DNA from: Opitutia bacterium
Lineage (GTDB): Bacteria > Verrucomicrobiota > Verrucomicrobiia > Opitutales > Seribacteraceae
NCBI GenBank assembly: GCA_002716045.1
Contig: PAZC01000014.1
Location: 36,750-100,749, forward strand
Length of the DNA: 64,000 bases
Direction: 5' to 3'
The translations under genes were made by a program, and so were the position numbers. Under the pieces are notes generated by a model. The model searched no databases and was not told where the DNA came from. It worked only from the letters and a program-made list of their open reading frames with translations. Shown here piece after piece: positions 1-64,000 of this stretch (its first letter is position 1; each line of letters starts with the position of its first letter).

Positions 1-623
1 TCGGTCACTGTTTTACCGGGGCCGACAAAGTAGTCGTTACCATAAGGTTTGTTGGGATCGGGGGTAGCGGGGTTCTTTCCCTTAATCGATCCAGGATCAA
101 TCAGCGGATCCCAAGTCGGGACCTTGGACTCGGTCACGAAACAGACGTCCACGTCACGCTCCCATGGCGGACAGTAGTATCGCGCCGGGTTGCCGGCAAA
201 TCCCCCCCAGCGTTTCTGGTCACCTTTCTTCTTGGACAAGGTGCCGAGATGCCATTTGCCAAAATGCCCGGTGGTGTAGCCTTCTTTCTTGAGAACCGTG
301 GAAAGAGGAAGTTCGGTCGCTTCCAACATGCCCTTCATGGCAAAAGTAACGCCAAATCGATAGGGATTGCGACCAGTGTAACAACTACCGCGAGTTGGCG
401 AACACATGGCGGCTGCTGAATAAAACCTCGTGAAAGTGACTCCTTCACGGCTCATGCGGTCAAGGTGTGGTGTCTTGATGTGAGGATGCCCGTTGTAACC
501 GGTATCCCCCCAACCTTGGTCGTCCGTCATGCAGAGGATGACGTTCGGTTTTTGAACGGAAAATGCTTGGGTAAAAGCAAGGGTGAACAAAACCCCCAGC
601 AGGGAAACAATTCTAGTTGTCAT
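1..623 (-). CDS. Sulfatase (arylsulfatase family), C-terminus cut by window edge
   Basis: Not in the ORF track because it runs off the edge. Reverse translation from ATG at 623: MTTRIVSLLGVLFTLAFTQAFSVQKPNVILCMTDDQGWGDTGYNGHPHIKTPHLDRMSREGVTFTRFYSAAAMCSPTRGSCYTGRNP...; signal peptide, CSPTR formylglycine motif, GKWHLG. Confidence 0.9.
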   Translation of the reverse strand, partial: MTTRIVSLLGVLFTLAFTQAFSVQKPNVILCMTDDQGWGDTGYNGHPHIKTPHLDRMSREGVTFTRFYSAAAMCSPTRGSCYTGRNPYRFGVTFAMKGMLEATELPLSTVLKKEGYTTGHFGKWHLGTLSKKKGDQKRWGGFAGNPARYYCPPWERDVDVCFVTESKVPTWDPLIDPGSIKGKNPATPDPNKPYGNDYFVGPGKTVT

Positions 624-761
624 GGCGTATGGTCACGAAATTGAACCAATGAGTTCCTCATGACCACTCGCTTCCCTTGTTTTCGGGCATTTTTCACCCG
701 AACCTAATGCTCTATCAATTTGCCGAAGCTCGATCAAAGTCCTCGGTTTACTGCCAATGAA

Positions 762-1610
762 TCAACGATCCTCCTCGTCTTCGTCTTCATCGCCCTCAGT
801 CATTTCTTGCCAAATCTCCTTGGCCTCATCCTCATCCAGTTTGCCTAACTCTACGGCAGCCTTCAAGCCACGCGCAACGGTTTGCCAAAGTTCTTTTTCG
901 TCCTCGGCTCCGTATTGCTCCTTGAGGGCAATCCATTTCTCCTCGGCCTCTTCCTCAGTCAACTTGCCCGCCTTTATTGCCGCATCCATCTTCTTTTCGA
1001 CCGCTTTCCAATCGATGTCCTTCTTGTTGGCGTGAGAATGATGACCTTTCTGGGCAGCTTGCCATTTGGCCTTGGCATCTTCCTCGGACAACTTGCCTGC
1101 CTTCACGGCAGCCTTCAGTTGCTTACTCAAGTCTTCTTTGCCATGTCCCTTCTTGGCAGCGGAATGTCCCTGCATGGCCTTCCATTTGGCCCAAGCTTCG
1201 TCTTGCGACAATTTACCTTCCTTGACTGCCCATTTAAGTTTTTTGGCGATGGCGTCCGTGTCACCATGACCCTTCTTTGCTCCTGAGTGTTGGCCTTTTT
1301 GAATCGCTACCCATTTGGCTTTTGCATCCTCCTCGGACAGCTTGCCCGACTTCACCATCATTTTCAGCTTCTTGGCCACCGCGTCCATGTCAGCAGGAGC
1401 TTTTCTGGCACCTTGGTGACCTTTGTTGATTGCCGACCATTTGGCCTTGGCATCCTCCTCGGACAGCTTGCCCGACTTCACGGCGGCCTTCAATTCCTTG
1501 GCAATGGCTTCCATTTTCGCATCGGAAGACTTTTGGGCAAAGAGTCCGAACGGGGATGCCAAGACAGAGGCAAGAATAAGGCAGATCGAGGTGATTTTCA
1601 TCTTTTTCAT
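762..1610 (-). CDS. Exported protein of six tandem ~40-aa helical-hairpin (SHOCT-like) repeats
   Basis: ORF 762..1676; likely start at MKKMKITSICLILASVLASPFGLFAQ (1610) giving a signal peptide; repeated LKAAVKSGKLSEEDAKAKWxAIxKG units, acidic C-terminus. Confidence 0.75.
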   Translation of the reverse strand: MKKMKITSICLILASVLASPFGLFAQKSSDAKMEAIAKELKAAVKSGKLSEEDAKAKWSAINKGHQGARKAPADMDAVAKKLKMMVKSGKLSEEDAKAKWVAIQKGQHSGAKKGHGDTDAIAKKLKWAVKEGKLSQDEAWAKWKAMQGHSAAKKGHGKEDLSKQLKAAVKAGKLSEEDAKAKWQAAQKGHHSHANKKDIDWKAVEKKMDAAIKAGKLTEEEAEEKWIALKEQYGAEDEKELWQTVARGLKAAVELGKLDEDEAKEIWQEMTEGDEDEDEEDR

Positions 1611-1816
1611 GGGTGTGGTAGGTAATGTGTCAGCTTGCGGGAAAAAACCGGCAGCCAACAATTTTGTTAGGAACAAACGGGATTATGGTATGCAATACAA
1701 TAGATTTCGGCTGAATTTTCAATCATTTCCCGTTCCTTGCCTTTGGGAGTTAAAATCCTATCGCATTTCCCAGCAGGTCATCCATTGTAGATAAATATCC
1801 CAACATCGAAAGAACC

Positions 1817-3166
1817 ATGCCTACCTTGCGAGAACTTGCACAACTACTGATGTCGACCCTGACCGTTCTGGGTCTTGCAACCCATGCCGCCAAAACGCCC
1901 AATGTCGTATTTATTTTCGCCGACGACCTAGGATACGGGGATCTTGGCTGTTATGGCCACCCACAAGCCAAGACTCCGCACATTGATCGCTTGGCAAAAG
2001 AGGGTGTTCTTTTCACCCAACACTATGCCAACGGACCTGAATGCAGCCCTACTCGCACCGCTTTGCTCACCGGACGCTACCAACAACGAGCCGGTGGACT
2101 GGAGTGCGCCATCGGAACGGGCAACGTGGGCCGTTACGACGAGGCAATCGAATTGGCGAAAAAACGGCAGCTTGGCTTGCCTGCAAAACAGTCCGTTCTG
2201 CCTTCGGCCCTCAAAAAGGCAGGATACGTCACCGGGGTATTCGGCAAATGGCATCTCGGTTACGAACCGCAGTTCAACCCGGTCGAACACGGATGGGACG
2301 AATTCTTCGGCTACATGGGCGGCAACGTCCATTACTTCAATCATCGGGAATTGAGCGACCTGCACGTTTTGTTCGAAGGGCGCCTGCCGGTTTACCGGAA
2401 AGGCTACATGACCCACCTGATCACGGACTCGTCGATCGAGTTCATCGAGCGTCACAAGGAAAAACCCTTCTTTCTCTTCGTTTCACACGAGAGTCCGCAT
2501 TTCCCTTTCCAAGGGCCTGGCGATGAAAAAAAGGTGGTTGACGAAACGAACTGGATGGAGGCCGATGCCAAGACCTACGTGGCGATGCTGGAAGACCTTG
2601 ACAGCGAAGTCGGACGCATACTGAAAACACTTCAGCAAAAGAATCTCCAAAAGGAAACTATCGTGATCTTCGTCTCAGACAACGGAGGGTTCGCCAAGGC
2701 AGCTCACATGGGCCCACTAAAGGGAGCCAAGAGCAGTACACTGGAAGGTGGTATCCGCGTGCCACTCATCATTCGTTGGCCCGGTCGGATCGAGGCTGGC
2801 AAGAAGAGCGATCAAGTCTGCGCCACCTTTGACCTGACGCGATCCATCTTGAACTTGGCTGAGGCCAAGGTGCCGGCCAAGAACCTCGACGGAATCGACG
2901 TCATCGATCACTTGGTCAAAAAGAATCCTGATTTCAAGCGCACTCTCTATTGGCGAGGAAAGCGGGGAATCCGCACTTGGTGGGCAGTTCGTGACGGCGA
3001 CCTAAAGTACGTACGAAAAACGGAAGGTGATACCGAGGAATGGCTCTACGATTTGTCCAAGGACATCGGCGAAACCAATGATCTCAGCAAAGCCAATCCC
3101 ACGCAAGTTGCCCGCCTGAAAAAGCTTTTGACCAACTGGGAGAAAGAAGTTCAACCGATTCGCTGA
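1817..3166 (+). CDS. Arylsulfatase-family sulfatase
   Basis: PNVVFIFADDLGYGDLGCYGHPQAKTPHIDRLAKEG; CSPTRTALLTGR; GKWHLGY; signal-like N-terminus. Confidence 0.93.
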   Translation: MPTLRELAQLLMSTLTVLGLATHAAKTPNVVFIFADDLGYGDLGCYGHPQAKTPHIDRLAKEGVLFTQHYANGPECSPTRTALLTGRYQQRAGGLECAIGTGNVGRYDEAIELAKKRQLGLPAKQSVLPSALKKAGYVTGVFGKWHLGYEPQFNPVEHGWDEFFGYMGGNVHYFNHRELSDLHVLFEGRLPVYRKGYMTHLITDSSIEFIERHKEKPFFLFVSHESPHFPFQGPGDEKKVVDETNWMEADAKTYVAMLEDLDSEVGRILKTLQQKNLQKETIVIFVSDNGGFAKAAHMGPLKGAKSSTLEGGIRVPLIIRWPGRIEAGKKSDQVCATFDLTRSILNLAEAKVPAKNLDGIDVIDHLVKKNPDFKRTLYWRGKRGIRTWWAVRDGDLKYVRKTEGDTEEWLYDLSKDIGETNDLSKANPTQVARLKKLLTNWEKEVQPIR

Positions 3167-3174
3167 GCATCCTC

Positions 3175-4590
3175 ATGGCAACAGGATCGAACTTCAAGAC
3201 GCTGACCTTGAGGCTGCTCGCCCTGCTGTCCGCAAGCAGTTGCGCGATAGCCGCATCAGCCAAGCCCGATGTATTGTTCATCGTGGTGGACGACATGAAT
3301 GACTGGATTTCCTTGCTTGACCCAAAGTCACCGATAAAGACTCCGCAACTCGAACGCTTGGCCCGCCGAGGCATGTTCTTCAACAAGGCTTACTGCATAT
3401 CGGCCGCATGCAACCCGTCTCGAGCTGCCACCTTGACCGGATTACGGCCCTCGACCTCCGGAGTTTACGGAAACAAGAGCGATTGGCGACGAGCCGTCGG
3501 GAAGCGTAAAACGATCATGCAACTTTTCATGGATGCAGGCTATGAAGTGCGGGGGGCGGGGAAGATCTTTCATCACCATCTCAATGGCGCTTTCCATGAC
3601 AAGGGATCATTTCATGACTTTCGGCATATGCGCCCTCAACTATACCCGCCACAAAAATTGAACAAGGCACCGCGATACGGATCTCGTAACACGGACTGGG
3701 GGGTGTGGCCCAAGCAGGCGGAGGACTCGATCGACTATCAAACCACCAGCTATTGCGCCAATGCCTTGAAGCAGAGAAAGGATGATACACCACAATTCCT
3801 CGCCTGCGGAATCTTCAAGCCACACTCCCCCTTCTTCTCTCCTTCCCCTTATCATGAACAATACAAGGAAATCAGACTTCCTCAGCGCAAAGAAGACGAC
3901 TGGGATGATCTGCCCAAGGGAGCCGCCCGCCTTTTGCAAAGCAAGAAATGGTTTTGGAAAGGCATGATGCAGGTCGAAAGCAAGGGAGCAGGGTCCTACC
4001 AAAGCTTCGTGCGCTCCTATGCGGCCTGCGCTACCTTCGCCGACGCCCAGATCGGGCGGGTTCTCGACGCACTCGACGAAAGCCCTCGTGGAAAGGAAAC
4101 CATCGTGGTGCTTTGGTCCGACCACGGTTTTCATTTGGGTGAAAAAGATCATATTGAGAAGTTCGCCCTATGGGAAAAAAGCAACCGCGTACCCTTCATC
4201 GTGGTGGCACCTGGAACAACCAAACCGGGAACGGTCTGTGAACGTCCGGTCGACCTCTCCACAATCTACCCCACCCTACTTGAACTATGCGGTTTGCCCA
4301 AGGACGAGGAAGCAGATGGCTTCAGTGTGGTTCCTCTCTTGAGAAACCCAAAGGCGAAGTGGGATCGCCCCGCCTTGATGACCTACCAACGCGGTAATCA
4401 CGCGGTTCGCAGTGAACGCTGGCGATACATACGCTATGCCGACGGGAGCGAGGAGTTGTACGACCACCAGTCAGACCCCGACGAGTGGGTCAACTTGGCG
4501 AAGAAGCCCGGTCACGAGGCAGTGATGGCGAAACACCGCAAGTGGTTGCCAAAGCAGGAAGCTCAGATCGTCCCTGACCTGAGAAAGTAA
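3175..4590 (+). CDS. Sulfatase, iduronate-2-sulfatase-like
   Basis: PDVLFIVVDDMNDWISLL; CNPSRAATLTG; LWSDHGFHLGEK; signal-like N-terminus. Confidence 0.92.
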   Translation: MATGSNFKTLTLRLLALLSASSCAIAASAKPDVLFIVVDDMNDWISLLDPKSPIKTPQLERLARRGMFFNKAYCISAACNPSRAATLTGLRPSTSGVYGNKSDWRRAVGKRKTIMQLFMDAGYEVRGAGKIFHHHLNGAFHDKGSFHDFRHMRPQLYPPQKLNKAPRYGSRNTDWGVWPKQAEDSIDYQTTSYCANALKQRKDDTPQFLACGIFKPHSPFFSPSPYHEQYKEIRLPQRKEDDWDDLPKGAARLLQSKKWFWKGMMQVESKGAGSYQSFVRSYAACATFADAQIGRVLDALDESPRGKETIVVLWSDHGFHLGEKDHIEKFALWEKSNRVPFIVVAPGTTKPGTVCERPVDLSTIYPTLLELCGLPKDEEADGFSVVPLLRNPKAKWDRPALMTYQRGNHAVRSERWRYIRYADGSEELYDHQSDPDEWVNLAKKPGHEAVMAKHRKWLPKQEAQIVPDLRK

Positions 4591-4596
4591 TGCAGT

Positions 4597-5310
4597 TCAG
4601 GGCAACTCGCGAATACGCAACCCCTTGAACTCGATCGGAGCGCCCTCGGATTCAAGGCAAAGGTAACCGCTGGCCGGCTTGCAATTGGTTCCACCGGAAA
4701 CTTCCTCGCCATTAACCCATAGACGTACCTCGCCGTTGATGGCCCTGACGTAGTAGTGGTTCCATTGGCCGACGCCCTTGGTGAGGTTCTTGGTGGGAAA
4801 ACTGCGCCGGCCCTTTGGACCAACAGGAGGAAAAGGGTCTATCCTTGCCCCTCCTGTGCTAAACACGTCGCCATGGGAAGTGAACCAGTCCGGTGGCTTA
4901 TTATACCGCTTCTTGTAATATTCCGCGTAACCAAGATCCAGTACCTGCACCTCGATGCCACCCGGCAAACGGCCTTGGCCAGCTTCTAGTTTCTTGATGC
5001 TCTCGGGCATCGCCCAAAGGAACACGCCGGAGTTGCCAGCATCCTTCAAATGGCGCCACTGCACGACGAGTTCCAAATTGGTGAGGATTTTCTTGGTTCG
5101 AATCACCCCTTTGGGCTTTCCCGTGCACTTGATGAGCCCATCCTTTTCGAAAGACCAAGTGTCCTTGTTGCAATTGACGTTGACGAAATCCTCCTCAGTC
5201 AAGGCCCGCCAACCTTTGGCATGGCCATCAACATATGCCTTGGGCGCAGGATCAGCGGCAAACAGGTTTCCGGATAGCAGAAGGGTAATGGGGAAAAGAA
5301 TTCGGTTCAT
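4597..5310 (-). CDS. DUF1080 (3-keto-disaccharide hydrolase-like) secreted protein
   Basis: Signal peptide, then EEDFVNVNCNKDTWSFEKDGLIKCTGKPKGVIRTKKILTNLELVVQWRH ... NSGVFLWA; concanavalin-like DUF1080 pattern. Confidence 0.85.
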   Translation of the reverse strand: MNRILFPITLLLSGNLFAADPAPKAYVDGHAKGWRALTEEDFVNVNCNKDTWSFEKDGLIKCTGKPKGVIRTKKILTNLELVVQWRHLKDAGNSGVFLWAMPESIKKLEAGQGRLPGGIEVQVLDLGYAEYYKKRYNKPPDWFTSHGDVFSTGGARIDPFPPVGPKGRRSFPTKNLTKGVGQWNHYYVRAINGEVRLWVNGEEVSGGTNCKPASGYLCLESEGAPIEFKGLRIRELP

Positions 5311-5400
5311 TGCACCAACCTAGGTCGCGGATTCCATATTGACTAGCCAAAACAAGAGGGAGGACAAGAAAGTGGCTCGACTTCGCTGCCATCTGCATGA

Positions 5401-6849
5401 TTGCTGTATGAAACTCTCACCCCAAAGAACCTGATGAAAAAACTTCCGCTTTTCTTCGCGCTGCTCCTGACAGCTCCCTCCCTATCGGCCAAACCCAACG
5501 TCTTGTTTATCGCAATCGATGACCTTAACGACTGGATCGGCGCGCTGGGTGGACATCCCCAAGCGAAAACACCTCATCTTGACCGCTTGGCTGAAGAGGC
5601 CACCCTCTTCACCCGGGCCTATTGCGCGGCTCCGGCCTGCAATCCTTCGCGGGCCGCGCTCATGACGGGTATCCTGCCTTCGACCAGCGGAGTATACCAA
5701 AACCCGCAACCTTGGCGCCTAGCCATGCCCAAGGCGGTCACCTTACCTCAGCATTTCACCAAGCACGGCTACTGGTCGGCGGGAGCAGGCAAGATCTACC
5801 ATGGAAGGTATCCGGACTCCTCCTCCTGGGAAACCTATTTCCCTGATCAAAAGAACAACAAACCGGCCGACCCGAATCCTCGCAACCGACCCGTCAACGG
5901 CATACCAAATACAGCCCACTTCGACTGGGGACCAGTCAAGGGCCCTCCGAGTGCCATGGGTGACTACAAGGTGGCAGACTGGATAATCGACCAACTGGGG
6001 AAAAAACACGAGAAACCCTTCTTTCTGGCCTGCGGCATCTACCGTCCACACTTGCCATGGTATGCACCGCAAAAATATTTCGATCTCTTCGACGAGGGTG
6101 CTATTGCATTGCCCGAAGTACCAGAAAATGATCTCGAAGATTTGTCCTCCGCGGGCGTGAAATTCGCCAAACCGCAAGGGGATCACGCCAAGGTGACTAA
6201 ATACAACCAATGGAAGAAAGCGGTCCATGGCTATTTGGCATCCGTAGCATTTGCCGACGAACAAGTCGGTCGCGTGCTCGAAGCCCTCAGAAAAAGTCCC
6301 CGGGCCGATGACACCATCGTGGTGCTCTGGACCGATCATGGTTGGCACCTCGGCGAAAAAAAGCATTGGCGCAAATTCACCCTCTGGGAGGAGGCAACCC
6401 GCACACCTCTAATGATCCGCGTTCCCGAAAAATTGTCCAAGAGTTTCCCCAAGGGAACCAAGGCCGGTAGCCGCATCGAAACACCGGTGGGGCTGATCGA
6501 CATATATCCCACCTTGGTCGATCTCTGCGGCTTGGGAGCAAACAAGGCGCTTGAGGGGCAAAGCCTCGTTCCGTTGCTGAAGAACCCAAAGTTGAAATGG
6601 GACCGGCCGGCATTGACCACGCATGGCCGCAACAACCACGCCCTGCGGACAACGCGCTGGCGCTACATTCGCTATGGAGACGGGAGCGAGGAGCTGTACG
6701 ACCATGACGAAGATCCCAACGAATGGACGAACCTGGCCGGCAAAACCGAACACGCAAAACTGAAGAAGGAATTGGCCAAATGGCTTCCCAAGAACAACGC
6801 CGAATCTGCAGCTTATGAAAAAGGGAAAAAAACTCCGAAAAAGAAATAG
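5401..6849 (+). CDS. Sulfatase, iduronate-2-sulfatase-like
   Basis: KPNVLFIAIDDLNDWIGALGGHPQAKTPHLDRLAEEA; CNPSRAALMTG; LWTDHGWHLGEKKHW; start may be the ATG at 5434. Confidence 0.92.
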   Translation: MLYETLTPKNLMKKLPLFFALLLTAPSLSAKPNVLFIAIDDLNDWIGALGGHPQAKTPHLDRLAEEATLFTRAYCAAPACNPSRAALMTGILPSTSGVYQNPQPWRLAMPKAVTLPQHFTKHGYWSAGAGKIYHGRYPDSSSWETYFPDQKNNKPADPNPRNRPVNGIPNTAHFDWGPVKGPPSAMGDYKVADWIIDQLGKKHEKPFFLACGIYRPHLPWYAPQKYFDLFDEGAIALPEVPENDLEDLSSAGVKFAKPQGDHAKVTKYNQWKKAVHGYLASVAFADEQVGRVLEALRKSPRADDTIVVLWTDHGWHLGEKKHWRKFTLWEEATRTPLMIRVPEKLSKSFPKGTKAGSRIETPVGLIDIYPTLVDLCGLGANKALEGQSLVPLLKNPKLKWDRPALTTHGRNNHALRTTRWRYIRYGDGSEELYDHDEDPNEWTNLAGKTEHAKLKKELAKWLPKNNAESAAYEKGKKTPKKK

Positions 6850-6872
6850 CTGCGGGCAACGGAAATGAGAAT

Positions 6873-9353
6873 TTGTTCCTGAAAATTTTGCGTCAGCCCA
6901 TGCTTCCCATAAACAAGCTTGCATGCGTTACCGCGTTTGTCTGGGTAGCCTTGGCTCCTTTTTCGCCATTAGCGGAAAGCGCAATCACCAAACCAACGGA
7001 TGCTCCAAAGCCTTATTCGCCCGGGAACAGCGCCAAGTTGGTCAAATTACCTGCGGGCTTTAAGCTGGAGCTAGTGGCAGCGGAGCCATTGATACGCCAG
7101 CCCTCCGGTATTTGCTGGGACTCCCTAGGTCGCTTGTTCGTATGCGAGTTGCACGGCTATAATCTGGAAGGCCAATACGATATAGAGGCACTCAACAAAA
7201 AAGGGGAACTGGACCGTGTCGTACGACGCCTTGCCGCTCCGCCCGAAGCCATACGAAAAGCGGAAGAGAACCAACATGGAGTGGTCAAGTTGCTACGGGA
7301 CATCGATGGAGACGGGCGCATGGACGAGGCAACGGTCTGGGCCGACGACCTGCCACCTTGTCTGGGTATCGTACCCGCCAGAGACGGTGTCATCGTCACA
7401 GCCGAGCCCGATATCATTTTCTTGGCCGACCGCGACGGGGATGGGAAAGCAGAAATTAGGGAGACTTTGTTTACCGGTTTCAGGGTGAGCGTACTGGAAC
7501 GCAGAATCAACCAACCCCGCTGGGGCCCGGACGATTGGATTTACGCGGGGCGAGGACGAGGAGGACAAATCACCGGCCTTCGGTTGCCGAAGACAGTGAA
7601 TTTACCTGGTACCGATTTTCGCTTCAAGTCCGACGGTTCAGCCATCGAGCCGATAACCGGAGGAACCAGCACCATAGGCTGGACCTTCAACGGCACCGGG
7701 CAACGCTTCGTGGCCACCACAGGCAATCCGGGGATTTACGTTGCACCCATACCATGGCGATATCTTGCTCGAAACCCCAAAGCATCCCTTCGTGGCGGGC
7801 AAAGCCGAGCTGGTGATTATCAAAACATTCACCAAATCAGCAAACCGCACCCTTGGCGTTTCAAACGCGAAAAGGACCCTGGTTTCTTCAACTACTACAA
7901 AAGTCGATACGGGAAAGCTGAATCCATTGCCTCGGGCTACTTCACCTCCGCCTGTTCCCCCTTGGTTTATCGAGACCATGCCCTACCAGGCTTGCATGGT
8001 TCTTACTTGGTTTGCGAACCGTCCACTAACGTGGTGCACCGAGCCGTGGTAAAGAAAGACGGCACCACCCTCAAGCTGGAGCGAATGAACTCGGAAAGCG
8101 AACGCGAATTCCTCGCCTCCAAAGATGTTTGGTTTCACCCCATCTCCTTGGCTCACGATCCGAGCGGAGCTATCGTAATTGTAGATTTCTACCGTGAAAT
8201 CATCGAGGACTACTCGGCCATTCCACGGTACCTGCAACAGCAATATCAATTGGACACGGGAAAGGACCACGGGCGCATCTGGAGACTAGTGCACGAAAAA
8301 ATGGCCCAAGCTCCGGAACCGAATATGGGCAAACTGGGCGCAACCGCCCTCGCGAAGGAAAGCGGTAGTTCTTATCATTGGCGAAGAACCACTGCCCGAA
8401 GACTCTTGATCGAGAAAGCCACCCTCGCTCCAGAAGCCATAAGCGCTCTCGAACAACTGGCATCGAATGCCTCAGGAAAACGAGAGGCTGTGGTTAACGC
8501 CCTACACACGTTGTCTGGCTTGGGCCAATTGTCACCGAATACCCTCTTGGTCGGATTGAACCATGACGATTTCGGTGTCCGAGTCCACGCCCTACGTCTC
8601 TGCGAGCCATGGCTTGATCGGTCCGCCAAAGTGCTGAAACAGGTAGTCTCCATGACGGAAGATGACGACCCCATGGTACTCATTCAACTCGCCCTCACCT
8701 TGGGCGAAAGCAGATCCAACAAGGCGGTCCAAGCCCTTGAAATCCTATCAGATAAACATGGTGCCTTACGATGGATGAAAACAGCGATCCAAAGTTCGCA
8801 GGGAGAAGGCGAAGACAGTTCCGAGGAAACTCTTTCTCAAAACTTGGTGAGCCTGAGGGATGCGGCCAACAAATTGGCTTCCGAAAAGCCCACCTTGAGT
8901 GGCAACCAATTCACTTCGACCTACGAGCGGTACGCCAAAGCATTAAAAGGCAAACGCAACCCTAACCGAGGGGAAAAACTTTTCCGGGAGACCTGCTCCT
9001 CCTGTCACCTAGTGCGCGGCATAGGAAAAGCAGTGGGGCCAGACCTAACAGGCGAAAGAAGCCGAGCTGAGGAAACCATGGTTTTGGATGTCCTTGCCCC
9101 GAACCGAGAGATAACCGCAGGATACGCCACCTACTTGGTGAAAACCAAAGACGGTTCCTCCTTGGCCGGCTTCTTGGTGGCGGAAGCCCCAGGCAACGTC
9201 ACCTTGCGTGACCTGACAGGCAGCGAGCAAGTGATTCTTCGCGAAAACCTAGTCGAAATGGAAGCCCTCGAAGTGTCTCTTATGCCGCCGGGTCTAGAAC
9301 AAACACTAAGCCCAAAAGACCTTGCCGACCTCATTGCCTGGCTACGGCAATGA
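6873..9353 (+). CDS. PVC-type membrane-bound dehydrogenase / heme-binding protein with C-terminal cytochrome c
   Basis: PAGFKLELVAAEPLIRQPSGICWDSLGRLFVCE; CSSCHLVRGIGKAVGPDLTG heme motif; start may be ATG at 6900. Confidence 0.87.
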   Translation: MFLKILRQPMLPINKLACVTAFVWVALAPFSPLAESAITKPTDAPKPYSPGNSAKLVKLPAGFKLELVAAEPLIRQPSGICWDSLGRLFVCELHGYNLEGQYDIEALNKKGELDRVVRRLAAPPEAIRKAEENQHGVVKLLRDIDGDGRMDEATVWADDLPPCLGIVPARDGVIVTAEPDIIFLADRDGDGKAEIRETLFTGFRVSVLERRINQPRWGPDDWIYAGRGRGGQITGLRLPKTVNLPGTDFRFKSDGSAIEPITGGTSTIGWTFNGTGQRFVATTGNPGIYVAPIPWRYLARNPKASLRGGQSRAGDYQNIHQISKPHPWRFKREKDPGFFNYYKSRYGKAESIASGYFTSACSPLVYRDHALPGLHGSYLVCEPSTNVVHRAVVKKDGTTLKLERMNSESEREFLASKDVWFHPISLAHDPSGAIVIVDFYREIIEDYSAIPRYLQQQYQLDTGKDHGRIWRLVHEKMAQAPEPNMGKLGATALAKESGSSYHWRRTTARRLLIEKATLAPEAISALEQLASNASGKREAVVNALHTLSGLGQLSPNTLLVGLNHDDFGVRVHALRLCEPWLDRSAKVLKQVVSMTEDDDPMVLIQLALTLGESRSNKAVQALEILSDKHGALRWMKTAIQSSQGEGEDSSEETLSQNLVSLRDAANKLASEKPTLSGNQFTSTYERYAKALKGKRNPNRGEKLFRETCSSCHLVRGIGKAVGPDLTGERSRAEETMVLDVLAPNREITAGYATYLVKTKDGSSLAGFLVAEAPGNVTLRDLTGSEQVILRENLVEMEALEVSLMPPGLEQTLSPKDLADLIAWLRQ

Positions 9354-9366
9354 AACCTTTGAATAA

Positions 9367-12300
9367 CTAGGTTTTGCGCTCGCCACCGAGCAAGCGGTAA
9401 GCTGCCGGCGTGAGGACAAGTGACAGGAAAGTGGAGCTAACCAAGCCACCGATTATCACGATGCTCATGGGTTGGAGTATTTCTTTGCCCGAAGCACCCC
9501 CGGCGAAAGCCAAGGGAACAAGAGCAAAGGCTGCGGTGAGAGCAGTCATGAGGATAGGCGCAACTCTCTCAGCGGTTCCTCGCAGGATCAACTCGTTGCC
9601 AAAAGGCATGCCATCTTCGTGGGCAAGGCTTTGATAGCGGGTTAACAACATAATGACGTTACGGGCCGCAATGCCCGCAACCGCTATGAGGCCAACCAAG
9701 GTGGCGATCGACGCGTCCTGTCCCGAAAACCAGGCCGCTAAAATGCCTCCTGATAACGCAGCAGGCACACTGAGCAGAGATTGCAAGACCAAGAGGCCGT
9801 TACGAAAATGCAAGCTAAGGGCACCGACCACGACGAGGAAAACCAAGCCAGCCATTAGCAACATGTCGCGGGTAGCCTTTTGGCGACTCTCGTATTGGCC
9901 TTCGAAATGAACGGAATAACCATCGGGCAGGTCTAGTTCTTGACGAAGAAGGCTCTCCGCTTCTTCCGTTGCCGATGAGACGTCACGTCCCGAAACATTA
10001 GCGGAAACAACAACCCGGCGACGGCCATTCTCACGTGAAACCAAACCGGGTCCAAGGGTTTCTCGAATGGTAGCCACGGAGGAAAGTGGAACAGGAGGCA
10101 AACCCTCCGCCCTGACAAGTGTACGCCCGAGAGCGCTCAAATCGTTCCGGACTTCCGGATGAAAGCGTACCACGACGTCGCGAGACAGCAGATTATCCAA
10201 GACCTCACCGGCCTTGACCCCGCCGAAACCAGCATGGGCAAGGTGATTGACGTCTGCCACTTGCAAGCCATGGACACGCAAACGATCAGGGTCCGGAAGA
10301 ATTTGAACCTGCGGAACGAGGGTTTGGCTTTCGACTCGGACGTCGACAAGCCCATGCGTTTGCTTGAGCAATTCAGCGGCTTGCTCGGCGATGCGTTGAA
10401 GCTCGAAAAGATCATCGCCGAAAATCTTGACTGCGACAGGCGCTTCCACTCCAGACAACATATGGTCAATGCGATGTCCAATTGGTCGTCCCACGTCTAA
10501 CGCAACTCCAGGAAGTTGGCCCACTCGATTGCGAATTTCAGAGAGAACCTCGGCTTGAGGCCGCCCCTCATCATGAAACTCGACGTCCAATTCGCTTACA
10601 CTTACTGGCATGACATGTTCGTCATCCTCCGCCCGACCCGTACGAACGCCAACGGATTTCACTTCGGGCGATTTACGAACCAATGCCTCGGCCACGCGTC
10701 CGATTTCACGAGAGGCATCCAGTGAGGTACCTGGCGGCGCAGTCACCGAGATCATGGCGCTGCCTTCATTGAAGCCGGGCAAAAAGGAACGACCCATGGT
10801 TGGGAAAAGACTGAAGGCAGACAAGACGAGAAGCATAGAGGCAAAGCAAACGGCGGCAGGCCACCGCAAGGCGGGACCAAAAAGAAATTTCCTAGCCACG
10901 AAAGCTGACTTTGCAGCGGTCCAAGGCTCGCATCCCATGGCCTTGCCTTTGCGGGCAATCAGGAGCCGACATAATGCGGGTCCAAGGGTAATGGCGACAA
11001 GGAAGCTGGCTAGCATCGAAACAACAGTTGCCTCCGCCAAGGGACGAAACAATTGACCCTCCATTCCACCAAGCCCGAAAAGGGGAGCGAAAGTCGCAAC
11101 GATAATGACAGTGGCCTGTACGATAGCTCCCCTTACCTCACCAGTCGACTTGATGATGATCTCGGTAGCAGGAGCGGGATTGGATCGGAGATCGTTTTCC
11201 CGAAGACGGCGATAAACGTTCTCAACCAATACAATGGCGTCATCCACCACCATCCCCGCGGCAACCGCGAGACCACCCAAAGTCATGACGTTTACGCTGC
11301 CACCCGTGAAACGGAGATAGAGAAGGGTCAGCAGAAAGGAAAGCGGAATGGCCACCAAGGCGATGAGCGTAGTGCGCAATCGAAGCAAAAAGAGAAAAAG
11401 AATGATGGCCACCATGATGGATCCATCGCGCAACGCATCCACTACGTTGGAAACGGCATGGTCCACGAAATCAGCTTGGCGAAACAATATTCGAGTCGAA
11501 ACGTCCGATGGAAGCGAGAGTGCATGCAAGCTCTTTTCCACCTGACTGGTCACCTCGCGCACGTCGGCGTCGGGTTGCTTTTGTACCCCTAGGATCACGG
11601 CGCGGCGACTCTCGATTGTGGCATCCCCTCGCATCGGTCGTGGCGCCATCACCACTTCAGCCACGTCGCGAATGAGGATTGGGCGTTTGTCGACCATTTT
11701 GATGACGGTATTCTCAAAGTCAGACAAGGCCGAACTCCTGCCGATGGCCCGCAACATTCTTTCGGATGAATCGTTCTCCAGAAAGCCCCCGACCTCGTTG
11801 CCTTGAGCCATGCCAGATGCTTCGATCAATTCGTTTAAAGTAACGCCATAGGCCAGCATCCGGTCAGGCAAGGCATGGATCCGATATTCGGCCAAACCGC
11901 CGCCCATGGCGAGTACTTGAGCAACTCCAGGCAAAGCCTGCAGGGGTCGAACGAGATCTCGTTCAGCCAAGGTTCGCAGTTCCAAGGGAGAACGTTCGGG
12001 ATCATTCGAAGTGAGGCCCAAGAGCATGATTTCACCAAGCAAAGAAGTGATGGGGCCCATTTGAGCGGACACACCCTGAGGCATTTCTTCCTCGACCGAA
12101 CGCAAACGTTCCTGGACGAGTTGGCGTGCCCGATAAGGATCTTCTCCCCAGCCGAACTCTACGAAGATCAAGCCAAGTCCGGCGGTTGACTCGGTCCTTA
12201 CCCGTTGCGTACCCGAGGTACCGCGGACCGAATTCTCAATCGGCAGGACAACCAAGGTTTCGACCTCTTCCGGAGCCATGCCCGGAGCCTCCGCCATGAT

Positions 12301-12450
12301 GGTGACGGTGGTTCGAGTCAACTCCGGCAATACTTGGGCCGGCATGCGAAAAGCCTCCAGAATACCCCATGCGGCAAGGGCAATAGTCACCGCTGACACT
12401 GCCAACGGGTTTCGTGTACAATAGCCTACCAATCCCCCGAGAAAGTTCAT
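9367..12450 (-). CDS. HME-type RND efflux permease (CzcA/CusA family)
   Basis: RND signature regions (MPAQVLPELTRTTVTIMAEAPGMAPEEVETLVVLPIEN; GPITSLLGEI; GMVVDDAIVLVENVYRRL). Start at MNFLGG (12450) overlaps the upstream stop (ATGA). Confidence 0.92.
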   Translation of the reverse strand: MNFLGGLVGYCTRNPLAVSAVTIALAAWGILEAFRMPAQVLPELTRTTVTIMAEAPGMAPEEVETLVVLPIENSVRGTSGTQRVRTESTAGLGLIFVEFGWGEDPYRARQLVQERLRSVEEEMPQGVSAQMGPITSLLGEIMLLGLTSNDPERSPLELRTLAERDLVRPLQALPGVAQVLAMGGGLAEYRIHALPDRMLAYGVTLNELIEASGMAQGNEVGGFLENDSSERMLRAIGRSSALSDFENTVIKMVDKRPILIRDVAEVVMAPRPMRGDATIESRRAVILGVQKQPDADVREVTSQVEKSLHALSLPSDVSTRILFRQADFVDHAVSNVVDALRDGSIMVAIILFLFLLRLRTTLIALVAIPLSFLLTLLYLRFTGGSVNVMTLGGLAVAAGMVVDDAIVLVENVYRRLRENDLRSNPAPATEIIIKSTGEVRGAIVQATVIIVATFAPLFGLGGMEGQLFRPLAEATVVSMLASFLVAITLGPALCRLLIARKGKAMGCEPWTAAKSAFVARKFLFGPALRWPAAVCFASMLLVLSAFSLFPTMGRSFLPGFNEGSAMISVTAPPGTSLDASREIGRVAEALVRKSPEVKSVGVRTGRAEDDEHVMPVSVSELDVEFHDEGRPQAEVLSEIRNRVGQLPGVALDVGRPIGHRIDHMLSGVEAPVAVKIFGDDLFELQRIAEQAAELLKQTHGLVDVRVESQTLVPQVQILPDPDRLRVHGLQVADVNHLAHAGFGGVKAGEVLDNLLSRDVVVRFHPEVRNDLSALGRTLVRAEGLPPVPLSSVATIRETLGPGLVSRENGRRRVVVSANVSGRDVSSATEEAESLLRQELDLPDGYSVHFEGQYESRQKATRDMLLMAGLVFLVVVGALSLHFRNGLLVLQSLLSVPAALSGGILAAWFSGQDASIATLVGLIAVAGIAARNVIMLLTRYQSLAHEDGMPFGNELILRGTAERVAPILMTALTAAFALVPLAFAGGASGKEILQPMSIVIIGGLVSSTFLSLVLTPAAYRLLGGERKT

Positions 12451-13583
12451 CACGGCCCTTCTGTTTTCTTCCGCTTGCCCCGACAAGCTCGCAGCAAGAA
12501 GACATTCAACAAGATGGAGAGGCCCAATGCGCCCGCCAACCATGACAGTAGGTAAAGATTCCATTGGATGGGCTGAGCTTCCTTGGCTCCATCATGACCA
12601 TGGGCATGTCCGTGACCGTCATGTCCGCCATGATCATGTCCATGAGAATTCGTCGGGGCGTCACCACCGGCACTCAAACCGAGAAGATGGGCATTCACGG
12701 AAACCACACGGTTACCAAGTTTCAAGCCACTCAAGATTTCAACGCGATTCAATCCCTTGAGACCCGTCTTGACGGTGGCTCTTCGATATCGCGTTCCTTC
12801 CTTGTTTCTGGCAACGTATACATAAGGGGTTGCGGTGGTACCAAGCAGGGCGCTTGAGGGAATCACCATGCTGGCATTGACCTCAGTGGTGACCACCCGG
12901 AAATCAGCCAACATGCCGGGCTTCAAGAGATGCTTGGGGTTAGCCACACGAAACCAAGCGGGCAACGATCCGTTCGCAGCGTTCACCTCTCCACCGAATC
13001 GCTCCAAGACACCCGCAAAAGATATCTCAGGATAAGCTTCCGCTCGAATCCTAGCTTTTGCCGCGGGAGGGATTTCGCCAAGCAGGCTTTCAAATACTTC
13101 AGCCCGCGCAAATACCTCGTCCAGGTCAGCCAGCTCGATCAAGGTTTGCCCAGCATCCACACCTTGGCCCTTGGTCACCGAGACCTTGGTCACGACACCC
13201 GCGAAGGGAGCCCGCAAAGAAAGCTTGGGTGGCGGGTTGCCGGGTAAAAGTGTCTCGATCTCAACGAGCACGTCATCTGCGTTCACGGATTGTCCCTCGA
13301 CAACGGACAATGCAGTCACCCTGCCCGCAACGCGTCCTGACACAAAGAAATGCTTTTGGGGAATAGGTTCCACCCGACCCACCAAAGACAATGTTTTAGG
13401 GATCAGGGCGGAGCCAACCTCAACGGTTTCAAGTTCTAAGACATCGCGAAGTTCGGCTGAGATCTGCACGATGTCAGAGGAATAAGAGGGGGACCCGAGC
13501 AACATGCCCATGACAACCATCAGAGATTTTCTGAAGGGCATTCTGTAGAGCCTCAATGCAATTGCAGGAAATGCATAGTTCAT
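12450..13583 (-). CDS. RND periplasmic adaptor (CzcB/CusB family) with His-rich C-terminal segment
   Basis: ORF 12450..13598; GGAGG precedes internal ATG at 13583 (MNYAFPAIALRLY). Barrel-sandwich/lipoyl-like halves plus SHGHDHGGHDGHGHAHGHDG. Confidence 0.9.
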   Translation of the reverse strand: MNYAFPAIALRLYRMPFRKSLMVVMGMLLGSPSYSSDIVQISAELRDVLELETVEVGSALIPKTLSLVGRVEPIPQKHFFVSGRVAGRVTALSVVEGQSVNADDVLVEIETLLPGNPPPKLSLRAPFAGVVTKVSVTKGQGVDAGQTLIELADLDEVFARAEVFESLLGEIPPAAKARIRAEAYPEISFAGVLERFGGEVNAANGSLPAWFRVANPKHLLKPGMLADFRVVTTEVNASMVIPSSALLGTTATPYVYVARNKEGTRYRRATVKTGLKGLNRVEILSGLKLGNRVVSVNAHLLGLSAGGDAPTNSHGHDHGGHDGHGHAHGHDGAKEAQPIQWNLYLLSWLAGALGLSILLNVFLLRACRGKRKKTEGP

Positions 13584-13594
13584 AAGGCCTCCTC

Positions 13595-14848
13595 TCATCC
13601 GCCCAAAGCCATACGAAGACGCATGGCGGCCAAGTGATATTCAAGCAAGAGATTGAGATATTCCCCCTTCAGACCGAGGGTTTCCTCGCGCACTTGCAGA
13701 GCTTGCTGTAGACTGATTTGCCCTTGAGAAAAAGCTTTCAGGGCATCCTTTCCATTGACCTCGGCCAAGGGGGACAAGATTTCTCGGAAATTGCTCAGGC
13801 GCTGGAACAGAATTCTTTCGCGTTGGGCGGCTGTTCGCACCTCGATGGCGATGGACTCGGCTAGTATGTCACGGCGCAGGGAAGCGGCTCCCAGTCGGGC
13901 CTTGGCTTCACGCTCCTCCCCTTGGCGGCGTCCCCACCAAGGCAATTCAATCGAAATGCCTATGCCATGGAACTTTTCCCGCTCGAGACCGCCGGGCGAA
14001 TCTATTTCACGGGCATGCTCCACAAAGCCTTCGAGGCGCCACCTACCCCAGCGATCCGCTTTCTTTTTATGCAAGCGAGCGGAGGCTCGTTGCTGTTCTC
14101 CAGCAAGGAGAGCCAAGTCAGGTCTTTGGGTCCTCCAATTCGAAATATCATTTGGAACAGCAGGTCGTTCTTCAGGAAAAGTCAGGGTTCCCTCGAGAAC
14201 GAGTTCATCGTCAGGTTTTGTCCGAAGAATAATACCTGCCTGAGCCAGCAATTCATTAAGTTCTTGTTCATTGGCTGCCAGTTTCTCCTTGGCCGAAAGT
14301 GATTTCAACTTGGTTTGCCCGACATCTATTCCCGAAGCTTCCCCACGGCCCTCGGCTGAGGCTACGAAAGTTGCCAGTTCACTCGCCAGTTCACTCGCCT
14401 CCCGGGCAAAGCTCAAGCGCTCACGAGCAGCGAGCACCTGAAGGAAAAGGCCCTTTGCGCGAAAAGTAGCTTGTCTCGTTGCTTCCCTAAGCGACGCGTT
14501 GGCCAAGGTGGTTTCAGCATTGGCAATTTCCCGCAAGGCTCTTTTTTGACCCGGGAGACGAATGGTTTGAGAAAGGCTGAAGCCGACCGCTCTCTCCCCT
14601 TGGTCATTGCCCAAGGCATCGGTGCCATAGGACAGTGACGCCTCAGGATCCGGAGCCGCTAATGCAATTGTCTTTCGCGCTTCGGCAGCATCCTTTCCAA
14701 AGACGGATTGACCTACTCGAAGGTCTTTGGTCACGGCCCGCTCGAGAAACGAATCCAATGTGAAGTGCAAGACATCTCCCAAGACAAATTGTCCTGGGAG
14801 AGACATGGTAAACAATATAAGTAAGGTAAAATAAGAAACTGACTTCAT
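13595..14848 (-). CDS. Outer-membrane efflux protein (TolC/CzcC family)
   Basis: Signal peptide, coiled-coil OEP organisation, first gene of overlapping CzcCBA-type order. Confidence 0.87.
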   Translation of the reverse strand: MKSVSYFTLLILFTMSLPGQFVLGDVLHFTLDSFLERAVTKDLRVGQSVFGKDAAEARKTIALAAPDPEASLSYGTDALGNDQGERAVGFSLSQTIRLPGQKRALREIANAETTLANASLREATRQATFRAKGLFLQVLAARERLSFAREASELASELATFVASAEGRGEASGIDVGQTKLKSLSAKEKLAANEQELNELLAQAGIILRTKPDDELVLEGTLTFPEERPAVPNDISNWRTQRPDLALLAGEQQRASARLHKKKADRWGRWRLEGFVEHAREIDSPGGLEREKFHGIGISIELPWWGRRQGEEREAKARLGAASLRRDILAESIAIEVRTAAQRERILFQRLSNFREILSPLAEVNGKDALKAFSQGQISLQQALQVREETLGLKGEYLNLLLEYHLAAMRLRMALGG

Positions 14849-14948
14849 CGAATTGATTCCTCCATGTGTAACGCGTGGATGACCGGAACAATCCGGCCAA
14901 GGCAGGTGAACTCGCGGGCGTCCTGACTAGAAAGGACGCAGGAAGAAA

Positions 14949-15356
14949 TCAGAGTCGCAGAACGACAGTGGAAAGAGCCATCTTCTTGGAAATGGTGGAC
15001 CTGCCCAAACGAGGAATCTCACTTGGGTCCCACACAACTTGGCGGGACGAGGTAAGGCTAGAAACTAAACCAGAAAACAAGGTGGCAAGCACTTGGGGTT
15101 GCCCCTTGATCAAGGCAAGGCGCTGAACCGGTAGATTCAAGGGTTCGTCGATCATGAAATCAAAGTGCGAGTGATTATGCGATTGCTCGCACGGAGATGG
15201 ATTCGGTTGCTCGCCTGAATGAGAATGTTCGCCACAGTGATTGGCATGGGAATGGCCGATCTCAAAGTGAAAATGCCCGGCCTCGCCGATGCAGGCTTGT
15301 AACCCCCGCATCCCGCCGATCAAGAGTAATCCAATCATCAAGAGACGAATCATCAT
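14949..15356 (-). CDS. Small exported His-rich protein of metal-efflux locus
   Basis: MMIRLLMIGLLLIGGMRGLQACIGEAGHFHFEIGHSHANHCGEHSHSGEQPNPSPCEQSHNHSHFDF; upstream of and codirectional with the czcCBA-type genes. Confidence 0.7.
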   Translation of the reverse strand: MMIRLLMIGLLLIGGMRGLQACIGEAGHFHFEIGHSHANHCGEHSHSGEQPNPSPCEQSHNHSHFDFMIDEPLNLPVQRLALIKGQPQVLATLFSGLVSSLTSSRQVVWDPSEIPRLGRSTISKKMALSTVVLRL

Positions 15357-15454
15357 CGTACAAAAAGCTTACCAAAAAGCTCTTTATAGTCAATAAGCTA
15401 AGATCATGCCAAACGACAGGGCGATTTAACCCAATCCCCCTTAAAACAAGCCAT

Positions 15455-15491
15455 TTGCAAGGGTATTTTTAAATTTGCAAATCAGTTGCAA
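15455..15491. promoter_or_regulatory. Cluster of three TTGCAA hexamers in divergent promoter (putative operator)
   Basis: TTGCAA at 15455, 15475 and 15486 (spacing 20 and 11 bp) between the divergent His-rich/czcCBA and MerC-like genes; a fourth copy at 15553 just inside the MerC-like ORF. Confidence 0.35.
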
Positions 15492-15546
15492 AAAGAGAAG
15501 GAACCCGTAATTTGTTTACTTTTCACATTCTCAAATATCCCCATTC

Positions 15547-16038
15547 ATGAAATTGCAAAAGGCTTCAACGCAAATAGTTGGCAACACCACCTCGAAATGG
15601 CAGTTTGCCTTGGATGGCGTAGCGATGTCATTAGCCGGCATCTGTGGAATCCATTGCCTCTTGATGCCGGTTTTATTGATTACCTTTCCTCTACTCGGCA
15701 GTAGCTTTTTCAGCCATGGGGCCTTTCACCTATGGATGTTGGCAGCGGTTCTACCCACCACCGGTTTGGCAATTCTTCTGGGATGCAGGAAGCACAAGGA
15801 TTTCTTGGTTTTCCTTCTTTCCATATGTGGCTTCGCTTTGCTCTGCTTTGCGGCATTCGGTCATGGACACGACCACACACACGGTGCGACCGCAACTGGT
15901 CAATGGCTTTCGCATGAAAACATCCTGACCAGTCTCGGTGGCTTGATAATGGTATCCGGGCACATGAGAAACTTTTTGCTCTGCCGAAAGGCAAACAAAT
16001 CAGGTGCAGACGAATCGTCCTGTGCCTGCGGTCATTAA
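15547..16038 (+). CDS. MerC-domain-like membrane protein
   Basis: WQFALDGVAMSLAGICGIHCLLMPVLLITFPLLGSS, several hydrophobic segments, GHGHDHTHG loop, Cys/His tail ESSCACGH. Confidence 0.8.
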   Translation: MKLQKASTQIVGNTTSKWQFALDGVAMSLAGICGIHCLLMPVLLITFPLLGSSFFSHGAFHLWMLAAVLPTTGLAILLGCRKHKDFLVFLLSICGFALLCFAAFGHGHDHTHGATATGQWLSHENILTSLGGLIMVSGHMRNFLLCRKANKSGADESSCACGH

Positions 16039-16253
16039 AGGAGATAGAAACCCTCCGGGACAAGGCCTCCCCGAGAAAAACTCGCGCACTTCAAGTCGGA
16101 TGAACTTGCCTTCGGAGCAATCCCCTATCATGTTTTTCGAACAATTCCGTCTAGTAATGGGTTGTCAAAAACTACCTAAATAGTCACTTTTATTAGGGTG
16201 TCCCTTTAGAGAAATCCCCTCCGTCTTCTAGTTAAAAAATATCCCAAAACGTC

Positions 16254-16487
16254 ATGTTAAAGCCACAAGAGGTCCTGGACCGATATTACTTGGAAACCCG
16301 GTGCATGCTACTGGAGACAGCAGCTGTGCTGGATCGTTACGACGCCGCGGTAGAGCGCGAAGGATCTGCTGCCGCGGACGAACTCAAGCTCGACGTTTTG
16401 CACAAGGCACTGCATGTGCTTGCGGAACCTAAATCGAGCGAGAGGGCGGAGGAATTGCTGAATCTCTTCACGGAAGTACCCACCTGA
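16254..16487 (+). CDS. Small conserved-looking helical protein, probable partner of the downstream TatD-family gene
   Basis: 77-aa ORF 15 bp upstream of and codirectional with the hydrolase; VLDRYYLETRCMLLETAAVLDRYDAA...RAEELLNLFTE. Confidence 0.65.
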   Translation: MLKPQEVLDRYYLETRCMLLETAAVLDRYDAAVEREGSAAADELKLDVLHKALHVLAEPKSSERAEELLNLFTEVPT

Positions 16488-16502
16488 TACCACCTTTTCG
16501 CC

Positions 16503-17330
16503 ATGCAGATCATTCAACCACACTATCACGCCATTGCGCGCACTGCCCAAGATTACGAGCGCATGGCAATGTCCGGCGTCGTGTGCGTGGTCGAGCCCGC
16601 CTTTTGGGCAGGCTTTGACCGCGACTACCCGGAAACCTTCATCGACTACTTCAAGCAAATCAGCGAATTCGAGCCCACCCGGGCCGCGCAATTCGGGATT
16701 CGTCACTTTTGCTGGGTGGCTGTGAACCCAAAAGAAGCGGAAAACAAGGAACTGACTCAAGAAGTACTCAAGAAGATGCCAGATTTCTTTGCCAAAGACA
16801 CTTGTCTGGGCGTCGGGGAAACCGGGTTGCACAAGTCGACCAAGAACGAAATGGACGCATTGCAAGCCCACGTGGAATTGGCCATGGAGCATGGTCAGTT
16901 GGTACTCATCCACACACCCCATCTGTCCGACAAGGCGCATGGCACGAAAATGGTGCTGGAAGTATTGGATGGATTGGATGTCGATCGAAGCCGCATTTGG
17001 ATTGATCACGTCGAGGAACAAACCATCCGCCCCGTGCTCGATGCCGGATACTGGGCGGGCATGACGCTTTACCCGATCACAAAGTGCTCCCCGCGACGGG
17101 CCATTGATATTCTGGAGAAGTACGGACGGGAAAGGCTTTTGGTCAATTCTTCGGCCGACTGGGGGCCTAGCGATCCTTTCACTTTGCAGGAGTCGATCGT
17201 GGAATTCCGCAGCCGCGGACACGACCTGCAGGAAGCCATCGAGATCTTTCACAACAACCCTTGCCGCTTCCTAGGGCAAAACCCCAAGTTCGACATTAAG
17301 CCGATCAAGGTGGAAACCTTGGATGATTGA
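16503..17330 (+). CDS. TatD-family metal-dependent hydrolase, EboB-like
   Basis: HYH near the N-terminus, GVVCVVEPAFWAGF, FGIRHFCWVAVNPKEA, GVGETGL, LIHTPHLSDKAHGTKMVLEVL, LVNSSADWGPSDP. Confidence 0.83.
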   Translation: MQIIQPHYHAIARTAQDYERMAMSGVVCVVEPAFWAGFDRDYPETFIDYFKQISEFEPTRAAQFGIRHFCWVAVNPKEAENKELTQEVLKKMPDFFAKDTCLGVGETGLHKSTKNEMDALQAHVELAMEHGQLVLIHTPHLSDKAHGTKMVLEVLDGLDVDRSRIWIDHVEEQTIRPVLDAGYWAGMTLYPITKCSPRRAIDILEKYGRERLLVNSSADWGPSDPFTLQESIVEFRSRGHDLQEAIEIFHNNPCRFLGQNPKFDIKPIKVETLDD

Positions 17331-17345
17331 GCCTTGGGACCGAGC

Positions 17346-18746
17346 TCAAAGCTTGGTTAACTCGTACCCGTCGGCTTGGTCGCGCATTTCCCAACCGGCT
17401 TGACCAAGCTCGTCTCGCAATCGATCGGCCTCGGCCCAGTCCTTGCCGACACGGGCGGCGGCTCGTTGCTCAGCCAGGGCCTTGATCGTTTCCGGCACCT
17501 CCTGGGACTCTGCTTCCGATTGCGGCAAGTCGAGTCCAAAGGCCTTCAGGACATTATGAAAGCCTGTGGCAAGGGAAGCCATTTCCTCGGAGCTGAGCTT
17601 TCCTGTTTTCAAGTCAGATGAAGCCTCTTGCGTGATACTATGCAACAAGCCGAGAGCCTTGGGTGTGTTCAAGTCGTCGAGCAAAGCATCCAAGACTGGC
17701 TCAAACAAAAAGAATCCGGAGTCTGAGTCCACCTCAACCGGCAACAGTTCGGCAAATTGGCCGAGGCGGCGGCGGGCAGATCGACAGGCATTTAAACTGT
17801 CCTTGGTGAAATTGAGCGGTTGGCGATAATGTCCGGCCAACAAGGCATATCGCAGGTCATTGGGCTCGAAACCCCAGGACTCGACGTCGTCCACGGTGTA
17901 GAGGTTGCCGATGGACTTACTCATCTTTTCGCCTTCCACCTTTAGATGCGCGACATGAAACCAATGACGTGCAAAGGTCTTGCCAGTAGCGCCTTCGCTT
18001 TGGGCTATCTCGTTTTCGTGATGAGGAAAAATCAAATCGACCCCGCCTGAATGCATGTCGAAGGATTCGCCCAAATACTTCATGCTCATGGCGCTGCACT
18101 CGATGTGCCAACCGGGACGCCCACGACCCCATGGACTGTCCCAGGCATTGTCACCATCTTCTTCCCTCCAAATTTTCCAGAGGGCGAAGTCACTGGCGTT
18201 TTCCTTGTCATACTCATCGGAGGTGTTAAGTCGACGATCCGCATTGTGGCGAACGTCATCCTTGTTGAGATGGCAAAGCTTCCCATATTCCTCGAAGGCC
18301 GAGATGCGATAATAGATCGATCCATTCTCACTTTGGTAAGCAAGGCCCTTTTCCATTAATTGTCCGATGAGTTCGATTTGCTCCGGAACATGGGCAATTG
18401 CGGAAGGTTCTTGATGCGGAGGCAAGATGGCCAATGACTCGCAATCGGCGTGCAGCAACCGGGTCCAATATTCAGTGAACTCCTCCAAGCTTTGACCGGC
18501 TTCCATCGATCCGCGAATGGTCTTGTCATCAACGTTGGTGACGTTGCGGACATGTTGGGTCTTCATTCCAGCCGCCTCCACCACGCGCCGAAAAACATCC
18601 TGCATGACGAAGGTACGAAAATTACCAACGTGCGCCCGCCCGTAAACAGTTGGCCCACAGCAATAGAAACGCAGGCATTCGCCATCCATCGGATCGAGGC
18701 TCTCGATCGTTCGGGTCAGCGTGTTGTACAAATTGATTGGGCGCAT
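17346..18746 (-). CDS. cysS: Cysteinyl-tRNA synthetase
   Basis: CGPTVYGRAHVGNFRTFVMQDV, MHSGGVDLIFPHHENEIAQSEGATG, KMSKSIGN; start MRPINLYNTLTR at 18746. Confidence 0.96.
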   Translation of the reverse strand: MRPINLYNTLTRTIESLDPMDGECLRFYCCGPTVYGRAHVGNFRTFVMQDVFRRVVEAAGMKTQHVRNVTNVDDKTIRGSMEAGQSLEEFTEYWTRLLHADCESLAILPPHQEPSAIAHVPEQIELIGQLMEKGLAYQSENGSIYYRISAFEEYGKLCHLNKDDVRHNADRRLNTSDEYDKENASDFALWKIWREEDGDNAWDSPWGRGRPGWHIECSAMSMKYLGESFDMHSGGVDLIFPHHENEIAQSEGATGKTFARHWFHVAHLKVEGEKMSKSIGNLYTVDDVESWGFEPNDLRYALLAGHYRQPLNFTKDSLNACRSARRRLGQFAELLPVEVDSDSGFFLFEPVLDALLDDLNTPKALGLLHSITQEASSDLKTGKLSSEEMASLATGFHNVLKAFGLDLPQSEAESQEVPETIKALAEQRAAARVGKDWAEADRLRDELGQAGWEMRDQADGYELTKL

Positions 18747-18830
18747 GATATCACTTACAAGAGTCGCAAGCCAATGCGAGCAGGGAGAAAAGTCGAGCGT
18801 TTCCAACAAGAAGGATAAACGGCAGAAAGA

Positions 18831-19262
18831 CTAAGCCTCGTCTTCCAGGCATTCACTGCACAATCCGTAAACCTCCAAAACGTGCGCAATATGAGAATAT
18901 CCGTTGGCTTCGGCCACCTTTCGCATCTCCTCGCCAACGCAAACATCCAAGCGTTCCGCTTGATGGCATTCTCGGCAAACCAAGTGATGATAATGCTCGT
19001 CGGGAGCAGTGAGCTCGAAAAGTTGAGCCCCGTTCTCCAAGGGGATGCGTTGCAGCACACCCGCTTTTTCGAAAGCTTCGATATTGCGATAAACCGTTAC
19101 CAGATCGAGGTCGCCACGCTCCCGGAGCTCCTCTGCATTAAGAGGTTTCTCTGCAGTCAACAAAGCAGCGATGACGCGTTCGCGTTTTTTGGTCACACGC
19201 ATCTTTCGCTCCTTCAATCGCGTAAGGATAGCTTCCAAATCTCTGGTTTGAGTGGCGGTCAC
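18831..19262 (-). CDS. Fur-family metalloregulator
   Basis: KKRERVIAALLTAEKPLNAEELRERGDLDLVTVYRNIEAFEKAGVLQRI, DEHYHHLVCRECHQAERLDVC, CSECLEDEA. ORF opens at 19352; GTG at 19262 or ATG at 19202 (preceded by AAGGAG) are more likely starts. Confidence 0.88.
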   Translation of the reverse strand: MTATQTRDLEAILTRLKERKMRVTKKRERVIAALLTAEKPLNAEELRERGDLDLVTVYRNIEAFEKAGVLQRIPLENGAQLFELTAPDEHYHHLVCRECHQAERLDVCVGEEMRKVAEANGYSHIAHVLEVYGLCSECLEDEA

Positions 19263-19272
19263 GAAAAAGAAA

Positions 19273-19284
19273 TCATTGCAATGA
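19273..19284. promoter_or_regulatory. 12-bp perfect palindrome TCATTGCAATGA just upstream of the Fur-family gene start
   Basis: Direct reading; shares the ATTGCAA core with the 15455-15491 cluster. Confidence 0.35.
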
Positions 19285-19289
19285 GAATA

Positions 19290-19366
19290 CCAGCATAATG
19301 GCTTGGGCAACGGTATTCTAGCAAACTTTTCCTCAAATGCCTTGCGAACCAAGCCATTTATGCTGG
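19290..19366. repeat. Inverted repeat flanking the fur/sufE divergent region
   Basis: CCAGCATAATGGCTTGG (19290-19306) vs CCAAGCCATTTATGCTGG (19349-19366), 17 bp arms with one inserted T, 42-bp spacer. Confidence 0.7.
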
Positions 19367-19405
19367 CAATGGCATTGTCTTGAACGAGACAAGGAAGTTA
19401 CTAGG

Positions 19406-19846
19406 ATGCCTTTTGCTTCTCATGCCATGACAATAGATGAAAAACGAGACCAATTGGTCGATGAACTGATGCCTTTCGAAGATCCCTTCGAACGCTTTGC
19501 TTACGTCATAGATCGGGCCAAGGCGGTTCCTCCACTGGACGATGAATACAAGGTGGATACGTTCCTGATAAAGGGTTGCATCTCTCAACTTTGGATATTT
19601 CCCCAGTTTCAAGATGGCAAATGTCATTACCAAGCGGACTCCGACGCCGCTATAACAAAGGGGACGGCCTCCCTGCTGTGCGAGTTGTACAGCGACGAGT
19701 CACCGCAAGCCATTATTGAACTGGAACCCGATTTCCTCGCCGATGTAGGCATCACCCAACACCTCTCGCCTAATCGTCGCAACGGTTTGAGTAGCGTGCG
19801 GCAAAAGATCAAGGCCTATGCCGAACTTTGTCTTCGTAACCAATAG
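19406..19846 (+). CDS. SufE-family protein
   Basis: LVDELMPFEDPFERFAYVIDRAKAVPPLDDEYKVDTFLIKGCISQLWI, typical SufE fold with conserved GC; ORF 19337..19846, start at 19406 or 19427. Confidence 0.9.
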   Translation: MPFASHAMTIDEKRDQLVDELMPFEDPFERFAYVIDRAKAVPPLDDEYKVDTFLIKGCISQLWIFPQFQDGKCHYQADSDAAITKGTASLLCELYSDESPQAIIELEPDFLADVGITQHLSPNRRNGLSSVRQKIKAYAELCLRNQ

Positions 19847-19920
19847 CGGCAAAGGTAAGTTGACCAAAAACAACGCTAGCCTAGGTTTTGCCAAAAGAAC
19901 TTCATCATGCTGTCCGCAGA

Positions 19921-21393
19921 ATGAACCCCGAAGCAGAGCTTTCATCGCAAATAAATTGCGAATACTTGGTCATCGGTTCCGGAGCCGGTGGTTCCGTGGT
20001 GGCGCGTGAATTGGCTCGGGCAGGGAAGGATGTGTTGATTGTGGAAGAAGGCGGGCATTTCAAGACCAGCGAATTCAACGACTCCACCGCCAATCAACTT
20101 AGGAAAATGTATCGCTCAGGCGGGGTCACACCGTTCATAGGCAAACCTATTGTGGGATTTGCCGAGGGGGCATGTGTGGGGGGCAGCACGGTGATCAATG
20201 CCGGTTACTTTTCACGAACTCCTCAACGCATTCTGGACCAATGGCAAAGTCGCTTGGGTCTGGAATCCTATGGCATGAAAGAATTGATTCCCCATTTTGA
20301 AAACATCGAGCGCGACTTGAGCGTAAGTACAAAAGCGGATGATGGTTCCAACAAGGATTCTGCGGCCATGGAAGAAGGTTGCCGAAAACTGGGTTGGCGA
20401 ATTGAGCCCGCTCCCAGGGTGATCAAGGATTGTTCAAACCAAAACCGATGCCCTACAGGATGCCCCACCGAAGCCAAACGGAGCATGTTGGTAAGTTACT
20501 TGCCACAGGCATTCACTGCAGGTGCCAAAATCATTCCGAACCTGCGGGTAACGAAAATCCTCAGCCAAGGAAACCGAATTAGTTGCGTAAAGGCAGGGGC
20601 CAAGGGTTCGGGGGAAGAAATCACAATTCGCCCGGAATTTGTGTTTCTTAGCGGCGGGGCCGTGCAGACTCCGTTTTTATTAAGGAAAAACGGCCTTTCC
20701 AAAAAGGCGGGGAAACGTCTGGAGTTTCACATGAACTTCAAGGTAGTGGCCAAGTTCGACCATGTCGTTGATGCAGAGAAATCAACCGTAAGCCTTAATT
20801 TTGTAAGAGAATTCGAGGACGAAGGGGCTTTGATCAGTCCCGCTAACTTCAGGTTGCCTTTCGTGCTGTCCACCTTGGCCCATCACGATAATTCAATGCT
20901 CAAGCAAGTGGTTGCGGAATCAAATCGTTACGGACTCTTCGTGACTCAAATACAATCCAGAAGCGTGGCCCGGGTTCACGCCCCCTTTGGTTCGCCTTTC
21001 ATGACCTACAAGTTTCACAAGGATGATCTCGACAGCTTGCGCTTGAACATGGTGCGAACCGGCAAGCTACTACTAGCCTCAGGTTGTGAGGAAATTCTCT
21101 TTCCCGTTCAAGGCATGGGACCTGTTGCCAATTTGGAAGACCTGGAAAGCGCCGCCGCCAAACTGAAACCCAAGGATATCGAGCTGGTAACCGTACATGC
21201 CATGAGCTCATGCCCTATGGGCCAGCAAAAGAACGGGGCGGTGGTGGACGAAAACGGACAAGTCTACAACTACGACAATTTGTATGTCTCCGATGCCAGC
21301 GTACTACCAACTAATATCGGGGAGAGCCCGCAAGCAACTATCATGGCCTTTGCTCACGAAATCGTTGCAAGGCATATCAGTGGCTTGAAATGA
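19921..21393 (+). CDS. GMC-family oxidoreductase
   Basis: YLVIGSGAGGSVVARELARAGKDVLIVEEGG FAD motif; VGGSTVINAGYFSRTP; C-terminal VHAMSSCPMG...LYVSDASVLPTNIGESPQATIMAFAH. Confidence 0.9.
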   Translation: MNPEAELSSQINCEYLVIGSGAGGSVVARELARAGKDVLIVEEGGHFKTSEFNDSTANQLRKMYRSGGVTPFIGKPIVGFAEGACVGGSTVINAGYFSRTPQRILDQWQSRLGLESYGMKELIPHFENIERDLSVSTKADDGSNKDSAAMEEGCRKLGWRIEPAPRVIKDCSNQNRCPTGCPTEAKRSMLVSYLPQAFTAGAKIIPNLRVTKILSQGNRISCVKAGAKGSGEEITIRPEFVFLSGGAVQTPFLLRKNGLSKKAGKRLEFHMNFKVVAKFDHVVDAEKSTVSLNFVREFEDEGALISPANFRLPFVLSTLAHHDNSMLKQVVAESNRYGLFVTQIQSRSVARVHAPFGSPFMTYKFHKDDLDSLRLNMVRTGKLLLASGCEEILFPVQGMGPVANLEDLESAAAKLKPKDIELVTVHAMSSCPMGQQKNGAVVDENGQVYNYDNLYVSDASVLPTNIGESPQATIMAFAHEIVARHISGLK

Positions 21394-21400
21394 AAATAGC

Positions 21401-22282
21401 TTGAAAAATTATTCCATGCCGCCAAGCCATTCTGACGTTTTCCGATCGCTCATGTTATTCTCTCGGTATTCTTTCGGTGTCCCCGGAAAACTCATTCTCC
21501 TTGGTCTGTTAATTACCGTACTCCCGGCAACCACCTCTGCCGAAAAGTGGAAACTAGTTTGGGCGGACGAATTCAATGGCAAGAAACTCGACTACTCCAA
21601 GTGGGGAATAGAAGTGAACGCCTTCGGGGGAGGGAACCAAGAACTCCAGATTTACACCGACCGTCCGGAGAACGTACGAGTTCAAAATGGCCGGCTAGTT
21701 ATCGAAGCCCGCAACGACGGCCATGCCGAAGTAGGCACCAAAAGGGATTATTCATCGGGGCGCATAAGAACCAAGCATCGGGGCGAGTGGCGATACGGTC
21801 GCATAGACGTTCGAGCCAAATTACCCGTTGGCAAGGGCATCTGGCCCGCTATCTGGATGCTTCCCACGGACAATGTCTATGGTACTTGGGCGTCCAGCGG
21901 AGAAATCGATATAATGGAGTTGGTTGGGCACGAACCCGACACCTACCACGGCACCTTGCACTATGGTGGCAAATGGCCAAACAACAAGCACACTGGAAAA
22001 CCATACAAGTTAACCTCAGGCACCTTTGCCGACACTTTTCACATCTTTTCCATCGTTTGGAAAGAGGGGGAAATCCATTGGTATCTGGACGGCAAGCTCT
22101 GGCAGAGCCAAAAGAAGTGGAGCAGCGAAGGCGGTAAGTATCCCGCTCCATTCGATCAACGTTTCCACCTCTTGATCAACTTGGCCATAGGCGGCAATTG
22201 GCCAGGACCGCCGGACGGCAAAACAAAATTTCCGGCTCAAATGCTTGTGGATTACGTTCGCGTTTATCAACGGAGCAAGTGA
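21401..22282 (+). CDS. Secreted glycoside hydrolase family 16 (beta-glucanase/laminarinase-like)
   Basis: GEIDIMELVGHEPDTYHGTLHYGG catalytic ExDxxE; WADEFNGKKLDYSKW; GIWPAIWMLP. Confidence 0.94.
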   Translation: MKNYSMPPSHSDVFRSLMLFSRYSFGVPGKLILLGLLITVLPATTSAEKWKLVWADEFNGKKLDYSKWGIEVNAFGGGNQELQIYTDRPENVRVQNGRLVIEARNDGHAEVGTKRDYSSGRIRTKHRGEWRYGRIDVRAKLPVGKGIWPAIWMLPTDNVYGTWASSGEIDIMELVGHEPDTYHGTLHYGGKWPNNKHTGKPYKLTSGTFADTFHIFSIVWKEGEIHWYLDGKLWQSQKKWSSEGGKYPAPFDQRFHLLINLAIGGNWPGPPDGKTKFPAQMLVDYVRVYQRSK

Positions 22283-22372
22283 GTTGCATTCAGGTAACCT
22301 TTGTAGAAAGATCGGTGTAATAAGGGTGTTCAAAGCAAAATTCATCATCGAAACAACCTAACCTCCAATCTT

Positions 22373-24391
22373 ATGAATATGGGCCTGCGTGTAATTCTTT
22401 GTCATTTGGCGATAGTTTCGCTGTTGGCAGCGGCTCCCTCGACCCCCGTCCGCCAAGGTCCCAAGCCAATCGATGCTGCCTCTCACGGCGTCGGGAGATG
22501 GGTAACTGATCTTTCTTTCAAAACAATTGATGGTCAAAAAGGGAAGTTGTCGGACTTCAAGAACAAGAAGGCCTTGGTGGTGGCGTTTACAGGGGCTTCT
22601 TGCCCGCTGAGCAAAAGGTTCGCTCCTACCTTGGCAGCGATCGAAGAGGAATACTCCAAGAAGGGCATCGCCTTTGTGTTCGTCGATCCCATTGCCATTG
22701 AAGGAGCCAAGGAAGACCTGCGCAAAATGGCCGAGGAACAAGGTTTCAAGGGGCCTGCAATCTTGGATGAGGATGAATCCTTAACCAAAGGTATGGGTGC
22801 TGGCACGACCACGGACACCTTCGTGCTGGACGCTGCCCGCACCCTTATCTATCGCGGACCCGTTGACGACCAGTACGGCATCGGGTACCAGCTTGACTCA
22901 CCTCGCAACCACTACCTCCGTGAAGCCCTTGACGCTCATTTGGCTGGAAAGCCTATCCCTGCAGAAGCGCTATGGGCTCCGGGTTGCGAACTCGACCTCG
23001 ATTCAAAAGATTCATCCAAGCAGGAACTGACTTACCACAATCGGATCTCTCGAATCTTGCAGAATCATTGCGTGGAGTGCCACCGCAAGGATGGAGTAGG
23101 CCCATTTGCTCTGGAAAGCTATGCGGACGCCAAGGAAAACGCAGGCATGATTCGCAAAGTGATCTCAGAGGGCATCATGCCACCTTGGTTCGCCGCAGCC
23201 CCACCGCCGGGACATTCCTCGCCATGGGCAAACGATCGTTCCCTGCCTGAAGAAGACAAGGCCGACTTGATCGCTTGGATTCGCCACGGCAAACCGGAAG
23301 GTAACCCTGATGACGGCCCTTTGCCGGTAGTCAGGGAAACTGAATGGACCATCGGTCAACCAGATGCAATTTTTTCCCTTCCTCGAGAAGTGCAGGTTAA
23401 GGCGACGGGGCAGATGCCCTATGTTTACCTGCGAGTGAAGACCGACTTCAAGGAGGACCGTTGGGTGGAAGCAGTCGAAGTGCGACCGACCGCGGCTCAA
23501 GCGGTACATCATGTGCTTGTTTTCGTAACCGAACAAGGCAGTTTCAATAGGAGTGAAAACGATTCTCTGGCCGCATACGTGCCAGGTAACACCTTTGTCG
23601 AATTTCCAGAGGGCGTGGCCAAGAAACTTCCTGCAGGCGCTACCCTACTCTTCCAGATGCATTACACCCCTTCGGGAAAAGCAACCAGTGACCGCACCCG
23701 GATCGGCCTTCGTTTCGCCGAGCAAACTCCGAAAAAGGTCGTGCGTACCCTCCCTGTGGCCAACCGTCGCCTGCGCATACCTGCAAATGAATCCAACCAC
23801 ATCGAAACCGCGTCCCGCTATGTTCCTACCGAAACCGTGGTGCGTGCCTTCATGCCGCATATGCATCTGCGAGGAAAGGCCTTCAAGTATGAGTTGCTTA
23901 CAAAGAATGGGGAACGAGAAACCCTTCTCGAGGTACCCCGCTACGACTTCAACTGGCAATTGCGTTACGAACTCAAACAACCGCGCACTTTGCCCGCTGG
24001 CAGCAGGATCGAGGTAACGGGAGTATTTGACAACAGTTCGGAAAACCCCGCCAATCCAGACCCAAATCGCATTGTCCGTTGGGGGGATCAATCGGAGCAG
24101 GAAATGCTCATCGGGTACGTGGAATGCGAGTTCGAAGCCAATGAACCGGAGGGCAGTAGGAAAAGATTTGGGGATCCCAACCTGTTTGCAAAACTTGATA
24201 AAAACAAGGATGGCTTTTTAACCAAAGACGAATTCACCCGCCCTGCCCTCTTCACCTTGTTTGACTCCAACAAGGACGGTCGCGTCAGCCGAGAAGAAGG
24301 GACCAAGGGAATAGCCAAGCTAAAGAAGCGGGAAGAAGACCTGCGACGCGGTCAAGAAGCATTGCGTGGACTGTTAAATCAATTTCGCTAA
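22373..24391 (+). CDS. Multidomain exported redoxin / heme c / Cu-monooxygenase-like / EF-hand protein
   Basis: AhpC/TSA-like N-terminus (GASCPLSKRFAPTL); CVECHRKDGVGPFALESY heme site; beta-rich middle with AVHHVLVFV and MHYTP; two EF-hands (LDKNKDGFLTKDEF, FDSNKDGRVSREE). Confidence 0.8.
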   Translation: MNMGLRVILCHLAIVSLLAAAPSTPVRQGPKPIDAASHGVGRWVTDLSFKTIDGQKGKLSDFKNKKALVVAFTGASCPLSKRFAPTLAAIEEEYSKKGIAFVFVDPIAIEGAKEDLRKMAEEQGFKGPAILDEDESLTKGMGAGTTTDTFVLDAARTLIYRGPVDDQYGIGYQLDSPRNHYLREALDAHLAGKPIPAEALWAPGCELDLDSKDSSKQELTYHNRISRILQNHCVECHRKDGVGPFALESYADAKENAGMIRKVISEGIMPPWFAAAPPPGHSSPWANDRSLPEEDKADLIAWIRHGKPEGNPDDGPLPVVRETEWTIGQPDAIFSLPREVQVKATGQMPYVYLRVKTDFKEDRWVEAVEVRPTAAQAVHHVLVFVTEQGSFNRSENDSLAAYVPGNTFVEFPEGVAKKLPAGATLLFQMHYTPSGKATSDRTRIGLRFAEQTPKKVVRTLPVANRRLRIPANESNHIETASRYVPTETVVRAFMPHMHLRGKAFKYELLTKNGERETLLEVPRYDFNWQLRYELKQPRTLPAGSRIEVTGVFDNSSENPANPDPNRIVRWGDQSEQEMLIGYVECEFEANEPEGSRKRFGDPNLFAKLDKNKDGFLTKDEFTRPALFTLFDSNKDGRVSREEGTKGIAKLKKREEDLRRGQEALRGLLNQFR

Positions 24392-25743
24392 AAGCGTCCG
24401 TCCAATTCAATCATTCTCTCGACGATTCGGACCATGGCCAAAGGGGGTATCGATTCACCGATCACTTGGCGAACCAAGAGGGGGGAAAAATCCAAACTGG
24501 GAACAGGTCGCCCGAAAGGTACCCCTTCAAAACGATACCGTTGCTTCCAGCGAGGGTGATCAAGAGTGCCGAGAAGAAGAATTTCCCTCAAGGAAAGGAC
24601 TCTGTGCTGGTCGGGATGACCCTTTAGGTCACTTGATATGACACCACTGTTCATGGTCAGGGTGCTGGCGGACTGATCCCATTTCATACGCCTATAGCTT
24701 GTACGAAACCCACGAACCAGTCGGACATTCCCATTTTTGCTAACGGTAGGTTTCGGCAAAGGTTTCAAACAGGAGCGACAGGTAACGACTTCAGGTGCAT
24801 GGGCATCCTTGCCGCAGGACGGGCATTGATGATTATCGAAAGCAGTACCTCCTTCCGGAGTGTGTTTCATCCAATAGTATTGGCGGTCATTCCAGCGCGG
24901 CACCCGATGGTAGGGATCGTTGGGATCAACGGGATTGTCCAGAGCATCAAGGGCAGGCAATCGGCCGATTGCCTCCCGTATAGTGACCGGCGACGGCAAA
25001 TCAGGACCTCCGTGAGTAAGGAGAGGATGTAACTGCGTGGGTTCATCGAAAAAGACCGCGTCAATGGGCGAAACTTTCTTTACCACTGCGGGCAGGCGAC
25101 ATCCTATCGTGATGAGGCGCTGCCTATGGTGGGGCACGCCATAGTGCCTGAAGTCAAGAATCGAGGATCTGATGGTATAACCGAGGGGATGCAGGCGGCG
25201 GGCAAGCAAATCGAGAATGTTTTCCGGTTCGCCATGCTCGTTTCGGATGACCGTGTTTTCCATCCTGCGAACGTTTTCCAAAAGGAACCAGTCGGGCTGC
25301 AGGGCCTCGACGACTTCGATCCCCGGTAAAACCAAGCGGTTCCTCTCGTCCTCCTTGGGACGATTACCTGAACGAATCGCAGAAGATATGCGTCCCGCTC
25401 CGTTGGCGGACATTCCCTGGCAAGGAGGCGACAAAGTGATCAACCAGGGACGCAAACTACCCAGTTTCCTTTTCATGAACTCGACGTAGGCAGGACCCAG
25501 CTTCCAGACATCTCCCTCGAACACCTCGGTGCCGGGAAAATTCCTACGGATCAACTCAGCCCGCGAGGGCACGATCTCACAAGCCGCCACAACAGGAATG
25601 TCCAAGCCCCACTCAATACCGACGTCACCCACACCTCCACCGGAAAACACCGATGCCGAAACCAAGGCCACCTCGTCATCCAAACGACGAAAGTTTTCGG
25701 TGGGCGCTTGATCGGCTTGGTTTGCTATCATCTTGGTTTGCAA
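24388..25743 (-). CDS. DNA (cytosine-5-)-methyltransferase, apparently orphan
   Basis: FSGGGVGDVGI (I), SPPCQGMS (IV), ENV (VI), FRHYGVPHHRQRLITIG (VIII), DQSASTLT (IX), GESIPPLA (X); CPSC...CRSC zinc ribbon before motif IX. Confidence 0.93.
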   Translation of the reverse strand: MQTKMIANQADQAPTENFRRLDDEVALVSASVFSGGGVGDVGIEWGLDIPVVAACEIVPSRAELIRRNFPGTEVFEGDVWKLGPAYVEFMKRKLGSLRPWLITLSPPCQGMSANGAGRISSAIRSGNRPKEDERNRLVLPGIEVVEALQPDWFLLENVRRMENTVIRNEHGEPENILDLLARRLHPLGYTIRSSILDFRHYGVPHHRQRLITIGCRLPAVVKKVSPIDAVFFDEPTQLHPLLTHGGPDLPSPVTIREAIGRLPALDALDNPVDPNDPYHRVPRWNDRQYYWMKHTPEGGTAFDNHQCPSCGKDAHAPEVVTCRSCLKPLPKPTVSKNGNVRLVRGFRTSYRRMKWDQSASTLTMNSGVISSDLKGHPDQHRVLSLREILLLGTLDHPRWKQRYRFEGVPFGRPVPSLDFSPLLVRQVIGESIPPLAMVRIVERMIELDGRF

Positions 25744-25878
25744 CTTAAACGTAAGCGCCTCCCAATGAAAGCGTCAAGGAACGGCTTAACTTTTGCTCAA
25801 GTTAGGGCATTTTCCCGTGGACGTCGAAGGAGGCATTCCCATTCTCGACATCACCTCATTGAATCAACCCGAACACCC

Positions 25879-27474
25879 ATGAAGAAAGCTCTTGCACTCA
25901 TTCTTTTGTTGGCGGCTCCCCTGTCCGCTCTTTTCGCGCATGACCCTGCCTCTGAAATGGCCGCGGCAGCCAAGCTATTCATTGCCTCTCTCGATGAAAA
26001 GGCAAAGAAGGCCGCTCTTTTCCCCTGGGATAGCAAACAACGCGGACGGTGGCACTACGTACCGGATAAGTTCATTAAACCTGATGGCAAACGCCAAGGG
26101 CTCGTCATCAAGAACATGACGGCTCAACAACGCATACTAGCGCACGGATTGCTTTCTTCCGCTCTCAGTCATCGCGGTTATCTGGAAACCACCACGATCA
26201 TGACCTTGGAACAAATCCTATTTGAGATGGAAAAACGCGACATCCGTGACCCTGAACTCTACTATGTCTGCATCTTTGGAACTCCCGCCAAGGCCGGCAC
26301 CTGGGGCTGGCGTTTCGAAGGCCATCACCTTTCCTTGAACTTCACCATGGTGCACGGAAGGATTTTCTCAGTTACCCCCAGTTTCTTTGGCACCAACCCC
26401 GCAGAGGTAAAGGAAGGTCCGTTCAAAGGTCTCAAGGTACTTGCGGACGAAGAAGACAAGGCAAGAAAACTGGCCCGATCGCTTTCCCCCCCGCAACGCG
26501 AGCTAGGCATCCTTTCGGACAAGGCTCCCGCAGACATCTTGACCAAGCAGGACAGCGTAATCAATCGAGACACCTTCTTTCCGCCGAAAGGATTACCCAT
26601 CACCAAAATGAACTCTCGCCAAAAAGGTTGGTTGGCAGAAGTAGTTGAGGCATATGCAGCCAAGCATCGCCCTGAAGTACTTGCTCAAGTAACTAGCAAG
26701 AATCCACTAATCGATCCAAAGGAAACCTATTTCGCTTGGGCCGGTAGCCGCAGTCCAGGGCAAGGCCATTACTATCGCATACAGACACCAAAGTTCCTCT
26801 TCGAATACGACTGCACCCAAAACGGAGCCAACCACGTGCATGCTGTTTGGCGCGATTTCGATGGTGACTTCGGGCGCGATCTGCTGGGACAACATCTGGG
26901 CGAAGCTCACAAACTCGAAAAAGGTTGGGAAAGCCTATTCGACGGCAAAACGCTCAAGGGTTGGAAAGCAAATGAAAACGAGGATTCCTTCAGCGTGCGA
27001 GACGGTTGCATCGTGGCCAATGCCCCGGGCAGATGCCATCTTTTCTATGAAACCAAGAAGCCCTTCAAGAACTTCGAGTTCAAGGCCGAGGTAATGACCC
27101 TACCTCACTCCAACGCAGGCATCTATTTTCATACCAAGTTCCAAGATGAAGGATGGCCCAAGGCGGGCTTCGAGTGCCAAATCAACAACACCTATCACGA
27201 CCCCAAGAAAACTGCGAGTGTCTACGGGGTAAAAGACACCCTCGTGGCTCCCGCCAAAGACGACGAGTGGTTTGAGGTGTATATCAAGGTGGATGGTAAG
27301 AAAGTCGTGACCAAAGTGAATGGCAAGACCATCGTCGAATGGACGCAACCGGATGACTGGAAAGCCGGAGACAGTTTCGAAAGGATACTCGGTGAAGGCA
27401 CCTTTGCCCTCCAAGGCCACGATCCCGGAAGTACGGTTTTGTTCCGTAACCTGCGCGTGAAACGCCTCCCTTAA
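25879..27474 (+). CDS. DUF3500 - DUF1080 fusion, secreted
   Basis: Signal peptide MKKALALILLLAAPLSALFA; DUF3500-like LTAQQR..ALLSSALSHRGYLET...GKAGTWGWRFEGHHLSLNFT; then DUF1080 GWESLFDGKTLKGWKANENEDSFSVRDGCIVAN. Confidence 0.85.
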   Translation: MKKALALILLLAAPLSALFAHDPASEMAAAAKLFIASLDEKAKKAALFPWDSKQRGRWHYVPDKFIKPDGKRQGLVIKNMTAQQRILAHGLLSSALSHRGYLETTTIMTLEQILFEMEKRDIRDPELYYVCIFGTPAKAGTWGWRFEGHHLSLNFTMVHGRIFSVTPSFFGTNPAEVKEGPFKGLKVLADEEDKARKLARSLSPPQRELGILSDKAPADILTKQDSVINRDTFFPPKGLPITKMNSRQKGWLAEVVEAYAAKHRPEVLAQVTSKNPLIDPKETYFAWAGSRSPGQGHYYRIQTPKFLFEYDCTQNGANHVHAVWRDFDGDFGRDLLGQHLGEAHKLEKGWESLFDGKTLKGWKANENEDSFSVRDGCIVANAPGRCHLFYETKKPFKNFEFKAEVMTLPHSNAGIYFHTKFQDEGWPKAGFECQINNTYHDPKKTASVYGVKDTLVAPAKDDEWFEVYIKVDGKKVVTKVNGKTIVEWTQPDDWKAGDSFERILGEGTFALQGHDPGSTVLFRNLRVKRLP

Positions 27475-27486
27475 CAATCCTTTGCC

Positions 27487-28800
27487 ATGACCTTCCGAAC
27501 TGTAGTTTTCATCAGCGCTCTCCTTCCGCTTTCAGCGGTTGCAAACTCTTGGCCACAATGGCGAGGACCAGATGCTTCCGGACATGTTGCCGGAAAAGGA
27601 TTCCCCACCGAATGGAGCGAAACAAAGAACATCGTATGGAAAAGCAAGATTCCGGGGCGGGGCCATTCATCCCCGGTAGTCGAGGGGGATCTCGTTTGGA
27701 TGACCACGGCTTATGAAACGCCGGCCTCCGAGGAAGACATCAAGAAACGCCTTCAGTCAAATACCGGCAGCCAACCGCTTACCTTGCTGGAAACAGTCAG
27801 CCTTCGGGCAGTGCGAATCGACCCCAAGTCGGGCAAGGTGCTGCTCAACGTTGAGGTATTCAAGAAAAGCAAGCCACAATGGGTACACAAGATGAACAGT
27901 TACGCTTCCTGCACGCCATGGCTGGAGGACGGAAAACTGTACTGCCACTTCGGGGCAATGGGCAATGCCTGCCTAGATGCTAAAACCGGTAAGGTATTGT
28001 GGCGAAACGACGACAAGAAACTGTGGGTGATGCACGAAAACGGGCCCGGCAGTTCGCCAGTGGTGTGGGGGGATTTCATGATCTTTCACCTCGATGGAAG
28101 CGACAAGCAAAGCATTGTCGCACTACGAAAGGACAACGGAAAAATCGCTTGGCAAACCAAGCGATCCGGCAAAATGAACAGCAATCCCCAATTGCAGAAA
28201 GCTTACTCCACTCCAATCGTTGTAAATATCAATGGAAAGGATTGCGTGGTCTCCCCCGCCGCTGACTGGATTTACGGATATGATCCCGCCACCGGCAAAG
28301 AACTCTGGAAAGTCCCCTATGGTATTCTCGGTTTCTCCAACGTGGCCCGCCCGGTTATGGGACACGGCATGATCTACGTGCCCACCTGTTTCATGAAAGG
28401 CGAGGTCATGGCCATTCGCTACCAAGGCGTTCCGAAACCGGAAGTCGCTTGGCGATTGAGCCGAGGCGGCCCGAAAATGCCTTCGCCTCTTCTGGTAGGT
28501 GATGAACTTTACGTCGTGAACGATGCAGGCATTGCCGCTTGCCTCGACGCCAAAACTGGGGAAATGCATTGGCGAGAGCGGATCAACGCTCAATTCAGCG
28601 CCTCACCCACTTATGCGGATGGCAAAATCTATCTTTGCGATCGAAAAGGAGCTACCACAGTGCTCAAACCGGGCAAATCATACAAAGTGCTCGCCCATAA
28701 CCAATTGGAAGGCGGCGAGCACAAGGCCAGTCTGACACCTTATGGTAAATCCTTTCTGGTACGCACCGAAGAAGCGATTTACCGCATACAGGAAAAATAG
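27487..28800 (+). CDS. PQQ-binding-like beta-propeller (BamB-like) secreted protein
   Basis: WPQWRGPDASGHVAGKGFPTEWSETKNIVWKSKIPGRGHSSPVV; repeated DAKTGKVLW-type blades. Confidence 0.9.
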   Translation: MTFRTVVFISALLPLSAVANSWPQWRGPDASGHVAGKGFPTEWSETKNIVWKSKIPGRGHSSPVVEGDLVWMTTAYETPASEEDIKKRLQSNTGSQPLTLLETVSLRAVRIDPKSGKVLLNVEVFKKSKPQWVHKMNSYASCTPWLEDGKLYCHFGAMGNACLDAKTGKVLWRNDDKKLWVMHENGPGSSPVVWGDFMIFHLDGSDKQSIVALRKDNGKIAWQTKRSGKMNSNPQLQKAYSTPIVVNINGKDCVVSPAADWIYGYDPATGKELWKVPYGILGFSNVARPVMGHGMIYVPTCFMKGEVMAIRYQGVPKPEVAWRLSRGGPKMPSPLLVGDELYVVNDAGIAACLDAKTGEMHWRERINAQFSASPTYADGKIYLCDRKGATTVLKPGKSYKVLAHNQLEGGEHKASLTPYGKSFLVRTEEAIYRIQEK

Positions 28801-28865
28801 AATTCCTCCATCAAGGGGTCGGATCGCTTTGACAATGCGGCCAAATCCCGTAATATGCATACAAT

Positions 28866-30233
28866 ATGCTGACCTTGTACGGAAAGGCGGGAGGAAAGTT
28901 TTGCGATGGGTTGTCGCGACGCTCCTTCTTGAGCATAGGAGCCCTTGGGTTCGCCGGCGCAACCTTGCCCAAGCTTTTGCGGGCCGAACGACTCTCGGGA
29001 ACCGGACGCTCCCATAAGGCAATCATCAACGTATTGCTTCCGGGGGGAGCTCCGCACCAAGACATGGTAGACCTGAAACCCGACGCGCCCTCGGACATAC
29101 GCGGCGAGTTCAAACCCATCGGCACAAACGTGCCTGGAATCCAAATTTCGGAACACATGCCGCGCATGGCCAAGATGATGGACAAGTTTGCCATCATTCG
29201 CTCGATGGTCGATTCTCAGGGAGGACACGATCTTTACCAGTGCCTGACAGGTCTTCCTCGCAACGCTCGCGGCATGGCTGGCGGCATTCCCTCGATGGGG
29301 GCATGGGTATCGCGTCTTTATGGTGAAAAAGGAGGGGGAATTCCCGCTCATCTCACCCTGATGCATCCCACGGGACACCACCAATGGGGAGATCCCGGAA
29401 CAGGTGGTTTCTTGGGTCGGGAACATGGCCCCTTTCGCTTGTCCAAGGGAAAGGAAAACAACTCGGGTCTGGAAACGGTCCAAAACATGACCTTGCGTGA
29501 CCTTACCTTGGAACGTCTCAAGGATCGTCATACCTTACGCAAGTCGTTCGATGGTTTCCGGCGAGACTTGGACGCGTCGGCCGAGTTTGATTCTCTCGAT
29601 GAATTCGAGAAACAAGCTTTGGGGATTCTGTCTTCCTCGGAAATGGCCGATGCCCTCGATCTATCCAGAGAAGATGCAAGAACCATAGAACGATACGGAA
29701 AACCGGATCCAGAATGGCGGGCGGACGGAGCTCCCAAAATGACGACAAATTTCCTGCTCGCTCGCCGTTTGGTGGAAGCTGGAGCCCGCTATGTTTCACT
29801 TAATTTCAGTCGATGGGATTGGCATGGCGATAATTTCGGGCGGGGACGCGTGGATATTCCAATGCTAGATCAGGCCCTTTGCGCCTTGGTCGAGGACTTG
29901 CATGAGCGCGGCCTTCACAAGGATGTAAGCGTGGTCTGCTGGGGCGAGTTTGGCAGGACCCCGAAAATTAATGCCAAAGGGGGGCGAGACCACTGGCCAA
30001 AAGCCAATTTCTGTCTACTTGCCGGCGGCGGCATGCGAACGGGCCAAGTGATTGGTTCTACCGACAAACACGCCGCCGAACCCGATGATCGTCCCGTGCG
30101 CTTCAAGGAGGTCCACGCCACCCTATTTCACAATCTTGGCATTCCCGCGAACCAAGAACGAGTCTTCGATTTGCAAGGCCGACCACATCATCCGGTCGAC
30201 CCAGAGGTCAAACCTCTGCCGGAGTTAGTTTGA
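28866..30233 (+). CDS. DUF1501 protein, Tat-type signal
   Basis: SRRSFLSIGALGFAGATLPKLLRAE; LLPGGAPHQDMVDLKPDAPSDIRGEFKPI; VVCWGEFGRTPKINAKGGRDHW. Confidence 0.93.
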   Translation: MLTLYGKAGGKFCDGLSRRSFLSIGALGFAGATLPKLLRAERLSGTGRSHKAIINVLLPGGAPHQDMVDLKPDAPSDIRGEFKPIGTNVPGIQISEHMPRMAKMMDKFAIIRSMVDSQGGHDLYQCLTGLPRNARGMAGGIPSMGAWVSRLYGEKGGGIPAHLTLMHPTGHHQWGDPGTGGFLGREHGPFRLSKGKENNSGLETVQNMTLRDLTLERLKDRHTLRKSFDGFRRDLDASAEFDSLDEFEKQALGILSSSEMADALDLSREDARTIERYGKPDPEWRADGAPKMTTNFLLARRLVEAGARYVSLNFSRWDWHGDNFGRGRVDIPMLDQALCALVEDLHERGLHKDVSVVCWGEFGRTPKINAKGGRDHWPKANFCLLAGGGMRTGQVIGSTDKHAAEPDDRPVRFKEVHATLFHNLGIPANQERVFDLQGRPHHPVDPEVKPLPELV

Positions 30234-30252
30234 CGCAAGAACCATTTAAGCT

Positions 30253-31104
30253 CTAGCGCAGAAGCTTCCAGATCGCGTCGACTGGGATGCAGGACTTGAT
30301 CACCATTTGGAGGTTTTCCTTGTGCCCCTTGACCTGGTTATAATAAATCGAGTTCGTGGCCGAGACCATCCCGACAACGGCTCCAGTATCATCCAAGACC
30401 GGAGCACCGCTGGATCCTTTGGCATAATCCGCAGTAATGGCCATTCTCTGGGCACCTTTTCCAGTCTTGGTGCGACTAACGAAATAGCGAGAAACATCAC
30501 CCTTGGTCATGGTGAAGAAACGACCGTCCGGATGGCTGATCACATTGACCGATGTGCCTACGGGGGCCTTGGCGGCCAAGGGTAGAGGCTTTAATTTGGC
30601 GTCCTTTAACTGAATAATCGCCACGTCATCCGCTTTGCTGGCAGCCAAGACCTCGCTGACGAGATAGGTGTTTCCCTTGTAGTCCATAGCCCCGAAGGTA
30701 GCTCCTTCATTATTTTCAATGACATGATGATTGGTCGCGACAATACCTGACTCGGTAATGGCAAAGCCGGAAGCGGAATTAACGTGCCACTTGGTGCACT
30801 TTCCACATTTGTAAAGTCGCCCGATCATAAGGACGGAAGGCCTGCAACTCTCGTAAAACTTCGCTGGCGAAAGCTTTATGCCTTTAGCCCTCGGCAACTG
30901 CGTCCGTGCTTTTGGGCGGGAGAGTTGCTCATTGAGGGTCCGTAAGGGTGTAGCTTTCTTGGTGTCGTAAAGAGCTGACAAATTGCGCTCAAACTGAGCC
31001 TTGAGGGCCACGTCATCAACAATACCGGGGTTGGCGGCAAAAGTATAAAGGGTCTGAATAGCCAACGTGAGGACGAACAAAAGCAAACAAAGGAAGGTTT
31101 TCAT
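30253..31104 (-). CDS. Secreted trypsin-like serine protease
   Basis: Start at MKTFLCLLLFVLTLAIQTLYTFA (31104); triad contexts ATNHHVIE, DDVAIIQL, KGSSGAPVLD; CGKCTKWH preceding. Confidence 0.85.
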   Translation of the reverse strand: MKTFLCLLLFVLTLAIQTLYTFAANPGIVDDVALKAQFERNLSALYDTKKATPLRTLNEQLSRPKARTQLPRAKGIKLSPAKFYESCRPSVLMIGRLYKCGKCTKWHVNSASGFAITESGIVATNHHVIENNEGATFGAMDYKGNTYLVSEVLAASKADDVAIIQLKDAKLKPLPLAAKAPVGTSVNVISHPDGRFFTMTKGDVSRYFVSRTKTGKGAQRMAITADYAKGSSGAPVLDDTGAVVGMVSATNSIYYNQVKGHKENLQMVIKSCIPVDAIWKLLR

Positions 31105-31271
31105 CCGCCCACACAACCTGAATTTTCGGTTTCGGACAAGAAAGAAGCAATCCCTCGTTTCTTTGGTTTGACAATAGGCTTGGGGCACCATTGTCCAGGC
31201 TTGGCCTTGACCAGGTGGAAAGCAACTAGTAGCACAAAAAAGCCTCCCCCTTTCAGCGCCCCGTAATTGCC

Positions 31272-34265
31272 ATGAAACATATCCCTTCATTTCCCATCAT
31301 CAGGAAATTGGCTCTGGCTATAGGCTTGCTTCTAACAAACCCGGGGCAAGCCGAACTTGATCCGCTGGCGAAGGGTCACCTAGAGCAACTAGGAGTATCT
31401 CGCGGAGTATGCGCCGTACTTGGTTTGCCGAATGGCAAAGAACCCTCATACCTGTTGGATCTTGCTCAAGGAAGTGAGCTGACGATCTACTTTCAATCAC
31501 CACTAGATGATGAATTGAACTCTCTCCGCGAGGCAGCGGACGAAGCTGGATTATTGGGCAAACGAATCTTCCTTGAGAAAGGTAATTGGAACAAAATCCA
31601 TTTGGCTAGCAACTTGGCGGATACCGCGTTGGTGGCCTCTCATGCCAAGGAAGCAGTCAATGAGAAAGAGCTGATGCGGGCAATAAGACCGGGTGGTATA
31701 GCCTTGCTTGGAAACAAGCCCTTGATCAAGCCTGCAAACAAAGACACCGATAGCTGGAGCCATCCCTACCACGGTCCCGACAACAATCCCCAATCGACCG
31801 ACAAGGTGGCTCGAGCTCCATACCTCACGCAGTTCGTGGCCGAACCAAAGTTCAGCCCCATGCCACAGGTCTCGGTAGGAGCTGGCGGGCGGATCTTCAA
31901 GGCCTTTGGACACATCGCCCACAAGGCAAATCAAAATGCCGTCCTCAACACACTCATCTGCGTAAATGCCTACAACGGCACCATTCTATGGAAACGCCCC
32001 TTGAAAAAAGGTTACATGATACACCGCAACACGATGGTCGCCACACCCAAGGCCCTCTACATGGCCGATGACGAATCGTGCAAGGTGATCGACGCCGCAA
32101 CGGGGAAAATTCTTCAGGAAATCCTCGTGCCGAAAGGGTTGGGTGACGGACCTGTCTGGAAATGGATGGCATTGGAAAATAATACGCTCTTCGCCTTGGT
32201 CGGGGCCACCGAGACAAAGGTCGATACAGTGAAGTCAAATCGTCGAGGCCTCGGTCACTGGCCGTGGGGGATGTGGCAAGGCCACGATTACAAGAATCCC
32301 CAGAAGAGCTTTGGGTTTGGCCGTACCTTCATGGCTGTCGACATCAAGACCAAGAAAGTGAAATGGAGTTATTCGGAAAAGGAGTTTATCGACAGCCGAG
32401 GAGTATGCATGCGAAACGGGCGCATTTATTACTATTGTCCGCAAAAGTTTCTCGGAGGACTAAACGGAACAACCGGCAAAATGGACTGGAAAAACTCAGA
32501 CGCCGATTTACTGAAAGCCATCGGAGGAAACGAACGAGCCCAACACTACGTAACCGGCTATGCCACCACAGCTTACATGAAGTGCAACGATGATTACCTC
32601 TTTTTCGCAGGTCCGCAACGGAATCGATTGGTCTGCGCCTCAACCAAGGACGGCAAATTGCTTTGGGATAAACCAAATGGCAACCTCCAGCTCGTCCTCA
32701 GAAAGGATGGCCTCTACACCGCCGGTCCGAAGGCCACCGGAGCCAAGCTGGATTATGCCAGCGGACGCGAACTCTCCAAAATGCCTACGCGTCGAGCCTG
32801 CACTCGCGCCACCGGTAGTATTGACAGCATCTTTTATCGAACCTCGGGGGGAACCGTCCGTTTGGATATACCCTCCAACACAGCCCAACACATCGCCCCC
32901 ATGCGCCCGCCCTGCCAAGATGGTGTCATTATATCCGATGGACAACTATTCTGGGGACCTTGGATGTGCGGATGTCAACTCTCGCTCTATGGTCATATCA
33001 GCCTGACCTCCTCGGTTGGGCAAGTGCCGTTGCCAAGCGAAGAAAGCCCTGCCTTGGAACGAGCCTCAGGAAACCTGAAAGAGGTGGTCGAACTAAAGGC
33101 GCATCCCAGTGATTGGTCAACTTACCAAGGCAACAACAAGCGAGTGCCCGAAACATCCATCGCCATCCCAAGAAAGGTCAAAAAGCAATGGGCGTTCGAT
33201 TCTAAAACCAAAGTCATGCCCACGGCCCCAGTAGTGGCGGGAGGGCTTGTCTTCGTCGGTGATCGGGCAGGTGTCCTGCGATCGATCGATGCAAATGGCA
33301 AACTCAAGTGGAAGGCCTACTTGGGCGGTGCCATCTACTTTCCCCCGACAATTTGGAAAAACCGCGCCTACGTGGGCTCGGCGGATGGCCGTGTTTATGC
33401 ATTTGAAGCGGCCACGGGCAGAAAACTTTGGTCTTTTCGGGTCGCTCCGGGTGCAAGGCGAATCTCAATGTTCGGCAAACTCATATCGACTTGGCCGGTG
33501 GCAGGTGGAGTAATCGTCAAAGACGGAACCGTCTATGCCGCTGCCGGCATTGCCCACTATGATGGCACGCACGTGGTGGCTCTCGACGCAGTGTCAGGCA
33601 AACTCAAGTGGCACAATGATTCATCAGGAAGTTTGTCAGGCAAGGTCAACAGCGGGGTCAGCATGCAGGGGGACCTCTTTCTGGAAGATGGAAAACTTTG
33701 TTTTCTCGGTGGTGGCGTCTACGAGACAGCTCAATTTGATCTGGATAACGGTCAATGCCTCAACACGCCAAAGGAAGACCCTCGTTCAGAATATCGCACC
33801 GCTTTTTACCCGTACTATCCCGAATATGGTAACTATCTGTCACTCGACCATAACTTGAAAGATGGGCGCTCCCTCGTATTCGACGCCAGTTACGAAGGAA
33901 ATCGCTTCACTCCGTTGACCCTTCTTTCCCCCTTGCCAAATGGTGTCTCCAAAATACGCAAGGATGCTGCCCGTTGGTCAAATCGTCGGGGTTGGTCGGA
34001 GAAAAGGAAACCGATCTGGCAGGATAATGACAATCGACGCTTTGCCAGCTTCGTGGTGGGTTCGAAGCTTTTGCTTGTTGCAGGCGACTTCGGAGAGGAT
34101 GGCAAGGAACCCTTTGTCTCCGCCACCCAAATTGAAAACGGGGAAACCGCATGGAAAGTTCCCTTGTCTGCCCAACCCATCAAGGGAGGCGTGTCCATCG
34201 ACCATCGAGGTCATATATTCATTAGCTTGAAAAACGGCGAACTTCTTTGTTTTTCCGCCCCATAA
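31272..34265 (+). CDS. Large secreted PQQ-type beta-propeller with methyltransferase-like N-terminal domain
   Basis: Signal peptide; N-terminal Rossmann-like block ending ELMRAIRPGGIALLGNKPL; then many propeller blades (DAATGKIL, EAATGRKLWSFRV, DAVSGKLKWHND). Confidence 0.85.
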   Translation: MKHIPSFPIIRKLALAIGLLLTNPGQAELDPLAKGHLEQLGVSRGVCAVLGLPNGKEPSYLLDLAQGSELTIYFQSPLDDELNSLREAADEAGLLGKRIFLEKGNWNKIHLASNLADTALVASHAKEAVNEKELMRAIRPGGIALLGNKPLIKPANKDTDSWSHPYHGPDNNPQSTDKVARAPYLTQFVAEPKFSPMPQVSVGAGGRIFKAFGHIAHKANQNAVLNTLICVNAYNGTILWKRPLKKGYMIHRNTMVATPKALYMADDESCKVIDAATGKILQEILVPKGLGDGPVWKWMALENNTLFALVGATETKVDTVKSNRRGLGHWPWGMWQGHDYKNPQKSFGFGRTFMAVDIKTKKVKWSYSEKEFIDSRGVCMRNGRIYYYCPQKFLGGLNGTTGKMDWKNSDADLLKAIGGNERAQHYVTGYATTAYMKCNDDYLFFAGPQRNRLVCASTKDGKLLWDKPNGNLQLVLRKDGLYTAGPKATGAKLDYASGRELSKMPTRRACTRATGSIDSIFYRTSGGTVRLDIPSNTAQHIAPMRPPCQDGVIISDGQLFWGPWMCGCQLSLYGHISLTSSVGQVPLPSEESPALERASGNLKEVVELKAHPSDWSTYQGNNKRVPETSIAIPRKVKKQWAFDSKTKVMPTAPVVAGGLVFVGDRAGVLRSIDANGKLKWKAYLGGAIYFPPTIWKNRAYVGSADGRVYAFEAATGRKLWSFRVAPGARRISMFGKLISTWPVAGGVIVKDGTVYAAAGIAHYDGTHVVALDAVSGKLKWHNDSSGSLSGKVNSGVSMQGDLFLEDGKLCFLGGGVYETAQFDLDNGQCLNTPKEDPRSEYRTAFYPYYPEYGNYLSLDHNLKDGRSLVFDASYEGNRFTPLTLLSPLPNGVSKIRKDAARWSNRRGWSEKRKPIWQDNDNRRFASFVVGSKLLLVAGDFGEDGKEPFVSATQIENGETAWKVPLSAQPIKGGVSIDHRGHIFISLKNGELLCFSAP

Positions 34266-34291
34266 GCAACAGTGTGACTGTGACTAAAAGT

Positions 34292-35689
34292 ATGAAAGTG
34301 TTCCTCTCTATTATCTTGTTTCCATGCCTGGTTTACATTCTGACGGGAAAACAGAAAACGCATAACATAGTACTCTTTTTGATCGACGACCTGGGCTGGA
34401 AAGACCTCGGTTGCTACGGCAGCGACTACTACCGGACACCCCATATCGACAAACTGGCAAAACAAGGCATTCGGTTCACCGATGCATACGCCGCTTGCGC
34501 AGTCTGCTCCCCTACCCGAGCAGCCATCATGACGGGAAAATATCCCGCTCGAATCATGCTGACGGAGTGGTTGCCTTCGGGGCGATGGAACCCTAAGGCC
34601 AAGCTTCGCAGCGGCCGTTTCCTGCGTGGTCTGCCATTGGAGGAAATCACCCTCGCTGAAGCTCTCCGAAAAGGAGGATACGAAACTTGCATCGCAGGGA
34701 AATGGCATTTGGGCAGCGAACCCTTCCTGACCCCGGCTCACCACGGGTTTGGAGTAAATATCGGGGCCAATGAACATGGGAACCCGGGGAATTATTTCTT
34801 CCCTTACAAAGGACAATGGTCAATTCCGACTACCAAGCTCAAAGCACGCTGGCAGGTGCTTGCAGGAGGCAAACCAGGCGAATACCTAACCGATCGCTTG
34901 ACCGATGAAGCCATTGCTTTCGTTCGCAAACAACGGGACAAACCATTCTTCCTCTATTTTTCGCACTACGCCGTCCACACACCCTTTCAAGCCAAGAAGG
35001 ACATGATAAAGAAATACGAGCGAGTCCCGAAGGAGAAGCGACAAGGGAAACCCGTCTATGCCGCCATGGTGGAAAGTGTGGACGAAAGCGTTGGTAGAAT
35101 CATGGCATGCTTGAAGGAACTGGAACTGGATGATGACACTTTGGTGATCTTCACCTCAGACAACGGAGGCTTTGCCGGGGCAACCAAACACGCCCCTCTT
35201 CGAGGCAACAAGGGTGCTTATTACGAAGGTGGCATTCGTGTGCCATTGGTCATTCGTTGGCCCGGGGTAACGAAAGCCGGCCAAGTCAGCCACGTACCCG
35301 TGACTAGCTCTGACTTGTACCCAACTTGCCTCACGGCGGGCGGCCTGCCTCTTCATCATGCCCAACATAGGGATGGCCTGGACTTGAAACCAGTGCTGGA
35401 AGGAGCCAACTCGCTCGACCGGAAAGCCTTGTTCTGGCATTACCCGCACTACAACAGTCACCCGTCAGCAGTGCCTTCCAGCGTAATGCGCAAAGGCGAT
35501 TGGAAGCTGATCGAAACATTTGATCCCAAAGGAGTGGAACTTTACCACTTGGGCGACGACTTGAGCGAAACCACCAACCTCGCCAAAAAGGAATCCGGCA
35601 AGCTAGCGGAGCTTCGCAGAGAACTGGATGCTTGGCGCAAGGAAGTGGACGCCGAGATGATGGAACCGAATCCCGACCACGGGAATTAG
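34292..35689 (+). CDS. Arylsulfatase-family sulfatase
   Basis: HNIVLFLIDDLGWKDLGCYGSDYYRTPHIDKLAKQG; CSPTRAAIMTGK; GKWHLG; start at 34292 gives a signal peptide. Confidence 0.93.
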   Translation: MKVFLSIILFPCLVYILTGKQKTHNIVLFLIDDLGWKDLGCYGSDYYRTPHIDKLAKQGIRFTDAYAACAVCSPTRAAIMTGKYPARIMLTEWLPSGRWNPKAKLRSGRFLRGLPLEEITLAEALRKGGYETCIAGKWHLGSEPFLTPAHHGFGVNIGANEHGNPGNYFFPYKGQWSIPTTKLKARWQVLAGGKPGEYLTDRLTDEAIAFVRKQRDKPFFLYFSHYAVHTPFQAKKDMIKKYERVPKEKRQGKPVYAAMVESVDESVGRIMACLKELELDDDTLVIFTSDNGGFAGATKHAPLRGNKGAYYEGGIRVPLVIRWPGVTKAGQVSHVPVTSSDLYPTCLTAGGLPLHHAQHRDGLDLKPVLEGANSLDRKALFWHYPHYNSHPSAVPSSVMRKGDWKLIETFDPKGVELYHLGDDLSETTNLAKKESGKLAELRRELDAWRKEVDAEMMEPNPDHGN

Positions 35690-35742
35690 CTTCGCATGCA
35701 TTGGTTTGACTCACGTTAAGTGGCTTCTCACAGTGCCCCGCG

Positions 35743-36816
35743 ATGATCGCCGTAACCGTAAAAGAACTGGTCAAAAAATTTGGTGACACCGTAGCCCTGA
35801 ATGCAATCGACCTCGCCATCGAGCCGGGCGAATTGTTTTTTCTTCTCGGGCCCAGTGGTTGCGGCAAAACAACGTTGCTGCGCAGCATAGCCGGGTTCTA
35901 CGTGCCAGACAGTGGAACCATCCACTTCGACGAGGAAGACGTCACAAGCCTGGAACCACATCGTCGGAACACTGGCATGATGTTTCAAAGCTATGCCCTT
36001 TGGCCGCACAAGAGCGTCCATGACAACGTGGCCTTTGGCTTGGAGCAGCAGAAACTTCAGAGCGGGGAAATATCCAAGCGTGTGGAGGAAGCCCTTGAGC
36101 TCGTTCAAATGAAGTCCTATGCGGAACGAAAACCCAATGCTCTTTCCGGCGGCCAACAACAACGCGTGGCCCTCGCCCGAGCACTCGTGGTACGCCCTCG
36201 CTGTCTCTTGCTCGACGAACCGCTATCCAATCTCGACGCCAAACTTCGCCTTGAAATGCGCACGGAGATCCGACGCATCTGCAAGGAATTCAATCTCACC
36301 ACGATATATGTGACACACGACCAAAAGGAGGCCCTTTCCATCGCTGACCGTATGGCGGTGCTGGACCAAGGAAATATTTTGCAGATCGACTCGCCAACCG
36401 AGATGTACAAACGACCTCTCAATCGCTTTGTGGCGAATTTCATCGGGGAAACGAATTTCCTCAAAGGGAAGGTAGTCAGTACGGCAGCAGGCAATGCCGT
36501 GGTTGACACCGAACTAGGTGAAATGTCCGGCAAGATATCCAACAGCGAATTCAAGCCCAACGAGGGGGATACCGTTCATCTCTCATTAAACCCTGAATGC
36601 ATTCGCTTGAAAGAAGATTCGTCATCCGAGGAAAATTCTTTCAAGTGCCACATCGAAGACAGTATTTTCTATGGTGAGGTAGCTCACTATGTCATTCGTG
36701 GGGGGGAAAAAGAATTCAAGGTGTCCGAACTCAATCCACGCAACCTGAATCGCCCTGGCGATCGTGAAATGCACGCCTGCTTCTATGCCAAGGACCTTGT
36801 TGTCCTGAAGGACTAG
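35743..36816 (+). CDS. ABC transporter ATP-binding protein, Fbp/Pot type
   Basis: GPSGCGKTTLLRSIAGFYVP, LSGGQQQRVALARALVVRPRCLLLDEPLSNLDAKLR, TOBE-like C-terminus. Confidence 0.93.
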   Translation: MIAVTVKELVKKFGDTVALNAIDLAIEPGELFFLLGPSGCGKTTLLRSIAGFYVPDSGTIHFDEEDVTSLEPHRRNTGMMFQSYALWPHKSVHDNVAFGLEQQKLQSGEISKRVEEALELVQMKSYAERKPNALSGGQQQRVALARALVVRPRCLLLDEPLSNLDAKLRLEMRTEIRRICKEFNLTTIYVTHDQKEALSIADRMAVLDQGNILQIDSPTEMYKRPLNRFVANFIGETNFLKGKVVSTAAGNAVVDTELGEMSGKISNSEFKPNEGDTVHLSLNPECIRLKEDSSSEENSFKCHIEDSIFYGEVAHYVIRGGEKEFKVSELNPRNLNRPGDREMHACFYAKDLVVLKD

Positions 36817-36827
36817 GTAGAATCATC

Positions 36828-38447
36828 ATGCGCAAACAATCCGCCATATTCGCCCTGATCGGCGTGGTGGTAGGCCTTCCTTTCATTCTTCGTGAGGAAG
36901 AAAGAAGTATCGCGGAGGCCGATGAAGCAATTGTCATCATTTCGCCGCACATGGAATCCATCCGCCATGAATTCGCTGAAGGGTTTCGCAAATGGTACAA
37001 GGAGAAAACAGGCAAAACCGTACAAGTGGATTGGCGGACGGTGGGAGGAACCAGCGAAATCGCAAAGTTCATCGACTCCGAATACGTTAACTCCTTCCGC
37101 AATCATTGGACCGGGAAACTGGGCAAGAAATGGAACGAGGAGGTAGCCAGTTCCTTCAACAATCGAAAGTTGTCCAAGGATGCCCCTGCGATGGCCCGCG
37201 AGGCTCGCAAGGCTTTCCTGGACTCAAAAGTCGGTATCGGGGTCGACCTTTTCTTTGGCGGCGGCCAGTATGATTTTTACAAACAGGCTCAACATGGTCA
37301 CTTGGTGGACAACGGTTTGCTCAAGAAACATCCCGACTGGTTTGCCGACGAAATCATACCCCAACGTTTCGCCGGCGAACAATTCTACGACAAGGAAGGG
37401 CGCTGGATTGGAGCGACTTTGTCCAGTTTCGGCATCCTCTACAACCGAGACGTATTGGCCACCATCGGGAAAGCAAACGATCCCCCCTCGCAATGGATCG
37501 ACTTGTGTGATCCAGCCTATTTCGGTCGACTCGGAATAGCTGATCCAACCAAGAGTGGATCAGTCACAAAGGCTTTCGAAATGATTGTGCAGCAACAAAT
37601 GCAAATGGCCCAAAGCGAAAGCCTTGAAGAGGAGGAAGCGGTGGCTCAAGGGTGGGTCAATGCAATGCGTATCATTCAGTTGATATCCGCCAACGCGCGC
37701 TATTTTTCAGGTATATCCACCCGCCCCGTAATCGACTGCTCGCAGGGTGATTGCGCCGCCTCCATGTGCATCGACTTCTATGGCCGATTCCAAGAGGAGG
37801 CGGTCAAAAGATCCTCCGGCGGAGAATCTCGGTTGGTCTTCCTTACCCCGAAGGGAGGTTCCACCGTGTCCTGCGATCCAATAGGCATGCTCCGCGGGGC
37901 CCCTCATGCAGAATTAGCTCAAGCCTTCATAACCTACGTACTGTCAAAAGAGGGGCAAAATTTATGGAATTTCAAGGTGGGTGAGCCCGGAGGACCAGAG
38001 CAATATGCGCTCCGCCGCGCCCCCATTAGACGAGACGCCTACAAACCCAATCTCGACAAGCATCGGAGCGACCCGGAAATGAATCCGTATCACACCGCCG
38101 TGGAAAGTGGCTTCGTGTACCACGGATCATGGACGGGGAGGCTCTTCAGTCCACTGCGATTCATCATCAAGACGGCTTTCATCGACCCCCGCAACGAGTT
38201 GGTCGCAGCATGGGCAGCGATCATACAGGCAGAGAAGGAAGGACGCAAAGAGGATGCGGCGGCGGCCAGAAAAATCTTTGCAGATGTTTCACGCATAGAC
38301 CATGGCAAAGCCAAGGAAGAAATCAGTGGCACACTCTCCAGCAGGGACAAACTCGCCGAGGTCCAATTAGCCAAGGAATTAACGGTTCACTTTCGCAACC
38401 AATACCAGCGAGCCCTTTCCATCGCTCAAGGCCAAAACGGTCTGTGA
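36828..38447 (+). CDS. ABC transporter substrate-binding protein (iron(III)-type)
   Basis: Between ATPase and permease; VIISPHMESIRHEFAEGFRKWYKEKTGKTVQVDWRTVGGTSEIAKFI...VGIGVDLFFGGGQYDF. Confidence 0.87.
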   Translation: MRKQSAIFALIGVVVGLPFILREEERSIAEADEAIVIISPHMESIRHEFAEGFRKWYKEKTGKTVQVDWRTVGGTSEIAKFIDSEYVNSFRNHWTGKLGKKWNEEVASSFNNRKLSKDAPAMAREARKAFLDSKVGIGVDLFFGGGQYDFYKQAQHGHLVDNGLLKKHPDWFADEIIPQRFAGEQFYDKEGRWIGATLSSFGILYNRDVLATIGKANDPPSQWIDLCDPAYFGRLGIADPTKSGSVTKAFEMIVQQQMQMAQSESLEEEEAVAQGWVNAMRIIQLISANARYFSGISTRPVIDCSQGDCAASMCIDFYGRFQEEAVKRSSGGESRLVFLTPKGGSTVSCDPIGMLRGAPHAELAQAFITYVLSKEGQNLWNFKVGEPGGPEQYALRRAPIRRDAYKPNLDKHRSDPEMNPYHTAVESGFVYHGSWTGRLFSPLRFIIKTAFIDPRNELVAAWAAIIQAEKEGRKEDAAAARKIFADVSRIDHGKAKEEISGTLSSRDKLAEVQLAKELTVHFRNQYQRALSIAQGQNGL

Positions 38448-38451
38448 TCAA

Positions 38452-40149
38452 ATGACCAAACAATTCGCCATAGGTACCTTTGCCATAATGTTGGCTTTTT
38501 TCGCCTGCTTCTTCATTTGGCCGATCGTCCAGATTCTGCAAGGTGGATTCTTCGACCAAGATGGTAATTTCACTTTGGCGTTCTTCATCGAGGTATTCCA
38601 AAACCCCATATATTTGGAGGGCCTGCTCAATGCTTTTCTGTTGGCCATCCTGTCGACGGCTCTCGCCCTCCTTTTGGCCCTTCCTCTGGCCTTTGTCTTC
38701 GACCGTTTCGCCTTCCCGGGAAAAAAACTGCTCGGTGGCCTTATTATTCTGCCCATCATGTTGCCACCCTTCGTCGGGGCAATTGGCTTGCGACAATTGC
38801 TAGGGCAATTCGGCATGGTCAATAGCTTCCTCATCGACCTTGGGTGGATGAATGCCAACCACCCAATCGACTGGCTGAGCGGAGATGGCAGATTCTATGG
38901 GGTAGCGATTCTAAATGCTCTCAGTCTCTATCCCATCCTTTACCTGAATGCACAAGCCTCCTTGGCTAACATCGATCCAGCCATGGAAGAAGCGGCCGAG
39001 AATCTCGGGTGCCGCGGATGGAAGAAATTCTTCACCATCACTTTGCCGCTCATGCGACCCGGCCTCTTTGCAGGTGGCACCATAGTCTTTATCTGGGCCT
39101 TTACGGAGTTGGGCACCCCGCTGATGTTTGATTACACGCGCGTTACACCGGTGCAAATTTTCAACGGGATAAAGGACATCGGGGGAAACCCTTTTCCCTA
39201 TGCCTTGGTTGGGGTCATGTTGATTACCTCCATCATTCTGTACTCATTGGGCAAGGGACTTTTCGGACGCCAAAACTTTGCCATGATGGCCAAGGCCAGC
39301 CATGTCGCCCAACCCAAGGAATTATCTGCAGTGGGTCGGTGGGCATGCACGGGATTTTTCATGGCAACCATAGTGATCGCCATGCTCCCTCATCTTACAG
39401 TGATCGGCATATCCTTCTCAAGCGACTGGTACCAGACAATCCTCCCGGCACACTGGACCTTGGAACATTATGAAGTGGCCCTGGGGCATCAGCTGACAGT
39501 GCCCGCCATCCAAAACAGCTTACTGTATTCCAGTGTGGCTGTGGTTGCCAATGTCACCTTGGGCATCGCCATCGCCTATGTCATCGTGCGGACCAAGTTA
39601 CCCGGACGGGGAGCCTTGGACGCAATGGCAATGTTACCATTGGCCGTTCCAGGTCTGGTCATGGCCTTCGGATATCTTTCGATGTCACAAGAAGGCAAAT
39701 TCTTCGGGTTCCTTAACCCCACGGAAAATCCAACTGTTTTGCTGATCATTGCCTACGCAGTCCGAAAACTGCCCTTCGTGGTGCGTTCCGCCGTAGCTGG
39801 TCTGCAACAAACTAGCGTGACTTACGAGGAAGCTGCACAAAATCTCGGCTGCCCTCCCCTGCGATCTGCCCTCCAAATCACCATCCCGCTCATCATGGCC
39901 AATCTGCTGGCAGGCGCCTTGTTGGCTTTTTCTCAATGCATGCTGGAAGTATCGGACTCCCTTATTCTCGCTCAAAAGATGCAATACTATCCCATTACCA
40001 AGGCCATCTACGAGCTAATGGGATTTCTTGGCTCCGGACGCTATCTTGCTTCCGCCTTGGGGGTGTGGGCAATGATCTTTCTCGGCGTAACCATTGTAGG
40101 CGCTTCCTTGCTGCTTGGCAAAAAGCTCGGTGCAATCTTTCGCCTCTGA
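38452..40149 (+). CDS. ABC transporter permease, two fused BPD-type halves (FbpB-like)
   Basis: Two EAAxxLG loops (MEEAAENLGCRGWKKFFTITLPLMRPG; YEEAAQNLGCPPLRSALQITIPLIMA), about 12 hydrophobic segments. Confidence 0.93.
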   Translation: MTKQFAIGTFAIMLAFFACFFIWPIVQILQGGFFDQDGNFTLAFFIEVFQNPIYLEGLLNAFLLAILSTALALLLALPLAFVFDRFAFPGKKLLGGLIILPIMLPPFVGAIGLRQLLGQFGMVNSFLIDLGWMNANHPIDWLSGDGRFYGVAILNALSLYPILYLNAQASLANIDPAMEEAAENLGCRGWKKFFTITLPLMRPGLFAGGTIVFIWAFTELGTPLMFDYTRVTPVQIFNGIKDIGGNPFPYALVGVMLITSIILYSLGKGLFGRQNFAMMAKASHVAQPKELSAVGRWACTGFFMATIVIAMLPHLTVIGISFSSDWYQTILPAHWTLEHYEVALGHQLTVPAIQNSLLYSSVAVVANVTLGIAIAYVIVRTKLPGRGALDAMAMLPLAVPGLVMAFGYLSMSQEGKFFGFLNPTENPTVLLIIAYAVRKLPFVVRSAVAGLQQTSVTYEEAAQNLGCPPLRSALQITIPLIMANLLAGALLAFSQCMLEVSDSLILAQKMQYYPITKAIYELMGFLGSGRYLASALGVWAMIFLGVTIVGASLLLGKKLGAIFRL

Positions 40150-40220
40150 TTTTTGTCGAAGCACCTAAATAGAGTTACCAAATATTGACGAAAAAACTCG
40201 CCCTTGAGCCGGAAATTTCC

Positions 40221-41843
40221 ATGAGAAAAGGGATGAAAATCTTCCCCACCATAAATTACCTGATCATCTTCTTGGCCTTGTTTGCGCGTTTAGACTCGGC
40301 TGAGGAAACACGACCGAACATCCTGTTTCTCTTCTCGGATGATCATGCCCCTCATGCCATTGGAGCCTACGACGGTTGGCTCAAATCAGTTAATCCCACG
40401 CCTAATATAGACCGTCTGGCAAAAGAGGGAATGCTGTTCGAGAATAGTTTCTGTACAAACTCCATTTGCGGACCTAGTCGGGCAGTTATACAGACTGGCA
40501 AACACAGTCACAAGAACGGGTTCATGAACAACGGGAACACCTTTGACTGGAACCAGCAGACTTTTCCCAAACTACTCCAGAAGGCCGGGTACCAAACAGC
40601 CATTTACGGCAAAAGTCACCTCAAGGGAAAACCACAAGGCTTTGACGATTGGGCGGTGCTGCCAGGTCAGGGACTCTACTATAATCCAGACATGATTTTT
40701 GCAGATGGCAAACGCCGCATCGATGGCTACTGCACTGACGTCGTGACCGATCTTGCGGTGGATTGGCTGAAAAAGAAACGCAAAGGCGACAAACCCTTCA
40801 TGTTGATGGTACAGCACAAGGCCCCTCATCGCAACTGGATGCCCGCCCTTCGTCACCTCGACCTCTACGCCGACATAGACATTCCCGAACCTCCCACCCT
40901 CTTCGACAAGTGGGAAGACAACGCTCCTCCCGCCCGGCATCAAGAGTTGGAAGTCGACCGGCACATGGACCTCAATTACGATCTGTTCGTAGACCTGACA
41001 CCGGAATTCAATCAACCTCCTTCGCAAAAGAGACAGGACCGGTCGGCATGGCACAACATGAAGCGCATGAGCGCCGAGCAATTGAAGAAGTGGCGTGACG
41101 CCTATGGTCCAAGAGACGCCGCCTTCCATAAAGCGAACTTAAAGGGGAAAGATCTGGTTCGCTGGAAGTTTCAAAGATATGCAAAGAACTACCTCCGCTC
41201 CGTCAAGGGAGTCGACGAAAGCTTGGGGCGCCTGCAAGATACGCTAAAGGAGCTGAAACTGGACAAGAACACAGTGGTTATTTACTGCTCCGATCAAGGC
41301 TTCTACATTGGCGATCATGGTTGGTACGACAAACGTTGGATGTACGACGAATCTCTCAAAATGCCATTCATTGTGAAATGGCCGAGCGTAACCAAACCAG
41401 GCTCCCGCGACAAACATCTCATTCAAAACTTGGATTATGCCTCTACCTTTCTGGAAATGGCCGGAACCTCCATTCCCAAAGACATTCAAGGAGCTTCTCT
41501 TGTTCCTCTGCTGAAAGGAGAATCACCCAAGAATTGGCGCAAAAGCATTTATTACCACTATTATGAATATCCCAGTGTGCACATGATACCGCGACACTAT
41601 GGCATACGCACCCAGAGGCACAAATTGATGCACTTTTATCAATTCGGAGAAGAATGGGAACTCTATGACTTGAAGAAAGATCCCGACGAACTCTCGAATC
41701 TATATGGAAAGGAAGAGCAGGCCAAGGTAACGACCCGGTTGAAAAAACAATTAAAGGCTCTTCAAAAGCATTACAAAGACGACAGTGACATCAGTGAAAA
41801 ATCAAAAGCTTGGCAGCAGCAAGTTCGCCCCTCGAAAGGGTGA
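40221..41843 (+). CDS. Sulfatase
   Basis: RPNILFLFSDDHAPHAIGAY; CGPSRAVIQTGKHSHKNGF; CSDQGFYIGDHGWYDKRWMYDESLKMPFIV; start at 40221 gives a signal peptide. Confidence 0.93.
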   Translation: MRKGMKIFPTINYLIIFLALFARLDSAEETRPNILFLFSDDHAPHAIGAYDGWLKSVNPTPNIDRLAKEGMLFENSFCTNSICGPSRAVIQTGKHSHKNGFMNNGNTFDWNQQTFPKLLQKAGYQTAIYGKSHLKGKPQGFDDWAVLPGQGLYYNPDMIFADGKRRIDGYCTDVVTDLAVDWLKKKRKGDKPFMLMVQHKAPHRNWMPALRHLDLYADIDIPEPPTLFDKWEDNAPPARHQELEVDRHMDLNYDLFVDLTPEFNQPPSQKRQDRSAWHNMKRMSAEQLKKWRDAYGPRDAAFHKANLKGKDLVRWKFQRYAKNYLRSVKGVDESLGRLQDTLKELKLDKNTVVIYCSDQGFYIGDHGWYDKRWMYDESLKMPFIVKWPSVTKPGSRDKHLIQNLDYASTFLEMAGTSIPKDIQGASLVPLLKGESPKNWRKSIYYHYYEYPSVHMIPRHYGIRTQRHKLMHFYQFGEEWELYDLKKDPDELSNLYGKEEQAKVTTRLKKQLKALQKHYKDDSDISEKSKAWQQQVRPSKG

Positions 41844-41914
41844 TAAGCTGATTGTTTTTTAGCTGCGGCGCAAAATTGTCTTCCCTTCCCCTTATCCCAC
41901 AAGTAGGGAAATCA

Positions 41915-44170
<2,256 letters not shown>

Positions 44171-44220
44171 AACCGATAGCCTATTCGGAGATTGAGCAAC
44201 CAACAGTTTCGATCGACAAG

Positions 44221-44997
44221 ATGATGTTAGCTGGCATCAAGCAATTCGATCTCACGGATCGCGTTGCGATTGTAACAGGTGGATCGAAGGGCCTTGGTCA
44301 AGCCATGGCCGCGGGACTCGCCTCGGCAGGAGCTGACGTTCTCCTCGTCAGTCGCAATCGAGATGAAGTTGAGGCAGCGGCAACCGGGATCGCTTCCGAT
44401 TATGGTCATGGGGCGGTTGGCTTCGAAGCTGACGTAACAAATGAGGAAGATGTTGCGGCCATGGTGACCAAGGCTCTTGCTGAGTTTGGACGAGTCGACG
44501 TCTTGGTAAACAATGCGGGCGTAAACGTTCGCGGCGCCATCGACGAAGTTTCATACGAGGATTTCAAGAAAGTGCAGGACATCAACGTGAATGGCGTCTG
44601 GCTTTGCTCCCGAGCCGTTCTCCCGCACATGAAGGAACGCGGAAGCGGGCGCATCATCAACCTTAGTAGCACACTGGGCCTCGTCGGTTTGGCAGACCGT
44701 ACACCCTATGCTACAAGCAAGGGTGCCGTCGCTCAAATGACACGCGCCTTGGCCCTCGAAGTGGCCCAGCAGGGCATCAACGTGAATGCCATTTGCCCCG
44801 GTCCCTTTCTCACGCCGATGAACGAACCTATCGCAGATACCGAGGTAGGAAAGAAATTCATTGTCGGTGCAACTGCTCTCGAGCGATGGGGTGACCTTCG
44901 TGAAATACAAGGCGCCGCTATCTTTCTTGCCTCTGATGCCGCTAGCTATATGACAGGCTCCATGCTGGTAGTGGATGGTGGATGGACAGCTCGTTGA
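44221..44997 (+). CDS. SDR-family oxidoreductase
   Basis: FDLTDRVAIVTGGSKGLGQAMA, NNAGVNVRG, YATSKGAV, ASYMTGSMLVVDGGWTA; start at 44221 rather than 43972. Confidence 0.92.
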   Translation: MMLAGIKQFDLTDRVAIVTGGSKGLGQAMAAGLASAGADVLLVSRNRDEVEAAATGIASDYGHGAVGFEADVTNEEDVAAMVTKALAEFGRVDVLVNNAGVNVRGAIDEVSYEDFKKVQDINVNGVWLCSRAVLPHMKERGSGRIINLSSTLGLVGLADRTPYATSKGAVAQMTRALALEVAQQGINVNAICPGPFLTPMNEPIADTEVGKKFIVGATALERWGDLREIQGAAIFLASDAASYMTGSMLVVDGGWTAR

Positions 44998-45055
44998 CCT
45001 CTCCCATGTCTCTATCTTCGACTTCTCTCGAGCACTCGTGAATAGTCTGTGGCAA

Positions 45056-45072
45056 GATGAAATTCTTTCATC
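45056..45072. promoter_or_regulatory. Short perfect hairpin GATGAAA-TTC-TTTCATC upstream of aquaporin
   Basis: Direct reading, 27 bp upstream of the ATG at 45100. Confidence 0.35.
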
Positions 45073-45099
45073 CGATTCCGAGGAGAAGAAACAATTTAA

Positions 45100-45741
45100 A
45101 TGAAAAAGTTGAGCGCCGAGTTTTTAGGCACTTTCGTGATGCTGGCTGTCGGCACCGGGGCAGTGGCCATTGATGATGAATCAGTCCTTGGAATAGCACT
45201 CGCATTTGGGGTCTCAGTGGGATTGATGATTCTAATGTTCGGGAAAGTTTCGGGAGCCCATTTCAATCCAGTTGTATCGATCACTTTCGCCTTGCATGGG
45301 AAAATGGCAAAGCGAGAACTAATCCCCTATCTCTTGGCTCAATGCCTGGGAGCAGCGGCTGGCTCTTTTTTAGTTTACTCCTTGAAGAACAAGCCGGAAG
45401 GCCTGACCCTCCCCTCCGAAGAGCTATCCACCTTCTTAGCCTTCGGCATAGAGATCGGCATCACCTTCGTACTCATGTTCGTGATCCTGCGAGCACCTTG
45501 TATGGTAGGTCCATCCATCTCCCGCATCGCAACGCTCGTGGGTGCGACCATTGCAATAAACGCTTACTTGTTCGGACCCATGACGGGAGCGTCCATGAAT
45601 CCCGCTCGAACCCTAGGACCCGCATGGGTGGCTGGAAACTTGGATTTTCTTTGGCTCTATGTCTTCGCTCCCTGCACGGGGGGACTGATTGCCTTGGCAA
45701 TCCATAAGGCCGTGCCACCAAAGGAAAAAGGGTGCTGTTAA
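45100..45741 (+). CDS. MIP/aquaporin-family channel
   Basis: SGAHFNPVVSITFAL and TGASMNPARTLGPA double NPA-type loops, six hydrophobic segments. Confidence 0.93.
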   Translation: MKKLSAEFLGTFVMLAVGTGAVAIDDESVLGIALAFGVSVGLMILMFGKVSGAHFNPVVSITFALHGKMAKRELIPYLLAQCLGAAAGSFLVYSLKNKPEGLTLPSEELSTFLAFGIEIGITFVLMFVILRAPCMVGPSISRIATLVGATIAINAYLFGPMTGASMNPARTLGPAWVAGNLDFLWLYVFAPCTGGLIALAIHKAVPPKEKGCC

Positions 45742-46844
45742 CCCAAGCCAATTTCTTTGCCGCCGTTTTCAGCTGACTCCACGCAAGCCATCATGACCTG
45801 CTGCGTCTGGAGAGCAATGTCAGGCCAATGAGAATCGGTGGCGCCAGACAGAACGAGATCGGAGAACTTGCGAAACAGTTTGGTCTCTTGGGAGGTTTTG
45901 TGACTATTGGCATACTCGTCGATGGCCAAACGACGCTCATGTCGCTCCATATGGAAATCACATACATCGCAGTCAAACACTGGATTGGAGATCATGAAGT
46001 CGATGTTGTTACCATAGTAAGGCAGAACGAAGTCATCCACGCGTACACTGCCTTTTGTGCCACTGAGGTGAGCCCACTGTTGGTGTTCCGTCAGAAAGGA
46101 ACAATAAAAACTGGCTGATACGTCGCCATCGAAGATGAGCTCTCCAGAAAACTCAGTTGGGACGGGGCGCGGACTATCCGATCTACCCGTGGCATTGAGT
46201 AACCGGCCGGTCACCGCTTGTGGCATTTGATAATTCATGACCCACAACGAAAAGCGTATGTTGTACCAACCGAGATCACCGAGGCATCCCAAGGGCTCGA
46301 GGTTGCTGTGCATGCGAATGTTTTCAGTCAGGAATTCCTCAGGCGCGGAAAAACTAAACTGCGTGGCGATGCGGCGCAGGCGACCCAAGCTATTACCATC
46401 CTCGATGACTTCACGCAACTTGGGTAAACGATCGCTGTGCATGAACATCACGCCATCCATGAATTGTACACCTGCTCGATCGCAAGCCGCGATAATTTCC
46501 TCCACCTCACTGACGTCAATGCCGCAAGGTTTCTCGCACATCAGGTGTTTGCCGGATTCAGCAACCTTGATTGCCCATTCCTTGCGAGGTCCAGTCGGCA
46601 GCGGAAGATAGATCGCGTCAATGTCTTCGCTGGCGAGCAATTCATCATAGCTTCCGACAGCCCGCGGGGGAGGATTGAAAGCAACCTGAGCCTGACATTC
46701 GTCAACGTATTCTTGGGCCCGTTCAGTATTGCGGCTCGCCACTGCAACCAAGCGGGCATTCCCAGCGTTGCAGATGGACTGCCAGTTCTTCTTGGCAATT
46801 CCGGCAGTACCGAGAATGCCCCAACGACAAATATTTTCACTCAT
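45738..46844 (-). CDS. Gfo/Idh/MocA-family oxidoreductase
   Basis: RWGILGTAGIAKKNWQSICNAGNARLVAVASRNTERA; AIYLPLPTGPRKEWAIKVAESGKHLMCEKPC. Confidence 0.94.
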   Translation of the reverse strand: MSENICRWGILGTAGIAKKNWQSICNAGNARLVAVASRNTERAQEYVDECQAQVAFNPPPRAVGSYDELLASEDIDAIYLPLPTGPRKEWAIKVAESGKHLMCEKPCGIDVSEVEEIIAACDRAGVQFMDGVMFMHSDRLPKLREVIEDGNSLGRLRRIATQFSFSAPEEFLTENIRMHSNLEPLGCLGDLGWYNIRFSLWVMNYQMPQAVTGRLLNATGRSDSPRPVPTEFSGELIFDGDVSASFYCSFLTEHQQWAHLSGTKGSVRVDDFVLPYYGNNIDFMISNPVFDCDVCDFHMERHERRLAIDEYANSHKTSQETKLFRKFSDLVLSGATDSHWPDIALQTQQVMMACVESAENGGKEIGLG

Positions 46845-46916
46845 GGCAAAGTATGGGAGAAATGGAGTAAGCCGCAGAAATGCCCGTAAAAAGCGTTCGC
46901 GTCGAGCCTGAACGAT

Positions 46917-47987
46917 TCAGATTCTCAAGAGCTTGCCATCGGAAATCGATTGGAGAGCCTTTTCATCGAGGAATTCTTGCAAAGACCAACGAAATGCAAT
47001 CGTACGATAACCTTGGCCTTTCTCACCCAGGCTTGCCTCGTGATCGGTGTAAGTTGCCGTGAGCAGAGTGCCGTCCTGGTCCAGCAATACAGTGGACGGG
47101 TAACCACAATCGGTCGCTTCATCCCCGAACTGATGGATGACCCATGGAGCCCGCCATGTTTCGCCATTATTCTGACTCAGTCTGGCTCCTATGCCCATCA
47201 GACCACGATTACGAATACCATAGGTCAAGAGCAGCAATCCTTCTCCCAGCTTAATTAGATCGCCCGGATGCTGCATAGGCAGGGTAAGCGGGCCTTGCTC
47301 AATCCAGGATGCGCCACTATCACGACTCTCGCAGAGCTTGAGATGATGATCCAAATGCGTGCGAGTGGCAGCCAAAAGCCTTCCGGGATCGACCTCCAGC
47401 AAGGTGGCCTCGTTGGAATCATCTTCGCCAAATTGAACGGAAATTGGCCAGGTTGCGCCATCATCCGATGAAAAAACAATCCATGTCTTGCTTGGGTTTC
47501 CTTTTCCTCCGGAACAATAACAGGAATAGGCGAGTCGGCCGTCGGAAAGCTCAATAATTCGGCCAAACGGAATTGCCCCGAGACAATGCTCAGGCACTTC
47601 GGGAACACAATTCGATTCCCAAGTCTGCCCTTCATCTGAGGAACGCGACAACCATTGGCCACCGAAACCAGTGAATTTGCCATCCTTCACGGAAAAACCA
47701 CTGGAAAAAGCCAGCAAGTCGCCATTTCCCGCAGCTCCCACGGCTAGATGCATCCGGTTGCCTTCAGCAGGATGCGTCGCAGGAGTTCCGCGAAATTCCC
47801 ATGTTCTTCCATCGGAACTTGCCGCGCAAGCGAGGTCACCCTCCTCCAAACCATGACTGGGTCGATTGAAATAGACACATAGCAATTCACCTTCAGGCAT
47901 CCTCGTAAGATTCGGCCAACCGCAGGCGTTTTCCGCCACAATGACAATTTCCTTGTCTTTGGTCATCTCATCAAAACGAATACACAA
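46917..47987 (-). CDS. BNR/sialidase-family (exo-alpha-sialidase-like) protein
   Basis: Asp-box-like repeats SSDEGQTWE, SSDDGATWP, SRDSGASWI, SQNNGETWR. Confidence 0.85.
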   Translation of the reverse strand: MCIRFDEMTKDKEIVIVAENACGWPNLTRMPEGELLCVYFNRPSHGLEEGDLACAASSDGRTWEFRGTPATHPAEGNRMHLAVGAAGNGDLLAFSSGFSVKDGKFTGFGGQWLSRSSDEGQTWESNCVPEVPEHCLGAIPFGRIIELSDGRLAYSCYCSGGKGNPSKTWIVFSSDDGATWPISVQFGEDDSNEATLLEVDPGRLLAATRTHLDHHLKLCESRDSGASWIEQGPLTLPMQHPGDLIKLGEGLLLLTYGIRNRGLMGIGARLSQNNGETWRAPWVIHQFGDEATDCGYPSTVLLDQDGTLLTATYTDHEASLGEKGQGYRTIAFRWSLQEFLDEKALQSISDGKLLRI

Positions 47988-48072
47988 GCCTTGTGAGTCA
48001 ACCCATGGCTTTAATGAAATTCAAGCATACAGGATCGTTTGGGGATTGCCCAATCTATAACACAATATTGAT

Positions 48073-51000
48073 ATGTCTAAGTTCAAGGCCATGAAGTTAT
48101 CCCGAACATTGAACCCTGCGAGCATCGTCGCGGCTCTCATTTGCTCGACCCCGGTTGAATCGAAAGAAGGCATTGATTTCTTCGAAGCCAAGATTCGTCC
48201 GGTGCTGATTGAGCACTGCTACGAGTGCCACAATAGTTCAGGCAAAGCAAAGAGCAAGCTGGTCTTGGATTACAGGCAAGGCCTTTGGGACGGAGGCAGC
48301 GAAGGCCCATCCATTGTTCCAGGGAAACCCGATGAAAGTCTCCTTTTGCAAACCATGCGTCATGACTTCGAGGACCTGCGCATGCCCAAGAACGGACCCC
48401 GTCTAGAAAAACAGGTACTGGCCGATTTCACCAAATGGATTGAAATGGGTGCCCCCGATCCTCGAGACAAGCCGCCATCAGCCAAAGAACTGGCTGACAC
48501 CACTTCATGGGAAGCCGTCCGCGAACGGCGAAAGAAATGGTGGAGCTTTCAACCCATAAGCAAACCAAAGGTTCCCTCGCCCCGCGATGCAAATTGGTCA
48601 CAACATCCGGTAGACAAGTTTGTTCTATCCCGCTTGGAACAAAACGAACTTTCCCCCAATGAGGAAGTGGATGCTCTCACTCTTTTGAGGCGTCTAACCT
48701 TCTCCTTGACTGGTCTACCCCCCACCCCTGTTCAACAGGATGATTTTGCAAAAACCGCAGGAGAAAACGTTCAGGTTGCCACGGAAAAACTGGTGTCCGA
48801 ATTATTGGCTACTCCTCAGTTCGGGGAACGTTGGGCAAGACACTGGATGGATTGGGTGCGCTATGCGGACTCTCACGGTAGCGAGGGCGATCCCACCATT
48901 CCCAATGCCTACCGCTATCGCAATTATTTGATTCGGGCCCTAAACTCCGACGTGCCATACGACCAACTGGTACGCGAACACTTTGCGGGAGACCTGATCG
49001 CGAAGCCCCGAGTTGATGAGAAACTTGGATTGAATGAGTCTGCAATTGGTACAGCTAACCTGCGGTTTGTCCTGCATGGTTTTGCTCCAACAGACGCATT
49101 GGACGAGCACGTTCGTTTCACGGATGACCAAATCGACGTCTTGACCAAGACATTTCTTGGATTAACCGTATCTTGCGCCCGTTGCCATGACCACAAGTTC
49201 GATGCCATAAGCCAAAAGGATTACTATGCCCTCTTTGGCATACTTTCGAATGGCAGGCCTGCCCAACGGGTAATTGAGTCCCCGGAAAGGCTGGCAAAGA
49301 ACAAAACCGAGTTAATCAAGCTCAAGGGACGCATTCGTAACGAGTTGGCCAAAGCTTGGAAAACAACCGCTGCCGAACTTGCTGAAACTCTGCAAAAACC
49401 GCCATCCAAGAAATGGCAAGACGCCATCGGCGATGGAAACCCTCACAACCTATTTCGTACTTGGGCTAGACTGCGCAATGCAAAGAAGGAAAATTTCGCT
49501 CAGGCATGGGAAGTTCAACGCAAGGAATTCCAAGCAAGCAAGGATACTTTGAACAAGCGTCACTCCGGGACTTACCGGCAAAGTTGGCAACTAGGCGTGG
49601 AAAAAGATTATGCCAGATGGTCCCGTAGCGGCCCCGGCATGGGCGACAAACCAGCGCCCGCTGGTTCATTTCAAGTGCTAACCTCGGGAGACCGCATAAT
49701 CGACCGTATTCTGCCATCCGGGGCCTACACCCATCTTCTTTCCAGAAAACATAACGGAGCCCTGTCATCCCCCCGATTTAAGTTCGATGAAGGCAATGTC
49801 TGGATACGGGCCATGGGAGACAAGGGCACAACACTCCGTTACGTGGTTTGGAACTATCCTCGCCGAGGAACCGTTTATCCAAAAGGTTCCCCCGACCCCA
49901 ATCAGGAAAAATGGATCAACTGGAACACCAAGTACTGGTCAGGTGACGATGGTTATCTGGAAGCAACCACCAACCGAGACCATCCAGTCGAGGCAGGAGG
50001 AGGTACTACATCTTGGTTCGGTATAACCGAAGCAGCTTTGGTGTCACCTGGACAAAGTGCTCCTCGCGACGAGATCGCCGAAGTACTGGCCCTGCTTTTC
50101 ACTGGTGGAAAAATTCCAGCGTCGGCCCAAGAACTCGCCAATAAATATGCGCAAGCAATGGAACTGGCAATTGATGCTTGGGACAAAGACAAGGCGAGTG
50201 ACTCGCAAGCCAGGGCATTGAATTTCCTCGTAAGGAAAGGATTGCTTCCCACATCGATGAAGGAATTGCCCCAACTCGCGGAACTCGCAAAAGAATACCG
50301 GCGGCTGGAAAGCGAAGTGGTCTCGCCAAGACTGGCCCCAGGCATCCTCGACAACGAACCATTCGAGCAACCACTCTTCGTTCGAGGCAATCACAAGACC
50401 ATCGGGGACCCCGTGCCACGTCGCTTTCTGGAAGCCTTTGATGACACCCCTTATTCCAAGAATACAATTGGCAGGTTGGAATACGCGGAGGATATTTTGA
50501 ACCGTGACAATCCTTTCGCCGCGCGAGTCATCGTGAATCGCTTGTGGCACCATCTTTTCGGTCAAGGCATTGTGGCAACTACCGACAATTTCGGGCGACT
50601 CGGTGAAAAACCAAGCCATCCCGAACTCCTTGATTACTTAGCCTCCAAGCTGCGCGAGGACGGATGGTCGCTAAAGAAAATGATCACCTTTCTTGCCACC
50701 ACAAAAGCCTTTCGCTTGACCTCGAAACCATCCGGTCAGGCATCGGAAAAGGATCCCGACAACGCACTGCTGTCTCATGCCAATCTTAAGAGACTGGAAG
50801 CCGAACCCATTAGAGACGCTCTCCTCACCGCCTCCCAAAAAATTAATCTCGGTGGAGTGGCAGAAGGGGGATCAGTCGGCGGCAACACCACGCGAAGAGC
50901 CGTTTACAAACAAGTGAGACGAAATTCCCTAGACCCGTTCCTGACTGTTTTCGACGCACCCGTTCCAGCCACCACAAAGGGCAGGCGAGACGCCACCAAC

Positions 51001-52143
51001 GTACCTGCGCAATCACTTACCATGATGAATGATCCCTTCGTCATCGGAGCTGCTCGCGACCTCGCCAAGAATGTCGAAGGCACCACCGAGGCGGAACGGA
51101 TTTCCAACATGTTTCGCCTCGCTCTCGGCAGACCGGCCAGTGATCAGGAAACTGCCCGCGCCGAAGCTTTTATCAAAGGTGCTACAGAGGCCGAAGCCAA
51201 GCAGTTGTCCGAAAAAAAAGCAGTCCAAAAGGATCTTGATGAAAACACACGGAAATTAAGTGCAATCGTAGACCCCGCCCGTGCCAAAATCCTCGAGGGG
51301 AGGGAGTCGGGAAAAAGTGAAAAGCCAGTGGGTCCCAAACCTAACCTGCACTGGGACTTTAGCAGCGGTTGGAAGGACACTATCCTTGGCGTTGCAAGCC
51401 ATCCCAAAGCCGGTGCCAAAATAGAAAACGGTGTCCTTCTGGTTAATAGAGGTGGTTACGTAGTGACCGATGCAATTCCCTTGAACATCAGTGACAAGAC
51501 ATTGGAGGCATGGGTGAAACTGGACAACCTGGGGCAACGAGCGGGAGGAGTCATCACCATACAAACGCCTAACGGTTCGATATTCGATTCGATCGTCTAT
51601 GCGGAACAAGAAGGCAGACGCTGGATATCAGGGAGCAACGGCTTCAGGCGTACAAAATCTTTCGGTGGAAGCGAGGAAAAGGAAGCGGAAAAGGACTTCG
51701 TTCACCTCGCCATCACTTACCAAGGTGACGGAACCATCACAGGATACCGCAACGGACGTCCCTATGGGAAACCCTATAAGACGGGACGCTCCACTTTCCC
51801 AAGTGGGAAAAGTGTATTGACCTTCGGGATCCGTCATTTGCCAGCAAATCCCCAGCGAATGCTTGACGCCCGTATCAGGGAAGCCCGGCTTTACGATCGC
51901 GCCCTGAAACCGGATGAGGTGATGGCTTCGTTCGGAGGTTCATCCGACTATGTTTCACAACAAGAACTTGTCGCCGCCCTATCGCCGCAGCAACGGAAGG
52001 AAAAAGGAGTTCTCGAGAAACAAAGGGCCATACTCGAAAAGAAGCTCCAGGAATATGAATCCCAAGGCAACGTAACCGGAAGGGGTCTTCAGGACATCGC
52101 CTTGGCCCTGTTCAACATGAAGGAATTCATCTACTTGAAATAA
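48073..52143 (+). CDS. PSD1/PSCyt1 protein: cytochrome-type, DUF1549, DUF1553 and LamG-like domain
   Basis: CYECHNSSGKAKSKLVLD; SPNEEVDALTLLRRLTFSLTGLPPTP; NRLWHHLFGQGIVATTDNFGRLGEKPSHPELLDYLA; LamG-like NISDKTLEAWVKLDNL. Confidence 0.93.
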   Translation: MSKFKAMKLSRTLNPASIVAALICSTPVESKEGIDFFEAKIRPVLIEHCYECHNSSGKAKSKLVLDYRQGLWDGGSEGPSIVPGKPDESLLLQTMRHDFEDLRMPKNGPRLEKQVLADFTKWIEMGAPDPRDKPPSAKELADTTSWEAVRERRKKWWSFQPISKPKVPSPRDANWSQHPVDKFVLSRLEQNELSPNEEVDALTLLRRLTFSLTGLPPTPVQQDDFAKTAGENVQVATEKLVSELLATPQFGERWARHWMDWVRYADSHGSEGDPTIPNAYRYRNYLIRALNSDVPYDQLVREHFAGDLIAKPRVDEKLGLNESAIGTANLRFVLHGFAPTDALDEHVRFTDDQIDVLTKTFLGLTVSCARCHDHKFDAISQKDYYALFGILSNGRPAQRVIESPERLAKNKTELIKLKGRIRNELAKAWKTTAAELAETLQKPPSKKWQDAIGDGNPHNLFRTWARLRNAKKENFAQAWEVQRKEFQASKDTLNKRHSGTYRQSWQLGVEKDYARWSRSGPGMGDKPAPAGSFQVLTSGDRIIDRILPSGAYTHLLSRKHNGALSSPRFKFDEGNVWIRAMGDKGTTLRYVVWNYPRRGTVYPKGSPDPNQEKWINWNTKYWSGDDGYLEATTNRDHPVEAGGGTTSWFGITEAALVSPGQSAPRDEIAEVLALLFTGGKIPASAQELANKYAQAMELAIDAWDKDKASDSQARALNFLVRKGLLPTSMKELPQLAELAKEYRRLESEVVSPRLAPGILDNEPFEQPLFVRGNHKTIGDPVPRRFLEAFDDTPYSKNTIGRLEYAEDILNRDNPFAARVIVNRLWHHLFGQGIVATTDNFGRLGEKPSHPELLDYLASKLREDGWSLKKMITFLATTKAFRLTSKPSGQASEKDPDNALLSHANLKRLEAEPIRDALLTASQKINLGGVAEGGSVGGNTTRRAVYKQVRRNSLDPFLTVFDAPVPATTKGRRDATNVPAQSLTMMNDPFVIGAARDLAKNVEGTTEAERISNMFRLALGRPASDQETARAEAFIKGATEAEAKQLSEKKAVQKDLDENTRKLSAIVDPARAKILEGRESGKSEKPVGPKPNLHWDFSSGWKDTILGVASHPKAGAKIENGVLLVNRGGYVVTDAIPLNISDKTLEAWVKLDNLGQRAGGVITIQTPNGSIFDSIVYAEQEGRRWISGSNGFRRTKSFGGSEEKEAEKDFVHLAITYQGDGTITGYRNGRPYGKPYKTGRSTFPSGKSVLTFGIRHLPANPQRMLDARIREARLYDRALKPDEVMASFGGSSDYVSQQELVAALSPQQRKEKGVLEKQRAILEKKLQEYESQGNVTGRGLQDIALALFNMKEFIYLK

Positions 52144-52146
52144 GTC

Positions 52147-53547
52147 ATGCAAAACACCATCAGCCGTCGTAACATGCTGTCCCGTTGTTCCACGGGATTT
52201 GGACTTCTAGCCCTCCAAGGCCTGCTACAAAAGGAAGCCGGCCTTTTCGCCAAAAGCGCCAAGAAGAAAGCCAAAAGCGTGATCTTCTGCTATATGTCAG
52301 GCGGTGTATCGCAAGTGGATAGCTTCGATCCCAAGCCAACGCTCACAAAATTCGCTGGCAAACCCATGCCGGTAAAAGTCGAACGGACGCAATTCAATCA
52401 AAATGGCAACGTTTTTCCAAGCCCCTTCGAATTCAAACCTTATGGCAAGAGTGGTATTCCAGTAAGTTCCATGTTCCCTAAAATCGGGGAGATGGTGGAC
52501 GAGCTAGCTGTCATTCGCTCTATGACGAGCAAGGTGAACGAGCATGCCCAAGGCAACTATGCCTTTCACTCCGGATTCCCTTTCATGGGACATCCAAGTG
52601 CCGGAGCCTGGGTAAGCTATGGACTTGGTTCCGCGAACAAAAACTTGCCTGGATTTGTGGTCTTGCACAGCGGTGGTTCAGTCGCTCCACATGGTGGAGT
52701 GGGTCTCTACGGAAGCGGCTATTTGCCCGCTGCGCACCAAGGATCCATCCTCCAGGTAGACAAGTCCGAACCAGTTAAAAACGTGAAGCCGCGGGAAACA
52801 CTTATGGCCCAACGCAGCCGGCTGGGATTCGTCAATGGATTCGATCAAGATTTCCTCTCCCAAACAGGGAAAAATCCAGAGGTGGAAGCGGCTATCCGCA
52901 ATTACGAAACCGCCTACCGGATGCAATCCGCAGTTCCCGAATTGTGCGACCTAAGCGGAGAAACCGAGGCCACCAAGAAACTCTATGGCATCGATTCTCG
53001 TGACAAGCAAACGGCAGGATATGCCCGGCAATGCCTGCTCGCCCGAAGATTGGTTGAACGCGGCGTGCGCTTCGTCGAGCTCAGTTGCCTGAACGAAGGA
53101 ATCGGAGCCGGCAATGCCGCCAATCCCTGGGACCAACACGGTCAATTGGAAAAGGGACACAAGGCGATGGCCTATCAAGTGGATCAACCCATTGCAGGTC
53201 TTCTTAAAGACCTCAAGGCTCGTGGCTTGCTAGAGGAAACCATAGTTGTTTGGGGTGGTGAATTCGGGCGCACCCCGTTTACCCAAGGAAGCAACGGTCG
53301 AGACCACAATCCTTACGGCTATTCCGTCTGGTTAGCAGGCGGTGGAGTCAAAGGTGGAACCATCCACGGAGCAACGGATGAATTCGGTTATCGCGTCACC
53401 GAGAACAAATGCGATATCTATGACCTCTGGGCTACCGTGCTGCACCTCCTGGGACTCGATCACGAGCACCTCACTTTCCGCCACGGTGGACGCGATCTTC
53501 GCCTGACCGACGTTCACGGTGAGGTGATAAGTTCCATCGTAGCTTGA
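52147..53547 (+). CDS. DUF1501 protein
   Basis: [68 protein letters not shown]; 3 bp after the DUF1553 gene. Confidence 0.94.
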
Positions 53548-53574
53548 TTTTAGGCTGAAACCTATCAATTAAGG

Positions 53575-53607
53575 AAAAAAGCCCGCCCGCTTCGAGCGGG
53601 CTTTTTT
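53575..53607 (+). terminator. Strong intrinsic terminator (bidirectional-looking)
   Basis: AAAAAAGCCCGCCCGCTTCGAGCGGGCTTTTTT, 27 bp after the DUF1501 stop; GCCCGCT-TCG-AGCGGGC stem followed by T6 and preceded by A6. Confidence 0.9.
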
Positions 53608-53706
53608 GTAGTTTGGGTAAACAATACCGAAGCCAAGGCAGGCAAAGCAGAAGATGACAAAAAAAAATGTCAATTTTCTAGGTTTTTGTTTAATACCTTG
53701 ATGATG

Positions 53707-53748
53707 AAGTAATAGGTTTACTCTCACGCACATGGGAGAAAATTACTT
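53707..53748 (+). promoter_or_regulatory. Imperfect leader hairpin upstream of the giant GH13 gene
   Basis: AAGTAA(TAGG)TTT(A)CTCTC-ACGCACAT-GGGAG(A)AAATTACTT, about 14 pairs, 51 bp before the start. Confidence 0.35.
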
Positions 53749-53799
53749 GCGACAACAGATTCAGAGAACATTCAGCAACTGCCTAGCCCACCAATTGTT

Positions 53800-56700
53800 T
53801 TGAAGAGAAACTCTACGAAATTGATTGCTTGGCAGCGCATTCTCCTAGCCCTTGCCCTTGTATTGCCAGGCTCGTTGTCAGGAGAGGCAATGCTCCAATA
53901 TTTCAACACCAGTTGGACGGAAATAACGAGGCGGATGCCTGAATTGGCGGAAGCAGGATATAGTTCGCTTTGGTTGCCACCACCCACCAAGGGCAGTGGT
54001 GGTCTGTCCGTCGGATACGATCTTTGGGACCCTTTCGACCTGGGTGGCAAGGAGCAACGAGGCACATTCAACACGCGATATGGCACAGAGGCTGAACTTC
54101 ATCGCCTGATTGAAACGGCCCACAGATTCGGGATTCGGGTGTACTTCGACAACATCATGAATCATCGAGCCTTCGACGTGCCTGGATACAACGACTTCGC
54201 TCCACCCGACATATATCCCGGCATGCGACCGGAGGATTTTCACATTCGCCGGACAGAGGATGGTTATTACCGCAAGTGGGACAATGTAAGGGAATGGTGG
54301 AGTGAATGGCAGGTACAAAACCTGGGGCTTGCCGATTTGGTGGACATTGCCACCGAACCAGGAACAACAAATAAAAACTTTGGCGCATGGGAAGGTGCCA
54401 CCACGGAGAAAATCAAGTTTCTGCGGCATCCGGACAATCCAGAGTACTATTCGTACGATGCCAATGGAACCTATGTCGGGTTTGGCAAGAACAACGGTTT
54501 GACGAGCGAATATCTGTCACAACACGAAGCATTCTATTCCGAATACGTGGAAACTTACCTAAACCGAGCTGTGCGTTGGCTGATGGACCGCACCAAGGCA
54601 GACGGCTTGCGATTAGATGCGGTGAAACACATTCCCGCCGATTTCTTCGGAGCTACATATGGAGACGACCGTGATCGAAGCAATTACGGATATCTCGGGC
54701 AAGCACAGGAACAATTTAACCTGAGCCGGGGGTTTTCCGATTGGGGCAATCATCGCGACACCGTGTTCGACACCGAGCTTCCACGCGACGATGCCATGAT
54801 GTTCGGCGAACATCTGGGGGCGCCTCCAGGGGTGGAGGATTACATCAATTCCGGCATGCGGTTGCTAGACAATGACCTTAGGCATCACTTGAATAGCCAA
54901 CTTGGAAATCCATGGGGCACCTTGGCCGGCATGGATGCAGCAGGTAGTTATGGCTTCGCACCCGGATCTTCGGTCATGCATGCCCAAAGCCATGACAGTG
55001 AATATGCCGCCCGACGAGAACTGCAGCACGCCCTTTACCTGACGCGTGGTGGAATCGGAATCATCTATTCGGACGGCAACTACAAGGCAGGGATCCTCAA
55101 GGGAAGCGGGGGGGCTTTCCCGCGTCATGCAAACACCAACTTCCTCGGGCAATGGGGCGACAACCGCATTCCTAACCTACTCTACTTTCACGAACATTTT
55201 GCCCGTGGGTATCAAGTGGGCCGATGGAGCGATGGAGACGTGGTCATATACGAACGCGTGGACAAACGAGACAATCCTAACATGTCCGATGCAGCAGGCA
55301 CTGTTGGCTTGATAATGATTAATGACAATTACTCCAGCGGCCAGAATCGAGGTTTCACCACGGGGTTTCCCGCAGTGGGCGGAACGGACAACGACGCATA
55401 TCTCTACAATTACTCGTCCTACGGTGGAGGCTTTTACAAGTACGCCAGTCAATTGAACCAAGTGGTTATTCCCGCAGGCGGCTATTTCCTATTCTCATGG
55501 CGAAGTCCGGAATCATCGGATCTCTGGGAATTGGCAGGAGGTCACCCCTTGAGCATTATGCAGGATGGGAATCCAGTGGGAACAGTCTCAGTCAAAAGAA
55601 CCGACGGACCTGACGGTGATCCCGGCTTCAATCCCTATGGCGTGCCCGACGATGACACGAATGATTTCTCCTATTTCTGGAACGTGCCCAGGGTCACCAA
55701 CGGAACAAACCTAAAGTTCGTGGTGCGAGCCGATGGCTCGACTGAAAACGTTTTGCTCAAGCTTGACGGCGGGATAGACCTGAATGGGAACGGTCGGCGA
55801 GACAATGCTCCAGCCCTCTCCTCCGACGTTACTCTCGGATACGAGCAAATGAATTTCGTGGCTCGCCAAGGACCTGAAAAATTCGCGGCCCGGGACACCG
55901 GTCGCAATATGATCGGATCGGCTGGCGCGGAAACCTATTGGTGGCATGCCGACAATGAAACTTTTTCTACTGTTAATGGCGTGACCGGGCACGGTTCCTT
56001 TCCCAATGAAACCGCCCATTGGGTTTATCATGATCCGGAGCAAAACAACGACCAAGGCGTTAAACAGTTTAATATGGAAAACAACACAGCCACAATCTGG
56101 TTAAAGATCGGCTATCGGCTAGAGATCAACCAAGCACGCCTCTATTACACAACGGATGGAACCAATCCCGAGGGGGCTGGAGGACAAGGTCTAGGCGTAA
56201 CTCAATCCATCTCCTTCGCTTTTTCTCACTCTGATGAACAGGAGGCCACAGTGGATTGGTGGAAAGCAACGATCCAACTCCCTGAATCAGGAATTTTGAA
56301 GTACAAAATCGGCGTGTATCGCAACGAGTCAAACGGTGTGTCAGTAGCCAGTGTTTTCCCAAAAAACGAACCCTCCGTATCTCTGAAGAAAAAAATGCTC
56401 ACAATGTTTGAGTTAGATGGATTCAACGCGAAGACCATCGAATATTATCCTCACAATGACTGGGGAGACAAGGCAACCGGCCTAAAGGAAGGCTTCCATT
56501 ACCTCAAAGGGCGTGCTTTTCTGAGCCGTCTTGGACAGGCTCCCATCTACAACACCTTCACCCAAACTTTTTACTATGACACCAAGCGCCCCGAGGGTGA
56601 AGTAAGCTTTCCCGCGGCGGACGGAGAAGAATTGTTCGGTTCCGAATACGGGTTCGTGGTTCGCACCGATCCGAGTGTGACCGAGGTGTTCTTTAACATA

Positions 56701-59700
56701 CAGGACAACGATTCCTCAAATGATGACAGCCAAACCGGAGCCCTCAATGGAAATGGCGGCAACGGTGGAGGCAATGCAAGCGCTTGGGTCCAAGCCACGG
56801 AAATAACGTCCAGGCAAGACTTGGGCGCCAATTATCCAAAGGAATGGAGATTTAGTTATCGCAACGTGCCCCCGGGCGGCGGCGAGGCAACCGTGAGGAT
56901 CGCCCTGAAAGAGATATCATCATCCAATAACTTGGATCAAACGGAGGAGGAGGGACATTTTAGCCTGTTGCAACGTACCGTGAAAACCAGCGGGCCCAAC
57001 CATCGACTTTTTGCAACTTGGCCCCAAAGCGATGGTGAAAAAGTGGGACAGGACTACGTGATGAAGACCTACCTGAGCACCAGCCTCGTGGAGGGCAAAA
57101 GCGATGCCGAGGTATTGGCAAATTTAACCATCAGCGTAGATGACTCCTTGCAACAAGAGGCACCCTACCCCGCTGCCGTTGCCCTAGACTTGTCAAACGC
57201 CTGGGTCGAACGAGAGGTCGTGCCAGGATTAACTGCCTTGGCATACAAATTGCCCATCTTGCGAAATCCCGAAGGAGCACCGGATAACTTCAGCCAAACA
57301 ATAATAGTGGATTACAAGGATGAGGGAGCAGGTGTGGATCTGCGAACGTTGCGTACCGTAAAAACCGATTTCATCGACCATGGTCCGGTAAACCCGATAC
57401 TAAAGGTAAACGGCGTGAATGCGGACTACACTTCAACCCATCTCTTCATAGATGAGGTGCAAGGAAACCAAGAAGATTTGGAAATCGTCCTCGAAGCGCC
57501 GCATGTCACGGTGGCTGAAGTCTACACGAACCTGAACAATCGAGACCTTGCCACAAGCGACTCAAATGGAGATGGCATCGAGGACGGAATTCATCCACCC
57601 GATCGTGACTCCGTTTCACAAGCAAACAACAATGGGTATTACCAGGTCCATGCAATGACCTTTGATGCTTCTCGAGGCGAAGCAGGTGCCTGGGTCTGCC
57701 AACTAAAGGCCAGCAAAACGGGGGCCTATCGGATCACTGCCCGATTCAAGATACAGGATGATGCCGACGTATGGCACTGGTATACCAACGACGGGCGTCG
57801 CGATCATGCCGTCGTGGTCACTCCCATGACTGCCCAAAGCGCTATAATGTATGAGCTCAATCCGCTCTCAGTGGATGCTGCGGGAGATAGTTTCGTAACC
57901 CGTAGCACCTTCGAGGATTTACATGACCAAAATCGATGGAATCTCGACTATCTGAAAGGCATGGGGGCGAACTGGTTGTGGTTCCAACCCATACATCCCC
58001 GCGGCGAGGACGGACGAGAAAACGTTAACGGACAACCTTACGACCCAGGCAGCCCTTACGCGGTAAAAAACTTTTTCGAGGTAATGCCTCAATTGAGCAA
58101 TGCAAACACTCGATCCGGTGCGATGCAGGCCTTTCAGGATTTCGTGGCGGCGGCCGACGACAAGCAGGTCAGCATAATGATAGACGCTCCATTCAATCAC
58201 GTGGCATGGGACGTCGAACTGGATGAAAAAGGGGTGGAAATATTCGGGACTGGATCAGCCGGAGATAAAATTCGGACAATCCTGCCTGGCTTCTTTTCCA
58301 GAGCCGATGACTACGGGTCACCCGCTCGCAATGAAAACGAAATTGCGACCGCCCCCGATCGTGATGACTTTGGTAAATGGAACGACGTAAAAGACGTTTA
58401 TTTCGGCAACTACTCGGCGCTTGTTCGAGGCAATGATCCATCCGAACGCAATCCTCATCAAAACGAAGAGGACATTTTTGACTACACGGGGCCTGGTTGG
58501 AACGAACAAACCCGCAAGACTTGGAAGTATTTCGCATCCTACGCCCCTTATTGGTTGGAGAAAACTGGTTTGCCAGCGGGACAGTCAATCGAATTTCAGA
58601 CTCAAACCGGCATAGACGGTTTGCGAGCAGACTTCGGTCAAGGACTGCCACCGCAGTTATGGGAGTACGTCATAAACGTGGCCCGGGCACGCAAATGGAG
58701 CTTTGTTTTCATGTCCGAAGCCTTGGACGGAGGAGCAGTCACCTATCGCTCGAGTCGCCACTTCGACGTTCTCAACGAAAACCTGCTCTTCTCCCTGCAA
58801 TCCGCAACAAGTCCGGAAAACTACCGCCAAGCAATTGAGAACCGGCGTATCTCCTACGGCCAAAGCCTTGTCCTGCTCAATAACGTCTCCCATGACGAGG
58901 AAAATTATCAGGATCCGTGGCAAGCTTTCATACGGTACGCAACGGTTAGCGCGCATGCCGGTATACCGATGTCATTCATGGGACAGGAATTGGGTATTTC
59001 ACGAACCTATGGCTTCAATCACTACGAAACTAACTTCGGCAAGCAGGTCCCTCACTTCAAGCGCTATAATTCGATGCAACCCATTTGGGACAACAATGAC
59101 TTTGGATTGGATCAATTGTACAAAACTTACGCGAGCATCGGAAGGGCTCGCGCCACAAGCCCGGCGCTTCGGTCTTCCCATCGCTATTTTCTAAACGAAA
59201 CATCAACCAACGCGGCCCATGCAAAGATTCACGGGGTAGCCAAGTGGGACCAACCAGGGTCATCGCCCGAGACCTCGGACGTCGTCCTCGCTTTCGTCAA
59301 CCTAGATCGCGACAACCAGCAATCGGGCACTTTCGATCTAAGCCCAGATGGGAACGAGGCCTTTCTCGGCATAGAAAAGGACCATCTATACAACGTATCA
59401 AACCTAGCCTCCTTTCAGGCCGAAAAGCAAGAAGCCTTTTTGTGGGCGGAAGCTCGGACTGGCCAAGACCTTTTAGACAATGGCATATTTGTAATGCTTA
59501 ACCCCGTGCCGAATAGTGATGGCGGGTGGGCAACCGCTCCATACGAAGCGCAATTCCTCAAGTTACACGACCTCACGACACCTCGCCTGGAAGTCAATGC
59601 TTCGACGGGAGGCAGTGCTTCCGGAACCGGGAACTACGCCTTTGGAAACAACCCCATCATCCATGCCATTCCCGATGAGGGCTATGCCTTCGATAATTGG

Positions 59701-62700
59701 ACTGGAGATGGCGTAGCCAACCCGAACCTTTCTCAAACAACTGTTTCCATGACGCGATCTCGTTCGGTCACGGCTAACTTCAAAGTGAAGACGCACGAAC
59801 TGTTGCTACAGACAAATCTCGGGGGAACCACTTCGGGAGAAGGGAACTATACCTATGGTGCTCAGGTGGGTATCACCGCATCACCTGAAAGCAACTATCA
59901 TTTCATTCATTGGATAGGCGCAGGTGTGGCTGATTCCACTTCCCCAAACACAAGCGTGTCGATGACCGCGGACCGTAACCTAAGCGCAGTTTTCGAAATC
60001 GATCGTCGCACACTTACAATCAATGCAAGCGGTGGTGGTTCCGTTTCCGGAAGCGGAAACTATGAGCATGGCGCAACCGTAAACCTGACCGCCACTGCCG
60101 ATGCCGGATATCAATTCGTCAACTGGACCGGTTCTTCCGTATCAGACTCCAACTCCCCTTCCACCACCATCACGCTATCTGCGGATGCCAACGTAACGGC
60201 AAATTTCCAAGCAAACGTACATCAACTTTCGCTCAATGTCAGTGGCAGCGGTTCAGTATCTGGCTCAGGCAGTTATAACTTTGGCTCTCTTGTCACTATC
60301 CATGCCACCCCAGACAGTGGATTTTATTTCACGGGATGGTCAGGCTCTGGCACAGTGGATGCCAATTCCTCGACCACGCAGGTCGCGATGTCGGAAAATA
60401 GAACCGTAACGGCCAACTTCACGGCCATTCCCCCCAACCAGCACGTATTGCAAACATTCGCCGATCCGATGAATTCAGGTGCCACCGGAGGCGGCGGTGT
60501 CTTCAGCCAAGACACCAGCGTCAACGTTCAAGTGACTCCGGCCACAGGTTACCATTTCCTCGGATGGAGCGTATCTGGCGGATCCCTCTCCTCTCCCCTT
60601 TCAGCCACAGCTGCCATAGTGACGCTGGACCAAAACTCCGAGGCAAATGCAACTGCCCACCTCGATGCCCTGACTTTCAAACTCAAGACGGAAACTTCTT
60701 CCGGAGGATCATCCTCGGGAGAGGGGAATTTCACCTATGGTCAAAGCGTATCAATCTCAGCCACTCCGCAAAACGGTTACAGTTTCAACGGATGGACAAT
60801 CGGCGGATCGATCGACTTCAGCGTCACCTCTGCCGATCGCCAATACGATGCATCCACCAACGCATTCTATCTCGACGGCAAGGAAAGTCCGCCCCTAACC
60901 CTTGTAAGAGGTAACGTGTACTCCTTTCGACTCGATGGTGTGACCACCACCAACCATCCTTTTTATTTCAGCACGGACACAAGCGGTGGCGGTAATTCGT
61001 ACTTGGCGGAATATTTGGATGGGGTGACGAATTCGCGGAGCGTCAATGGAACAGTGAGTATAACCGTCGATGAAAATACTCCTGCCACACTATACTATTA
61101 TTGCGGTAATCATTCGGGGATGGGGAACGTACTGACCATTATCGATGGAGTTGGATTGATCGACAATGCCAACGCAACTTCAACCAATGCATGGAGCAAC
61201 GCGACTTACTCCATCAAGGCAAATTTCTCATTGGCAAACCATACGTTGACTCTGACTTCAGGAACTGGAGGAAACGTTTCCGGAAGCGGCGCCTATGCTC
61301 ATGGAACAAATGCCGCGATCACTGCAACTGCAAATGAGGGATACATCTTTTCAAGTTGGAGTGGTGGAGGCGCAGTGGATTCCAATGCCTCATCCACTAC
61401 GATAGCAATGGATGGGGACCACTCGCTAACAGCCAACTTCGAGCCTGCCATCCATCACTTGACTGTAACGAGTTCAGCGGAATCACAAGGCTCTGTGATT
61501 GGAGGGGGAAGCTTTTCCCATGGAGAAACAACCAACATCTCCGCCATCCCCGCAACCGGATACCTGTTTTCGGGCTGGAGCGGCTCGAATGTCACCGATC
61601 CAAGCGCAAGTTCCACCTCCGTCACCGTGACTTCCTCACAGAACGTAACAGCGAATTTCACACTCACTTCACACCAAGTCATAATGCAAAGCAATCCCGT
61701 GGACGCAGGCATCTTGGTCGGCGAAGGCAACTTTAGCCACGGAAGCGATGCAAACGTTTCAGCTTCTCCCAACCAAGGGTACCTTTTCTCCCATTGGTCC
61801 GGAGACGGCTTGGCAGATGAAAATTCTTCAGTAACCACAGTCGCCGTGATCGAAGATCGCAATCTCACCGCCAATTTCGAACTCGCTTCCCATCTCCTGA
61901 CAGTGACAACAAAGTCAAGCGAAGGAGGCTTTGTCACTGGAGGCGGTACATTCAGTCATGGGGCTTCGGTAACAATATCAGCAACCCCTGAGGCCGGATA
62001 CGAATTCACTCAATGGTCGGGCATGAGCATCACTGACCAAAATGCCAGTTCCACCACAGTCTCAGTGACAGAACCCCATACCGTTACTGCAAGCTTCGCC
62101 AAGGCAACTCATAACGTTACTCTCCAAAGCAATCCCTCCAACGCAGGGAACCTTTCCGGTGGAGGTTCTTATGAATATGGGGTTATCGCCGACCTAAACG
62201 CAACCCCTGCCCATGGTTATGTCTTTTCACATTGGAGCGGCATCCATGATAGCGATTTCAACGAGAGCGAACTTTCCATGACCATCCTCAAGGACATCCC
62301 CTTGACCGCGCACTTCGTCGAGCATGCCGATGCCAAGAAACTACATTACGCGCTCAATGCCACGGAACATCATGCGGGATGGCGTGAAAGCGATTGGTTC
62401 GGGTTCTTCCATCAAGTCGATGATCATTGGGCTTACCACTTTGATTTTGGCTGGATTTACGTGGACGAGGTCAGCAACGGAGCATTCTGGTATTGGCATG
62501 AAACCCTTGGTTGGTTGTGGGCAACAGAGGATGTCTATCCGGCATCCTGGAGCAAGGAAACGAACCATTGGATTCGTTTTCATGTAGATGCCACAAGCGG
62601 GAATCTGCAAACCGACAACAACGGCCAACTATGGTATTACGACTACTCCGCAACAAAGTGGAACCGAAGCTCAGCGACTAGCGAAACTTCTTCTTTCGAG

Positions 62701-62940
62701 GTAAGCGTCGCAAGCTCACCTGCCATTGGTGGCACCGTGTCTGGCGCTGGTTCGTTCGAGGAAGGCTCCACCGCGACCCTCACTGCAACACCTTCCAACG
62801 GATACAAGTTCGTCAACTGGTCAGGGGATCTCGAAGGGGATTCATCCACTCTCACCTTTACGGTTACCAAGCAACTGAACTTAACCGCTGTCTTTCAGGA
62901 AGTCTCCAGCGATCAAACGATTCAAGGATTGTTCGATTAA
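53800..62940 (+). CDS. Giant secreted protein: two GH13 alpha-amylase domains, ~12 InlB-type repeats, cupredoxin-like insertion and Trp/Tyr-rich module
   Basis: TTG start with signal peptide; GH13-I motifs DNIMNH, GLRLDAVKH, GEHLG, QSHDSE; GH13-II motifs DAPFNH, GLRADFGQG, MSEALDG, NVSHDE; repeats of the form GxxSGxGxYxHGxxVxITATPxxGYxFxxWSG...VTANF. Confidence 0.93.
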   Translation: MKRNSTKLIAWQRILLALALVLPGSLSGEAMLQYFNTSWTEITRRMPELAEAGYSSLWLPPPTKGSGGLSVGYDLWDPFDLGGKEQRGTFNTRYGTEAELHRLIETAHRFGIRVYFDNIMNHRAFDVPGYNDFAPPDIYPGMRPEDFHIRRTEDGYYRKWDNVREWWSEWQVQNLGLADLVDIATEPGTTNKNFGAWEGATTEKIKFLRHPDNPEYYSYDANGTYVGFGKNNGLTSEYLSQHEAFYSEYVETYLNRAVRWLMDRTKADGLRLDAVKHIPADFFGATYGDDRDRSNYGYLGQAQEQFNLSRGFSDWGNHRDTVFDTELPRDDAMMFGEHLGAPPGVEDYINSGMRLLDNDLRHHLNSQLGNPWGTLAGMDAAGSYGFAPGSSVMHAQSHDSEYAARRELQHALYLTRGGIGIIYSDGNYKAGILKGSGGAFPRHANTNFLGQWGDNRIPNLLYFHEHFARGYQVGRWSDGDVVIYERVDKRDNPNMSDAAGTVGLIMINDNYSSGQNRGFTTGFPAVGGTDNDAYLYNYSSYGGGFYKYASQLNQVVIPAGGYFLFSWRSPESSDLWELAGGHPLSIMQDGNPVGTVSVKRTDGPDGDPGFNPYGVPDDDTNDFSYFWNVPRVTNGTNLKFVVRADGSTENVLLKLDGGIDLNGNGRRDNAPALSSDVTLGYEQMNFVARQGPEKFAARDTGRNMIGSAGAETYWWHADNETFSTVNGVTGHGSFPNETAHWVYHDPEQNNDQGVKQFNMENNTATIWLKIGYRLEINQARLYYTTDGTNPEGAGGQGLGVTQSISFAFSHSDEQEATVDWWKATIQLPESGILKYKIGVYRNESNGVSVASVFPKNEPSVSLKKKMLTMFELDGFNAKTIEYYPHNDWGDKATGLKEGFHYLKGRAFLSRLGQAPIYNTFTQTFYYDTKRPEGEVSFPAADGEELFGSEYGFVVRTDPSVTEVFFNIQDNDSSNDDSQTGALNGNGGNGGGNASAWVQATEITSRQDLGANYPKEWRFSYRNVPPGGGEATVRIALKEISSSNNLDQTEEEGHFSLLQRTVKTSGPNHRLFATWPQSDGEKVGQDYVMKTYLSTSLVEGKSDAEVLANLTISVDDSLQQEAPYPAAVALDLSNAWVEREVVPGLTALAYKLPILRNPEGAPDNFSQTIIVDYKDEGAGVDLRTLRTVKTDFIDHGPVNPILKVNGVNADYTSTHLFIDEVQGNQEDLEIVLEAPHVTVAEVYTNLNNRDLATSDSNGDGIEDGIHPPDRDSVSQANNNGYYQVHAMTFDASRGEAGAWVCQLKASKTGAYRITARFKIQDDADVWHWYTNDGRRDHAVVVTPMTAQSAIMYELNPLSVDAAGDSFVTRSTFEDLHDQNRWNLDYLKGMGANWLWFQPIHPRGEDGRENVNGQPYDPGSPYAVKNFFEVMPQLSNANTRSGAMQAFQDFVAAADDKQVSIMIDAPFNHVAWDVELDEKGVEIFGTGSAGDKIRTILPGFFSRADDYGSPARNENEIATAPDRDDFGKWNDVKDVYFGNYSALVRGNDPSERNPHQNEEDIFDYTGPGWNEQTRKTWKYFASYAPYWLEKTGLPAGQSIEFQTQTGIDGLRADFGQGLPPQLWEYVINVARARKWSFVFMSEALDGGAVTYRSSRHFDVLNENLLFSLQSATSPENYRQAIENRRISYGQSLVLLNNVSHDEENYQDPWQAFIRYATVSAHAGIPMSFMGQELGISRTYGFNHYETNFGKQVPHFKRYNSMQPIWDNNDFGLDQLYKTYASIGRARATSPALRSSHRYFLNETSTNAAHAKIHGVAKWDQPGSSPETSDVVLAFVNLDRDNQQSGTFDLSPDGNEAFLGIEKDHLYNVSNLASFQAEKQEAFLWAEARTGQDLLDNGIFVMLNPVPNSDGGWATAPYEAQFLKLHDLTTPRLEVNASTGGSASGTGNYAFGNNPIIHAIPDEGYAFDNWTGDGVANPNLSQTTVSMTRSRSVTANFKVKTHELLLQTNLGGTTSGEGNYTYGAQVGITASPESNYHFIHWIGAGVADSTSPNTSVSMTADRNLSAVFEIDRRTLTINASGGGSVSGSGNYEHGATVNLTATADAGYQFVNWTGSSVSDSNSPSTTITLSADANVTANFQANVHQLSLNVSGSGSVSGSGSYNFGSLVTIHATPDSGFYFTGWSGSGTVDANSSTTQVAMSENRTVTANFTAIPPNQHVLQTFADPMNSGATGGGGVFSQDTSVNVQVTPATGYHFLGWSVSGGSLSSPLSATAAIVTLDQNSEANATAHLDALTFKLKTETSSGGSSSGEGNFTYGQSVSISATPQNGYSFNGWTIGGSIDFSVTSADRQYDASTNAFYLDGKESPPLTLVRGNVYSFRLDGVTTTNHPFYFSTDTSGGGNSYLAEYLDGVTNSRSVNGTVSITVDENTPATLYYYCGNHSGMGNVLTIIDGVGLIDNANATSTNAWSNATYSIKANFSLANHTLTLTSGTGGNVSGSGAYAHGTNAAITATANEGYIFSSWSGGGAVDSNASSTTIAMDGDHSLTANFEPAIHHLTVTSSAESQGSVIGGGSFSHGETTNISAIPATGYLFSGWSGSNVTDPSASSTSVTVTSSQNVTANFTLTSHQVIMQSNPVDAGILVGEGNFSHGSDANVSASPNQGYLFSHWSGDGLADENSSVTTVAVIEDRNLTANFELASHLLTVTTKSSEGGFVTGGGTFSHGASVTISATPEAGYEFTQWSGMSITDQNASSTTVSVTEPHTVTASFAKATHNVTLQSNPSNAGNLSGGGSYEYGVIADLNATPAHGYVFSHWSGIHDSDFNESELSMTILKDIPLTAHFVEHADAKKLHYALNATEHHAGWRESDWFGFFHQVDDHWAYHFDFGWIYVDEVSNGAFWYWHETLGWLWATEDVYPASWSKETNHWIRFHVDATSGNLQTDNNGQLWYYDYSATKWNRSSATSETSSFEVSVASSPAIGGTVSGAGSFEEGSTATLTATPSNGYKFVNWSGDLEGDSSTLTFTVTKQLNLTAVFQEVSSDQTIQGLFD
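59587..62322 (+). repeat. Array of 11 InlB B-repeat-like units (12th at about 62692-62910)
   Basis: Manual alignment of translated sequence; unit about 67-70 aa. Confidence 0.85.
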
Positions 62941-63013
62941 AAAGGACCAGCGACGCTTCAGACAGTCGCATGCTCCGGAAAATTTAATCCATAACCTATT
63001 CAACTGTAGTTAG

Positions 63014-64000
63014 TCACTTAATCGAATATCCGAGTGCTTCCTCAAGCGAAAGACGCGCGGATTGATGCTGGTAACGAGCTTCGAAAAGGTCTCGACGAGC
63101 CTCCAACAAACCGATCAGGAGACGCTGGCGGACAACCAATTCGACGCCTAGGCCATCTTGAGCTTCGGAAAGGCCAGGGGCAAGTTCGCCTTCGAGAATC
63201 GCAACGGAAGTTTCTCGTTCGACCAAACGTCGAAGGGAAGTTTGGTAGTTTCGTCGGGCCGTGGCGAGCGCCAAGCGAAGATCACGACGGGCGAGGCGTT
63301 CGATGGAACGTGTTTCCTGAAGTTCGGCGGCGGCGGCCTGAAGATCGGTTTGGCGCCCCCAAAGGGGAATATCAAAGCCAAGCAGAAAACCCCATTGATT
63401 GCTATCGGAAGCAACACGCCTGTCATGCTCAAGGCTAGCTTGAACAAATGAAAACCAAGGGATTTGGCGGGCTCTGACCTGACGAATGCGAGCGAGCGCA
63501 GCATCACTCTCACTTTCGAGAGAAAGAATTTCAGGTCTGCCTAGGATAGATCGATCGAATGAATTTCCGGAGAGGATTGCTGTTGCATTGGTATCCAACT
63601 GCGTGAAGGAAGTTACCAGATTGATCGGTTGATTTTCGGGAAGGTAAAGGTGGGCTCGTAGAGTGGCAGTTGCATTTTCGGAAGCGTGTTCTGCTTCGGC
63701 AACCTCGGATGCTTTTTGAGAGGTCTTGAGCCGGCTTTCGAGTATTTTGGGGAGAGTGAGTTGCCCTGCATTGAAAAGGGCTTCTTGGGCGGATCGAATA
63801 GTGGATTGAGCTTTTGCTATTTCACGGGCAAAGAAAACATCTCCCTGACGAAAGATCGTCTCGAAATAGAGTTTGGTTACTTCGGTAACTAGAAAACGCT
63901 CGGCTAACTGAAGTTGAAAACGAGCGACTTCAGTTCGTGCTTGTCCTTCCTCACGCAAGGCTTCTGTTTCCCATGGGTTATTGAAACGAAGGCGAAGCGC
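63014..64000 (-). CDS. TolC-family outer-membrane efflux protein, N-terminus cut by window edge
   Basis: Track gives a TTG start at 63958, but the frame stays open to 64000 (ALRLRFNNPWETEALREEGQARTEVARFQLQLAERF); OEP-like coiled-coil pattern. Confidence 0.88.
   Translation of the reverse strand, partial: ALRLRFNNPWETEALREEGQARTEVARFQLQLAERFLVTEVTKLYFETIFRQGDVFFAREIAKAQSTIRSAQEALFNAGQLTLPKILESRLKTSQKASEVAEAEHASENATATLRAHLYLPENQPINLVTSFTQLDTNATAILSGNSFDRSILGRPEILSLESESDAALARIRQVRARQIPWFSFVQASLEHDRRVASDSNQWGFLLGFDIPLWGRQTDLQAAAAELQETRSIERLARRDLRLALATARRNYQTSLRRLVERETSVAILEGELAPGLSEAQDGLGVELVVRQRLLIGLLEARRDLFEARYQHQSARLSLEEALGYSIK

Follow-up and report, generated by a model that had tools for sequence, protein, structure and literature searches.

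A predicted cupredoxin-fold domain nested within an InlB-type repeat of a giant, probably surface-displayed verrucomicrobial protein

Sequence comparison confirms that repeat 6 in a giant open reading frame (ORF) of an Opitutia bacterium is an InlB-type repeat split by a complete domain, and structural models support a cupredoxin fold, a Greek-key β-sandwich, for the inserted domain. The ORF lies in a stretch of 64 000 nucleotides that was analysed as a whole (the window). Homologous sequences indicate that the nested architecture is inherited across a bacterial family. The earlier note on this DNA had described a cupredoxin-like domain spliced into the middle of an InlB-type repeat, a description borne out by the repeat spacing, by profile searches and by homologues. 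It had also called the topology unusual; the split repeat is real but is not an isolated oddity, since the architecture is family-wide.

The host, from a marine verrucomicrobial bacterium, is a giant starch-degrading protein that is probably displayed at the surface. From its N-terminus it comprises a signal-like segment, two GH13-type modules, a stalk of InlB B-repeats, a W-rich C-terminal domain and a final InlB repeat. The principal features are:

53800..62940, + strand: host ORF, 3046 aa, reading frame uninterrupted
53908..54690, + strand: first GH13/alpha-amylase-like module, core aa 37-297, matched by NCBIfam alpha-amylase models
57943..59406, + strand: second GH13-like module, from aa 1382, matched by Pfam
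62338..62661, + strand: W/GW-rich C-terminal domain, 21 matches in its own genome

Pfam assigns 12 stretches of the ORF to PF18998 (divergent InlB B-repeat), alongside alpha-amylase segments (PF00128); the InlB B-repeats thus number at least 12. Residues 35-146 are matched by solved alpha-amylases, and a GlgE_C-like end of the second GH13-like module at about residue 1869 scores below the Pfam cut-off. The W/GW-rich domain (HHAGWRESDWFGFFHQ...FGWIYV...LGWLWATEDVYPASW) matched no family in Pfam or NCBIfam. It is shared by about 20 further ORFs of the genome, mostly large, and lies near the C-terminus in those that were read, which makes it a candidate lineage-specific sorting or anchoring domain. 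The N-terminal segment is hydrophobic and signal-like. Together with GH13 motifs that look intact by eye and the recurrent W-rich domain, it makes export and display outside the cell likely. The catalytic-type motifs are GLRLDAVKH/FGEH/SHDSE in the first module and GLRADF/MSEAL/SHDEE in the second (window 53800-59406).

Repeat 6 is divided as follows:

60676..60810, + strand: N-terminal half of split InlB B-repeat 6, ending GYSFNGWTIGGS (PF18998 positions 2-43, 40.5 bits)
60793-60795, + strand: conserved Trp codon of the N-terminal half, invariant in 31 split repeats
60811..61146, + strand: inserted domain with predicted cupredoxin fold, 112 aa (IDFSV...LTIID), supported by AlphaFold2, PDB fold matches and phage homologues
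61147..61227, + strand: C-terminal half of split InlB B-repeat 6, GVGLIDNANATSTNAWSNATYSIKANF, placed by profile, alignment and model strands 182-187 and 190-199

The insert had been placed at 60816-61152; it is real, and its boundaries are corrected here to 60811-61146. Nor does the repeat resume at ATYSIKANF, as had been thought. It picks up earlier, at about 61147, with GVGLIDNANATS...IKANF.

An InlB profile from the bacterium's own genome covers repeat 6 in its N-terminal half only (aa 2293-2344), and the following repeat begins at aa 2477. The spacing over repeat 6 is 184 residues versus 71-73 for the other repeats, and the excess of ∼ 112 residues is the length of the insert. The same sum, one repeat plus one insert, accounts for the spacing in all four split repeats of the genome (4/4). 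Once the insert is removed, 29 residues separate the conserved Trp from the closing A-x-F (22-29 in intact repeats). The excised repeat then fills PF18998 positions 2-71 of 73 at 46.9 bits (cut-off 23.6), compared with 40.5 bits for the N-terminal half alone. The C-terminal half of repeat 6 is divergent. Alone it has no match to PF18998 in Pfam, and when the genome's intact repeats were used to train an HMM, this half scored no better than random tails (51.9 versus 51.9 bits, random tails reaching up to 56.2). Homologous C-terminal halves in some relatives score 16-18 bits alone and add 14 to 16 bits once joined. Thus, the nesting of the host copy rests partly on clearer homologous copies. Among the 31 aligned split repeats the A-x-F behind the insert is at least 90% conserved, and the insertion point is the loop after the GYxFxxW strand. 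A frameshift or an assembly artefact was considered and dropped: the reading frame has no interruption, and the layout recurs both in paralogues from other contigs and in MAGs of separate deposition (L042-L046).

The flanking halves and the sister repeats of the host ORF are members of PF18998. Repeat 6 differs from other repeats of that family, and from the B repeat of Listeria InlB, by holding a 112-aa domain. The Listeria repeat is β-grasp-like, with an extended loop that replaces the helix (PMC8900821).

AlphaFold2 modelled the whole split repeat with a mean pLDDT of 93.5 and a pTM of 0.86 (31-sequence alignment of split repeats) and the insert alone with values of 94.9 and 0.87 (10-sequence alignment including phage copies). 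In the former model InlB strands 13-55 and 182-199 lie on either side of insert strands 57-169. Both repeat halves are modelled at pLDDT > 90, and we infer from this confidence that they would pack as one repeat. When either model was searched against the PDB with Foldseek, all 50 matches listed per search were cupredoxins or multi-cupredoxin oxidases/reductases (rusticyanin, AcoP, plastocyanin, pseudoazurin, laccases and nitrite reductases; probability 0.96-1.00). B-repeat structures were absent among the PDB matches listed. The superpositions are loose, with query-normalised TM values of 0.45-0.60 and, in one search, rmsd values of 6-7 Å; they therefore support the cupredoxin fold class and no particular subfamily. 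Among viral models (BFVD) the best named matches were marine cyanophage tail-fibre, baseplate and structural proteins, and the matches also included some giant-virus β-sandwich proteins.

Pfam and PDB sequence searches alone did not reveal this fold; it is the two high-confidence models and the PDB fold matches that sustain the cupredoxin assignment made earlier. Whether the query was the insert or a seven-row profile, PDB sequence searches gave no significant cupredoxin; plastocyanin or pseudoazurin appeared as weak matches only. The window insert matched no Pfam copper-binding family, and the plastocyanin model TIGR02656 scored it at 13.1 bits, below the cut-off of 87.85. The sole Pfam family to reach it is PF25489 (At5g54830-like; gathering score 27 bits), which the two copies in a sister gene, C41, pass at 38.0 bits and below which the window insert falls at 23.0 bits. 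Antibody and T-cell-receptor V-domain matches in the PDB sequence search (E 0.006 at best) were rejected as convergent β-sandwich motifs. They follow a GGGxxYxxxxxG...TxYYC pattern, and such sequence convergence could mislead automatic annotation of 60811-61146.

The type-1 ligand set His, Cys, His, Met (C-x2-H-x2-M) is complete in the window insert, judged from aligned positions. The predicted ligands, each invariant in ten aligned ligand-type copies (phage and bacterial), are:

60955..60957, + strand: predicted Cu ligand 1, His of TNHPFYF
61102..61104, + strand: predicted Cu ligand 2, Cys of YYYCGNHSGMG
61111..61113, + strand: predicted Cu ligand 3, His of YYYCGNHSGMG
61120..61122, + strand: predicted Cu ligand 4 (axial), Met of YYYCGNHSGMG

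The earlier note had named these same residues, in TNHPF (His) and in YCGNHSGM (Cys, His, Met). The spacing of the last three is amicyanin-like. All four ligands are kept in 8 of the 31 aligned split repeats and two or more are lost in the other 23, for example in LYYYSGSFAGMG and LYYHGTGSAQAG; in ligand-less copies the Cys is replaced by Ser, Val, Gly or Ala. Both split copies in the C41 gene are without the Cys and the second His. The nested layout thus outlives the copper site and, because most split copies are without ligands, copper binding is not the general purpose of nesting. From these alignments copper appears optional across the nested modules and plausible in the window copy.

With the type-1 blue copper proteins (plastocyanin, pseudoazurin, rusticyanin, AcoP) the insert has in common the fold and the His-Cys-His-Met set. 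It differs from them in belonging to a giant repeat protein and in having no significant sequence relation to PDB cupredoxins. Its closest kin outside these bacteria are tail-fibre and baseplate domains of marine cyanophages and pelagiphages, a relatedness that carries no direction of transfer. The insert matches phrog_677 (baseplate wedge tail fiber connector, E 3.6e-12) and phrog_30742 (tail fiber, E 1.2e-10), families of a homologous domain in marine T4-like cyanophages and pelagiphages. It also matches 115 phage records in tblastn, nearly all from marine Synechococcus, Prochlorococcus, Pelagibacter and Methylophilales phages. Identities to these phage relatives are 35-45%, with 44% to a structural protein of Cyanophage S-TIM5, and a HPF...YYxCxxHxxM pattern is common to both sides, as is the fold. 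The likeness to marine phage modules suspected in the earlier note is thus seen in the phrog_677 match, the tblastn records and the viral fold models. Unlike the insert, the phage copies are domains of tail or baseplate proteins and are not nested in an InlB repeat; in 291-aa viral-contig proteins the cupredoxin-like domain is C-terminal.

Three more split repeats occur in two other genes of the genome, each interrupted in the same loop. One lies in the C21 gene, whose product has a β-propeller-type N-terminus, with an insert 73% identical to that of the window; the C41 gene holds two. Matches to the insert were found in 24/24 same-family genomes searched and, in a first sample, in 0/13 genomes from other families of the order. 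Judged by context, the split repeat is present in at least 17 of the 24, a count in which one genome (G022) is cut by a contig end and another (G021) was checked in part; it was not seen in G002, G004, G005, G008 and G017. A wider sample of the order revealed it in a second family as well (f18; L058, L059), and the public MAGs that contain it carry the labels Opitutia, Opitutae or Opitutales. In a poorly resolved tree of 73 domains, a single origin of the split form is not rejected (p-AU 0.58). Most likely the split repeat arose once in a common ancestor and spread by gene duplication and shuffling, with ligands lost more than once. It provides a stable evolutionary case of a complete domain nested in a tandem repeat and kept while most copies lost their copper ligands. 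A literature search, most subscription papers lying outside it, found no paper reporting a cupredoxin within either InlB repeats or phage tails.

We think it reasonably probable that the insert is a side module of cupredoxin fold, carried by a surface stalk and used mainly for display or binding, with copper plausible in this copy. The domain would sit in the loop after the GYxFxxW strand of one β-grasp-like InlB B-repeat and project laterally from the stalk, with the repeat closing up on either side of it; nesting of this kind would require the ends of the insert to be close together. Its general job may be to offer a rigid β-sandwich surface for binding a glycan, a particle, a cell or a partner protein, a role presumed likewise for the related domains in tail-fibre and baseplate proteins of marine phages. 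Because most relatives lose the ligands yet keep the fold-bearing positions, the role most likely to be shared is binding or display. The window copy, with His-Cys-His-Met intact, would probably bind one copper ion in a type-1-like site, and bound copper may lend the module stability or be left over from an ancestral function in copper handling or use. This suggests that in giant surface-type proteins of Opitutales the cupredoxin sandwich serves mainly as a binding or display scaffold, and it links these proteins to a module common among the tail proteins of marine phages.

Were the insert instead a working type-1 copper centre at the surface, the stalk would handle redox chemistry or metal, by electron transfer or copper buffering beside the amylase. 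The four intact ligand positions, invariant in the ligand-type copies including those of phages, are what one would expect of such a centre, and among the matches listed the closest solved folds include electron carriers. We nevertheless regard it as unlikely, since ligands are gone from 23 of the 31 split repeats, including both copies in the sister gene C41. It is less probable still that nothing is inserted and that a truncated InlB repeat simply runs on into an ordinary cupredoxin domain, itself followed end to end by an unrelated linker. The C-terminal half of repeat 6 is indeed too divergent to score alone, but this arrangement is at odds with the spacing in all four split repeats of the genome, with the Pfam profile being filled by the excised repeat, with the conserved A-x-F and with the relatives' C-terminal halves, which score alone as InlB C-halves. 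We give similarly little credence to a neutral hitchhiker derived from a marine phage tail protein and having no function of its own. The phage relatives speak for it; against it, most genomes of an entire family retain the module, its fold-bearing positions conserved, and standalone secreted-looking forms occur in other Verrucomicrobiota, so that kinship gives no direction of transfer.

Returning to the side module for display or binding, we speculate, as a long shot, that a copper-loaded nested cupredoxin makes the stalk responsive to copper or redox state, with metal occupancy altering the stability of the repeat or its binding surface. If so, attachment or enzyme presentation by a marine polysaccharide degrader would depend on copper, and relatives without ligands would be fixed, metal-free versions.

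Cupredoxin-like domains related to the insert also occur outside split repeats. In the same genome one copy is un-nested, in the C9 giant, and a degenerate copy lies in a 332-aa protein. Most genomes of the family encode, in an open frame of ∼ 280-330 aa, a protein whose cupredoxin-like domain, at about aa 150-260, is degenerate (L006, L027, L032-L036). Insert matches were found in 10/286 genomes of the class and 9/388 of the phylum, its own genome included, and those copies whose context was read lie in small secreted-looking or other non-InlB proteins. In L082, L083 and L074 several cupredoxin-like domains form tandem arrays within giant ORFs (2024 and 12157 aa), with the ligands mostly kept (FYFCTNHSxM). 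In L071, L072 and L073 the domain is at or near the C-terminus, and the preceding sequence is fasciclin (FAS1)-like by eye.
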